A stretch of 39,621 nucleotides of DNA from a virus: positions 1-39,621 of IMG/VR virus record IMGVR_UViG_3300042310_000167; one strand, given 5' to 3'. Positions 1 to 39,621 of the stretch are shown here, in pieces; the first letter of the stretch is position 1; each line of letters starts with the position of its first letter. The translations under genes were made by a program, and so were the position numbers. A model generated the notes under the pieces. The model searched no databases. It was not told where the DNA came from and worked only from the letters and a program-made list of their open reading frames with translations.

Positions 1-1162
1 ATTGCAATCCCTTAGTAAACTGAGGGTCAAGTTCTACATTGCCACGCGCAAGTAATGAGTTGACTAACATTCGGTTGTCTTCTAACGATGGGTTAACGCT
101 TGGTACTAACATTTGATTGTTGCTGAGGTTAAACTTCTGTCGAATAACAACGTAATAGTTGAGGTTATCCTGCACCAATGCACTCGATGACTTGCCACTT
201 GCATCGCCAGTTACTTGGTAAAGTGCATTGCCATACTTAGACTTAATCACATCGCAAAGTTGGTAGATGTCGCTATTGGCTAACTTAATCGTTTCTTTAA
301 CTCTTATCGTTGATGGCGGCATAACTTGAAGCACTGAGCAACAAATAGGATTACGGTTAAAATCAAAACTAAGTATGATGGGCAGTTGTTTGTTAAGTTC
401 AACGGGCTTAAGGTGTTTAGTCGAATCGTAAGCATATGCCCAACGATTGCCATCCATATCGAAGTTAGTCCAATCGCCACCGATAAACTGCCTACGATAA
501 CGCTCATCCATACGTGACCAAACTTTACGCTGCTCATCAGTTACGAATGCATTATCATCTGGCATGGCTAACTGATAGTAAAACTCCTCACCTAACTCGC
601 CCTTTAAATACGGTATGTGTATTTCATCTTTAATCCACGTTTGAGTCGGATTAAATGTTGCTAATATCAAAGGTGTTGGCATTTTATCAATATACCAGGA
701 GCCAACACGCGAGCTGCCGATATTCCATAACTTCTTGCTTAACTCTTCAATTTGCTCAAAGTATATTCCGTTTGTTTCAAGTCCTAAGAAAGCATTTAAC
801 TCGGGGTCATGGCTTATGTTTTCAGCCATAAAGAATATCTTTGATTTGGTCTTAGTGTTTTCTAAGAAGTAGTTTGACTTATCGCGCGACCACCTAAAGT
901 GTGCTGAGCCATCGATAATCTTTTCAAATGTCGGTATGATTGTTTTTACTAACTTCGGAAAGTCAGAACGGATAACATGCCACTTGCTATTTGGATACAT
1001 TGAGGCCAAACGCAAACAGATCGTGGCGCAGATAAAAGACTTGCCACCACGAATTGCGCCACCATAAAGCAAGTTGCGCTTCTCTGTCGCGCCTTGTGCC
1101 GCTGCCATCGCTTGAATATAGAAATCATATTGCTTTGGGTTGGCTTGTAAATCAACGTTCAT
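1..1162 (-). CDS. terL: Phage terminase large subunit, module A (partial, C-terminus off the left edge)
   Basis: This is the ATP-driven DNA-packaging motor and nuclease that cuts and pumps phage DNA into proheads. I translated the minus strand from the ATG at 1162; the frame stays open for about 387 codons to the window edge. Visible motifs are a Walker A (GGAIRGGKS, about residues 34-42), a Walker B-like segment (IYFEQIEEL) and the start of the nuclease domain (ILSFDFN, with an acidic residue in the usual place). The start overlaps the stop of the upstream small gene (TAATG), which suggests translational coupling. It is not recognisably similar to the second large terminase at 33593-34792, so the two packaging modules have different origins. 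The gene is truncated by the window, not visibly broken. Confidence 0.9.
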   Translation of the reverse strand, partial: MNVDLQANPKQYDFYIQAMAAAQGATEKRNLLYGGAIRGGKSFICATICLRLASMYPNSKWHVIRSDFPKLVKTIIPTFEKIIDGSAHFRWSRDKSNYFLENTKTKSKIFFMAENISHDPELNAFLGLETNGIYFEQIEELSKKLWNIGSSRVGSWYIDKMPTPLILATFNPTQTWIKDEIHIPYLKGELGEEFYYQLAMPDDNAFVTDEQRKVWSRMDERYRRQFIGGDWTNFDMDGNRWAYAYDSTKHLKPVELNKQLPIILSFDFNRNPICCSVLQVMPPSTIRVKETIKLANSDIYQLCDVIKSKYGNALYQVTGDASGKSSSALVQDNLNYYVVIRQKFNLSNNQMLVPSVNPSLEDNRMLVNSLLARGNVELDPQFTKGLQ

Positions 1163-1521
1163 TAAATTTCAATCTTAGTGCCATCAGGCATCGTGACAGT
1201 TGATGGTGGGCGCGTGTCTGTGATGGTTGTTTCGGTTTTGGTTATTTGCTCCTCAATTCCGTTGTTTAATGTATCAATGGCCTTAGCATTGCCCATCTTT
1301 GCGTTGTTAAATAAACTATCGACATACTCCTCAAGGTTGTTTGAGCCAGTTAACTTTTCGATAATCTTTTGAGTAAGTAACTTTTCAGCGCGCTTAGCCT
1401 CCCATCCTTTACTCTTAGCTTCGGGGCTTGGTTGATTGGTAGTTGTAAATGGTGTCCCATCAACTGCTCCTTTAAACGGTTTTAATGGACGTTTTTTGGG
1501 CGTTTTGTCATCGGCTTTCAT
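1162..1521 (-). CDS. Putative terminase small subunit, module A
   Basis: A 119-residue, Lys-rich protein encoded directly upstream of the large terminase and coupled to it by a TAATG overlap. The position is that of a small terminase subunit, which recognises phage DNA and recruits the large subunit. The N-terminus is basic and probably disordered (KKRPLKPFKG), the middle is helical (residues about 35-90), and the C-terminal tail is Thr-rich. I see no diagnostic helix-turn-helix, so the call rests mainly on gene order. It is unrelated in sequence to the equivalent protein at 34795-35301, although the bases just upstream of both start codons are nearly identical. The start is an ATG only 4 bases after a TATCTTTG promoter box, so the mRNA is probably leaderless. 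Confidence 0.6.
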   Translation of the reverse strand: MKADDKTPKKRPLKPFKGAVDGTPFTTTNQPSPEAKSKGWEAKRAEKLLTQKIIEKLTGSNNLEEYVDSLFNNAKMGNAKAIDTLNNGIEEQITKTETTITDTRPPSTVTMPDGTKIEI

Positions 1522-1525
1522 AGCA

Positions 1526-1533
1526 CAAAGATA
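1526..1533 (-). promoter_or_regulatory. Leaderless promoter -7 box for packaging module A
   Basis: On the minus strand TATCTTTG lies 4 bases before the ATG at 1521. It matches the Bacteroidota -7 consensus TAnnTTTG. No good TTTG is visible at -33. Transcription would begin at or beside the start codon. The same arrangement occurs at 35306-35313 before the unrelated small terminase of module B. Confidence 0.55.
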
Positions 1534-1537
1534 AGAA

Positions 1538-1885
1538 TTATTTTAATAAGTTTAATATAAGTGATTGAAACTCATCAAGTGACCTTACGATGTGATATTG
1601 AAAACCATTACTCCTAACTAATGCTGCCCATTCCTTTTGCCCTGCTGATTGCGAACCATCAGATGTTTTGAATTCAATCATAAACGCTTTTGCATCATAG
1701 TAAAGCACCATATCACTTCTGCCAGCTATTAGACCTTTAGCCTTGTTTCTTGCACCATCAATTTTGTTTTTTGAATTGTTGAGGTTGTAACACAATAAAC
1801 CACGGTGTTGTGGGTAGGTGTTGTGAAACCATACGTAGCAATCACTTTGTATTTTATCCTCCGATTGCTTCTTTTCGTTTTGCAT
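1538..1885 (-). CDS. VRR-NUC domain nuclease, copy A
   Basis: A 115-residue single-domain nuclease of the VRR-NUC (PD-(D/E)XK-like) family, which occurs next to helicases in many phage replication modules and is associated with processing of structured DNA. The family layout is visible: an early acidic residue (E9), GRSD at 55-58 with the metal-binding Asp58, the EFK core at 71-73, and a conserved Gln at 83. Total length is normal for the stand-alone phage form. It overlaps the 3' end of the helicase gene by 32 bases, so the two are probably made together. Copy B at 35318-35665 differs at about 11 positions, mostly after residue 77. Its exact substrate in this phage cannot be read from sequence. 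Confidence 0.88.
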   Translation of the reverse strand: MQNEKKQSEDKIQSDCYVWFHNTYPQHRGLLCYNLNNSKNKIDGARNKAKGLIAGRSDMVLYYDAKAFMIEFKTSDGSQSAGQKEWAALVRSNGFQYHIVRSLDEFQSLILNLLK

Positions 1886-3344
1886 TCAACAAATTTACAA
1901 TAAAATCTTGATGCCACCTATTATTTTGCTTTTCATATTTTTTGCACCAAACAGATAGCTGCTCACCTGCCATTTTTACGGAATGGTAATGAGTTATTAT
2001 TGGCGAATGTTTTAACTCATACTGAATAATATGGTCGCAAATCTTGTGCAATACTGCGTATGGTTTCCATTTGCGTTCCTCTGCTAATTGAAACAAGTGT
2101 TGTGTAGGTATATTAATAGGTTTTTCTCTGGTTAGTTTTACAAGTTGTTTTATTTGCTCTTCTGCTTCTTGTGCTTTTTTCTCCTCTTCAAAATCGTGAC
2201 CACAACTTTCGCACTTTATTTTTCTTGTATGCTGAAGATGTCCACAATTTGGACATTCCTTAACCGGTGACATCCCAACACTTTTATTTTCTTTTTTAGT
2301 ACCATTTTTAAAATATGTTTGCCAATCAAAAAAATCGGTGTATTGGCCATGTCTTGCAGTATTTTTTCCCAAATCAATCACAGTAAAGTTGCTTTTGTTT
2401 TCGCTTAATCTTGATCCTCGGCCAATCATTTGGAGGTATAGTGATAAAGATTTGGTTGCTCTGTTAAGTATAATTGTTTCAATTGTTGGCTCATCAAATC
2501 CAGCAGTCAACACACCCACATTACAAATTATGGCATCAGGTTCTTGCTTAAACTTTTGCAAGATTTCAGCACGTTCTTTTTTTTCAGTTTCACCGGTAAT
2601 ACTATACACATTTAATCCCTCAAGTAATAAGGCAGAATAAACCGCATCGTTATGTTTTAGATTTACATTGAATATTAATGTTTTTTTACCTGCTGATAAT
2701 TTCCAATAGCTTTCAATCACATTGTTAACCATCTTTTCGCTGGAGTAAAATTCCTCCATTTCTTTCTCATCAAATTCACCGCCTTTAATTTTAAATTTTT
2801 GAGCTGCTACTAAATCAGATGCAAATCCGTAGGCATCACAGTTTAGTAAATAATTATTATCAATCAAATCGGTAATGGTAACTGGTTGCAATAGTTCAGC
2901 ATAATAATTTGCCAATGGGTATTCGTTTATTGGTGTTGCAGTTACTCCAAGCACTTTGCATTCTTGGTCTTGAAAGAATGGCATTTTCTTAAAGTTACCG
3001 ATGTGACACTCATCAATTATTGTTAACCCAAACTTAGGCAGTTTCTTAATTCTTCTTGCAACTGTTTCCACCATTCCGACATAATAGTTGTAGTCACTTG
3101 GTATGGCTTTTACTCCTGCTTCAATCAAGAAACACTTTTCACCCAAACTATTTTTAGCTTGTTGTAGTAATTCTTGTCTATGCACCAATATAAGCACACT
3201 TGTAATGTTTTCTGCATAGTGCCTTTTAGCGACTTCGCAAAAGGTAAAAGTTTTGCCACTTCCGGTTGGCATTTGTAGCGCGACATTCTTATTTTGATTG
3301 CTCTCAATTAATGTTATTGCGTTTTTTTGGTATTCTCTTAACAT
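1854..3344 (-). CDS. SF2 DEAD/DECH-box helicase with C-terminal zinc ribbon, copy A
   Basis: A 496-residue ATP-dependent superfamily 2 helicase. Walker A is MPTGSGKT at 25-32, the DECH box is at 111-114, the motif III TAT is at 135-137, and motif VI is QMIGRGSR at about 305-312. A zinc ribbon of two CxxC pairs follows (C364/C367 and C378/C381). It probably unwinds or remodels DNA during replication or recombination together with the overlapping VRR-NUC nuclease. I chose the ATG at 3344, not the in-frame GTG at 3371, because copy B begins at the equivalent ATG (37124) and the extra codons fall in the repeat-rich intergenic region. Copy B differs most near residues 160-175 and in the C-terminal 50 residues. 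Confidence 0.92.
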   Translation of the reverse strand: MLREYQKNAITLIESNQNKNVALQMPTGSGKTFTFCEVAKRHYAENITSVLILVHRQELLQQAKNSLGEKCFLIEAGVKAIPSDYNYYVGMVETVARRIKKLPKFGLTIIDECHIGNFKKMPFFQDQECKVLGVTATPINEYPLANYYAELLQPVTITDLIDNNYLLNCDAYGFASDLVAAQKFKIKGGEFDEKEMEEFYSSEKMVNNVIESYWKLSAGKKTLIFNVNLKHNDAVYSALLLEGLNVYSITGETEKKERAEILQKFKQEPDAIICNVGVLTAGFDEPTIETIILNRATKSLSLYLQMIGRGSRLSENKSNFTVIDLGKNTARHGQYTDFFDWQTYFKNGTKKENKSVGMSPVKECPNCGHLQHTRKIKCESCGHDFEEEKKAQEAEEQIKQLVKLTREKPINIPTQHLFQLAEERKWKPYAVLHKICDHIIQYELKHSPIITHYHSVKMAGEQLSVWCKKYEKQNNRWHQDFIVNLLNAKRKEAIGG

Positions 3345-3532
3345 GGTTACAGATTTTACAGATGTTAACACTTTTTTTTCAATCTGTAACTTAGTGGCAC
3401 TAAGTGGTTACAGATTTACAGATTTATATCATTTATTTAACTTACTATACATTATACACACACGCACACACACGCACACATTATTTTATACAGCGTAATT
3501 GAAATTCGCTTTTTATGTGTAATCTGTAACTT
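3345..3532. other. Intergenic region with TTACAGAT repeats, palindrome and CA tract (candidate origin or operator), copy A
   Basis: This 188-base gap separates the primase stop from the helicase start. The 8-10 base motif GTTACAGATT or its reverse complement occurs at 3346-3354, 3356-3363, 3381-3390, 3407-3416, 3415-3424 and 3521-3530, with another inside the primase gene at 3570-3578. A near-perfect palindrome (ACTTAGTG-G-CACTAAGT, 3389-3405) lies between two inverted copies, so the whole can fold as one long hairpin. A (CA)n-type tract lies at about 3458-3480. I see no TAnnTTTG promoter here. Iterated sites next to a primase-helicase suggest a replication origin; binding sites for a repressor are the alternative. 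Confidence 0.5.
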
Positions 3533-5644
3533 TTAGAACGTATCATTTTGATTTTCAATACTATAAGAGGTTACAGATCCTTTGATTTTTATCTCATAAG
3601 CACGAATTACCTTAGTTCCTACTTTCATAACTTGCTGAATGTAGCCACATTTTTTCAAAGCCTGCCCCATTCGTTTGGTGTTAGTTTTAAATGTTGGGTG
3701 TATTTTTTGCAGTTCAAGGATCACATCCGTGTTAGTCATTTTGCTTGTTGGGTCATTTTGGATGTGTCTATTAATTAATTCAACTTCACTCATTACCTCA
3801 ATGTTTTTTTCGTTGGCTTTATTTAAGTATTCGATTTCTCTTTTGGTTAAGAACCAAGCCTCTTTATCACTTTTCCATTCATTGTAAAGCTCAATAAATA
3901 GTTTATCCTTATCAATCTTCATATACGCATCAAAATCAAAGCTAATCAGGTTTATTGGTATTATTCTTCGGTTACCAGTAGGGTCATTAATTACCTCAGC
4001 ATCGTTTGAAGTTCCACCTAAAACAGCAAGGCGTAGCAGGTCTTCTGAAACTCTTCCGTATGGCATACGAATGGAAAATGTTTGCTGGCTGCTCATACGT
4101 TTTAATTTTGTAGCATCCTTTTTTGATTTGCCTCCAAATTCATCATCAACTATTAACCATTTTTTAGTCATTAAAATTTCAGAATCTTTGCCCTCATCCA
4201 AGTTGCTTTCAGCATAGAATTTACGCAAATCTTTCGGCAATAGGTTTCTATAAAATTCAGTTTTTTTGATTCCTTGTTCACCAGTAATCACTAAAATCAT
4301 TAACGAATAAGTGCCATAGGCTGAACCAATCAATCCTAATAACCATTTTTTTAAATAGGTATCTAAATAGTCATCAAAAGTGTATACCCCATCATTTTCG
4401 TATATTAGTTGCTCAATCTCAAAGCACTTTTTTAGCTTGTCAAATTCATTATCAGTTGTCAGATGTGAATTATTCTCAAACCAATTTTTAATCGGGTTAT
4501 AAGATATGCTATTGTCTTTATTTTGAATTAGGGTAAACACTTTGTCCTTTGAAATTCCATCATCAATTTTCTGCCAAACTTTGGTGTAGAAATTAGCCAA
4601 TATTCGATCGGTCATTTCCTCGCCATTGAATTCAAAGTTTCGTGTAATCTCGTTGAATTTTACATTGTTTAATTTGATAAGTTCAATGATTTCATCAATC
4701 TCTGTATTTTCTTTTTTTAGTTGAGGTTTAAGAAACTCATCGGCATCGGTTATATTTAATTTTTTTAGTTCTTCTTGGGGATTATCAGAAAGTTTAACAA
4801 TGCTCTTTATTTTTTCTGTCCTTTCCGATGTGGTGCTAATTCCTGCTTGCTTAAAAATATAATAAACTGATGCAATGCTGACACCAGTTCCGCTACGTTG
4901 CAAAGCTATATTGTAATCACGTTCTGCTTGCCTATGGGAATATTTTGGCGATGATTGGCATAGTGAATGAAAGTAGTTGCGACCACTTTCACTAAATTCT
5001 TGGGTCAAAGCAAAAGCAAGGCGAATGTAGTCTTCGTAGTTATCAAACAAATTCATTGGCGCAGCCTTTACCACCATCTCATCAAAATCAGTTTTAACAA
5101 CCACTGGCTTTGGCTTTGGTTTGTCTTTTTTCTTTAAGTAGGTCTTAAATTGTTTTGATTTCTTATTAATGTAGATGTCTGGGTCATATGACACAAAACG
5201 CAAACGAGATGTGTCCTTGCAAGACTTGTCCAGCACAATTGAAAACTGAACCATAAAGTAATTTTCAAGTGAAAGAAACGCATCCAAATGCCTTGTCCCA
5301 TCAATTTTTATAAATACTGCATACCCATTACCAGATAGTGAACGATGCACGGAGTAAACATATTCGTTGCGTTTTATTCTTTCAATATCAACTTCAGCAA
5401 TCTGGTCTTTTGCATCAATATCAAGACAAATGAAACCACTATGCTCAAGTAATTTATTAGCTGCCCTTTGCTTGAAGCTACCACTTGCAGTTACGCAAGT
5501 TGTTAACTCTTTTTGTGTTCGACCAGCACGAAAGTTTAGCACTTCATCTTGCCAGCGACCATTTTTAATCCCATCAAAATACTCATCAACTTCAATGCTT
5601 GCATCTGATTGGTTACTTTTTGCACTATTAAATACTGATATCAT
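3533..5644 (-). CDS. VirE/BT4734-type replicative primase-helicase, copy A
   Basis: A 703-residue multidomain replication protein. The N-terminus (about 1-170) resembles the BT4734/VirE_N primase-like domain, with an acidic strand FICLDID at 71-77. Residues about 187-265 resemble the PriCT helical domain. The C-terminal half is a VirE-type SF3-like ATPase: Walker A GEQGIKKT at 455-462, Walker B WLIVDDEF at 496-503, then GGTSND at 543-548 and TGNRR at 556-560. It probably makes primers and unwinds at the phage origin; no phage DNA polymerase is seen, so the host enzyme is likely used. I chose the ATG at 5644. The longer frame starts with a TTG at 5689 inside a conserved leader hairpin and would add 15 unlikely residues. 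Confidence 0.9.
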   Translation of the reverse strand: MISVFNSAKSNQSDASIEVDEYFDGIKNGRWQDEVLNFRAGRTQKELTTCVTASGSFKQRAANKLLEHSGFICLDIDAKDQIAEVDIERIKRNEYVYSVHRSLSGNGYAVFIKIDGTRHLDAFLSLENYFMVQFSIVLDKSCKDTSRLRFVSYDPDIYINKKSKQFKTYLKKKDKPKPKPVVVKTDFDEMVVKAAPMNLFDNYEDYIRLAFALTQEFSESGRNYFHSLCQSSPKYSHRQAERDYNIALQRSGTGVSIASVYYIFKQAGISTTSERTEKIKSIVKLSDNPQEELKKLNITDADEFLKPQLKKENTEIDEIIELIKLNNVKFNEITRNFEFNGEEMTDRILANFYTKVWQKIDDGISKDKVFTLIQNKDNSISYNPIKNWFENNSHLTTDNEFDKLKKCFEIEQLIYENDGVYTFDDYLDTYLKKWLLGLIGSAYGTYSLMILVITGEQGIKKTEFYRNLLPKDLRKFYAESNLDEGKDSEILMTKKWLIVDDEFGGKSKKDATKLKRMSSQQTFSIRMPYGRVSEDLLRLAVLGGTSNDAEVINDPTGNRRIIPINLISFDFDAYMKIDKDKLFIELYNEWKSDKEAWFLTKREIEYLNKANEKNIEVMSEVELINRHIQNDPTSKMTNTDVILELQKIHPTFKTNTKRMGQALKKCGYIQQVMKVGTKVIRAYEIKIKGSVTSYSIENQNDTF

Positions 5645-5750
5645 TTTATATAAATTAAATAAGCCCCTATCGAGATGCGCCACCGCCAAGAGGCTACATC
5701 AAGATAAGGGCTATGCTATTAATAATTTCTTTCAAGTTGGCGGTTATTTC
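5645..5750 (-). ncRNA. Structured leader of the primase gene with loop-complementary 5' segment, copy A
   Basis: Minus-strand RNA between the promoter at 5756-5787 and the primase ATG at 5644. The stem is AGCCCTTATC (5703-5712) with GATAGGGGCT (5662-5671), followed inward by GATG/CATC and possibly GCC/GGC. The apical loop contains TTGGCGGT (5682-5689). The 5' end carries ACCGCCAA (5737-5744), exactly complementary to those 8 loop bases, so a pseudoknot can form. The stem is followed by a U/A-rich run, so it could act as an attenuator. Copy B has only two substitutions in this region, one of them in an unpaired position. No match to a known RNA family is claimed. Confidence 0.55.
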
Positions 5751-5755
5751 GTTTG

Positions 5756-5787
5756 CAAATATAAGTAATAATTACTTAATCTGCAAA
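5756..5787 (-). promoter_or_regulatory. Promoter for replication module A
   Basis: Minus-strand TTTG (5784-5787), a 20-base spacer and TATATTTG (5756-5763) match the Bacteroidota -33/-7 consensus closely. The predicted start, about 5750, is just upstream of the loop-complementary segment of the primase leader. The -33 box lies in the 3' end of the Gp157 gene. Confidence 0.75.
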
Positions 5788-6266
5788 TTACGATGTGTTG
5801 CTATACTGCAACCAGTAACTTCAACACCATCCTTTAACGCTGCTTTAATAGCTATTTTATCTGCTTGTTCTGTTACCTTAACTACCTTGTATGCAGCAGG
5901 CAGTTGGTTGACATCATTTACCTCAACTGATTCCGATTTTCTAAAGTTAATCTTGACCAAAGGTGTTTTGATTTCTTCAATCTGGAATAAATCCATTGCG
6001 TGTTTGATGCGGTCTTTAAGGTATTCAGATGCCTTTTCACGTTGTTTTTTTGCTGCCTGCAATCGTTTAATTTCAGCATCAATAATTTCAACATCAGCAT
6101 CCATTTGTTTGATGACAAATGAATAGGCAACTGATTTGTTTTGCAACTGTTCTTCAGTAATGGCAAGTGCTTCCTCAAGAGAGGGGGTTAACTCACCCCC
6201 ATTCTCTATAAGTTCTTCTGCTAATTGATTGTAAGTTTGTTCGATTTGAAATATTGTAGTTTTCAT
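5772..6266 (-). CDS. Gp157-family phage protein
   Basis: A 164-residue protein matching the siphovirus Gp157 family. The family pattern is clear: an N-terminal helical part, a long charged coiled coil (about residues 50-95, with repeated IKRLQAAKKQREKA-like heptads), then the conserved IKTPLVKINFRKSESVEV strand region and a C-terminal part with D..AIKAALKDG..V.G. Members have been linked to phage resistance in streptococci and usually sit beside recombinases and SSB genes; the molecular role is not established. Here it is directly downstream of the RecT-like gene with a one-base overlap, so it is part of the recombination operon. Its 3' end contains the -33 box of the promoter for the primase. 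Confidence 0.85.
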   Translation of the reverse strand: MKTTIFQIEQTYNQLAEELIENGGELTPSLEEALAITEEQLQNKSVAYSFVIKQMDADVEIIDAEIKRLQAAKKQREKASEYLKDRIKHAMDLFQIEEIKTPLVKINFRKSESVEVNDVNQLPAAYKVVKVTEQADKIAIKAALKDGVEVTGCSIATHRNLQIK

Positions 6267-6940
6267 TAGTTTGCTGGTGTTAATTTAGTTTTCATTTCAT
6301 CTTTGGCTGCTAATACTCGTAGGTCTGTTTTTTGGTTAAGCGTTAACTTCTTCCATACCGCTTTAATTTCATCAAGTGAAACACACACTTGAATGTCATT
6401 GATAATCTCATCAATTGTTGTATCAACTTCGATGTGTGTAGCTTCTTCAGTAGTTACCACTTGCATCTCTTCTGGCACATAAACTGGACCACTAAATATG
6501 TCTGGGCAATACCATTTCACACCATTACTAATAGCCCTTGCAAATAACATATTCTTTGGAAACTTGTCAATATTTTTTGTAAGTGCTTTCCTTGCATCTT
6601 CGATAGTGAATGTGCTATTACCAATCTTTGTATTACCTTGATAGAAATCTATGCTGCAAACCTTTTCAGATGCCTCAACTACTCTGTAATCATACTTGCC
6701 ACTACCTTTAAGTCTTGATGCTATTAAACCAGCACCGATTGTTGGCTTTCCTTGAATTATATGGATGCCAGTCATCGCAGCGAAAGGAGGTATTCCGATT
6801 TCTTGCCCTGCTTGAATCTTAACTATTGCTTGCGCTGCTGATTTTGTGTCTGAAAACATTCCACTCTCTGCGAATGCTTTCGCCAAATTCATAAGTTCTG
6901 ATATTGGCAACTGTTGTACTACTGATACTTGTGTGTTCAT
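6266..6940 (-). CDS. RecT-like single-strand annealing recombinase
   Basis: A 224-residue protein resembling phage RecT-type annealing proteins. Typical elements are the helical N-terminus, SAAQAIVKIQAGQEIGIPP, AAMTGIHIIQGKPTIGAGLIA, SGKYDYRVVE and FPKNMLFARAISNGVKWYCPDIF, ending near residue 155. The C-terminal 70 residues are acidic and variable, perhaps a contact surface for a partner. Such proteins bind ssDNA and anneal complementary strands during phage recombination and replication. It lies between the DUF3127 ssDNA-binding-like protein and Gp157, the usual company. No partner exonuclease is adjacent; the VRR-NUC nuclease is the only nuclease seen near the replication genes. The ATG follows an A-rich leader without a Shine-Dalgarno sequence. 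Confidence 0.85.
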   Translation of the reverse strand: MNTQVSVVQQLPISELMNLAKAFAESGMFSDTKSAAQAIVKIQAGQEIGIPPFAAMTGIHIIQGKPTIGAGLIASRLKGSGKYDYRVVEASEKVCSIDFYQGNTKIGNSTFTIEDARKALTKNIDKFPKNMLFARAISNGVKWYCPDIFSGPVYVPEEMQVVTTEEATHIEVDTTIDEIINDIQVCVSLDEIKAVWKKLTLNQKTDLRVLAAKDEMKTKLTPAN

Positions 6941-6963
6941 TGTTATTATGTTTTTATGGGTTA

Positions 6964-7284
6964 TTAAAATGGTACTTCTTGATTATTACTTGGTGCTGCT
7001 TCCGTAAACGGATTACCATCCACTTTCCAGCACACAATCGTGTTAAAAACCTTAACTTCACCTTGTGGCGATGTCCACTCACGACCTCTGATGTTAATGT
7101 GCGCCTCAATGTCTTGACCTACTGAAAGTGAATCTGCAAGTGAGCAGGCTTTCTGTTGTAGTTCAATTGATACTATCTGTGGATACTGGTCTGCAGTAGT
7201 AAGTACTAATTCGCGTTTGCTGAACTTTCCATCACTAATTGTTTGCGTTGCGCCTATGCGCTTAATTGTGCCTTTGATTGTCAT
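6964..7284 (-). CDS. DUF3127 OB-fold protein (probable phage SSB)
   Basis: A 106-residue protein that fits DUF3127, an OB-fold family common in Bacteroidota phages and often annotated as single-strand DNA-binding-like. Recognisable parts are the KGTIKRI opening strand, the KRELVLTTADQYPQ strand pair, and INIRGREW followed by FNTIVCWKV. The C-terminus ends in EVPF, similar to the acidic hydrophobic tip of SSB proteins that recruits partners. It probably coats single-stranded DNA for the RecT-like protein encoded 23 bases downstream. The start is an ATG after a short A/T-rich leader. Confidence 0.8.
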   Translation of the reverse strand: MTIKGTIKRIGATQTISDGKFSKRELVLTTADQYPQIVSIELQQKACSLADSLSVGQDIEAHINIRGREWTSPQGEVKVFNTIVCWKVDGNPFTEAAPSNNQEVPF

Positions 7285-7296
7285 TTGATTTATTTA

Positions 7297-7617
7297 TTAA
7301 TTATGATTAGAATTATTATGTATTGTGTCGATTTTTGGAACGTGAAGAAATTGCGACAACACAATTGAGAGAAATGCATTGTTAGGGATGTAATCTTGCC
7401 CTGCTAAATCCATTTCATTAAAGCCAGCAGAAATAAGTGCATCGCATTTCTTAAGTATGTCGGCTGCATCTACTTCCTCGAATGAGGCTGCTATTTTACC
7501 ATCAGCCCAAAAGTAAAAGTGTTGGGAATCTGATTCGTGTTCAATTCTTTGATTTTGCTTATCGTTAAACCAAGTTGTCAATGTTGTAATTTGTTTTTTA
7601 ATGTGAATTGATTGCAT
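7297..7617 (-). CDS. Hypothetical early protein
   Basis: A 106-residue protein of unknown function just upstream of the DUF3127 gene. The middle contains FYFWADGKIAASFEEVDAADILKKCDALI, which looks like a small alpha/beta fold; the C-terminus ends in HNNSNHN. I recognise no catalytic motif. Short spacing (12 bases) and orientation place it in the recombination operon. The ATG is preceded by an A-rich leader similar to its neighbours. Confidence 0.7.
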   Translation of the reverse strand: MQSIHIKKQITTLTTWFNDKQNQRIEHESDSQHFYFWADGKIAASFEEVDAADILKKCDALISAGFNEMDLAGQDYIPNNAFLSIVLSQFLHVPKIDTIHNNSNHN

Positions 7618-7672
7618 TGTTAGTTTGTTTTTATTGGGTTAGTAATTGGGGGTGTTTAGCCCCCTTTGATTG

Positions 7673-7882
7673 TTATAGATTATGTTTTTCTATATAAAGC
7701 ATTATTAATGTCTTAAAACCTGCATTTCTTAATTGCATATATAATTCGTGATTTTCAGATATACAAATCATAGTTCCATCAGGTAAAGGAAAAATACTAT
7801 CTCCAGTACCAAATTCAAAAGCCTCAGCTTGTGTTAAATAACTTTGTGGTAAATTTAATGTTTTTAAAATTTCTGTGTTCAT
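7673..7882 (-). CDS. Hypothetical small protein, first gene of the recombination operon
   Basis: A 69-residue acidic protein with no family I recognise. It follows a near-consensus promoter (7921-7951) and a 19-base leader sequence that is identical to the one before the methyltransferase fusion gene at 10948. The ATG start is fixed by that leader. Being first behind a strong promoter, it is probably well expressed; its role cannot be read from sequence. Confidence 0.7.
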   Translation of the reverse strand: MNTEILKTLNLPQSYLTQAEAFEFGTGDSIFPLPDGTMICISENHELYMQLRNAGFKTLIMLYIEKHNL

Positions 7883-7884
7883 GT

Positions 7885-7903
7885 TGTTTTGTTTTTAGTT
7901 GTT
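7885..7903 (-). promoter_or_regulatory. Conserved 19-base 5' leader
   Basis: The 19 minus-strand bases here are identical to 10951-10969. Both copies end two bases before an ATG and both follow a TTTG-N19-TAnnTTTG promoter. The A-rich, structure-free sequence probably serves as a translation enhancer in a host that makes little use of Shine-Dalgarno pairing. Confidence 0.6.
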
Positions 7904-7920
7904 GTTATTATTTGATGGGA

Positions 7921-7951
7921 CAAATGTAGCTATACTTTTTAAACCTACAAA
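7921..7951 (-). promoter_or_regulatory. Promoter for the recombination operon
   Basis: Minus-strand TTTG (7948-7951), 19-base spacer, TACATTTG (7921-7928). This is a close match to the Bacteroidota consensus. It would drive 7882 leftward through the DUF3127, RecT-like and Gp157 genes. Confidence 0.75.
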
Positions 7952-7965
7952 TTTATTTTAACCTT

Positions 7966-8211
7966 TTAACATATTTTAACATATCTCTTTGCAAGGTTAT
8001 AGACCTTAAAATGTTGTGGCTTCCAGTTTGCCACACGATTTCTCAATATATTTTTCACTTGTTCTTGAGTCATAAAGCACTTTTCACCAATGGTCACGAA
8101 TGCTCCTTTACCAGCATTTCTGCCATAGGTTTCGACTCGTTCAATGTTAATGGCTTTAATGGCATCGTAAATTTCTTGTAATTCTTCGGGTGCTGGTTTA
8201 TTTATTTTCAT
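7966..8211 (-). CDS. Hypothetical early protein
   Basis: An 81-residue basic protein without a family I recognise. The first half is helical (PEELQEIYDAIKAINIER), followed by a Gly-rich turn (YGRNAGKGAFVTIGEK) and a second helical part (TQEQVKNILRNRVANWKP). The layout would suit a small nucleic-acid-binding protein, but that is only inference. It overlaps the end of the upstream gene by four bases (ATGA), so it is translationally coupled. It is the last gene before the promoter at 7921-7951. Confidence 0.65.
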   Translation of the reverse strand: MKINKPAPEELQEIYDAIKAINIERVETYGRNAGKGAFVTIGEKCFMTQEQVKNILRNRVANWKPQHFKVYNLAKRYVKIC

Positions 8212-8573
8212 AATTCACTCATTATTAATATTTGATTTGTATTTTCTTTTTTTGCTTTTCGCATAGCCATATAAATGTTATTGGCAATACGTTGTTTGAA
8301 TTCCATTGCAGCCTCTATTGATGCAAAGTCTTCGCTCCAGTCTTCAGCAATTTTTGATTTGTTTTTTAGCCTTTCCACAATGCCAGATATTATACTGGTG
8401 ATTTCGTGTACTTTAATTCCGAAAACCATTGCACATTCAACCGATGTAAGCCCACTATTGTATTTTAACCAAACATCCCAATGTTGTTGCGTAATGGTTG
8501 CAGGTTTTGGAACGTGAATGTAACTGTCACAAATGGCCCTGCCAAGTTTGCGTTTTGGTTTAATCTTTGGCAT
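8208..8573 (-). CDS. Hypothetical protein with a possible helix-turn-helix
   Basis: A 121-residue basic protein. Residues about 30-70 (WDVWLKYNSGLTSVECAMVF, then GIKVHEITSIISGIVERL) have the spacing of a sigma-region-4 or LuxR-like helix-turn-helix, so a DNA-binding role is possible. The remainder is helical and charged. It overlaps the small gene upstream by 14 bases and the gene downstream by four. A transcription factor for later genes is a reasonable guess; nothing more specific is visible. Confidence 0.65.
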   Translation of the reverse strand: MPKIKPKRKLGRAICDSYIHVPKPATITQQHWDVWLKYNSGLTSVECAMVFGIKVHEITSIISGIVERLKNKSKIAEDWSEDFASIEAAMEFKQRIANNIYMAMRKAKKENTNQILIMSEL

Positions 8574-8721
8574 TGCGTATGTTATATTGCATTAACACTA
8601 ATGCTGAATGTATGGCTTCAGCATTGCCACCTTTGTACGTTAATTTCGCGCCTCCTTTAGGAGTGTAGGCATGTGGGTTGTTTCGGTAACCGAAGAGTAA
8701 GCGTTGGATTAGTTGTTTCAT
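8560..8721 (-). CDS. Small hypothetical protein (53 residues)
   Basis: I translated this short frame by hand from the ATG at 8721 to the TAA at 8560. It begins MKQLIQRLLFGYRNNPHAYT and continues with a Gly/Lys-rich turn and a helical C-terminus. It overlaps the upstream gene by four bases (ATGA) and the downstream gene by 14. That tight packing, in an otherwise gap-free operon, supports it as a real gene. Function unknown. Confidence 0.65.
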   Translation of the reverse strand: MKQLIQRLLFGYRNNPHAYTPKGGAKLTYKGGNAEAIHSALVLMQYNIRNAKD

Positions 8722-9557
8722 GTTATTGATTTAAATAGTTTTAGTTGTTTAATAATTCCTTTTTTATTTGGGTACTCAATATTTTTAGGCTTTATGTTTA
8801 ATCCACACATTTCATGGCATGTATTACAACTGCCAGTGTATGTACTTTTTTTCATCTTACTAATTAAAGTTTTTTCATTGCTCATAAATTTACCAAACGA
8901 TGTATTTATAATATCATTTACAACAAAGTAATTATCCTTTGATGGTCTAAAAACAGTGTCAAGTGTTGAATCATTTTTAAATAAATCATGTTGTATTTTA
9001 TTTAATTTTATTCCTACTTCATTATTTAAATTAAAGTCACATGAAACAATACGTAAAATTGATTTGCAATACTTTTTTAGCACGTTATATTGTTCAATTG
9101 AATTACTTAATAGTTTTGGGTTATCCATTGCAGAAACCGATGTATTAATGCAAATATTAATTGTTGCAAAATAGTTTAATTGTTCAAGAGTTAAATTAGT
9201 CCAATGCTTTGTAATTATTACTATTTGCTTATTGCATTTATCAATTTGCTTTATAATTGAAATTGTATGTTCCCAATTTTCAGATGGGTCACCACTGCAA
9301 CCAATTCTTATAAAATCTAACTTAACATTATTTATTCTATTAAAAATAGATTGCCTATGTTTTTCATCAATAAAAAAACGTAAAATAGTTTTGTTGAAAT
9401 TATAGCCATAAATCTTTGCAGATTTTGCAGCGTAACAATCGCCATAGCACCCATTTAATTCATTGCTCATGCCACTTGAACACCCAATAGAGGTATCTAA
9501 CGAATAGATACCTCTTGAGTTTCTTGTTAATGATATTTTATTTGAATAATCTCTCAT
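8718..9557 (-). CDS. Radical-SAM-like iron-sulfur protein (Gp37/Gp68, DUF5131-like)
   Basis: A 279-residue protein with two cysteine clusters. The N-terminal set is C26, then GCYGDCYAAK with C37 and C41, which resembles the GC...GC..CYA signature of the phage Gp37/Gp68 (DUF5131) radical-SAM-like family. The C-terminal set is CNTCHEMC (C244, C247, C251), as expected for an auxiliary cluster. The middle has alternating strands and helices in keeping with a TIM-barrel-like fold (KLDFIRIGCSGDPSENWEHT and KQIVIITKHW). The first cluster is not the textbook CxxxCxxC, so radical SAM chemistry is an inference. It overlaps the GNAT/methyltransferase gene upstream by one base and the downstream gene by four. 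Modification of DNA or nucleotides is the natural hypothesis; the substrate is unknown. Confidence 0.65.
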   Translation of the reverse strand: MRDYSNKISLTRNSRGIYSLDTSIGCSSGMSNELNGCYGDCYAAKSAKIYGYNFNKTILRFFIDEKHRQSIFNRINNVKLDFIRIGCSGDPSENWEHTISIIKQIDKCNKQIVIITKHWTNLTLEQLNYFATINICINTSVSAMDNPKLLSNSIEQYNVLKKYCKSILRIVSCDFNLNNEVGIKLNKIQHDLFKNDSTLDTVFRPSKDNYFVVNDIINTSFGKFMSNEKTLISKMKKSTYTGSCNTCHEMCGLNIKPKNIEYPNKKGIIKQLKLFKSIT

Positions 9558-10948
9558 TATAAACGACCAATATTAATATGTCTATCTTTGATTTTAGTCA
9601 TATCGCCTTTGTAAAATATTAAAATCTTTTGTTCGCGCTTTGGAAACTTACGATAATGCAATGTTCTTTTAGCATGTGCCAAACGTGTAAATTCACATTC
9701 TAAATAAACAATCTTGTTGTAAATATGCAAACCTTGTTGTTTAAAAAATATTTCATGCTCAGCCTCACAACCGTAATAAGCCCCGTTTTTATCTCTACTA
9801 TCGCCAGTCATTACAACAAAAAAACAATTATCATTTAGCACTTCAATTGCATTTTTATATCCTGCGAATAAAGTATCTCTAAATTCATCATAAGTTGGTA
9901 TTGCATTTAATTCGCCTACGGGCGGTTTTCCATCATAATCTAAATAATCCTCAACTTGGTAATAAGGAGGGCAAGTAAATACTAAATCGTATTTTTGTTT
10001 TGGTGTAAACTTTGAACTGTCAGATTGCATCCATTTTACATTTGGAAAATCTTGACAAATAGCATTATTTGCATCACTTTGATTTTGTCTTATTTCACTT
10101 GATAAATAATCATATCCACAATCGCCAGTAACAAACCCAAACTGAACACCCCCACCAAAAGGATTGTAAACACGTACACCATCTTTAGGCATAAAGAAAC
10201 GTAAAATAACCTCACATGCTACGGGGTCTAAAACAGAAACATTGCCATTAAATGATTTCCCTTTTTTGTTTACTATTGTTCCATCTTCTGCAACCTCTTG
10301 TGTTGCTAAAACAACATTTGACATTCCATTATCTCCCATCCATGCGCCCTCTCTTGATGCAAATTTTGGATTTACAATATTATGTTTTGCACCTGCTGCC
10401 TCAATTTTTACGTTCCACTCTTTTTTCATTTTTAACCAATCGCCTTTTGTTGAATTCCAAACATTTGTCATTGTTGCGTGTGCAAGTCTTTTCATTCTTA
10501 CTTGGTCAAGTGTCCCATAAACCATGTATGAATAACCGCTTAAATTTAAATACTCTTTAAATCCAATTGCGGCAAACACTTTAGGGTTTTCTAAATCATG
10601 TTTTTGCGAAACGGTCATTACCATTGGATAGCCAAAAGTATTTTGTTTTATTATTTCACTTGCCATATCTTTATAAATTTCTTTATCCTTTTTATTTAAG
10701 TCCATAGCCGATTGAAGCAAACAAAACTCTTTTGCATCATGATTGATTTGATAGGTAAAGAAACCCGCGAACTCATTATTTATGTGTAATATAATTGCAG
10801 AATGTATTTGCATGTTTTTACGTGCTGCCCTATAAGCTACTTTGTCCTCAATGGCTAACTTTGCCACTTGGTTTTCATATCCCGAACCTATTACTGATTC
10901 GACATTTATAAATTCAATTTTGTCATTAAATAGTTTTTCTTGTTTCAT
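9557..10948 (-). CDS. Putative GNAT-like domain fused to an amino-DNA methyltransferase
   Basis: A 463-residue protein. The C-terminal half is a DNA adenine-N6 or cytosine-N4 methyltransferase: motif I-like NPFGGG at 262-267 and the catalytic TCPPYY at 325-330. Residues about 48-145 look like a GNAT acyltransferase fold: paired strands SAIILHINNEFAGFFTYQ, a helix, then NPKVFAAIGFKEY, typical of the GNAT C-terminal strand. If correct, the protein joins an acyl-transfer-type domain to a base-methylation domain, recalling the GNAT-fold Mom enzyme of phage Mu, which hypermodifies adenine. The gene is first behind a near-consensus promoter and is immediately followed by the radical-SAM-like gene. 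The methyltransferase call is firm; the GNAT domain is moderate. Confidence 0.8.
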   Translation of the reverse strand: MKQEKLFNDKIEFINVESVIGSGYENQVAKLAIEDKVAYRAARKNMQIHSAIILHINNEFAGFFTYQINHDAKEFCLLQSAMDLNKKDKEIYKDMASEIIKQNTFGYPMVMTVSQKHDLENPKVFAAIGFKEYLNLSGYSYMVYGTLDQVRMKRLAHATMTNVWNSTKGDWLKMKKEWNVKIEAAGAKHNIVNPKFASREGAWMGDNGMSNVVLATQEVAEDGTIVNKKGKSFNGNVSVLDPVACEVILRFFMPKDGVRVYNPFGGGVQFGFVTGDCGYDYLSSEIRQNQSDANNAICQDFPNVKWMQSDSSKFTPKQKYDLVFTCPPYYQVEDYLDYDGKPPVGELNAIPTYDEFRDTLFAGYKNAIEVLNDNCFFVVMTGDSRDKNGAYYGCEAEHEIFFKQQGLHIYNKIVYLECEFTRLAHAKRTLHYRKFPKREQKILIFYKGDMTKIKDRHINIGRL

Positions 10949-10950
10949 TG

Positions 10951-10969
10951 TGTTTTGTTTTTAGTTGTT
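10951..10969 (-). promoter_or_regulatory. Conserved 19-base 5' leader, second copy
   Basis: Identical over 19 bases to 7885-7903 and placed two bases before the ATG at 10948. Its repetition before two separately promoted genes argues for a function in translation initiation or mRNA stability. Confidence 0.6.
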
Positions 10970-10989
10970 AGTATTAATTATTTCGACCG

Positions 10990-11020
10990 CAAACCTACTA
11001 TAAATTTTTATTAAAACAAA
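10990..11020 (-). promoter_or_regulatory. Leftward promoter of the DNA-modification and early operon
   Basis: Minus-strand TTTG (11017-11020), 19-base spacer, TAGGTTTG (10990-10997). It is a near-perfect Bacteroidota promoter and is back to back with the rightward promoter at 11022-11052. Confidence 0.75.
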
Positions 11021-11021
11021 A

Positions 11022-11052
11022 TTTCTATTTAATTATTTTATTTTTATCTTTG
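11022..11052 (+). promoter_or_regulatory. Rightward promoter of the lysis and methylation operon
   Basis: TTTC (11022-11025), 19-base spacer, TATCTTTG (11045-11052). One base differs from the -33 consensus. The predicted start is about 15 bases before the ATG at 11074. Confidence 0.7.
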
Positions 11053-11073
11053 CCAAAATTTAAAACTAATAAT

Positions 11074-11247
11074 ATGAAAACAACACTAACATTAACATTG
11101 CACTTTGATTATGAAAATGATGACCGCGAAAACAACATTCGTGGCGGTTGGGTATTAACGGACATTACTAATGGTAACACACCAGTTTATTTAAGCCCTA
11201 AATTAGAACAATTACTTAACGAAGAATTAGACCCCGAAAATTTTTAA
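11074..11247 (+). CDS. Small hypothetical protein, first rightward gene
   Basis: A 57-residue acidic protein (MKTTLTLTLHFDYENDD start). I chose the ATG at 11074; the longer frame would begin with a TTG inside the -7 promoter box. The N-terminus looks like a beta strand, and NIRGGWVLTDITNGNTPVYL suggests a small beta-rich fold. No known family is recognised. It leads the lysis operon and is followed four bases later by a membrane protein gene. Confidence 0.65.
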   Translation: MKTTLTLTLHFDYENDDRENNIRGGWVLTDITNGNTPVYLSPKLEQLLNEELDPENF

Positions 11248-11250
11248 ACT

Positions 11251-11442
11251 ATGAAAACAAAACCATCACTTATCCTTTGGGCATTATCAGCCCTATTTAT
11301 GTCCTTTTGGGCAATCAAATTCGCAATGACTGGCGTTTTCTTTGGAAATAGCGAATTACTTACGTTTACTTTATCCTTTTGCGCCTCTCTAACAAGTGCA
11401 GTTTGTGGAGCAGGTTTTATGCAGCAATGGCTTAAGAAATGA
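11251..11442 (+). CDS. Small membrane protein
   Basis: A 63-residue protein with two predicted membrane spans (about 7-28 and 36-55) joined by a short loop, and a basic C-terminal end (QQWLKK). Size and topology would suit a holin, antiholin or other small phage inner-membrane protein. It is separated from the endolysin by two genes. The next gene starts in its stop codon (ATGA). Confidence 0.65.
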   Translation: MKTKPSLILWALSALFMSFWAIKFAMTGVFFGNSELLTFTLSFCASLTSAVCGAGFMQQWLKK

Positions 11443-11855
11443 AACTGCTATATAAACCAACAAATCTATCCTGCGAATTTGTTATTTCTGATTTCGCGAA
11501 ATCCGAAGGAGTCCAAAAAGTAATTGGATTTTCACGCGGTTGGCATCACTGGAATAGCATACGTTTGGGAATACGCAAAGAAGAGAACTATTGTGTTTTA
11601 TACTTTTATGCGTATATTAAGGGTCAGCGCATCATTCAACGGATTGGCAGATACCAAATCGGTGAGCTTGTTAAAGTTAGATTGCATTGGGGTTACTACA
11701 TTGAATGCAAGGCTAATGATGGATACGCTTTTAGAGTCGCTCCGAAGTGTTCTTTCCCGATTGGGTATATGCTTTATCCTTATGCTGAAAAAGATGGTGT
11801 AGAGGGCATAGAAGTGCCTTTTAATATTGAGATTATTAATTTAAAAATTGATTAA
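11439..11855 (+). CDS. Hypothetical protein
   Basis: A 138-residue protein rich in aromatic residues and predicted beta strands (SIRLGIRKEENYCVLYFYAY, then IIQRIGRYQIGELVKVRLHWGYYIECKA). It might be a small beta-barrel or lectin-like fold, but I recognise no family. It starts in the stop codon of the membrane protein upstream (ATGA). Confidence 0.65.
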   Translation: MKLLYKPTNLSCEFVISDFAKSEGVQKVIGFSRGWHHWNSIRLGIRKEENYCVLYFYAYIKGQRIIQRIGRYQIGELVKVRLHWGYYIECKANDGYAFRVAPKCSFPIGYMLYPYAEKDGVEGIEVPFNIEIINLKID

Positions 11856-11856
11856 A

Positions 11857-12102
11857 ATGGAAGCAAAAGATGAAATAGAAAAGTTAGCTGATAGTTGGTC
11901 AGATGACTATGAACAAGGGTCGAATAGGTATATTGCAAAACGTAGTTACATTGCAGGATATACTCAATGCAAAGAAGATATGATTGAAAAACTGGAAATG
12001 CACATTTTAATTAATGAAGATGATTGGAATAGAAATCCACACACCCAATTTAGAGATTTTGTTGAACAATTAAAAAATAAACAATATGAAACCCAAAGAT
12101 GA
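11857..12102 (+). CDS. Hypothetical small acidic protein
   Basis: An 81-residue acidic, helical protein (MEAKDEIEKLADSWSDDYEQ start). I chose the ATG at 11857, just after the upstream stop; a longer frame would use a TTG. Its C-terminus overlaps the endolysin start by 17 bases. No recognised family. Confidence 0.65.
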   Translation: MEAKDEIEKLADSWSDDYEQGSNRYIAKRSYIAGYTQCKEDMIEKLEMHILINEDDWNRNPHTQFRDFVEQLKNKQYETQR

Positions 12103-12508
12103 AACCAAGCCCTTTGAAAGCAGGTTATTAGAAGACTTGCATCCAACATTAGCGAATGCCTACAAGAAAGCAGAAGCGCAATTTAACGCTATCCATAACG
12201 ATGTTCACGTTATTATTGTTTGCACCTACCGAAACAATGCAATGCAGGAAGTTTATTATCATAAGCGACCGAAGATTACTAATGCCAGAGCGGGTCAAAG
12301 TCCGCACAACTATTACCCATCAAGGGCTTTCGATATAGCATTTGTGAAAGTTGGTAAACGTGAGTTAGACTACTCGGCAAAGCACTTTAAAGAGTTTTGG
12401 GAACTACTGCAATCGGTAAGCAATAAGTTGACTTGGGGCGGCAACTTTAAATCGTTTAAAGATATGCCTCATTACGAATTATCTAACTGGAAAATGACAA
12501 TAGTATGA
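12086..12508 (+). CDS. Endolysin, peptidase M15 (L-alanyl-D-glutamate peptidase type)
   Basis: A 140-residue single-domain zinc peptidase of the M15 family, similar in layout to the T5 endolysin. It would cut the peptide part of peptidoglycan to release progeny. The zinc ligands are visible: H74 in QSPHNYYPSRAFD, D83 at the end of that segment, and H129 in MPHYEL; the conserved LTWGG lies at 115-119. Residues CTYRN and KITNARAGQS match the substrate-binding part of the family. There is no signal peptide, so it depends on a holin; candidates are encoded at 12927-13181 and 15354-15729. Length is normal for the catalytic domain alone. Confidence 0.92.
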   Translation: MKPKDETKPFESRLLEDLHPTLANAYKKAEAQFNAIHNDVHVIIVCTYRNNAMQEVYYHKRPKITNARAGQSPHNYYPSRAFDIAFVKVGKRELDYSAKHFKEFWELLQSVSNKLTWGGNFKSFKDMPHYELSNWKMTIV

Positions 12509-12690
12509 CACGCAATACACGCTACACGAATGGCAAAGAGGTAATTACATTTGTTAAGATTGATTTCATAGTTATCGGAGGTCGAAAGATTGACCACGTT
12601 TATTTTAGGCGCAAGGATAAAAACGATTTGATTATGCCCTTGGTCGAATGGAATATTAAGGCTAAATTTGAGTGGGAAATAATTAATTGA
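12505..12690 (+). CDS. Small hypothetical protein
   Basis: A 61-residue protein with predicted beta strands (EVITFVKIDFIVIGGRKIDHV). It begins in the endolysin stop codon (ATGA), so it is coupled to lysis-gene translation. No recognised family. Confidence 0.6.
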   Translation: MTRNTRYTNGKEVITFVKIDFIVIGGRKIDHVYFRRKDKNDLIMPLVEWNIKAKFEWEIIN

Positions 12691-12691
12691 T

Positions 12692-12904
12692 ATGGAAGAA
12701 CAAATTGAAAATATATTGATAAAAGTTGATGAAGGCAGGATGCCTGTTCAACAAGCATTAACTGAGCTATTACGTTTATTTAATGCCAGCGGTTTGCTTT
12801 GCGATGAGTGTGGGGATGGCTCTGGGTGGTATGGAAATGATATAGAACCTGAATATGGCAGTATAACTATGAATTGTTCTAAATGTAATCCTGAAGCAAA
12901 TTGA
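12692..12904 (+). CDS. Small protein with a Cys4 zinc-ribbon-like motif
   Basis: A 70-residue protein. The N-terminal half is an acidic helix pair. The C-terminal half carries CDECGDGSGWYG and a later CSKC, giving two CxxC pairs that could bind one zinc ion. Similar small zinc ribbons are common in phages, but no specific role can be assigned. It starts one base after the previous stop. Confidence 0.65.
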   Translation: MEEQIENILIKVDEGRMPVQQALTELLRLFNASGLLCDECGDGSGWYGNDIEPEYGSITMNCSKCNPEAN

Positions 12905-12926
12905 CCGATAATTAACACCAAAAACT

Positions 12927-13181
12927 ATGAATCTAAAACAGAAATATCGAAGTCCCGACAACAAGCAACTAAAAAAGATTGCAGACTACTTAATCTACGT
13001 TTTGCTACCATTTATTCAAACAAGTTTAGCACTCGCAGAAACGCAAGGTTTAATCACTCTGAAGCAAGCCTTTTGGGGCGGTTTGGCAGCTACGTTCTTA
13101 TTGATTAATACTAAATTCTTAACTAAATTCACAACCGAAACACCTACCAGAACTGCGGTTATTAATGGTGATGGGTGCTAA
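12927..13181 (+). CDS. Holin candidate
   Basis: An 84-residue protein with a basic N-terminus (LKQKYRSPDNKQLKK), two predicted membrane spans (about 20-38 and 47-65) and a short polar C-terminus. Its size, topology and place between the endolysin and a spanin-like protein fit a class II holin, which would permeabilise the inner membrane to time lysis. Sequence alone does not separate it from other small membrane proteins. Confidence 0.65.
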   Translation: MNLKQKYRSPDNKQLKKIADYLIYVLLPFIQTSLALAETQGLITLKQAFWGGLAATFLLINTKFLTKFTTETPTRTAVINGDGC

Positions 13182-13191
13182 AAATAACAAT

Positions 13192-13758
13192 ATGAAACCA
13201 CACCACCAACTTATCACATTCGCTATCCTATGCCTATTGTTAGTAATAGGTCTTAACCATTGCGCCAAAGAGAAACCGAAAGTAATCCCATTTGATTACA
13301 AAGCAGAAGCCGAAATGATGAAAAAACAATTCGGTATAGAACAAGCAATATTGCTCAACCAGTTGGAATCAGTCAACCGAAGATTGCAGGTTGCGAATAA
13401 CGCAAAAGATAGCATTAGACAACGTGAAATATCTTTGACCAACACTAACATAGCTTTGATGAAGAAGTTGCGTCACACATTACCAAAAGATTGTGACACA
13501 GTGTTTGTGTTGTGTGATGAGATTATTAATGTAAAGGATTCAAGCTATGCAGCGTTGTTTAATGCGTTTCAAATATGTGATTCGGTTTCAACGATTAAGG
13601 ATTCTTTAATAGTTGGTTACAAGGCGGAAAACGTAACGGATAGCACGTTGTTAGCTATAAGCAAGCAGGAAACAAAACAACAAAGGAGAGGCAAGGTAGC
13701 TGCTTGGTGTGTTGGTGGGGCAATGTTTATTTTATGGCTTGTTGTTGGATTGAAATAA
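13192..13758 (+). CDS. Spanin-like protein with N-terminal signal and C-terminal membrane span
   Basis: A 188-residue protein starting at ATG 13192; two upstream in-frame ATGs would overlap the holin gene. It has an N-terminal hydrophobic segment ending in Cys (VIGLNHC), a charged helical periplasmic region with coiled-coil character (about 35-150), and a C-terminal membrane span (AAWCVGGAMFILWLVVGLK). A lipoprotein signal at one end and a membrane anchor at the other is the layout of unimolecular spanins, which fuse inner and outer membranes at the end of lysis. The lipobox is poor (His before the Cys), so the N-terminus may instead be a plain signal anchor. Position after endolysin and holin supports a lysis role. 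Confidence 0.6.
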   Translation: MKPHHQLITFAILCLLLVIGLNHCAKEKPKVIPFDYKAEAEMMKKQFGIEQAILLNQLESVNRRLQVANNAKDSIRQREISLTNTNIALMKKLRHTLPKDCDTVFVLCDEIINVKDSSYAALFNAFQICDSVSTIKDSLIVGYKAENVTDSTLLAISKQETKQQRRGKVAAWCVGGAMFILWLVVGLK

Positions 13759-13771
13759 ATTATTACTTTTG
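13741..13771 (+). promoter_or_regulatory. Promoter of the methyltransferase leader RNA
   Basis: GTTG (13741-13744), 19-base spacer and TACTTTTG (13764-13771). The -7 box matches TAnnTTTG and the -33 box has one mismatch. It overlaps the 3' end of the spanin-like gene. Confidence 0.6.
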
Positions 13772-13775
13772 CAGC

Positions 13776-13856
13776 GTTGTGTAGGAGCAACAAAACGAAA
13801 TTTTAACAGAAGCCTTGATTGGTGCGACCTCCTACTCGCATTGATTGAGGTTTTTT
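13776..13856 (+). ncRNA. Kissing-loop leader or small RNA ending in a strong terminator, upstream of the C5 methyltransferase
   Basis: About 80 bases between a promoter and a T-run. Hairpin 1 is GTTG/CAAC (13776-13779 and 13788-13791) with an 8-base loop containing GTAGGAG (13781-13787). Hairpin 2 is a 15-bp stem, with several G-U pairs (13813-13827 and 13836-13850), whose 8-base loop (13828-13835) contains CTCCTAC. The two loops are exactly complementary over 7 bases. Six T residues follow (13851-13856). It can be a small RNA or an attenuator for the gene that starts at 13869. Confidence 0.6.
13810..13856 (+). terminator. Rho-independent terminator or attenuator
   Basis: The second hairpin of the leader RNA: 15 bp, extendable to about 18 with the A/T flanks, followed directly by TTTTTT. 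It sits 12 bases before the methyltransferase ATG, so transcripts from upstream must read through it to express that gene. Confidence 0.75.
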
Positions 13857-13868
13857 AATTTAAGAAAT

Positions 13869-15281
13869 ATGAATGTATTAAGTTTATTCGATGGTATGAG
13901 TTGCGGTCAACAAGCTCTTGACCGATTGGGAGTGAAAGTTGACAACTACTTTGCAAGTGAAATTGATAAGTATGCTATTCAGGTAACGATGGCAAATTAT
14001 CCAAATACCAAGCAATTAGGAAGCGTTGTAAATGTTAATGGATATAGTTTACCTAAAATTGATTTACTACTTGGAGGATCGCCTTGCCAATCATTTTCAT
14101 TTGCAGGTAAACGCAAAGGAATGGCAACGAAATGCGAAACCGAAATTCTAACACTTGAACATTACTTGGAATTGAAAGCAGAAGGTTACGAATTTGAGGG
14201 GCAAAGCTATTTATTTTGGGAATTTATGCGACTGATTAACGAATGCAAACCTACATACTTTCTACTTGAAAATGTAGAGATGGGCGAAAAGTGGGAAAAA
14301 GTATTAAGTAAAGCCATCGGTGTAAATGGCATCCACATTAATTCTGCATTAGTTTCAGCGCAGAATCGTAAGAGAATATACTGGACAAACATAGGTATGC
14401 AACCAAGCGGTTTGTTTGGCGATTTGGAATCTATTATAGATCAACCGAAAGATAGAGGGATATTGTTAAAGGATATATTAGAAACTAAAGTTGATGAAAA
14501 GTATTTTTTGAGTGAGAAAGCAATAAATAAATGCTTAAAGTCAACTGCTAATGAAAATATGTTAACTACTGATAATAAAGACAAAAGCGGTTGTTTGATT
14601 GCTGGTTATTATAAAACTCCTTTTGATGGTACTTATGTTAGAGATAAACAATTTACTGGCCTTGATTTAAATGCTAAATCTCGTACAATAAGAAATGGAG
14701 GAAGTGCAACTGCAACTGATAAACATAATTGGGATTTAATAGTCCACAACACAATGCCACGTTCATCAACATCGGGCAAAGGTGGAACAGGCCCATTAAG
14801 TAGAGCTGATGGTAAAACTTATTGTTTGGATACTGGGAATACTAATGCGGTGGAGGTTAGACAAGTCAAACAAATCAACACCAACAATAAATCAAATGGA
14901 GGCACACAACCTTACCAACAAGATAGAATTTATGATATTGATGGAATTAGTCCTGCATTGAATACTGATGGAAGAAGTCACGCTGTGGAGGTGTTGGATA
15001 TAATTGAAGCTCAAAAAATAGTAGGTAGCCGAGGTGAAGATATTTTGCATACCGAAAACGATAAATTACATACACTTTGTTCTCAAAATGGTAATAAAGT
15101 TAGAGGTAGAGGTTTGTTTGTAAACTCACGCATCCGCAGACTAACTCCAATCGAATGCGAACGATTACAAACAGTAGCAGATAATTACACCAACCACGTT
15201 AGTGATTCACAACGCTATAAGATGCTTGGTAATGGTTGGACGATTGATGTTATAGCACATATTTTGAATTACGCTTTTTAA
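13869..15281 (+). CDS. C5-cytosine DNA methyltransferase
   Basis: A 470-residue DNA cytosine-5 methyltransferase that would methylate phage DNA, most simply to evade host restriction. Conserved motifs are in order: I (LFDGMSCG, 6-13), IV (GGSPCQSFS, 69-77, catalytic C73), VI (ENV, 134-136), VIII (QNRKRIYWTN, 165-174), IX (RRLTPIECERLQ, about 422-433) and X (LGNGWTIDVIAHIL near the C-terminus). About 240 residues lie between VIII and IX, which is long; they form the target-recognition region and contain RIYDIDGISPALNT, typical of phage enzymes. I chose the ATG at 13869 because the longer frame starts with a TTG in the terminator stem. No restriction enzyme is adjacent. Confidence 0.95.
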   Translation: MNVLSLFDGMSCGQQALDRLGVKVDNYFASEIDKYAIQVTMANYPNTKQLGSVVNVNGYSLPKIDLLLGGSPCQSFSFAGKRKGMATKCETEILTLEHYLELKAEGYEFEGQSYLFWEFMRLINECKPTYFLLENVEMGEKWEKVLSKAIGVNGIHINSALVSAQNRKRIYWTNIGMQPSGLFGDLESIIDQPKDRGILLKDILETKVDEKYFLSEKAINKCLKSTANENMLTTDNKDKSGCLIAGYYKTPFDGTYVRDKQFTGLDLNAKSRTIRNGGSATATDKHNWDLIVHNTMPRSSTSGKGGTGPLSRADGKTYCLDTGNTNAVEVRQVKQINTNNKSNGGTQPYQQDRIYDIDGISPALNTDGRSHAVEVLDIIEAQKIVGSRGEDILHTENDKLHTLCSQNGNKVRGRGLFVNSRIRRLTPIECERLQTVADNYTNHVSDSQRYKMLGNGWTIDVIAHILNYAF

Positions 15282-15292
15282 TCGTATCTTTG
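15263..15292 (+). promoter_or_regulatory. Promoter at the end of the methyltransferase gene
   Basis: TTTG (15263-15266), 18-base spacer, TATCTTTG (15285-15292). Both boxes are consensus. It points into the convergent gap and can only make a short RNA ending at 15361. Confidence 0.65.
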
Positions 15293-15298
15293 CCCCGT

Positions 15299-15361
15299 TC
15301 AATGTTAGTTAAGTTATTAGATTCATAGCCCTTGCAGAAATGTGAGGGCTTTGTTATTTTT
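15299..15361 (+). ncRNA. Candidate short RNA with an 8-codon ORF and terminator
   Basis: From the predicted start to the T-rich end is about 62 bases. An ATG at 15302 opens MLVKLLDS, whose TAG stop (15326-15328) overlaps the first bases of the terminator stem. Nothing is encoded downstream on this strand. It may be a small RNA, or a device that blocks read-through of the leftward structural operon. Confidence 0.4.
15327..15361 (+). terminator. GNRA-loop terminator ending the rightward operon
   Basis: A 10-bp stem (15327-15336 and 15341-15350) closed by a GAAA tetraloop, followed by TTGTTATTTTT. It ends the lysis/methylation transcription before the convergent structural operon. Its core, TTGCA-GAAA-TGTGA, is almost the same as that of the terminator at 27612-27643. 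Confidence 0.8.
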
Positions 15362-15530
15362 CATCCATTATACCTAACATTACCAACAACGCAATCACAC
15401 CGCCCTTAAAGAATCTGCCTACATTCTTAACTATTGCTCTATACTGATACAACATTGCAATCAAATATACCAACAAAATAATCAAGACTAATATCAATGG
15501 TTTTATAGCGACTATTTCTTGATTAGTCAT
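15354..15530 (-). CDS. Small membrane protein (58 residues), possible holin or antiholin
   Basis: I translated this short frame by hand from ATG 15530 to TAA 15354. It starts MTNQEIVAIKP, has a strong membrane span (about 10-28: LILVLIILLVYLIAML), a basic middle (RAIVKNVGRFFKGG) and a second hydrophobic segment (VIALLVMLGIM). It overlaps the upstream gene by eight bases and is the last gene of the leftward structural operon. Topology fits a small holin-type protein; the role is inferred. Confidence 0.6.
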   Translation of the reverse strand: MTNQEIVAIKPLILVLIILLVYLIAMLYQYRAIVKNVGRFFKGGVIALLVMLGIMDEK

Positions 15531-15729
15531 TCTTATTTTTCTTGGCTACACGATACGATGCCCACATTGAAACTACTAATGCACCTAACTTGGCGAAGTC
15601 ATAAATGGTATCGTAGATGCCGACTAAATTCATATTACCAAACCAGTCCGATGTCCATACCCCTGCTTGAATTATAACGCTTGTAATGATAACTAATATG
15701 CTATTGTCGGGGTGGTGTGAATGAATCAT
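15523..15729 (-). CDS. Small membrane protein, possible holin
   Basis: A 68-residue protein with a hydrophobic N-terminal segment (ILVIITSVIIQAGVW), a second one (about 46-60, FAKLGALVVSMWASY) and a basic tail (RVAKKNKND). Charge and size fit phage holins. It follows the tail-fibre genes, overlaps the gene upstream by four bases (ATGA), and with the next gene forms a pair of small membrane proteins at the end of the late operon, so lysis functions may be split between both strands. Confidence 0.6.
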   Translation of the reverse strand: MIHSHHPDNSILVIITSVIIQAGVWTSDWFGNMNLVGIYDTIYDFAKLGALVVSMWASYRVAKKNKND

Positions 15730-15968
15730 AATGTAATTTCTTTAGGAACATAAAGTATCAAAGGTAATTCTTTTATCCACATAAATTCTGGTGTTGTTGT
15801 TTGTTCAATTTCTTCAATTGATATTACCCAATTATTGTCAATATCTTGTATAGGATTATAGTAAGAATATGGAGCATATAACTGCCCGACTAATTGGTCT
15901 TTTTGCAATTCCGTAAGCAAGCCAACGTAGGTTAACTTTTCTTCTTCTGTTAGTTGTGTTAGCTTCAT
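15726..15968 (-). CDS. Hypothetical protein after the tail fibre genes
   Basis: An 80-residue protein from ATG 15968, one base after the upstream stop; another ATG at 15977 would add three residues. It is acidic, with an Ile/Glu-rich centre (NNWVISIEEIEQTTTPEFMW). Position after the fibre genes suggests a fibre-assembly or tail-associated role, but no family is recognised. Confidence 0.6.
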   Translation of the reverse strand: MKLTQLTEEEKLTYVGLLTELQKDQLVGQLYAPYSYYNPIQDIDNNWVISIEEIEQTTTPEFMWIKELPLILYVPKEITL

Positions 15969-15969
15969 T

Positions 15970-16749
15970 TTATACATTTCTACTTAAACTTGTTTGCATT
16001 GCTTGAATTAACGTATACAATGTTGATGCATCTCCAGCAGTTAAACCGCTACCAATTGAATCAAATTGATGGCGATTTACAGAACTTGGAGCACTGGCTG
16101 CACCATCAACATTTCTTGTTCCTAAATAAATTCCCACTAATGGCAACCCAACAGAAGCAACGCTATTAGTTCCAACACTAACACCATTTTTGTAAATAGT
16201 TTTTACATTTGATGCCGTTCTTGTACCTAATGACCACCCTCTATTGTCAGCAGTTGCCACTTGAAGCGTTGTTGCATCATTTCCAAAGTATCTAAATAAA
16301 CCACCAGTTCTTGTATCTAATTGAAGTATTCTTGTTGGTGGTGTAGCTAAAGTAAATGCTCCAATATCAGTTCCAGTATTAGATATTATACCCATATAAC
16401 TACTTAAATGGTTGTCGTTGAGTAATAAATGAGTACTCGGAATTATACCAGTTGTTGCATAGCCATTTACTCCATTTTCTGCTCCATTTGCATTATGTGT
16501 CCAACTACCTAAAAATGTTAATTGGAAATTTGCAGTATTGATAAAATTATATCGGTGCTTTGTCGAATTACCACCAACAAAAGGATAAATAGCATTGAAT
16601 TTAGTTGTCAAACTATTCGCATCCAAGCCTGCCTCAAACGTATTTAGTGCATTTAAAATAGTTGTATTGGTTTCGCCAGTTGCTGCTATCCAAGCAGTAG
16701 TTAATGGTAGGTAGCCTTGTGGTCTTATGTATATCAGTCTTCTACCCAT
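15970..16749 (-). CDS. Tail fibre tip or lectin-like receptor-binding protein
   Basis: A 259-residue protein rich in Gly, Thr, Asn and Ser with many short predicted strands, as in phage adhesins. The C-terminal half (NRGWSLGTRTASNVKTIYKN, then LVGIYLGTRNVDG) looks like a concanavalin/LamG-like beta sandwich, and it ends with a helical tail (LTAGDASTLYTLIQAMQTSL). It starts in the stop of the long tail fibre gene (TAATG), so the two are probably made in fixed ratio. It is the best candidate for host recognition together with its neighbour. The carbohydrate or protein receptor cannot be predicted. Confidence 0.65.
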   Translation of the reverse strand: MGRRLIYIRPQGYLPLTTAWIAATGETNTTILNALNTFEAGLDANSLTTKFNAIYPFVGGNSTKHRYNFINTANFQLTFLGSWTHNANGAENGVNGYATTGIIPSTHLLLNDNHLSSYMGIISNTGTDIGAFTLATPPTRILQLDTRTGGLFRYFGNDATTLQVATADNRGWSLGTRTASNVKTIYKNGVSVGTNSVASVGLPLVGIYLGTRNVDGAASAPSSVNRHQFDSIGSGLTAGDASTLYTLIQAMQTSLSRNV

Positions 16750-18542
16750 TATATTCTGGTTGTTTTTAAAGATGCTTGTAAGTTAGTCAATGCACTATTC
16801 GATGTCGTTACCAATGTTATTTTATCACCGACTGCGACTGTGTTTGCTGCACTTGCATTAGCAGTTGCTATGGTGCTACTTACCGATACTGCACTTATGC
16901 CAGTTACATCTACTCCATTTATCTTAACTGCTACTGTGCAAGTGCCAGATGCAGAGATAATTTTTAGTTGATTAATAGTGTATGCATATTGGGCATAAAG
17001 TTCTAATGTATACGTTGTTGCTGCTATGCTTGAACCACCATCTTGAAGTGATAGATTTTCAACTTTTAATGCATTAAAAGCAGACCAATCAGCAGATGAC
17101 AATGCGCCTCTGTTAGATGCTGAAGCAGTAGGTAAATTAAATGTGTGTGTGCTACTTGCTGAACTTATTGCGAAATCAGTTCCCGAAGTTCCAACTGCCA
17201 AATTTTGAACTTGCTCGGTAAGACCATTCAATGCAGTTAAACCAGTTGTAAATGTTGTTATTACTTGGCATAGATGACTATTTTCTGTGTGCAATGTTAT
17301 TGTGCGACCACTATTGTTAACATAAATTCTTAATGCTAATCTATCGGTCAATGCAAGTGTTGTTTGCGGAACTGCTATTGCGCTTAAATACAAGTCAATT
17401 GTAGTGCCTCCAGTAATCCCTTCGGGTGTTGCTGAATTGCTTGCAATCAAAGTTAATGTTGCACCATCCCACTTATGTAATTCAATATAAAATGATGGTG
17501 AACCACCGCCACTTGATGCGCTGAAATATGTTTCAAAGTTCCAATTTCCTGCTGGAATGACTAACTGATTAGGGTCATTTGCATCGGTTATAAATGACTG
17601 AATGTAACCATCAGCAGCAATAGTAAAATCAGTACCAGTTCCAATGATAGGTGTTTTGTTAATTTCCTTCATTGCCACACCACCAAATGTGCCTTGAGAA
17701 ACTGAACCATTTAAGTAGTAGTTAACTGATGCGCCACCGCCACCACTTGATGGGAAGTTAGCTAATGAACCATCACCTCTCACATATTGGCTTGATAATC
17801 CTGCACCAGTTACCGCTATTGTGCCACTTGTTGTAACTGGACTACTTGCAACGCTGAATGCTGATGGCATTGATAAACCTACACTTGTAACTGTTCCACT
17901 ACCAGCACCAATATCACTCAACATTGCAAAGGTTTGTGTCCCTGCTGCCTTGTTTGGCAATTCAAATGTAACATTATTAGCTAATGCAGTAGCTTTAATT
18001 GTACCAGCACCAAATGATGGGTTTTGAATAGTTATAGAATCGGGATAAATACTTAATGCATTTCCAGAACTATCCTCCATAAATATATTTGAAGTTACAA
18101 CTTGAACATAGTTACCTACTCCATCATCAACTTTAATTCCATTCGTAGTTGTATAACCTGCATCCGTTACTTGTTGCAATGTAGGTGCTGCCACTGTAAA
18201 CACTCCACTAACCAAGTCAAATGTGCCAAATAAACCAGTTGTTACATCAATAGCATATTGGTAGATTTGATTACCAACACCTCCAGCAGCCATAACAAGA
18301 TATAATGTGCTACCATCATCAATAAGATAATTTTTTAATGATACCAAATCACCAGCCACCGCTAATGCTTGCATATCAGCTAACAAAATCTGTTCAATGT
18401 TTTCCGACAACATCAATGCCTTGACTAAACTTACTGGCACTTTTTGTGATTGGTATACACCAGCACTTACATATTGGTCAATGTCCAAAAAGGACAAATC
18501 TTTCATTTCTGAAGCAGTTACTGCATACTGATTAATTTCCAT
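16749..18542 (-). CDS. Tail fibre protein
   Basis: A 597-residue Gly/Ser/Thr/Ala-rich protein. The stretch GSGTVTSVGLSMPSAFSV, followed by SSPVTTSGTIAVTGAGLSSQYVRGDG, about residues 215-265, is a motif seen repeatedly in phage tail fibres. The N-terminal 70 residues are more helical and probably attach to the tail tip, while the C-terminus is strand-rich. It is coupled to the 308-residue gene upstream and to the adhesin-like gene downstream by overlapping start and stop codons. A role in host attachment is well supported by composition and order, but no enzymatic motif is seen. Confidence 0.75.
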   Translation of the reverse strand: MEINQYAVTASEMKDLSFLDIDQYVSAGVYQSQKVPVSLVKALMLSENIEQILLADMQALAVAGDLVSLKNYLIDDGSTLYLVMAAGGVGNQIYQYAIDVTTGLFGTFDLVSGVFTVAAPTLQQVTDAGYTTTNGIKVDDGVGNYVQVVTSNIFMEDSSGNALSIYPDSITIQNPSFGAGTIKATALANNVTFELPNKAAGTQTFAMLSDIGAGSGTVTSVGLSMPSAFSVASSPVTTSGTIAVTGAGLSSQYVRGDGSLANFPSSGGGGASVNYYLNGSVSQGTFGGVAMKEINKTPIIGTGTDFTIAADGYIQSFITDANDPNQLVIPAGNWNFETYFSASSGGGSPSFYIELHKWDGATLTLIASNSATPEGITGGTTIDLYLSAIAVPQTTLALTDRLALRIYVNNSGRTITLHTENSHLCQVITTFTTGLTALNGLTEQVQNLAVGTSGTDFAISSASSTHTFNLPTASASNRGALSSADWSAFNALKVENLSLQDGGSSIAATTYTLELYAQYAYTINQLKIISASGTCTVAVKINGVDVTGISAVSVSSTIATANASAANTVAVGDKITLVTTSNSALTNLQASLKTTRI

Positions 18543-19468
18543 TAGTTACGATGTTTTTTATAATTATTATATCTTTGTCTAACCTCTAATTTTACTGGTG
18601 CTAATTTACTAATTAATGGCTTCCAAACTGGTTTATATTCGGTTTGAAACATTATTTCTTTATCAACATACTTTTCAGCGTTTCTCGAATTATAATCCGT
18701 TATAGTGCATCTATCAGATTGCATTATTGAAATCCTAAAAAGGTTGTGCAGTTGTGCAGGAATTCTTTTGGTTTCTAAAATGTAAATCGGTTCTTGCTCA
18801 TCAAATGTCCATTCCCTAACACCATTTTGATACTGAATTTCTTCCTTCGTATAATCTGCAGTTGGGTAACCAAAGTAACCAGATAAACGGATTTGATTTA
18901 CCCAATTTAAATTCAAGTAATTCACAGTCAATTTATCATCACTTAAGCTACCAATTAAACCATTTTGATACCATTGCAATCTAATGGTCATCTCTGCTCT
19001 ATCTGCTCTGTATTCGCACAATTTAAAATCAAATGAGAATATTGATACATTGCCCAACACACCATCAGTAACCGCTAATTCTACTTTGTAAATCCCTGCT
19101 CCGTGCAATGTCAACACCTTATGCCATTCTATCTTATAGCCTACATACTTTTGATTATTCACAGTTTGAAATCCAAAAGCATAGTTAACACCATAAGTAG
19201 TTCCACCACTCATTGTAGCTAACAAAACATTGTCTTTGTAAATCTTATAAACTGCATTAGTAGCAGTAGGTGAGCAGATGTCCATAAACGTGAAGAAATC
19301 ATTCTTCATTGCATCACTCCCATCACCATATGCCAACTGCAATAGTTTAAAGTCAGCGCAGCAATCCCACAAATCTGTGTTAGGCAATAGTAACGTAGGC
19401 ACTACTGCACTTGCTGCTGGTAGTGTGTAGAATATCTGTGTTGCTGCTTCTCCGTCAAATGTTGGCAT
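18542..19468 (-). CDS. Tail tip or baseplate protein of unknown family
   Basis: A 308-residue protein between two large tail proteins and coupled to both by one-base overlaps. It is strand-rich, with CEYRADRAEMTIRLQWYQNG and later QEPIYILETKRIPAQLHNLF; the C-terminus is basic (LEVRQRYNNYKKHRN). Gene order (after tape measure and tip proteins, before fibres) suggests a baseplate component or fibre adaptor. I recognise no specific family. Confidence 0.65.
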   Translation of the reverse strand: MPTFDGEAATQIFYTLPAASAVVPTLLLPNTDLWDCCADFKLLQLAYGDGSDAMKNDFFTFMDICSPTATNAVYKIYKDNVLLATMSGGTTYGVNYAFGFQTVNNQKYVGYKIEWHKVLTLHGAGIYKVELAVTDGVLGNVSIFSFDFKLCEYRADRAEMTIRLQWYQNGLIGSLSDDKLTVNYLNLNWVNQIRLSGYFGYPTADYTKEEIQYQNGVREWTFDEQEPIYILETKRIPAQLHNLFRISIMQSDRCTITDYNSRNAEKYVDKEIMFQTEYKPVWKPLISKLAPVKLEVRQRYNNYKKHRN

Positions 19469-21942
19469 TATGCTATAGATTTAATGTTACCATCGGTTGT
19501 TGTCTTAAATGTACCATCGGTCATTGTTTTATCAAATTCGGGGTCTGGTGTTTTTTCAACCTCATAAATCCTTGCAACGATGTCATAGGTTATGTTTCCA
19601 ACTGGCAACGCATTGTAATCAAGCACCGCTTCTGCCTTTATCGTTGTTGAATTTATTTGCGTTAAAACAACCTTGTCATCTATTCCCGAAATGGGAACAA
19701 ACCAAGTTAATGGGAATGTTGTTTCCCACACACTTGAAAACCTTACTCTTCCACCTATCCCACCTTGTTCGTGTATTTCAATTCCAAACACCACTTTACT
19801 TTCACTAATCAATAAACCAGTTGGCTTTGTGAATGTTGCCCTTACAATTGTGTTGCTGCCTGCTTGAATGTAATTGACACCTCCAGCAGTTAATGGTGTG
19901 CCACCGCTTGTGAATGTTTCAACTTTCTTTACTGAATAGGCTGGATTACTTGCATAATCGTTGATTGGTATCAAAATGTCCTCATCGAAATGGTAGGGAT
20001 TTACGCTTGAAACAACATCGTAGCCAGTTCTAAAATATATCTCCCAATTAGCAGTTAAGTAATGATACCAATCTTGATTTTGACCATTGTTTTGTTCAGA
20101 TGGGTTAAAGAAATCTGAATTCACCCCAAGCAATGCTACCCACGCTTCCCAACGAATCATAAATGGATAGCTGATTTTAAACTTTGCGCTTGATGGTGTT
20201 GGAACTGCATCAACAATTGTAACTGTTATCGGTTTACGAATTTCAGTTGTTGGAATGTTGAATACTGTGTTGTTTGAATAGTTAATAAATGGCGCACCAC
20301 CTTGAAATATAACTGGCACATTCAATTGAAAATCCTCCAACAAGAATTCAGCACCATCACTTATTCTTTTTGCAACAACTTGCTGATAAATTTTAGTAAG
20401 ATAAACTGAATCTACAGTAGATGGGAATTCCTCCCAAGTGCCATAGATAAGGCTTTCCATAACACACTCATCATTTTTAAATGTAGTGATGTCATCTGTT
20501 ATCCCATCATCATTAGCATCTTCATAATGTCTTTTAAATGTTTGCAGGCAGTTGAGGTCTGCTGGTCTTACAACATTATTAAAGTTCTTAACACCACTCC
20601 AAATTACTTGTTTGTTTGAATTAACAACTTGGGTAAATGCTGGATTTGCAATGTTAGAAAAAAAGCAAAAACGTGGGGTTAAACTTTCATTTAATACTGA
20701 AATTGTATCAGCAACCAAAACCAAATAAATAGTAACGTGAATAGTGTTTGCGTTTATGAAATCTGCCTTTACACTATCAATAAAATTACCATCATTTCCG
20801 TATGGATTCGTGTAGACCAAACCATCAACATACGGATATAAATCAGCAAACAAAAAGTTTTCTCCAAGTGACCTACCATTGTTTTGGTATTCAATTTGAT
20901 TGTTTGGCAATTTCATACCGCCAATGGAAATTCTTTGCCCTGCTGCAAAATCACCAGTTGCGCTTGTTATATCAAATTCAATAGTTTGGTCATAGCCAAT
21001 AAAACTGCTTATTTCCGTTGTAGGAATTGCATTATTAAAGTATTGAATGTTCTGAATAAAGTAATCTTGCGCTCCTTGATTAAATGACTCATCAAACCAA
21101 CCACTATTGCCTAATATGCTGCTATTTGTTTCAACAACTTGCAATGAATTTGGGTCATTAATGCTGCGTAATCCAGATATCTTTACAATGTATTTTAGGC
21201 AATTTCCATTCAAGTAATAAGTAGGCGCAATGTTGTTGACTGCATCTATTAATTGAGATGCCAAAAACAATGGTGTAGCAACAACATAATGTCTTACTCT
21301 AAATACTTGCCTACCATTAGTTGTATCATAGCTTACACGATATGCATCTGATGTTCCAACAAAATTAGACCTAATTTGCCATTCCAAACCACCTTGAGGA
21401 ACAAGTGTTGATGGTGTGCCAAAACTTGATGCATCGATGTTATCTGCCTTGAACCATTGCAGTTGATTTGTGGTTAATGAATTGAATTGATTTGGCTGCC
21501 CATTTTCAATAAAATTATATTGAAAATCTAATGATTGAATTTCAGTTAAGTTGTAAAGAATAGCATCAGCATTGCTCTCGTTATTCGTTACTGCCAGACC
21601 GCTAACGATAGCATTAGAAACTAATATTTCATTGTTGCTATACTTAACTAATACAGTAACATTTTGATTGTTAGCAGTAGAAAAAAAGCCTGCGCTACAA
21701 GTTATTCTTATGGTGTCACCAACGCTTACATTTGCAAATCTATTGCTGCCATATAAATGGTTTTGATTGACAACGCTACCAGTAACTAAAGGAGCAGCAG
21801 GTGTAAAGTTTACTTGAGTAAAAAATTCAACATCTGTCCAAACCAATAATGATTCACCAATATTGAATAATGGAAAATTGCTTCCACTACTACCAGTAGT
21901 AATTACATCGTAAAATGTTTGACCAATAATATTTACTGCCAT
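19468..21942 (-). CDS. Large tail tip or baseplate protein
   Basis: An 824-residue, strand-rich protein with Asn/Thr/Val-rich repeats and few charged helices. It contains an acidic calcium-loop-like stretch (HYEDANDDGITDDITTF, about residues 475-490) and ends with short repeats (TMTDGTFKTTTDGNIK). Size and position between the tail hub-like protein and the fibres suggest the central tip or baseplate structure that carries the fibres. No peptidase or lysozyme domain is visible. Family unknown to me. Confidence 0.7.
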   Translation of the reverse strand: MAVNIIGQTFYDVITTGSSGSNFPLFNIGESLLVWTDVEFFTQVNFTPAAPLVTGSVVNQNHLYGSNRFANVSVGDTIRITCSAGFFSTANNQNVTVLVKYSNNEILVSNAIVSGLAVTNNESNADAILYNLTEIQSLDFQYNFIENGQPNQFNSLTTNQLQWFKADNIDASSFGTPSTLVPQGGLEWQIRSNFVGTSDAYRVSYDTTNGRQVFRVRHYVVATPLFLASQLIDAVNNIAPTYYLNGNCLKYIVKISGLRSINDPNSLQVVETNSSILGNSGWFDESFNQGAQDYFIQNIQYFNNAIPTTEISSFIGYDQTIEFDITSATGDFAAGQRISIGGMKLPNNQIEYQNNGRSLGENFLFADLYPYVDGLVYTNPYGNDGNFIDSVKADFINANTIHVTIYLVLVADTISVLNESLTPRFCFFSNIANPAFTQVVNSNKQVIWSGVKNFNNVVRPADLNCLQTFKRHYEDANDDGITDDITTFKNDECVMESLIYGTWEEFPSTVDSVYLTKIYQQVVAKRISDGAEFLLEDFQLNVPVIFQGGAPFINYSNNTVFNIPTTEIRKPITVTIVDAVPTPSSAKFKISYPFMIRWEAWVALLGVNSDFFNPSEQNNGQNQDWYHYLTANWEIYFRTGYDVVSSVNPYHFDEDILIPINDYASNPAYSVKKVETFTSGGTPLTAGGVNYIQAGSNTIVRATFTKPTGLLISESKVVFGIEIHEQGGIGGRVRFSSVWETTFPLTWFVPISGIDDKVVLTQINSTTIKAEAVLDYNALPVGNITYDIVARIYEVEKTPDPEFDKTMTDGTFKTTTDGNIKSIA

Positions 21943-22145
21943 TACTTGTGCAAGTCTTTAAGTTTTTCTCTTACTATTTCAAATTCTTTTAAAATGCCAC
22001 TTTGCTCTAATTTTTGTGCAAATATAGCTTTCTCTTCATTTGTTTCTATGCCTTGTTTTGCTTTGCTAATAAGTGTTTCCACCTCACTAAACATCCCTGC
22101 TAACCCACTTAATGCTATTTTTGCGTTATTCTCCAGTTGGCTCAA
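21942..22145 (-). CDS. Small helical tail-region protein
   Basis: A 67-residue protein that is almost all helix and charged (EVETLISKAKQGIETNEEKA, IVREKLKDLHK). It overlaps the upstream tail gene by 20 bases and abuts the downstream one. Unknown function; it may be a small assembly factor for its large neighbours. Confidence 0.6.
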   Translation of the reverse strand: MSQLENNAKIALSGLAGMFSEVETLISKAKQGIETNEEKAIFAQKLEQSGILKEFEIVREKLKDLHK

Positions 22146-23949
22146 TTGTAGTCTTGATTAAATTAGTGGTGTAAATATACGGAGTTTTTGTCTTAATGTC
22201 ACAAATTTTATTCCAAATGTTGTATTTTGCTGATTCAATCAAACCAACTGCTGAACCATTAAAAACCAATGGATTTAATCTGATTTGATTAAAGCTAACA
22301 GTATTGAATGGCAAACCTGCCCAATCTTGATATTTGTATTGCGTAAAGTAGTCAATAGTGTAGAACAAATCAAACTGCTCTCTGGCAGTTGGCTGCGTTG
22401 TTGTTAGCTTCCCATCACTCTCTATTCGCAATAATTTATCAACCATAAAACTATCCTTTTCAAGCAGCAACATTCCTATTCTATTGTCCAACAATTCGCC
22501 TAATGGTGAGTAAGGAATCTCTGGTATTTGTGGGATATCTGGAATAGTAATGTCAAAGCCAACAAGACCACCCAAATCTTCAAAGAAATCAACTATATCG
22601 TTAATACCATCAATAACATCATTAATTACATAAATGATTGTATTAAGTAGGTTTACCGAACCGCCTACAATGTTATCAATCTGCTCATTTATCTCATCAA
22701 AAAAACGCTCTATTGCGGTCAATTCAAGTTTTCTTTTCCCAAGTGCATAAGCAAATTCAACTTGGTTTAAACCTTTCATTAAAACGAATTGAGAATTCAC
22801 AATATTTATTGGTCGCAATGTCACTTGATAATTAGTGCCTATATAATCTGTGATAGAATTGCTTTCGGTTACATCTGTTTGAAAAGTACAAACGAAATTG
22901 CTGGTAAATTCATCGGTGTTTAACTGATACTTTGTGTTTATTACACTTGGAATAGTGTATTGTGGTGTAGCAATTTGAAAATCTTTGCGCTCAAACAATA
23001 ACTGATTGCCATTGAACAAAACTTTGCCATTGTACAAGTCTTTCATTTTAATAATGAAATCAGCAAATGTCCCATCTGGAAAACCAAATTGCACAAATTC
23101 ATTAGGTGTAAATGCGCCTAATAAATCTAAATTAAATGGGTTTGATGGGTTTTTAGGCACATAATATTTCTTTGGCAATATTACATCATTTGCAACAATA
23201 ATGCTGCTTTGAAATGATAATCCTAAATATTGGCAACCTCTTATGAATAGTGTTCTTATCGGAATTGCTTTGTGATACTTTACTCTCTGAATTATTACCG
23301 CAAACATTCGCTTAATCAATGCAAATGCAGCAATCATTAAGCCAATAAATTTAAGGATTTCACCAATCAACAAAAAGTAATTTCCCCAATCTGGTGATGC
23401 AGTAATAACCGAAGCAATTGCGCCACTTAAGCTATTTGCAGATGCAACAAGCCCATCAATTATAAGTGTTAAACCAATGACTGTAATAGCTAACTTTTCG
23501 TAGTCTGGTATTGAAGAAATCACATAAGGAATGTCAACGAAATCAGCCTGCGTAATTATGCCTGCTTCAGTATACAAGTAATCAAAACTAAAGCCAGTTG
23601 CCACATCATTAAGCCAATCAATCGAATACTTTGGTTTGCTTTTCGCTATAATGCCATACTCATCAAATTGTGTTTGGTCTGATAGGTCAATATACCCATC
23701 AAAAAACGTAGTTATAACACCATTTAAATCTGTTTCCTCTATACGCAATGGCATACCCTCAAAGATAAATCCAGCAGTTATCCAACCATTAATTGCATCA
23801 ATGTTTTCACGAACAAATTCAAAATCATTAATGGTCAATTGCTGATTCGCAAATTCACCATCTTGAAAGTTAACCTCAACTGATAATTCTCTCAAGTTCT
23901 TGGGAGGATTAATCAGCACATTGTTAAGATACAATTTCAAATTTACCAT
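22126..23949 (-). CDS. Tail hub or distal tail protein with internal hydrophobic segments
   Basis: A 607-residue protein directly after the tape measure gene, the usual place of distal-tail or tail-hub proteins. The N-terminus (NLKLYLNNVLINPPKNLREL, then VEVNFQDGEF) resembles the start of such beta-rich proteins. Unusually, residues about 150-220 form two or three strongly hydrophobic segments (LAITVIGLTLIIDGLVA, LLIGEILKFIGLMIAAFALI), and residues about 430-475 are Ile/Asp-rich (VINDVIDGINDIVDFFEDLG). Such spans might enter the host membrane when DNA is delivered. The hub call is from position and general look only. Confidence 0.65.
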   Translation of the reverse strand: MVNLKLYLNNVLINPPKNLRELSVEVNFQDGEFANQQLTINDFEFVRENIDAINGWITAGFIFEGMPLRIEETDLNGVITTFFDGYIDLSDQTQFDEYGIIAKSKPKYSIDWLNDVATGFSFDYLYTEAGIITQADFVDIPYVISSIPDYEKLAITVIGLTLIIDGLVASANSLSGAIASVITASPDWGNYFLLIGEILKFIGLMIAAFALIKRMFAVIIQRVKYHKAIPIRTLFIRGCQYLGLSFQSSIIVANDVILPKKYYVPKNPSNPFNLDLLGAFTPNEFVQFGFPDGTFADFIIKMKDLYNGKVLFNGNQLLFERKDFQIATPQYTIPSVINTKYQLNTDEFTSNFVCTFQTDVTESNSITDYIGTNYQVTLRPINIVNSQFVLMKGLNQVEFAYALGKRKLELTAIERFFDEINEQIDNIVGGSVNLLNTIIYVINDVIDGINDIVDFFEDLGGLVGFDITIPDIPQIPEIPYSPLGELLDNRIGMLLLEKDSFMVDKLLRIESDGKLTTTQPTAREQFDLFYTIDYFTQYKYQDWAGLPFNTVSFNQIRLNPLVFNGSAVGLIESAKYNIWNKICDIKTKTPYIYTTNLIKTTIEPTGE

Positions 23950-26705
23950 TAGATTCTACGTTGTCTTTTGTGGATTAATACCCTTTTCACTCCAGCAGTT
24001 ATTTGAGTTTCAATAACATCACCTAAATTGCTTAAATTGGTGTGGTTTACTGGCTTGTTTTCAATTGCTTTCTTAACCTCTAACAACAAATTGTTAGTAC
24101 TTCTTAAATCAATATGTTGATTTGGCACATTAATAATTGGCTGCGTTACATCACCGTAGTTGAATAGTTTTCCACTCTGGTAGTCTGATAGTATTTGAGC
24201 AGCCTCATCGTTGCTTATATCACCTATTTTTGCGTTCTGCTTGGGGTTAAATATACGCTCATCACCATCAACTGCAATAACATAACCATCTTTACCATTA
24301 TGCACCTTGTTTCCACTTAAATCACGTTCAACATTTTCAGTCCCATCAATAAAGCTACCTGCTACTATTTCAGCTAACGTAGTTTCTAAAATTGCTTTTT
24401 GCAAAGCAGTTGCTGGTTCTGTTTTCGCATAACCGCTTAACAAGTTATAGAATGCAACACGCTTTTGCTGCTTAATTTCTTGTTCTTGCAATCTTTTACG
24501 TTCAAGTTGTAACTTTGCTGCCTTGCTTTGTTCAAATGCTAATGTGTTTGTAAGCCCACGTTCTGCAAGTCTTTGTTGTGTTTCAATAGCTGATTTGTTT
24601 AGGTCAATTTCTCTATCTAAATAATCTTTGCGCTTTTCAAATCTTGCTTTCATCCACTTATCAGTTATTGCAACTAACTTGTTTGCCTCATCAATAGCAG
24701 TATCTATTCTCTTTTTTGAATACTGGCTTTCAAGGTCATCAATCTTCTTTTGCGCCTCATATTTAATGATGTAAACCTCATCTTCAGTTAGGTGTGCATT
24801 TTTCAATAATATATCTCTTTCCTCTTCAATGGCTGCTATTTTGGCTTCAAGTTCTTTTTTTGCATCCTTATCATTTTGATAGATTCTTACAAGTTGGGCA
24901 TCGTGCCTAATTTTAGCCTCTTTTGCCAATCTTTCAGTCAATTCTTTTTCTATTTTAGTAGTTGCCTCATCTTGATATTTGTCTTGCTCTGCCTGCAATT
25001 CCATAATCATTTTCATTTGCAATTCAGCACGTTTGCGGTAAAAGTCTAACTCTAATGCCAATAATGCTTTGTGCTTTGTTTCTGCCCTTGATTTTGATGC
25101 TTTTATTGCTTTTATTTCATTTAGGTTGTCGGCTTCTAATGCTGCCAATGACCTTTGATAATCATCTTCTACTGCATCGGCTTTTAACTTGTTGGTCAAC
25201 GCTATTATTCGTGCCTCATCTGTGTATAAATCTTTTAATGCTTTTTGTCTTTTTTCTGCTGCTTTTTTTGCTGCTTCTTCTGCATCCTTATCAAACTCTT
25301 TTTTAGACATTGCCAATGTTTCATTCAACAATTCTGCTGCCTTTTCTTCTGCTCTGTCATATTGTATTCTTAATGCAAATAGTTTTGAATTTGTAGCCTG
25401 CAACAACTTCAATTCCTCATCTGAAAAATCTCTTCTTGTAATTCCTTTTTTCATTGTAATAGAAACAACTCCAGCAACTTCTTCTCTACCTAACTTTGCC
25501 AAAAATTCAACTCTATCTTCCTCATCACTAATAGATTCTGCTGCTGCCTTTATCTGGTCATCAGCAGCCTGCTTTCTTAACTTCTGAATATCATCTAAAT
25601 TCTTTTGATATTCATTGTATGCTGCATCTCTTGCCAAATCTAATTTATTTAACACCCCATCCATTTCTAATTCTTTCACAATCATAGCATCAACTTGCTT
25701 TTGCAAATCTATTAATGCCTCCTTATTTCTTTCAATTGATTTTGTGTTGGCATCAATAGCAGCAGCACCATCCTCAAATGCTGCTTCAGCACTAAACAAA
25801 TTGCCAATAAAATCAATCATTTTAGCACCATACAATGTAAGCAATGTTACACCAACAGACAATGCAGTTTGCCACGAAAAGATACCGCTTAAAACTTGCT
25901 TAAATGCTGATGTTGTTGGCGCACCACTTTTAGCAAGTTCAACATTCGCTTTCTTAATCTTATTTATCTCATCAAACAGTTGAGGTAAGTTGTTTGATAT
26001 TGCCATAAAACCAGTGCTTATGCTATTGGCAAACGCTGGCATCTCTCGGCTTAATTGATTAATACTATTGCCCAATCCATTCCAAGCACCTGCATAGTTA
26101 CCTACATTGCGCTGAAATTCTCCAACGCTTGTTTCTGCACCTCTTACTCGCCTATCTAACTCGGTAAATTCTTGTGATAATGCCTTGAATAATTTACCAT
26201 TTGTTCTGCCAGTAAATTCAAGTTCTTTTAACTGCTGCTTAACTGCTGCTAATGCTTGAACACCTTTTTTGTATTCTCCGTTGGTTTGTTTTAATTGTTG
26301 TTGCGCCCTTTGATTTGCTTTGGTTTCTGCATCAATTGCTTTTGCCAAATCATTTTCAGCCCTTAATTGCTCTCTGGTTAACTTATTCTTCTCAATTGCA
26401 GTTCTAATTGCTGCCTGCTCTAATGTTTGTTGTTGTTGCAATACTTTCAATTCAGCCACTTCCAACTGCTGCTTCATTTTGATGAGGTCAGATGTCTGCC
26501 TTAACTCATTATTTAATTTCTTTACATCATCGAATGATTTCGGTTTAAAAGCGGAAACAAATTCTTTTTGAGCAGCTAAACTTAACTTTATTTCCTTATT
26601 TGTTTCACGAATAATTGCAAGTAACGCATCAGCACCTTTAATGGCATCATTGAATGCATCACTCTCGAATAAATCATTTTTGCCTAACGCTTTACCTTCT
26701 GCCAT
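23949..26705 (-). CDS. Tape measure protein
   Basis: A 918-residue protein, the longest in the window, placed between the putative assembly chaperone and the hub. It is dominated by charged coiled coils (for example residues about 50-150 and 480-730), with a hydrophobic central segment (about 275-305, FSWQTALSVGVTLLTLYGAK). Both traits are typical of tape measure proteins, which set tail length and help DNA enter the cell. At roughly 1.5 angstrom per residue it would give a tail of about 140 nm. The C-terminal part (GTENVERDLSGNKVHNGKDG, DGDERIFNP) resembles the end of other Bacteroidota phage tape measures. It starts four bases after the upstream stop. Confidence 0.88.
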   Translation of the reverse strand: MAEGKALGKNDLFESDAFNDAIKGADALLAIIRETNKEIKLSLAAQKEFVSAFKPKSFDDVKKLNNELRQTSDLIKMKQQLEVAELKVLQQQQTLEQAAIRTAIEKNKLTREQLRAENDLAKAIDAETKANQRAQQQLKQTNGEYKKGVQALAAVKQQLKELEFTGRTNGKLFKALSQEFTELDRRVRGAETSVGEFQRNVGNYAGAWNGLGNSINQLSREMPAFANSISTGFMAISNNLPQLFDEINKIKKANVELAKSGAPTTSAFKQVLSGIFSWQTALSVGVTLLTLYGAKMIDFIGNLFSAEAAFEDGAAAIDANTKSIERNKEALIDLQKQVDAMIVKELEMDGVLNKLDLARDAAYNEYQKNLDDIQKLRKQAADDQIKAAAESISDEEDRVEFLAKLGREEVAGVVSITMKKGITRRDFSDEELKLLQATNSKLFALRIQYDRAEEKAAELLNETLAMSKKEFDKDAEEAAKKAAEKRQKALKDLYTDEARIIALTNKLKADAVEDDYQRSLAALEADNLNEIKAIKASKSRAETKHKALLALELDFYRKRAELQMKMIMELQAEQDKYQDEATTKIEKELTERLAKEAKIRHDAQLVRIYQNDKDAKKELEAKIAAIEEERDILLKNAHLTEDEVYIIKYEAQKKIDDLESQYSKKRIDTAIDEANKLVAITDKWMKARFEKRKDYLDREIDLNKSAIETQQRLAERGLTNTLAFEQSKAAKLQLERKRLQEQEIKQQKRVAFYNLLSGYAKTEPATALQKAILETTLAEIVAGSFIDGTENVERDLSGNKVHNGKDGYVIAVDGDERIFNPKQNAKIGDISNDEAAQILSDYQSGKLFNYGDVTQPIINVPNQHIDLRSTNNLLLEVKKAIENKPVNHTNLSNLGDVIETQITAGVKRVLIHKRQRRI

Positions 26706-26709
26706 TTTA

Positions 26710-27162
26710 CTATGCTTTTATTTGTTTTTGCTGCTTTGAATAATTTTTAACGTAACCAAACCACTCTGCAACTGTAATTGTATGCAAAGATAAGTGAAAT
26801 CCTTTATATTTTTCTAAATAATCTTTTATCTCATCAGTAGTAGATGATTTGCGGTCTGTTAACTCTTTTAATTCTGCTTCTGCAATGCCAATTAATGTTT
26901 TGTTAAACCTATCATCAGTAACGTGCAAATCTATCTGCAAACACGCTATTTCTCGCCTTTTTTCAAGCACATCCATATAACTTTCCGCAATGCCAAATCT
27001 ATTGACTAATTGCCTTTGGATTTCTTCAAATGCAATGGTAAAATTTCGCTTAAATAATCCCCATTTGCGTATCAATGCTTTCTTGTTGCCCTGCTCCACA
27101 ACTTGTAAGTAGTTATAGATGGGCATTGTGTCAATGTTGTTATAAAATTGTGTTCTTAACAT
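26710..27162 (-). CDS. Putative tail assembly chaperone
   Basis: A 150-residue helical protein between the tail completion gene and the tape measure, the standard slot for a tail assembly chaperone. No slippery-site extension into a second frame is visible. The ATG at 27162 overlaps the upstream gene by 23 bases; an ATG at 27126 would avoid the overlap and cannot be excluded. Sequence is rich in Lys/Glu with a C-terminal WFGYVKNYSKQQKQIKA. The role is inferred from order alone. Confidence 0.55.
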   Translation of the reverse strand: MLRTQFYNNIDTMPIYNYLQVVEQGNKKALIRKWGLFKRNFTIAFEEIQRQLVNRFGIAESYMDVLEKRREIACLQIDLHVTDDRFNKTLIGIAEAELKELTDRKSSTTDEIKDYLEKYKGFHLSLHTITVAEWFGYVKNYSKQQKQIKA

Positions 27163-27598
27163 AGTTTAAAACTATTGGTTTTGATTTCTCTATTAATATT
27201 TCCTTACTAAACTCATCAAGACCTACGAATTGTCCCCAAGTTTTTTGCAGGTCTTTACCCTCTTTAATTGAATCAACATCCAGCATCAACTCATCACCAA
27301 CTATTTTAGTCTTAAATGTTTGATACATTGCTCCAGTATCACGCAAAGTCACTCTATCTGTTGGTTGATTTTTTTCATTCTTTATTGCTATGGTGTAATC
27401 AGCATAAACATTGCCTCCTCTGGCATATAGTGACCTCATAGAAACACCAAACACATCTACACCCCTTTTAAATAGCTGCTCATCACGATTTAATCTAATA
27501 GCCTCAACTTGTATGGCTGGAGTGCTAATAACCTTTTTAAACGCAGTTTCCTCGTTTAATTTCTTGACATTTCGTGCAATTACTTCAAGATTCCACAT
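27140..27598 (-). CDS. Putative head-tail joining or tail completion protein (gp10-like)
   Basis: A 152-residue protein starting at the ATG 27598 (MWNLEV). A longer frame begins with a TTG inside the promoter box and is rejected. The pattern of N-terminal helix, then an YADYTIAIKNEKNQPTDRVT strand pair, LRDTGAMYQTF and FVGLDEFSKEIL, resembles HK97 gp10-like or minor tail proteins that complete the tail tube end. It follows a strong terminator and a TATATTTG box four bases before the ATG, so its mRNA is likely leaderless and separately controlled from the tail tube gene. Confidence 0.55.
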   Translation of the reverse strand: MWNLEVIARNVKKLNEETAFKKVISTPAIQVEAIRLNRDEQLFKRGVDVFGVSMRSLYARGGNVYADYTIAIKNEKNQPTDRVTLRDTGAMYQTFKTKIVGDELMLDVDSIKEGKDLQKTWGQFVGLDEFSKEILIEKSKPIVLNYVKNTIL

Positions 27599-27602
27599 AG
27601 TG

Positions 27603-27610
27603 CAAATATA
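27603..27610 (-). promoter_or_regulatory. Leaderless promoter -7 box after the tail tube gene
   Basis: Minus-strand TATATTTG, 4 bases before the ATG at 27598 and directly behind the terminator T-run. A TTTG lies 23 bases upstream within the terminator stem, longer than the usual spacing. Confidence 0.5.
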
Positions 27611-27611
27611 C

Positions 27612-27643
27612 AAAAAAAGCCTTCACATCTCTGCAAAGGCTTT
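27612..27643 (-). terminator. GNRA-loop terminator after the tail tube gene
   Basis: On the minus strand a 12-bp stem (27632-27643 and 27616-27627) is closed by a GAGA tetraloop and runs into seven T residues (27612-27618). It lies 18 bases after the tail tube stop, so the abundant upstream mRNAs end here. Its core matches that of the terminator at 15327-15361. Confidence 0.85.
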
Positions 27644-27661
27644 TCAATTTTTAAATTGTAA

Positions 27662-28612
27662 TTAAATTACAGTACCAGTTGTTCCTAACATAGTTACACC
27701 ATCTAATCCGTTTTTCTTGATTAAAGGTTGTAACACATCTGCAACAGTTTGAGCAGTATAAGTCAACGTATAGCGACCATCAATAGTTGTGCTTTCAGCA
27801 GCGGTAACAGTTACATCAGATGCATCAGTAATATTATACATTTTACTTGTTGAACCAGTATCACTTGAAACGAAATCAGCAGTAACAAGACCCTCAATTG
27901 GGTAGTTAGTAACGATGTTTCCAACTTTAGCATATAAATCAAGAACCATTGTAGTAGTGCTTGTGCTTACTATAGTTGTATAAACATTCATTAGACCTTT
28001 CAAGTTAACGATGTTAGCAGCAGAGATTGAAGATGCTGAAATCATTCTTAAATCATCATCTTTTTGTAAAACATCCCATTGACCCATCAACATTATCTTT
28101 TGGATAGTTGTATCAGTTGTGAATACTGGCTTTGCGTAGAAAGTTGCAGCATCACACGCAATAGGGTAAAGGTAGTTACTTCCAGTTTTGGTAGTGCCTA
28201 AAATGTTACCATCCAAATCAACGATAAAGATTCCAAATGTTGAACATCTGTTAGCGTTGAATTGTTTTGCAAGTTCAAAGCTACCTTTGATAATCATAGC
28301 AGTAAAGTTTCTGATACCATCACGAATGAATACACTTGAACCATCTTCAAATGTTTCCAAGATAGGGTCTGCTCTATCTGTGGTAACATTCTTTAATTTG
28401 CCAGTTGGATACCAACGCTTTGAATCATCTGCTTCGTTAATCAATGCAGTAAAGTATGCATCATTTAATGTAGCAGTTGGGTCAATGTAGTTAAATGTAC
28501 CATCATTGGCAATTAACGGAACTAAAATAAAATTTGCTGCAACACCCATAATTGGTGAGCAACTTGGTGAACCAGTGTTTTGTAGCGACACATCGCAAGA
28601 ACATAATGACAT
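27662..28612 (-). CDS. Probable major tail tube protein
   Basis: A 316-residue protein with many Thr/Ser/Val strands and few long helices, positioned between the connector proteins and the tail completion gene, and followed by a strong terminator as expected for an abundant protein. The N-terminus has three cysteines (CSCDVSLQNTGSPSC). The C-terminal domain (DASDVTVTAAESTTIDGRYT, LTYTAQTVAD) looks like an immunoglobulin-like decoration. The start ATG follows an A-rich leader. The tube assignment is from order, composition and the following terminator. Confidence 0.65.
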   Translation of the reverse strand: MSLCSCDVSLQNTGSPSCSPIMGVAANFILVPLIANDGTFNYIDPTATLNDAYFTALINEADDSKRWYPTGKLKNVTTDRADPILETFEDGSSVFIRDGIRNFTAMIIKGSFELAKQFNANRCSTFGIFIVDLDGNILGTTKTGSNYLYPIACDAATFYAKPVFTTDTTIQKIMLMGQWDVLQKDDDLRMISASSISAANIVNLKGLMNVYTTIVSTSTTTMVLDLYAKVGNIVTNYPIEGLVTADFVSSDTGSTSKMYNITDASDVTVTAAESTTIDGRYTLTYTAQTVADVLQPLIKKNGLDGVTMLGTTGTVI

Positions 28613-28645
28613 ATTGTTTTTTGTTTTAAATATTAATAATTTGTT

Positions 28646-29329
28646 TTAATTTTCGCAGCAGGAAAAACATTTGTTAAATGGTATTTTAATTAGCAGTTCA
28701 GTACCAGAGGTATTGTCCGAAAAGATTTGACTCTTCACACCCTCCCATTGCACCTTACCGAAATTAGCATAATCATTTTCAACGTATGTAATCTTGTTGC
28801 TTGCGTTAGTTCTACTATACGCAAATAAAGAACGAATAAACTCTGAACATAGTGATTTCATTGGCTTTATTGCCTGCTCTAAATGTGTTGAACGTAACCA
28901 ATTTTTAGGGTCGGCATCAACAAGAAAATAGATAGCGCAATCACTTTCGAAATCAATAGTAGCTTCCTCATCAGCGAATCTCTCTGGTGCATTCATATGC
29001 AAGTATATCAATGGTAATTTATTGTTACTGCTTGACACCTTAATCAACTCTGAATTGGTTTCTAAAAATGTCCCAAAATAAAAGAATGGTGCTGCTAAAT
29101 TATAGATGCCAGTAGTTGGCTGGGTAGCTGCTGCAATAGTGATTGATTCATTGAATACAACTTCCTTAATTACCTTACCGCTTAATATTTTACCAAAGGT
29201 TGCCCACTTCGTATTTGTTGTCATCAATTTCCAGTTGCTACCATCGGCAACAACTGAATTAACTACAATAGTTTTATCTATTGCATCAACAACATTTTTA
29301 ATATGGTCTTTAGTAGTAATTATGCCCAC
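28646..29329 (-). CDS. Head-tail connector or tail terminator candidate
   Basis: A 227-residue protein between the gp6-like connector and the tail tube gene. Mixed helix and strand; LPLIYLHMNAPERF and ATIDFESDCAIYFLVDADPK suggest an alpha/beta fold like tail terminators. The C-terminus carries a cysteine cluster (KCFSCCEN), close to the cysteine-rich N-terminus of the next protein. It overlaps the upstream gene by ten bases. The specific role is uncertain. Confidence 0.55.
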   Translation of the reverse strand: MGIITTKDHIKNVVDAIDKTIVVNSVVADGSNWKLMTTNTKWATFGKILSGKVIKEVVFNESITIAAATQPTTGIYNLAAPFFYFGTFLETNSELIKVSSSNNKLPLIYLHMNAPERFADEEATIDFESDCAIYFLVDADPKNWLRSTHLEQAIKPMKSLCSEFIRSLFAYSRTNASNKITYVENDYANFGKVQWEGVKSQIFSDNTSGTELLIKIPFNKCFSCCEN

Positions 29330-29826
29330 GACATATAATTTTTATAAACACCTTTGAATGTAGGATAATCGGCATCTTTTACAGATTCGATATAGGTTTG
29401 AATTGCCTTGAATGTTAGAATCATTTTGTTGTAATCAATGACTAATGATGTGTAACTCATTGCGCTGGGCATATTTATAGTGCCTTCGCTTTGCGTGTTA
29501 CCTTGAATGGTATTGGTTTGTGGCTGCGTTCTAACGTAGTGGAAAAATACCCATTTAACCAACATAACTTTCATACCATCACTTGTAATCATCTCATTAT
29601 CTATTTCCTTAACAAACGCATCGTAAATGGTCACATACTTTGCAGTTTGTGGCACACCTCCGATTAGGTCTGCAATGAATAAAATATACAACTCAATGCC
29701 TAATAACTCATAAAGTAATTTTGACTCGTATAGCGTAATGAAATTATCTAATTCAGCATCCGTAAACACATCCGTTGCTATTTTATTTTCGCCTATGAAA
29801 TCGGAGGCTGATATTAGAATTCCCAT
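29320..29826 (-). CDS. Head-tail connector protein (gp6-like)
   Basis: A 168-residue protein with an N-terminal ISASDFIG, a helix pair (DAELDNFITLYESKLLYELL) and later helices, the layout of gp6-like adaptor proteins that bind under the portal. It follows the capsid and small head genes, consistent with such a role. The motif SYTSLVIDYNKMILTFKAIQ near the C-terminus is helical. Confidence is moderate because these adaptors are poorly conserved. Confidence 0.6.
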   Translation of the reverse strand: MGILISASDFIGENKIATDVFTDAELDNFITLYESKLLYELLGIELYILFIADLIGGVPQTAKYVTIYDAFVKEIDNEMITSDGMKVMLVKWVFFHYVRTQPQTNTIQGNTQSEGTINMPSAMSYTSLVIDYNKMILTFKAIQTYIESVKDADYPTFKGVYKNYMSWA

Positions 29827-29827
29827 A

Positions 29828-30043
29828 TTATTTTACAAGCCCTTTATTAGTTAATAATTCAGCAATATTTTCAGATACAACTATTTTTTCTCCTGCTTTT
29901 AAGCCATTAAAATCTTTGACAATAACAACCTCAACTTCTTTAGTTGATTGCGTTGCCAATTTCGCTTCTGATTTCTTTTCAGAAGGAGCAGCAGCAGAGG
30001 TTTGTGCCTCCGCTACTACTTCTTTAGATTTTACTTTGCTCAT
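29828..30043 (-). CDS. Small head protein
   Basis: A 71-residue protein with a disordered Ala/Ser/Lys/Glu-rich N-terminal half and a compact C-terminal segment (VEVVIVKDFNGLKAGEKIVV, then AELLTNKGLVK), which looks like a small beta-hairpin plus helix. Similar short proteins follow the capsid gene in many phages. It could decorate the head or aid connector assembly. It sits five bases after the capsid gene. Confidence 0.6.
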   Translation of the reverse strand: MSKVKSKEVVAEAQTSAAAPSEKKSEAKLATQSTKEVEVVIVKDFNGLKAGEKIVVSENIAELLTNKGLVK

Positions 30044-30047
30044 TTAA

Positions 30048-31343
30048 TTAAGCAGTTTCTAATGCAGCAATGTCAGTTGCAAATGTACCTTTCACAAACG
30101 CAGTTCTGTCGTTGTTCTTGGTTACTAATGCACCTCTCCATTCTGCAATGATAGTACGCATATTCTTTGTCCAGTCATTACCATCTAATCCGATGTTAAT
30201 CATAACACCTTGCTTTTGATATAAAACAGACAAATTAAAGTTACCAACAAGGTATGTACCAGCAGTCACTAATGTGCTTCCAAACATCGGAACACCATCA
30301 AGTGTTAAATCCATACCAATGTAAAGTAATCTATCAACATAACGCTTATCAGTTGCAGAAACTTTCATTAACTTCAATGCTGCGATGTCTGAAGGATGCA
30401 TCAATATTGCGTTAGGTGCTTCTTGGTTAGCAATTGCAATCTGATTCATAGCTACAACAAGTACATCGGCACTATTAGCATTGTCAACTGTTCCTGCAAA
30501 TGTACCAGCAGCAAACGCAGTTGCAACTGTTCTGATACCATTTAAGTTTGGTGCAGTTCCATTACCAGAGTAAGATGTGTTTTCAACATCTAACATTAAC
30601 AAACGCATCAACTCATTTCTGATTTCGCTTTCGATAAAATCAATATCATCTAACATTTCTGTAGATACCTTGATGAATGCAGTGCGCTTAACCACCGCTT
30701 GAGATGCAACTACCAAATCAAAATCAATTTGATTCTTTGTTGCGCCTTCAGCAGTTCCACCAGCAGCACCATCTCTGTTTGCTTGATACACCCAAGAAAT
30801 GATATTACTTGCTGCTTGACCTTTTGCGAATAAATCGATTAGTCTTGGTCTGCGTGTAGCAATAAGGTTTAAGCCTGCAATACGTTGCTCAACTGGCACA
30901 TTACCACCGCTAATGTTAGTTGATTCTAACATATCACCAGCAGCCTTGAAAGAGAAACCAGCACCGTGAGCAGCAGATTTATCAAGGTCTTTTAACTTTG
31001 TCAAGTTTGCTTTGTTTTCCTCTAATGCTTTTCTGATATCAGATGCTTGAGCAGTTAAAGAATTTGCTTGGTTATCCTTGTTTAATTTCTCAATTGCCAA
31101 ACCATATTCTTTCAATGTTTTGTTCAATTGTACCATTTGCTCTTTTTGAGCAGTAGCAAGTTCTGATTTCAAAGATTCGATATCTTCTTTACTTGCGCTT
31201 TTAGATACTGCATCTTCTAATGCTTTTCTTGCTTCTTCGTTGTATTCGTTATACAACTTTGCCATTTCTTCTGCTTCTTGACCTGCGAAAGATATGGTGT
31301 TTAATCCTTTTGTTTCAAGGAATAATTCAAATTTACTTTTCAT
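30048..31343 (-). CDS. HK97-fold major capsid protein
   Basis: A 431-residue capsid protein. The first about 115 residues are a coiled coil (AEEMAKLYNEYNEEARKALE and following) that acts as an internal scaffold (delta domain) and is normally removed by the prohead protease. The rest shows the HK97 pattern: NVPVEQRIAGLNLIATRRPR, LIDLFAKG, KRTAFIKVSTEMLDDI, LMLDVENTSYSGNGT, and the late ILMHPSDIAALKLMK and VTAGTYLVGNF. It is encoded immediately after the protease gene, as usual. No crosslinking motif can be identified with certainty. Confidence 0.92.
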   Translation of the reverse strand: MKSKFELFLETKGLNTISFAGQEAEEMAKLYNEYNEEARKALEDAVSKSASKEDIESLKSELATAQKEQMVQLNKTLKEYGLAIEKLNKDNQANSLTAQASDIRKALEENKANLTKLKDLDKSAAHGAGFSFKAAGDMLESTNISGGNVPVEQRIAGLNLIATRRPRLIDLFAKGQAASNIISWVYQANRDGAAGGTAEGATKNQIDFDLVVASQAVVKRTAFIKVSTEMLDDIDFIESEIRNELMRLLMLDVENTSYSGNGTAPNLNGIRTVATAFAAGTFAGTVDNANSADVLVVAMNQIAIANQEAPNAILMHPSDIAALKLMKVSATDKRYVDRLLYIGMDLTLDGVPMFGSTLVTAGTYLVGNFNLSVLYQKQGVMINIGLDGNDWTKNMRTIIAEWRGALVTKNNDRTAFVKGTFATDIAALETA

Positions 31344-31344
31344 T

Positions 31345-32187
31345 TTAAATGTTTTTTGTGAGATTAATAAAAAATTGTTTTTGTTTTTGTTTTTGTAGTG
31401 ATAAATCGGCTACGGATTGTTGAGTGTCATTCAACGGCTCAATATTTTCTTTTGGTATAGTTACACTCATTGTAGGTGTTGCATAGTTACTGCCCTTTAA
31501 TACTGCACTACCCTCAATGATTTTAGCTTCTGTTACTGCCCAAAAATATTCATCTTCTTTTAAATAGTCTTTATTCGCTACCATTGGGTAATACTTATCC
31601 CAATTTGCTTTCTCCTCCATAAACTGCTTTGATGTGGAATTGATGCAAAGATAAAGGTTGATATATCTCATCCCTACTGAATGTTCTTTTACCCAACCAT
31701 TAATGTATTGGTTAAACATAAATTCGTTTCTATCCTTGCTTATTTCAGCCTCAAATATCAATGCTTCAGTATCACCTTGTAAGTTGGGAAAGCCTAACTT
31801 ATCCCAAGTCATTTTCTTGGTGCTTGCAATGATTGTATCACTTATCACTTTATCAAATGCCATTCTGTGTTCCTGCAATAGGTAGAATGATTTGGTTTCA
31901 TTAAGTGACTTCTTCCAAATGCCTTGAATGTGGCAGTCATCGTGACTATCCACAATGTTAGTTGTATTGATTACCACTTTCGCAGTAATAACCTCAACCT
32001 CATCTGGCATATCAATGTCATCCATCATAGCTTTCGTTACACCATCTTTTTTATATTCAGTTGGCATAGAATAAGCAATACAATCAGCATACTTTGTGGC
32101 AGCCTTTTTTTCAGCAATGATGAGGTCTTTATTCTTCTTCAAGAAAGCCCACTTCTCACTCTTATCATTGAATTTTGGTAACTTCAT
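31345..32187 (-). CDS. Prohead protease (HK97 / U35 type)
   Basis: A 280-residue serine protease that would cleave the capsid delta domain and itself during head maturation. The catalytic His is H107 in FYLLQEHRMAFDKVI, and the Ser is S170 in VKEHSVGMRY, both in the usual family context. The long N-terminal part and acidic loop (MMDDIDMPDEVEV, VDSHDDCH) precede the core. Gene order portal-protease-capsid is standard. The start ATG lies 33 bases after the portal stop. Confidence 0.88.
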   Translation of the reverse strand: MKLPKFNDKSEKWAFLKKNKDLIIAEKKAATKYADCIAYSMPTEYKKDGVTKAMMDDIDMPDEVEVITAKVVINTTNIVDSHDDCHIQGIWKKSLNETKSFYLLQEHRMAFDKVISDTIIASTKKMTWDKLGFPNLQGDTEALIFEAEISKDRNEFMFNQYINGWVKEHSVGMRYINLYLCINSTSKQFMEEKANWDKYYPMVANKDYLKEDEYFWAVTEAKIIEGSAVLKGSNYATPTMSVTIPKENIEPLNDTQQSVADLSLQKQKQKQFFINLTKNI

Positions 32188-32220
32188 TTCTTTACGATTT
32201 TAGTTGCTAATTTCTTAATC

Positions 32221-33519
32221 TTAATTGCTTCCAGTTGTGCTTTGGTTTTGCTCATTGCCTATGGTAGATTGTAATGTTGTTGATATAATTAATTTGTCTG
32301 CATTTGGGTCATCAGTAATCGGAGGTTTGCCCATTGCCACTCTAACTTCGTTTGCAGTAAATATGCCTTTCATTTTAAAGTCTGCTAACTGCATTTTGTT
32401 TTCTTGCAGGCATTCAACACCGCTAAAGTCTTGTCGCATTCTCACTTGTTGACTTGGAAAGTGATTAGCGCATAAATATTGCGTGTATGCCTCTGCCATT
32501 TTATCAGATAGAGGAATGATGCAATTGGTATACATATTCTTTTGCGCCTCTAAACTATTGTTGAATGTACTTGCAGCAGTATCGTTGAATAACTTGGCAT
32601 CAATACCGAACACATTACACAATGCTCTGGTATTTACTATTCCTTTTTCAAGTAGTTGCATATCACTCGGTGACATACCTATTTGAATGTATTTTAAGTC
32701 TTTGTTTGTGGTAATAATCTTACCAAAGTTATGCGCTCCTCCTACTCTATTTCTCAATTCAGCATCTACCCTTGTTGCCTCATCTGGTGTCATTGGCAAT
32801 TGTGAACTATCTGAAATTAATCCTGCAACACCTTTATTGCTCAATATACTTGCATCAGCAATCCATCTTTCATTGCCTACCTTAACAACGTATGCAGCAA
32901 CTTGAATAGGGCTTAATCCATAATCAAATGTTTGTAAGTTTGGATTGTAGAACTTAATGTGCTTTAACTCATTCTGTGTATAAACTCTTGATGTGCCACC
33001 GAAATTGAATTGATATTCAAGTTGTGGCATAAAGAAATTTAAGTTGCGGTTATAAATGTTTATAGCTGAACTTGGTAGAATGTCTAATTCTTGAATCAAT
33101 CTTGAATTAAATTGAGTATTACCAACTAAATAAACATTGCCAGTAATCAATAAGTAAAGTAAGGTTTGTTCTTCAATATCATTCCAAGTATAGCCCTTAT
33201 AGTTGTTTGGCTCATCCATTAACTCGTGAAGAGATGTATTGTATATTTTCTCCCAAGTACCATCAACTCTTTTCCTTTCAATTACCCAAGGAATAGACTT
33301 GCTTACATCAACTATCTTCTTTACTATGGCATATACATCAACATTCTCTGAATAGCCTTCCCTAATCATTAAATCAGCCCTATTGCCCCAATTCAATGGC
33401 ATCAAGCCACCAAACTCTCTCCAGATTGTTTCTCTGTTCTGTTCGGTTAACGATATAGTATTGGCATAGCTTAACGCTTTGTTTGCTATTTTCCCAACTA
33501 CTTTCTGAATGAAATTCAT
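32221..33519 (-). CDS. Portal protein (HK97 family)
   Basis: A 432-residue portal protein, the dodecameric ring through which DNA is packaged and ejected. Typical elements are the N-terminal VDVYAIVKKIVDVSKSIPWV, HELMDEPNNYKGYTWNDIEE, LLYLLITGNVYLVG, the later LSPIQVAAYVVKVGNERWIA and GLISDSSQLPMTPDEA, and a Gln/Asn-rich C-terminus. It lies between the large terminase and the prohead protease, which is the normal order. A possible promoter lies just upstream. Confidence 0.92.
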   Translation of the reverse strand: MNFIQKVVGKIANKALSYANTISLTEQNRETIWREFGGLMPLNWGNRADLMIREGYSENVDVYAIVKKIVDVSKSIPWVIERKRVDGTWEKIYNTSLHELMDEPNNYKGYTWNDIEEQTLLYLLITGNVYLVGNTQFNSRLIQELDILPSSAINIYNRNLNFFMPQLEYQFNFGGTSRVYTQNELKHIKFYNPNLQTFDYGLSPIQVAAYVVKVGNERWIADASILSNKGVAGLISDSSQLPMTPDEATRVDAELRNRVGGAHNFGKIITTNKDLKYIQIGMSPSDMQLLEKGIVNTRALCNVFGIDAKLFNDTAASTFNNSLEAQKNMYTNCIIPLSDKMAEAYTQYLCANHFPSQQVRMRQDFSGVECLQENKMQLADFKMKGIFTANEVRVAMGKPPITDDPNADKLIISTTLQSTIGNEQNQSTTGSN

Positions 33520-33538
33520 TTATTGAATAAATATTGGA

Positions 33539-33572
33539 CAAATGTATTAATAATTCTTTTCATATTCGCAAA
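33539..33572 (-). promoter_or_regulatory. Possible promoter for portal and head genes
   Basis: Minus-strand TTTG (33569-33572), 22-base spacer, TACATTTG (33539-33546). The boxes are good but the spacer is two or three bases longer than usual. It lies in the 73-base gap between large terminase and portal. Confidence 0.5.
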
Positions 33573-33592
33573 TTTCGTTAAAATAATTCATT

Positions 33593-34792
33593 TTAAGCAC
33601 CACCAATGGCTAACGTGGATACTGGTACAAGGTAATCAAATCCGTAACGTGCAGGGTCAATTTGATGGTTATAAGCATCAATAGGTGTTTCTGATTTCTT
33701 ATCGTGCCAAATATAATTCCTCAATTCTTTGATGAGGTTTAAACTATCAGCAGTTACAACTATCTGATAGTCTTGCATTCGCTTTATGCCATTTCTCACA
33801 CTATCCTTACCCTTTTGCGCTGGCATTACATTAAAGTTTCGTTGCCTTAAATCGTTTATTGTTCTTGGGTCGGCACTATCCGCAACGATGATGCTATTGA
33901 TGGGGTTTACTCTTAACCTCAACGATTCACTTAATTGCTCGGTGCTATTGCCAGTCTTATACATACACTCCTGCAAGTATATTATTCTTCGCTTCTTATC
34001 AACTGCTATTTTAATTAGTGAGTCTGGGTCATTGCTGAATCCAAAATCCAAACCATAAACGTGCGGTAATGAATCATCGAATGTGCCAATATCCCAATTT
34101 TGAAAGATTGCACCCTGCAATGTGCCAACTTCACCATCAATGTACACTCTGCACCAATTATGCCAGTATTCATTTTTGATGTTCTTTGGGTCTGTTTTAT
34201 CTCCTAAAGGATTATGGTATGCCTTGCCTAACTTAATGTTCAACTCCGATAATATCTCTGGTGGGCAAGCCTCATTGTCTTTGTAAGTGAGCAATAAGAA
34301 TTCTGAATCCTCTTCAGTCAATATCTCATCGTGAACCCAAAACTGCCTATCTGGGTTATAATCAATCCAAATAGTGTTGCTCCTTGTAATTAACGCATCG
34401 GCAATATCGTAGTCAATGTGGTTTGCTTCGTTTAAGAATAACACATCACGCTTGCCTGCTGCTTTGGCTTTACCAACTGAATCAAACGCAGTAAATTGAA
34501 CTATTGCACCATTTGAGAACTTATACTCCATAGGATTACTTCGCCAATGTTCTTCAATCCACCTATTTGTATCAAACATCGTGTCTTGGAATATCTTTAC
34601 TGCCCCATTTCTAACTGCTGGAATAGATTCAGCAACAACTGTGATGAGGTGTCTTGGGTGTTTAGTAGCATAATCAATTGCTGCTACTGGGATTATGCCA
34701 TAGGTCTTGCCCGCACTTGTGCCACCTTGAATCACACGCTTTCTGGCTTTCATAGCCAGTAGTTTATTTATCGCAGTTGTCCTTTGAAACAT
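33593..34792 (-). CDS. terL: Phage terminase large subunit, module B
   Basis: A 399-residue packaging ATPase and nuclease, resembling the Terminase_3/PBSX type. Walker A is GGTSAGKT at 23-30, Walker B is VLFLNEA at 117-123 with the acidic residue at 122, and the coupling motif is LLLTYKDNE (about 166-174). The nuclease domain has GLDFGFSNDP at 247-256 with D249, and D305 in IIVADSADP. Full length. It is not recognisably similar to the terminase at the left edge of the window, although the replication genes next to each are close relatives. It abuts the small terminase gene upstream with two bases between. Confidence 0.95.
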   Translation of the reverse strand: MFQRTTAINKLLAMKARKRVIQGGTSAGKTYGIIPVAAIDYATKHPRHLITVVAESIPAVRNGAVKIFQDTMFDTNRWIEEHWRSNPMEYKFSNGAIVQFTAFDSVGKAKAAGKRDVLFLNEANHIDYDIADALITRSNTIWIDYNPDRQFWVHDEILTEEDSEFLLLTYKDNEACPPEILSELNIKLGKAYHNPLGDKTDPKNIKNEYWHNWCRVYIDGEVGTLQGAIFQNWDIGTFDDSLPHVYGLDFGFSNDPDSLIKIAVDKKRRIIYLQECMYKTGNSTEQLSESLRLRVNPINSIIVADSADPRTINDLRQRNFNVMPAQKGKDSVRNGIKRMQDYQIVVTADSLNLIKELRNYIWHDKKSETPIDAYNHQIDPARYGFDYLVPVSTLAIGGA

Positions 34793-34794
34793 AG

Positions 34795-35301
34795 TTAATT
34801 AAACAATGGTTGCTCACCTACCACCTTAACTTCACTTTTCGCAGGGGCATAATCACCACCCATCTTGTTTAGTTCTGCAGTAATTTCACGCTGCACTTTC
34901 ATAAGATTAGCACGTTCAATGGCAGTCAAATTCCTTATAACATCAACTGAAATCATTGCTTTGTTATCAAAAATAGTATCTGGTGTAGTACCCTTTAATA
35001 ATATCTCATCAAGTTCATTGATTTTATTTTGCAATTGTAATTGCCTTTCCTCTTTCGATTTTAAGCCACTTTTAAAGAGGTTTAAATCATTTTGGAGTAT
35101 AGCATCCTCTTTTAGTTTTTCTTTCGCCTCGTGCAATGTTTCCCACTTTAATTTGGCTATTTTCCATTGATTCCAAAATGTTCTTTCTGTTTTCTGAAAT
35201 TTAATGCAAAATTCTGAAACAATATGTTTAGGGTCAACTATTCCATTGTTTAACTTATCAACGATAAAGGTGATATAGGTCGGTTTTGCTGATGATATCA
35301 T
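34795..35301 (-). CDS. Putative terminase small subunit, module B
   Basis: A 168-residue helical protein directly upstream of the large terminase. The N-terminal 65 residues (PTYITFIVDKLNNGIVDPKH, then FQKTERTFWNQWKIAK) look like a DNA-binding helical domain, followed by a coiled coil (about 65-105), where oligomerisation would occur, and a C-terminal tail ending VGEQPLFN that could contact the large subunit. Domain order is that of small terminases. The ATG is 4 bases after a TATCTTTG box, so the mRNA is probably leaderless. Confidence 0.7.
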   Translation of the reverse strand: MISSAKPTYITFIVDKLNNGIVDPKHIVSEFCIKFQKTERTFWNQWKIAKLKWETLHEAKEKLKEDAILQNDLNLFKSGLKSKEERQLQLQNKINELDEILLKGTTPDTIFDNKAMISVDVIRNLTAIERANLMKVQREITAELNKMGGDYAPAKSEVKVVGEQPLFN

Positions 35302-35305
35302 AGCA

Positions 35306-35313
35306 CAAAGATA
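35306..35313 (-). promoter_or_regulatory. Leaderless promoter -7 box for packaging module B
   Basis: Minus-strand TATCTTTG followed by TGCT and the ATG at 35301, identical to the arrangement at 1521-1533 although the encoded proteins are unrelated. Confidence 0.55.
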
Positions 35314-35317
35314 AGTA

Positions 35318-35665
35318 TTATTTTAATAACATAAGAATTAGTGATTGAAACTCTGGTAGTGAACGAATGATGTGATATTGAAAACCATTGCTTGTAATCA
35401 ACCATTGCCAATCTTTTTGCCCTGCTGATTGCACACCATCAGATGTTTTAAATTCAATCATAAACGCTTTGGCATCGTAGTAAAGCACCATATCACTTCG
35501 CCCAGCTATTAGACCTTTAGCCTTGTTTCTTGCTCCATCTATTTTATTTTTGCTATTGTTGAGGTTATAGCACAATAGCCCACGATGTTGTGGGTAGGTG
35601 TTGTGAAACCAAACGTAACAATCACTTTGTATTTTATCCTCCGACTGCTTCTTTTCTTTTTGCAT
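35318..35665 (-). CDS. VRR-NUC domain nuclease, copy B
   Basis: A 115-residue nuclease with the same motifs as copy A (GRSD at 55-58, EFK at 71-73, Gln83). The first 76 residues differ from copy A at one position only, whereas the C-terminal third has about ten substitutions, including AA to QW after the conserved Trp and D to P near the end. This patchy pattern suggests recent recombination within the gene. It overlaps the helicase gene by 32 bases. Confidence 0.88.
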   Translation of the reverse strand: MQKEKKQSEDKIQSDCYVWFHNTYPQHRGLLCYNLNNSKNKIDGARNKAKGLIAGRSDMVLYYDAKAFMIEFKTSDGVQSAGQKDWQWLITSNGFQYHIIRSLPEFQSLILMLLK

Positions 35666-37124
35666 TCAACAAAGTTACAATAAAATCTTGATGCCATTTA
35701 TTATTATTTACTTTATACTTATCACACCACTTACTTAATTCTGTCCCTGCTAATTTTAAAGAATAATATGGTGTTACTATATTACTATACTTCTGCTCAT
35801 AAGCAATAATGTGTTCAGCTATTTTGTGCAAAACTGCATAAGGCTTCCATTGCCTTTCCTCTGCTAATTGAAATAAGTGTTGTGTCGGAATGTTGATAGG
35901 TTTTTCTCTGGTCAACTTTACTAATTGCTGAACCTTTTCTTCTGCTTCTTGTGCTTTTCTTTCCTCTTCAAAATCGTGACCACAATTCTCACACTTAACT
36001 TTTCTTGTATGCTGAAGATGGTTGCAATTTGGACACTCCTTAATTGGTGACATTCCAACACTTGTCTTTTCTTTTTTAGTGCCATTTCTGAAATAAGTTT
36101 CCCAATCGAAATAGTCATCATAATATCCGTGTCGAACAGTATTTTTTCCCAAATCAATAACATTAAATTTGCTCTTATTTTCGCTTGGTCTACTGCCTCT
36201 GCCAATCATTTGCAAGTATAGTGATAAAGATTTGGTTGCTCGGTTAAGTATTATGGTTTCAATTGTTGGCTCATCAAATCCAGCAGTCAACACACCTACA
36301 TTACAAATTATGGCATCATTTTCTGCTTTAAATTTTTGCAGTATTTCAGCACGTTCTTTTTTTTCAGTATCACCAGTAATGCTATACACATTTAAGCCTT
36401 CATTTCTAAACGCATTATAAACTGCTGCATTATGTTTTAAGTTTACGTTGAACACCATTGTTTTTTTGCCTGCTGATAGTTTCCAGTAGCTTTCAATCAC
36501 ATTGTGAACCATCTTTTCGCTGGAGTAAAATTCCTCCATTTGTTTCTCATCAAATTCACCGCCTTTTATTTTGAATTTTTGCGCTCCGACCAAATCAGAT
36601 GCAAAACCAAATGCATCACAATTAACCAAGTGACCATCTGCTATAAGATTGCTAATTGATACTGGCTGAATAAGTTCAGCATAATAATCGGCTAATGGGT
36701 ATTCGTTAATAGGTGTTGCAGTTACTCCAAGCACTTTACAATCTATGTCTTGAAAGAATGGCATCTTTTTAAAGTTACCGATGTGACACTCATCAATTAT
36801 AGTAAGCCCAAATTTAGGCAATTTATTGATGCGCCTTGCAACTGTTTCCACCATCCCTACATAATAGTTGTAGTCACTTGGTATGGCTTTTACCCCTGCT
36901 TCAATCAAAAAGCACTTTTCACCTAAACTATTTTTGGCTTGTTGCAATAGTTCATTACGATGCACCAATATAAGCACACGCTTAATGTTTTCAGCATAGT
37001 AACGCTTTGCATATTCGCAAAAAGTAAAAGTTTTGCCAGAGCCAGTTGGCATTTGTAACGCAATGTTTTTGTTTGCGCTACTTTCGATGGTATTTATTGC
37101 TTTATTTTGGTATTCTCTCAACAT
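35634..37124 (-). CDS. SF2 DEAD/DECH-box helicase with zinc ribbon, copy B
   Basis: A 496-residue helicase with Walker A MPTGSGKT, DECH, TAT and QMIGRGSR motifs and two CxxC pairs, all intact and the same length as copy A. Differences cluster at residues about 155-172 (SISNLIADGHLVNC against TITDLIDNNYLLNC), near 237-243, and in the C-terminal 55 residues. The ATG at 37124 is preceded by the repeat-bearing intergenic region. Confidence 0.92.
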   Translation of the reverse strand: MLREYQNKAINTIESSANKNIALQMPTGSGKTFTFCEYAKRYYAENIKRVLILVHRNELLQQAKNSLGEKCFLIEAGVKAIPSDYNYYVGMVETVARRINKLPKFGLTIIDECHIGNFKKMPFFQDIDCKVLGVTATPINEYPLADYYAELIQPVSISNLIADGHLVNCDAFGFASDLVGAQKFKIKGGEFDEKQMEEFYSSEKMVHNVIESYWKLSAGKKTMVFNVNLKHNAAVYNAFRNEGLNVYSITGDTEKKERAEILQKFKAENDAIICNVGVLTAGFDEPTIETIILNRATKSLSLYLQMIGRGSRPSENKSKFNVIDLGKNTVRHGYYDDYFDWETYFRNGTKKEKTSVGMSPIKECPNCNHLQHTRKVKCENCGHDFEEERKAQEAEEKVQQLVKLTREKPINIPTQHLFQLAEERQWKPYAVLHKIAEHIIAYEQKYSNIVTPYYSLKLAGTELSKWCDKYKVNNNKWHQDFIVTLLNAKRKEAVGG

Positions 37125-37321
37125 AATTTTATTGTTACAGATTTATTTATGTGTTGCAAATGTGAAACACTTGATTTTATTGGTTATTAGTTACTATGTT
37201 ACAGGTTACAGATTATTATTATTATTTTACTTACTACACTATACACACACACACGCACACACACATATATTATTTTATAGGGAGTATAGGAAAAACGAAA
37301 AATGTGTGTAATCTGTAACAT
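37125..37321. other. Intergenic region with TTACAGATT repeats and CA tract, copy B
   Basis: The counterpart of 3345-3532, but strongly diverged. GTTACAGATT is kept at 37134-37143 and 37205-37214, with a partial copy just before the latter, and in inverse orientation at 37310-37319. The (CA)n tract (about 37240-37264) and the AT-rich stretch after it (TATATTATTTTATA) are also kept. The central palindrome of copy A is lost. Preservation of the motif and the outer inverse site in otherwise unalignable DNA supports a function such as origin or operator. Confidence 0.5.
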
Positions 37322-39442
37322 TTAAAGAGTATCTGATTCATTATCAACATTATAGGTTGTTACACTTCCTTTGATTTTTATCTCATACGCACGAATGGTC
37401 TTTGAACCAGTCCTCAAAACTTGCTGAAAATAGCCACATTTTTTCAAAGCCTGCCCCATTCTTTTGGTGTTAGTTTTGAAAGTTGGATGTAATTTTTGCA
37501 ATTCAAGTATGACATCTGTGTTTGTCATTTTGCTTAATGGGTCATTTTGAATGTGTCTGTTAATTAATTCTACTTCACTCATAACTTCGATGTTCTTTTC
37601 GTTGGCTTTGTTCAAATATTCGATTTCTCTTTTGGTAAGAAACCAAGCCTCTTTATCCTCTTTCCATTCGTTATACAGTTCGATAAATAGTTTATCCTTA
37701 TCAATCTTCATATACGCATCAAAATCAAAGCTAATCAAATTTATGGGGATAATTCGCCTATTACCAGTAGGGTCATTGATTACTTCAGCATCATTTGATG
37801 TACCTCCTAATACTGCCAATCTCATTAAGTCTTCAGAAACTCTTCCATATGGCATACGAATGGAAAATGTTTGCTGGCTGCTCATACGTTTAAGTTTTGT
37901 AGCATCCTTTTTTGATTTGCCTCCAAACTCATCATCCACAATAAGCAATTTTTTTGTCATTAGGATTTCAGAGTCTTTGCCCTCGTCCAAGTTGCTTTCA
38001 GCATAAAATTTACGCAAATCTTTCGGCAATAGGTTTCTATAAAATTCAGTTTTTTTGATTCCTTGTTCACCAGTAATCACTAAAATCATTAATGAGTAAG
38101 TGCCATAGGCAGAACCAATCAATCCTAATAGCCACTTTTTAAGATATGTATCTAAATAGTCATCAAAATTATAAACACCATCATTCTCATAAATTAATTG
38201 CTCAATCTCAAAGCACTTTTTTAGCTTGTCAAATTCATTATCAGTTGTAAGATGTGAATTATTCTCAAACCAATTTTTAATGGGGTTATACGATATGCTA
38301 TTGTCTTTATTTTGAATCAACGTAAACACCTTGTCCTTTGAAATACCATCATCAATTTTTTGCCAAACTTTGGTGTAGAAATTTGCTAATATTCTGTCGG
38401 TCATTTCCTCTCCATTAAACTCAAAGTTTCGTGTAATTTCATTAAATTTTACATTGTTTAATTTGATAAGTTCAATGATGTTATCTATCTCATTTTTTTC
38501 CTTTGTGTTTTCTGATTTCGGAATAAACGCTTCAGCCTCTGCCAATGGAATGTTTAGCATTTTTAATGCTTCTTGCGGATTATCGGATAGTTTAACAATA
38601 CTCTTTATTTTTTCGGTGCGCTCCGATGTAGTGCTAATTCCTGCTTGGCGAAAAATATAGTAAACAGATGCAATGCTAACACCAGTTCCACTACGTTGCA
38701 AAGCTATATTGTAATCACGTTCTGCTTGTCTGTGAGAATATTTTGGTGAGGCTTGGCATAGTGAATGAAAGTAGTTGCGACCACTTTCACTAAATTCTTG
38801 TGTCAAAGCAAATGCCAATCGAATGTAATCTTCGTAGTTGTCGAATAAATTCATTGGCGCAGCCTTTACAACCATCTCATCAAAATCAGTTTTAATGACT
38901 ACTGGCTTTGGCTTTGGCTTGTCTTTTTTCTTGAGGTAAGTCTTAAATTGTTTTGATTTCTTGTTAATGTAGATGTCTGGGTCATATGACACAAAACGCA
39001 AACGAGATGTGTCCTTGCAAGACTTGTCCAGCACAATTGAAAACTGCACCATAAAGTATTGCTCTAAAGAAAGAAATGCATCTAAATGCCTTGTACCTTC
39101 AATGCGAATAAATACTGCATAGCCATTACCACTTAAAGAACGATGCACGGAGTAAACGTATTCGTTGCGTTTTATTCGTTCAATATCAACTTCAGCAATC
39201 TGGTCTTTCGCATCAATATCCAAGCAGATTAAACCACTATGCTCAAGTAATTTATTTGCTGCCCTTTGCTTGAATGAGCCACTTGCAGTTACACAAGTAG
39301 TTAACTCTTTTTGCGTTCGCCCTGCCCGAAAGTTTAAAACCTCATCTTGCCAGCGACCATTTTTTATACCATCGAAATACTCATCAACTTCGATACTTGC
39401 TTCTGATTGGTTACTCTTTGCACTCTTAAAAACTGATATCAT
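37322..39442 (-). CDS. VirE/BT4734-type replicative primase-helicase, copy B
   Basis: A 706-residue homologue of the protein at 3533-5644, with all motifs kept (GEQGIKKT, LLIVDDEF, GGTSND, TGNRR). The main difference is the linker between the primase-side domains and the ATPase (residues about 293-315), which differs in sequence and is three residues longer. I start it at ATG 39442, the counterpart of 5644; the TTG at 39487 lies in the leader hairpin. It is probably essential for replication of the phage whose packaging genes lie at 33593-35301. Confidence 0.9.
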   Translation of the reverse strand: MISVFKSAKSNQSEASIEVDEYFDGIKNGRWQDEVLNFRAGRTQKELTTCVTASGSFKQRAANKLLEHSGLICLDIDAKDQIAEVDIERIKRNEYVYSVHRSLSGNGYAVFIRIEGTRHLDAFLSLEQYFMVQFSIVLDKSCKDTSRLRFVSYDPDIYINKKSKQFKTYLKKKDKPKPKPVVIKTDFDEMVVKAAPMNLFDNYEDYIRLAFALTQEFSESGRNYFHSLCQASPKYSHRQAERDYNIALQRSGTGVSIASVYYIFRQAGISTTSERTEKIKSIVKLSDNPQEALKMLNIPLAEAEAFIPKSENTKEKNEIDNIIELIKLNNVKFNEITRNFEFNGEEMTDRILANFYTKVWQKIDDGISKDKVFTLIQNKDNSISYNPIKNWFENNSHLTTDNEFDKLKKCFEIEQLIYENDGVYNFDDYLDTYLKKWLLGLIGSAYGTYSLMILVITGEQGIKKTEFYRNLLPKDLRKFYAESNLDEGKDSEILMTKKLLIVDDEFGGKSKKDATKLKRMSSQQTFSIRMPYGRVSEDLMRLAVLGGTSNDAEVINDPTGNRRIIPINLISFDFDAYMKIDKDKLFIELYNEWKEDKEAWFLTKREIEYLNKANEKNIEVMSEVELINRHIQNDPLSKMTNTDVILELQKLHPTFKTNTKRMGQALKKCGYFQQVLRTGSKTIRAYEIKIKGSVTTYNVDNESDTL

Positions 39443-39548
39443 TTTGTATAAATTAAATAAGCCCCTATCGAGATGCGCCACCGCCAAGAGGCTGCATCAA
39501 GATAAGGGCTATGCTATTAATAATTTCTTTCAAGTTGGCGGTTATTTC
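39443..39548 (-). ncRNA. Structured leader of the primase gene, copy B
   Basis: The same hairpin as at 5645-5750, with the loop segment TTGGCGGT and its 5' complement ACCGCCAA both unchanged. Only two substitutions separate the copies over the leader: one near the ATG and one in an unpaired position of the stem-loop. The neighbouring start of the primase gene is less well conserved. Confidence 0.55.
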
Positions 39549-39553
39549 GTTTG

Positions 39554-39585
39554 CAAATATAAGTAATAATTACTTAATCTGCAAA
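39554..39585 (-). promoter_or_regulatory. Promoter for replication module B
   Basis: Minus-strand TTTG (39582-39585), 20-base spacer, TATATTTG (39554-39561); identical to the copy at 5756-5787. Confidence 0.75.
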
Positions 39586-39621
39586 TTACGATGTGTTGCT
39601 ATACTGCAACCAGTAACTTCA
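39565..39621 (-). CDS. Gp157-family protein, 3' fragment at the window end
   Basis: The last 57 bases repeat exactly the 3' end of the Gp157 gene (from 5772), from its stop codon inward, and are cut by the window edge. It is most likely the same gene reached again by going round a circular genome, not a second gene. Confidence 0.7.

Follow-up and report, generated by a model that had tools for sequence, protein, structure and literature searches.

A candidate class of kissing-hairpin leader RNAs, probably transcription attenuators, ahead of DNA-acting genes in Bacteroidota phages

In ColE1, replication is controlled by RNAI and RNAII, in which hairpin loops of approximately 7-8 nt form a 7-bp kiss whose shape is read by Rop/Rom. 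Replication attenuators of the pT181 and pIP501 type contain a 5′ segment that pairs with part of a terminator before the replication initiator gene. The CI RNA of phage P4 and the c4 RNA of phage P1 are structured leaders with self-complementary segments, located before a phage primase or regulator operon. The c4 antisense RNA (RF01695) is listed in a 2010 motif collection (PMC2864571), engineered attenuators are the subject of PMC4878617, and PMC8040213 describes HMP2_4078, a 109-bp candidate RNA of Bacteroidetes whose neighbors include D5 and phage genes.

The window analyzed here is the whole 39,621 nt of viral record IMGVR_UViG_3300042310_000167. On its minus strand, a leader lies between a Gp157 gene (stop codon at 5772-5774) and a BT4734-N/PriCT_2/VapE primase-helicase gene (3533-5644, ATG at 5642-5644; Pfam PF08800, PF08707, and PF05272). 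The initial annotation had placed this leader just after a consensus promoter, wording that fits the Bacteroidota promoter type: the element TATATTTG (TAnnTTTG) is found at 5756-5763 and is kept in relatives L008, L010, and L042 though their upstream gene differs, while the TTTG of the promoter at 5784-5787 overlaps the end of the Gp157 gene. The 5′ kissing segment ACCGCCAA (5737-5744) pairs exactly with the 3′ kissing segment TTGGCGGT (5682-5689), 47 nt away in the loop of a terminator-like hairpin, and here sequence and fold agree with the original claim. An A/T-rich linker (5713-5736) connects the 5′ segment to this hairpin, P2 (5662-5712), which has 18 bp with an internal loop and a bulge, a 10-nt apical loop, and a stem composed of AGCCCTTATC/GATAGGGGCT, GATGT/GCATC, and GCC/GGC. 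P2 is the minimum-energy fold (z = -2.49). The full order is TATATTTG, 11 nt, ACCGCCAA, linker, AGCCCTTATC TT GATGT A GCC (TCTTGGCGGT) GGC GCATC TC GATAGGGGCT, T-rich tract, ATG. A P1 hairpin around the 5′ segment is weak or absent, the segment being mostly single-stranded. The T-rich tract, TATTTAATTTATAT (5648-5661), is also weak; its longest T-run of 3 is among the weakest of the family set, nearly all other families having a T-run of 4-8 nt at the same place. Termination at this leader may be weak, given the poor T-run. As for a conserved short ORF that would mark a leader-peptide attenuator, inspection of the two copies of this leader in the window shows an ATG inside P2 (GATG) that is directly followed by TAG in copy A, described above, and not in copy B.

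Copy B (39460-39545, minus strand) lies upstream of a second primase gene (37322-39442), with ACCGCCAA at 39535-39542 and TTGGCGGT at 39480-39487. Near the hairpin the two copies differ at two positions. Both segments are kept in copy B, as previously stated, but the changes are not all in unpaired bases: one turns a U.G of the hairpin into C-G, so that the pairing is preserved. The surrounding VRR-NUC, helicase, and primase block is present twice in the window (1518-5823 and 35298-39621), with only 85% DNA identity between the blocks of copies A and B and with different flanking genes, and the contig end falls within the second block. This may reflect a duplication, or a contig exceeding one genome length with strain variants.

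A leader on the plus strand precedes a C5-cytosine DNA methyltransferase gene (13869-15281; PF00145). After the promoter element TACTTTTG (13764-13771), folding predicts a P1 hairpin, GTTG(TGTAGGAG)CAAC (13776-13791), which is kept in L046, L095, L209, and L227/L241 and presents the kissing segment GTAGGAG (13781-13787). Its partner CTCCTAC (13829-13835), 41 nt away, is contained in the apical loop CCTCCTAC (13828-13835) of a P2 hairpin (13808-13857; fold z = -3.73) with a T-run at 13851-13856. The likeness of architecture and spacing (41 vs. 47 nt) to the primase leader, proposed from the outset, was borne out, the plan being alike and the letters unrelated. A covariance model derived from other members scores highest in the window at the methyltransferase P2 (19.5 bits, E 0.029). 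Both strands of the window were also scanned for 7-mers complementary to the apical loop of a strong hairpin further downstream. Only three matches with a hairpin energy below -20 kcal/mol had an upstream TAnnTTTG, namely both primase leaders and that of the methyltransferase; shuffles of the window in 500-nt blocks gave 0-8 weak matches in all. The leader is not a property of all C5-methyltransferase genes, as most of 80 fetched relatives had none directly upstream and only close ones carried it.

Covariation among relatives had been set beforehand as the test, and both complementary replacements and two-sided changes were found. We compared the upstream regions of primase relatives in 41 viral contigs with close relatives and 78 with wider ones. 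Promoter, spacing, and hairpin were constant, while the paired letters differed. Within the window's own leader type, L015 and L028 carry an inserted C/G pair (ACCCGCCA/TGGCGGGT). Other families have other complementary pairs: GTTGCGG/CCGCAAC (L022), GTTGCGC/GCGCAAC (L031), AGGGACG/CGTCCCT (L036), ACGACCAA/TTGGTCGT (L164), AGCTGGAA/TTCCAGCT (L165), GGGTGAGAA/TTCTCACCC (L170), CTGGTCC/GGACCAG (L171), CTTGTCC/GGACAAG (L174), and AACTAGGA/TCCTAGTT (L177). Later tests added a Flavobacteriales MAG primase (L295; GTAGCTC/GAGCTAC) and Cellulophaga phage phi10:1. For the methyltransferase leader and for most relatives, a small hairpin presents the 5′ partner as its loop, which makes the contact a loop-loop kiss.

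Several variants were seen alongside these families. The replication-gene leaders of L073, L076, and L087 have a mini-hairpin (GGGTTAAAAACC or GGTTTAAAAAACC) in the P1-P2 linker. In L312, L324, L339, L365, and L366, several of which are large phage contigs, a TATTTATA-like sequence stands in place of TAnnTTTG and is perhaps another promoter class. By eye, Cellulophaga phage Nekkels_1 (L421, 2340-2470) has ATTGGAA/TTCCAAT with a far longer hairpin and spacing upstream of a replication operon, a possible variant of the kissing leader.

Several comparisons addressed chance complementarity. In 2.4 Mb of fetched sequence, cores with a promoter clustered by partner distance, 47 of 55 unique ones falling at 40-54 nt, and those lacking a promoter were evenly spread. 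When partners were swapped among 24 families, 548 of 552 swapped pairs had at most 6 complementary bases, while own partners have runs of at least 7; since these families were pre-selected for a run of 7, the unselected and formal covariation tests weigh more. In 22 of 32 independent leaders chosen only by promoter, terminator-like hairpin, and ORF, the 5′ segment and the hairpin loop shared 6 or more complementary nt, where shuffled 5′ segments gave an expectation of 1.0, and the distribution of complementarity over the 32 was two-humped. In alignment A2, which covers the window's leader type, 98.4% of cells were paired and six hairpin pairs showed two-sided change, with the kiss nearly invariant.

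The formal covariation test was provided by alignment A5, an AGUA/GAA subclass found by the pattern AGTAGGGN{6,10}CCCCGAAA, of which 19 distinct sequences were alignable. Paired cells amounted to 99.7% (72% in shuffles; at most 46% in slid controls), and the covariation score was 0.752 vs. 0.188, with none of 500 shuffles reaching it. Two-sided changes affected four of four P1 pairs and six of seven kiss pairs. The kiss formed part of the subclass selection and P1 did not; P1 pairs 4/4 in all 21 subclass sequences. The A5 complex thus consists of a 4-bp P1, a loop of 1+7 nt, and a 7-bp kiss, with both helices covarying. The subclass pattern also drew in 704 kb of sequence, a large share of which came from other phages; there, all promoter-associated kisses of 7 bp or more coincided with the pattern. 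Chance complementarity was rejected on the window scan, the swapped partners, the unselected leaders, and the A5 covariation. We regard the finding as real and larger than first stated, and its structure as strongly supported; the comparative evidence shows P1, P2, and the kissing helix, how far apart the partners lie, and the placement of the leader after the promoter and before the start codon. The suggested class, put forward as pseudoknotted attenuators, is likewise real and wider than thought, encompassing several Bacteroidota phages and several downstream genes, but its typical form is a two-hairpin kissing complex rather than a simple pseudoknot, and attenuation is its probable function.

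Members of the subclass, such as L316 (6476-6538), have an AGUA/GAA internal loop of the bulged-G (sarcin-ricin) type below the kissing loop, and L314, L337, L350, L397, and L403 have an apparent extra short hairpin 5′ of P1. In bacterial genomes, the exact AGUA pattern was found in 5 of 395 of one class, no more than a backward control, and a covariance model gave one match, read as chance, in 296 and 395 bacterial genomes under a strict prefilter and with no positive control. A search of genome contigs with close primases gave no match. The class may, on weak evidence, be restricted to phages.

The loop-loop contact resembles that of ColE1: two hairpin loops are joined by approximately 7 complementary bases in A5, replication genes are involved, and shape is constant while sequence varies. 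However, both loops are here in one RNA (in cis), one of the hairpins is the putative terminator of the leader, and a search for antisense promoters of the TAnnTTTG type gave no support for an antisense RNA. Searches of Rfam 15 (including riboswitches, c4, STAXI, Flavo-1, RT-2, and RT-14) with the window, 20 first-set loci, and 15 second-set loci matched two tRNAs only and no leader at gathering score; the best sub-threshold scores were 13.3 of 40 for RT-2 and 26.3 of 48.1 for RT-14. Membership in a known Rfam family was rejected on these thresholds. RT-14 RNA (RF02921) has a similar A-rich linker and UAGUA/GAA hairpin in its 3′ part, but the likeness concerns only the linker and P2 of one subclass and model positions 89-144, and the RT-14 model lacks a kissing loop. 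The STAXI motif (RF01728; PMC2864571) likewise has pseudoknots near genes for DNA-handling proteins, including ssDNA-binding proteins, but consists of tandem repeats in Enterobacteriales. HMP2_4078 shares host group and gene neighborhood, whereas it is described as palindromic and as lacking a predicted terminator (PMC8040213); it was compared by description only and might overlap. The claim that the class is undescribed agrees with these results and is provisional, resting on a search of open-licence PubMed Central articles and on comparison with the 2010 motif list (PMC2864571) and the HMP-PP riboswitch paper (PMC6478431).

That riboswitch is also a compact leader with an intrinsic terminator, an unusual terminator loop, and a possible pseudoknot (PMC6478431), and a metabolite-binding, terminator-embedded pseudoknotted aptamer would account for the paired terminator loop and for the AGUAGGG...CCCCGAAA core kept in one subclass. 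Outside that subclass, however, the leaders have no core nucleotides in common, and their kissing letters are unconstrained; none of the Rfam riboswitches matched, no biosynthetic gene follows, and what the downstream genes have in common is an action on DNA rather than a pathway. We consider a riboswitch highly improbable.

We propose instead that the class comprises cis-acting leader RNAs of approximately 75-100 nt in Bacteroidota phages, in which P2 is probably an intrinsic terminator that acts as a transcription attenuator and the kiss sets read-through. Attenuation is the best-supported mechanism. Transcription would start at the TAnnTTTG promoter a few bases upstream of the leader. The 5′ end of the RNA folds into P1, a small hairpin whose loop has approximately 8 nt (in the window's primase leader, a mostly unpaired segment takes its place); after it come an A/T-rich linker of approximately 20 nt, the strong hairpin P2, usually a T-run, and, in most families, the start codon 10-25 nt later. 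The P1 loop pairs with the P2 apical loop over 7-8 bp. As the P1 loop would be ready well before the P2 3′ arm, the kiss could form once the P2 loop exits the polymerase. It could either slow stem formation by holding the P2 loop or stabilize the hairpin by pre-ordering it, and would set how frequently polymerase reads through into the replication initiator, primase, homing endonuclease, or methyltransferase gene beyond. Pairing in cis is the most likely arrangement, given that kissing sequences can change freely and are not the same in different leaders of a single phage. The attenuator label rests on genome position and on the T-run after the hairpin: a GC-rich hairpin with a T-run lies between promoter and start codon, weakly so in the window's primase leader, and a T-run of at least 4 flanks P2 in 20 of 22 families, with a mean longest run of 5.1 vs. 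3.6 in shuffles. Several of these T-runs could be due in part to the A/T richness of the 5′ UTRs; compared with shuffles, the surplus is clear but moderate.

The arrangement differs from a classical terminator/antiterminator switch, which was rejected because no alternative pairing was seen that draws on a terminator arm at the terminator's expense. In these leaders the 5′ segment contacts the apical loop of P2, reaching into the arm by no more than 1-2 nt in some families; as it is the loop rather than the arm that is engaged, the kiss would leave the terminator able to form, unlike a classical antiterminator. Contact with the loop also separates these leaders from pT181/pIP501-type attenuators, which they resemble in that a terminator preceding a replication initiator gene is partly paired with a 5′ segment. 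A pT181-type antisense-RNA attenuator was also rejected on a search for TAnnTTTG-type promoters: within 200 nt downstream in 22 families, one in antisense orientation was seen, against 4.0 expected.

The proximity of P2 to the start codon in most families, together with the position of P1 at the putative 5′ end, could instead indicate a leader that blocks or licenses ribosomes, or protects the 5′ end of the mRNA, without termination. Such a role is unlikely, as the start codon lies outside P1, P2, and the kissing pairs, its distance varies (35-50 nt after P2 in L293, L294, and L291), and the T-runs would lack a role. The T-run after P2 itself in most families also speaks against a processive antitermination element resembling HK022 put, in which the folded 5′ RNA would bind RNA polymerase and carry it past later terminators. 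That reading draws on the two-hairpin plan, on the location of leaders at the very 5′ end of operons, and on the AGUA/GAA motif of one subclass, which together with the A-rich linker might serve as a binding site for polymerase or a protein; however, the window's own leaders lack the motif and many leaders precede a single short gene, and we judge it to have little likelihood.

Carriers include Flavobacterium phages mumin9-1, hemulen6-1, tooticki6-1, 11b, and FL-1, Cellulophaga phages phi18:3 and phi10:1, and Croceibacter phage P2559S, and the element was not found in phages P12024S, phi46:1, and 6H. Several phages have two leaders each, with different kisses. In P2559S, the annotated start of gp48 lies inside the leader (L418, 3956; record position 33955), and the true start codon likely follows the P2 hairpin. 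The main downstream genes encode replication initiators and primases, homing endonucleases, and DNA methyltransferases. They include VapE/BT4734 primases (among them L257), initiators of the O-like, DnaD-like, and Lin1244 types, operons of DUF6291 with DnaB or of a split BT4734 with D5, HNH, NUMOD4, and GIY-YIG endonucleases, an ssDNA-binding-protein operon with an HNH gene at its head, and a Rha-like regulator. NUMOD4/HNH genes stand directly behind the leader and directly before a primase or SSB gene in L163 (335-1000; an HNH gene between leader and primase) and L291 (8744-9700), as if inserted between the leader and its gene. The type A leader stays constant while the gene behind it is exchanged (primase, DUF6291 and DnaB operon, or BT4734 and D5 operon), which argues against autoregulation by one product.

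Leaders that often head replication operons, with kisses that differ between families and are constant within them, recall the immunity RNAs of P4 (CI) and P1 (c4), with which they share a structured, self-complementary leader before a phage primase or regulator operon. A terminated leader would carry both partners, and its loops could pair with the leader RNA that a superinfecting phage is transcribing, shutting off the replication operon of that phage; the diverged kisses would then define specificity or incompatibility groups. Nevertheless, phages annotated without integrase have the element (mumin9-1, 11b), leaders also precede homing endonuclease and methyltransferase genes, c4 (RF01695) gave no match at the Rfam threshold, and the window has no recurring third copy of a pair resembling seqC of P4. 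ACCGCCAA occurs once more in the window (20917, plus strand), GTAGGAG has no further copy, and its complement occurs once at 32739; a trans target in the same phage was rejected, the window's pairs recurring only at isolated sites, as chance predicts. We regard an immunity function acting in trans as quite improbable. Free kissing letters also imply that an outside factor, if any, must read shape rather than sequence. It is possible, although in our estimation doubtful, that a shape-specific factor (a phage or host protein resembling Rop, or RNA polymerase) reads the kisses and sets many DNA-acting genes together, with private kisses preventing cross-pairing.

These leaders thus appear to represent a widespread, unnamed class of phage cis-regulatory RNA in which a 5′ hairpin kisses a terminator-like hairpin. 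Because the class is defined by this plan and not by sequence, family-based searches miss it. The many naturally different kissing pairs could serve as orthogonal RNA parts, and the proposed attenuation is directly testable in culturable carriers (mumin9-1, hemulen6-1, 11b, FL-1, phi18:3, phi10:1, and P2559S). To our knowledge, little is known at the RNA level about the timing and dose of replication in Bacteroidota phages. One device placed before unrelated replication initiators, primases, homing endonucleases, and methyltransferases would bear on both.
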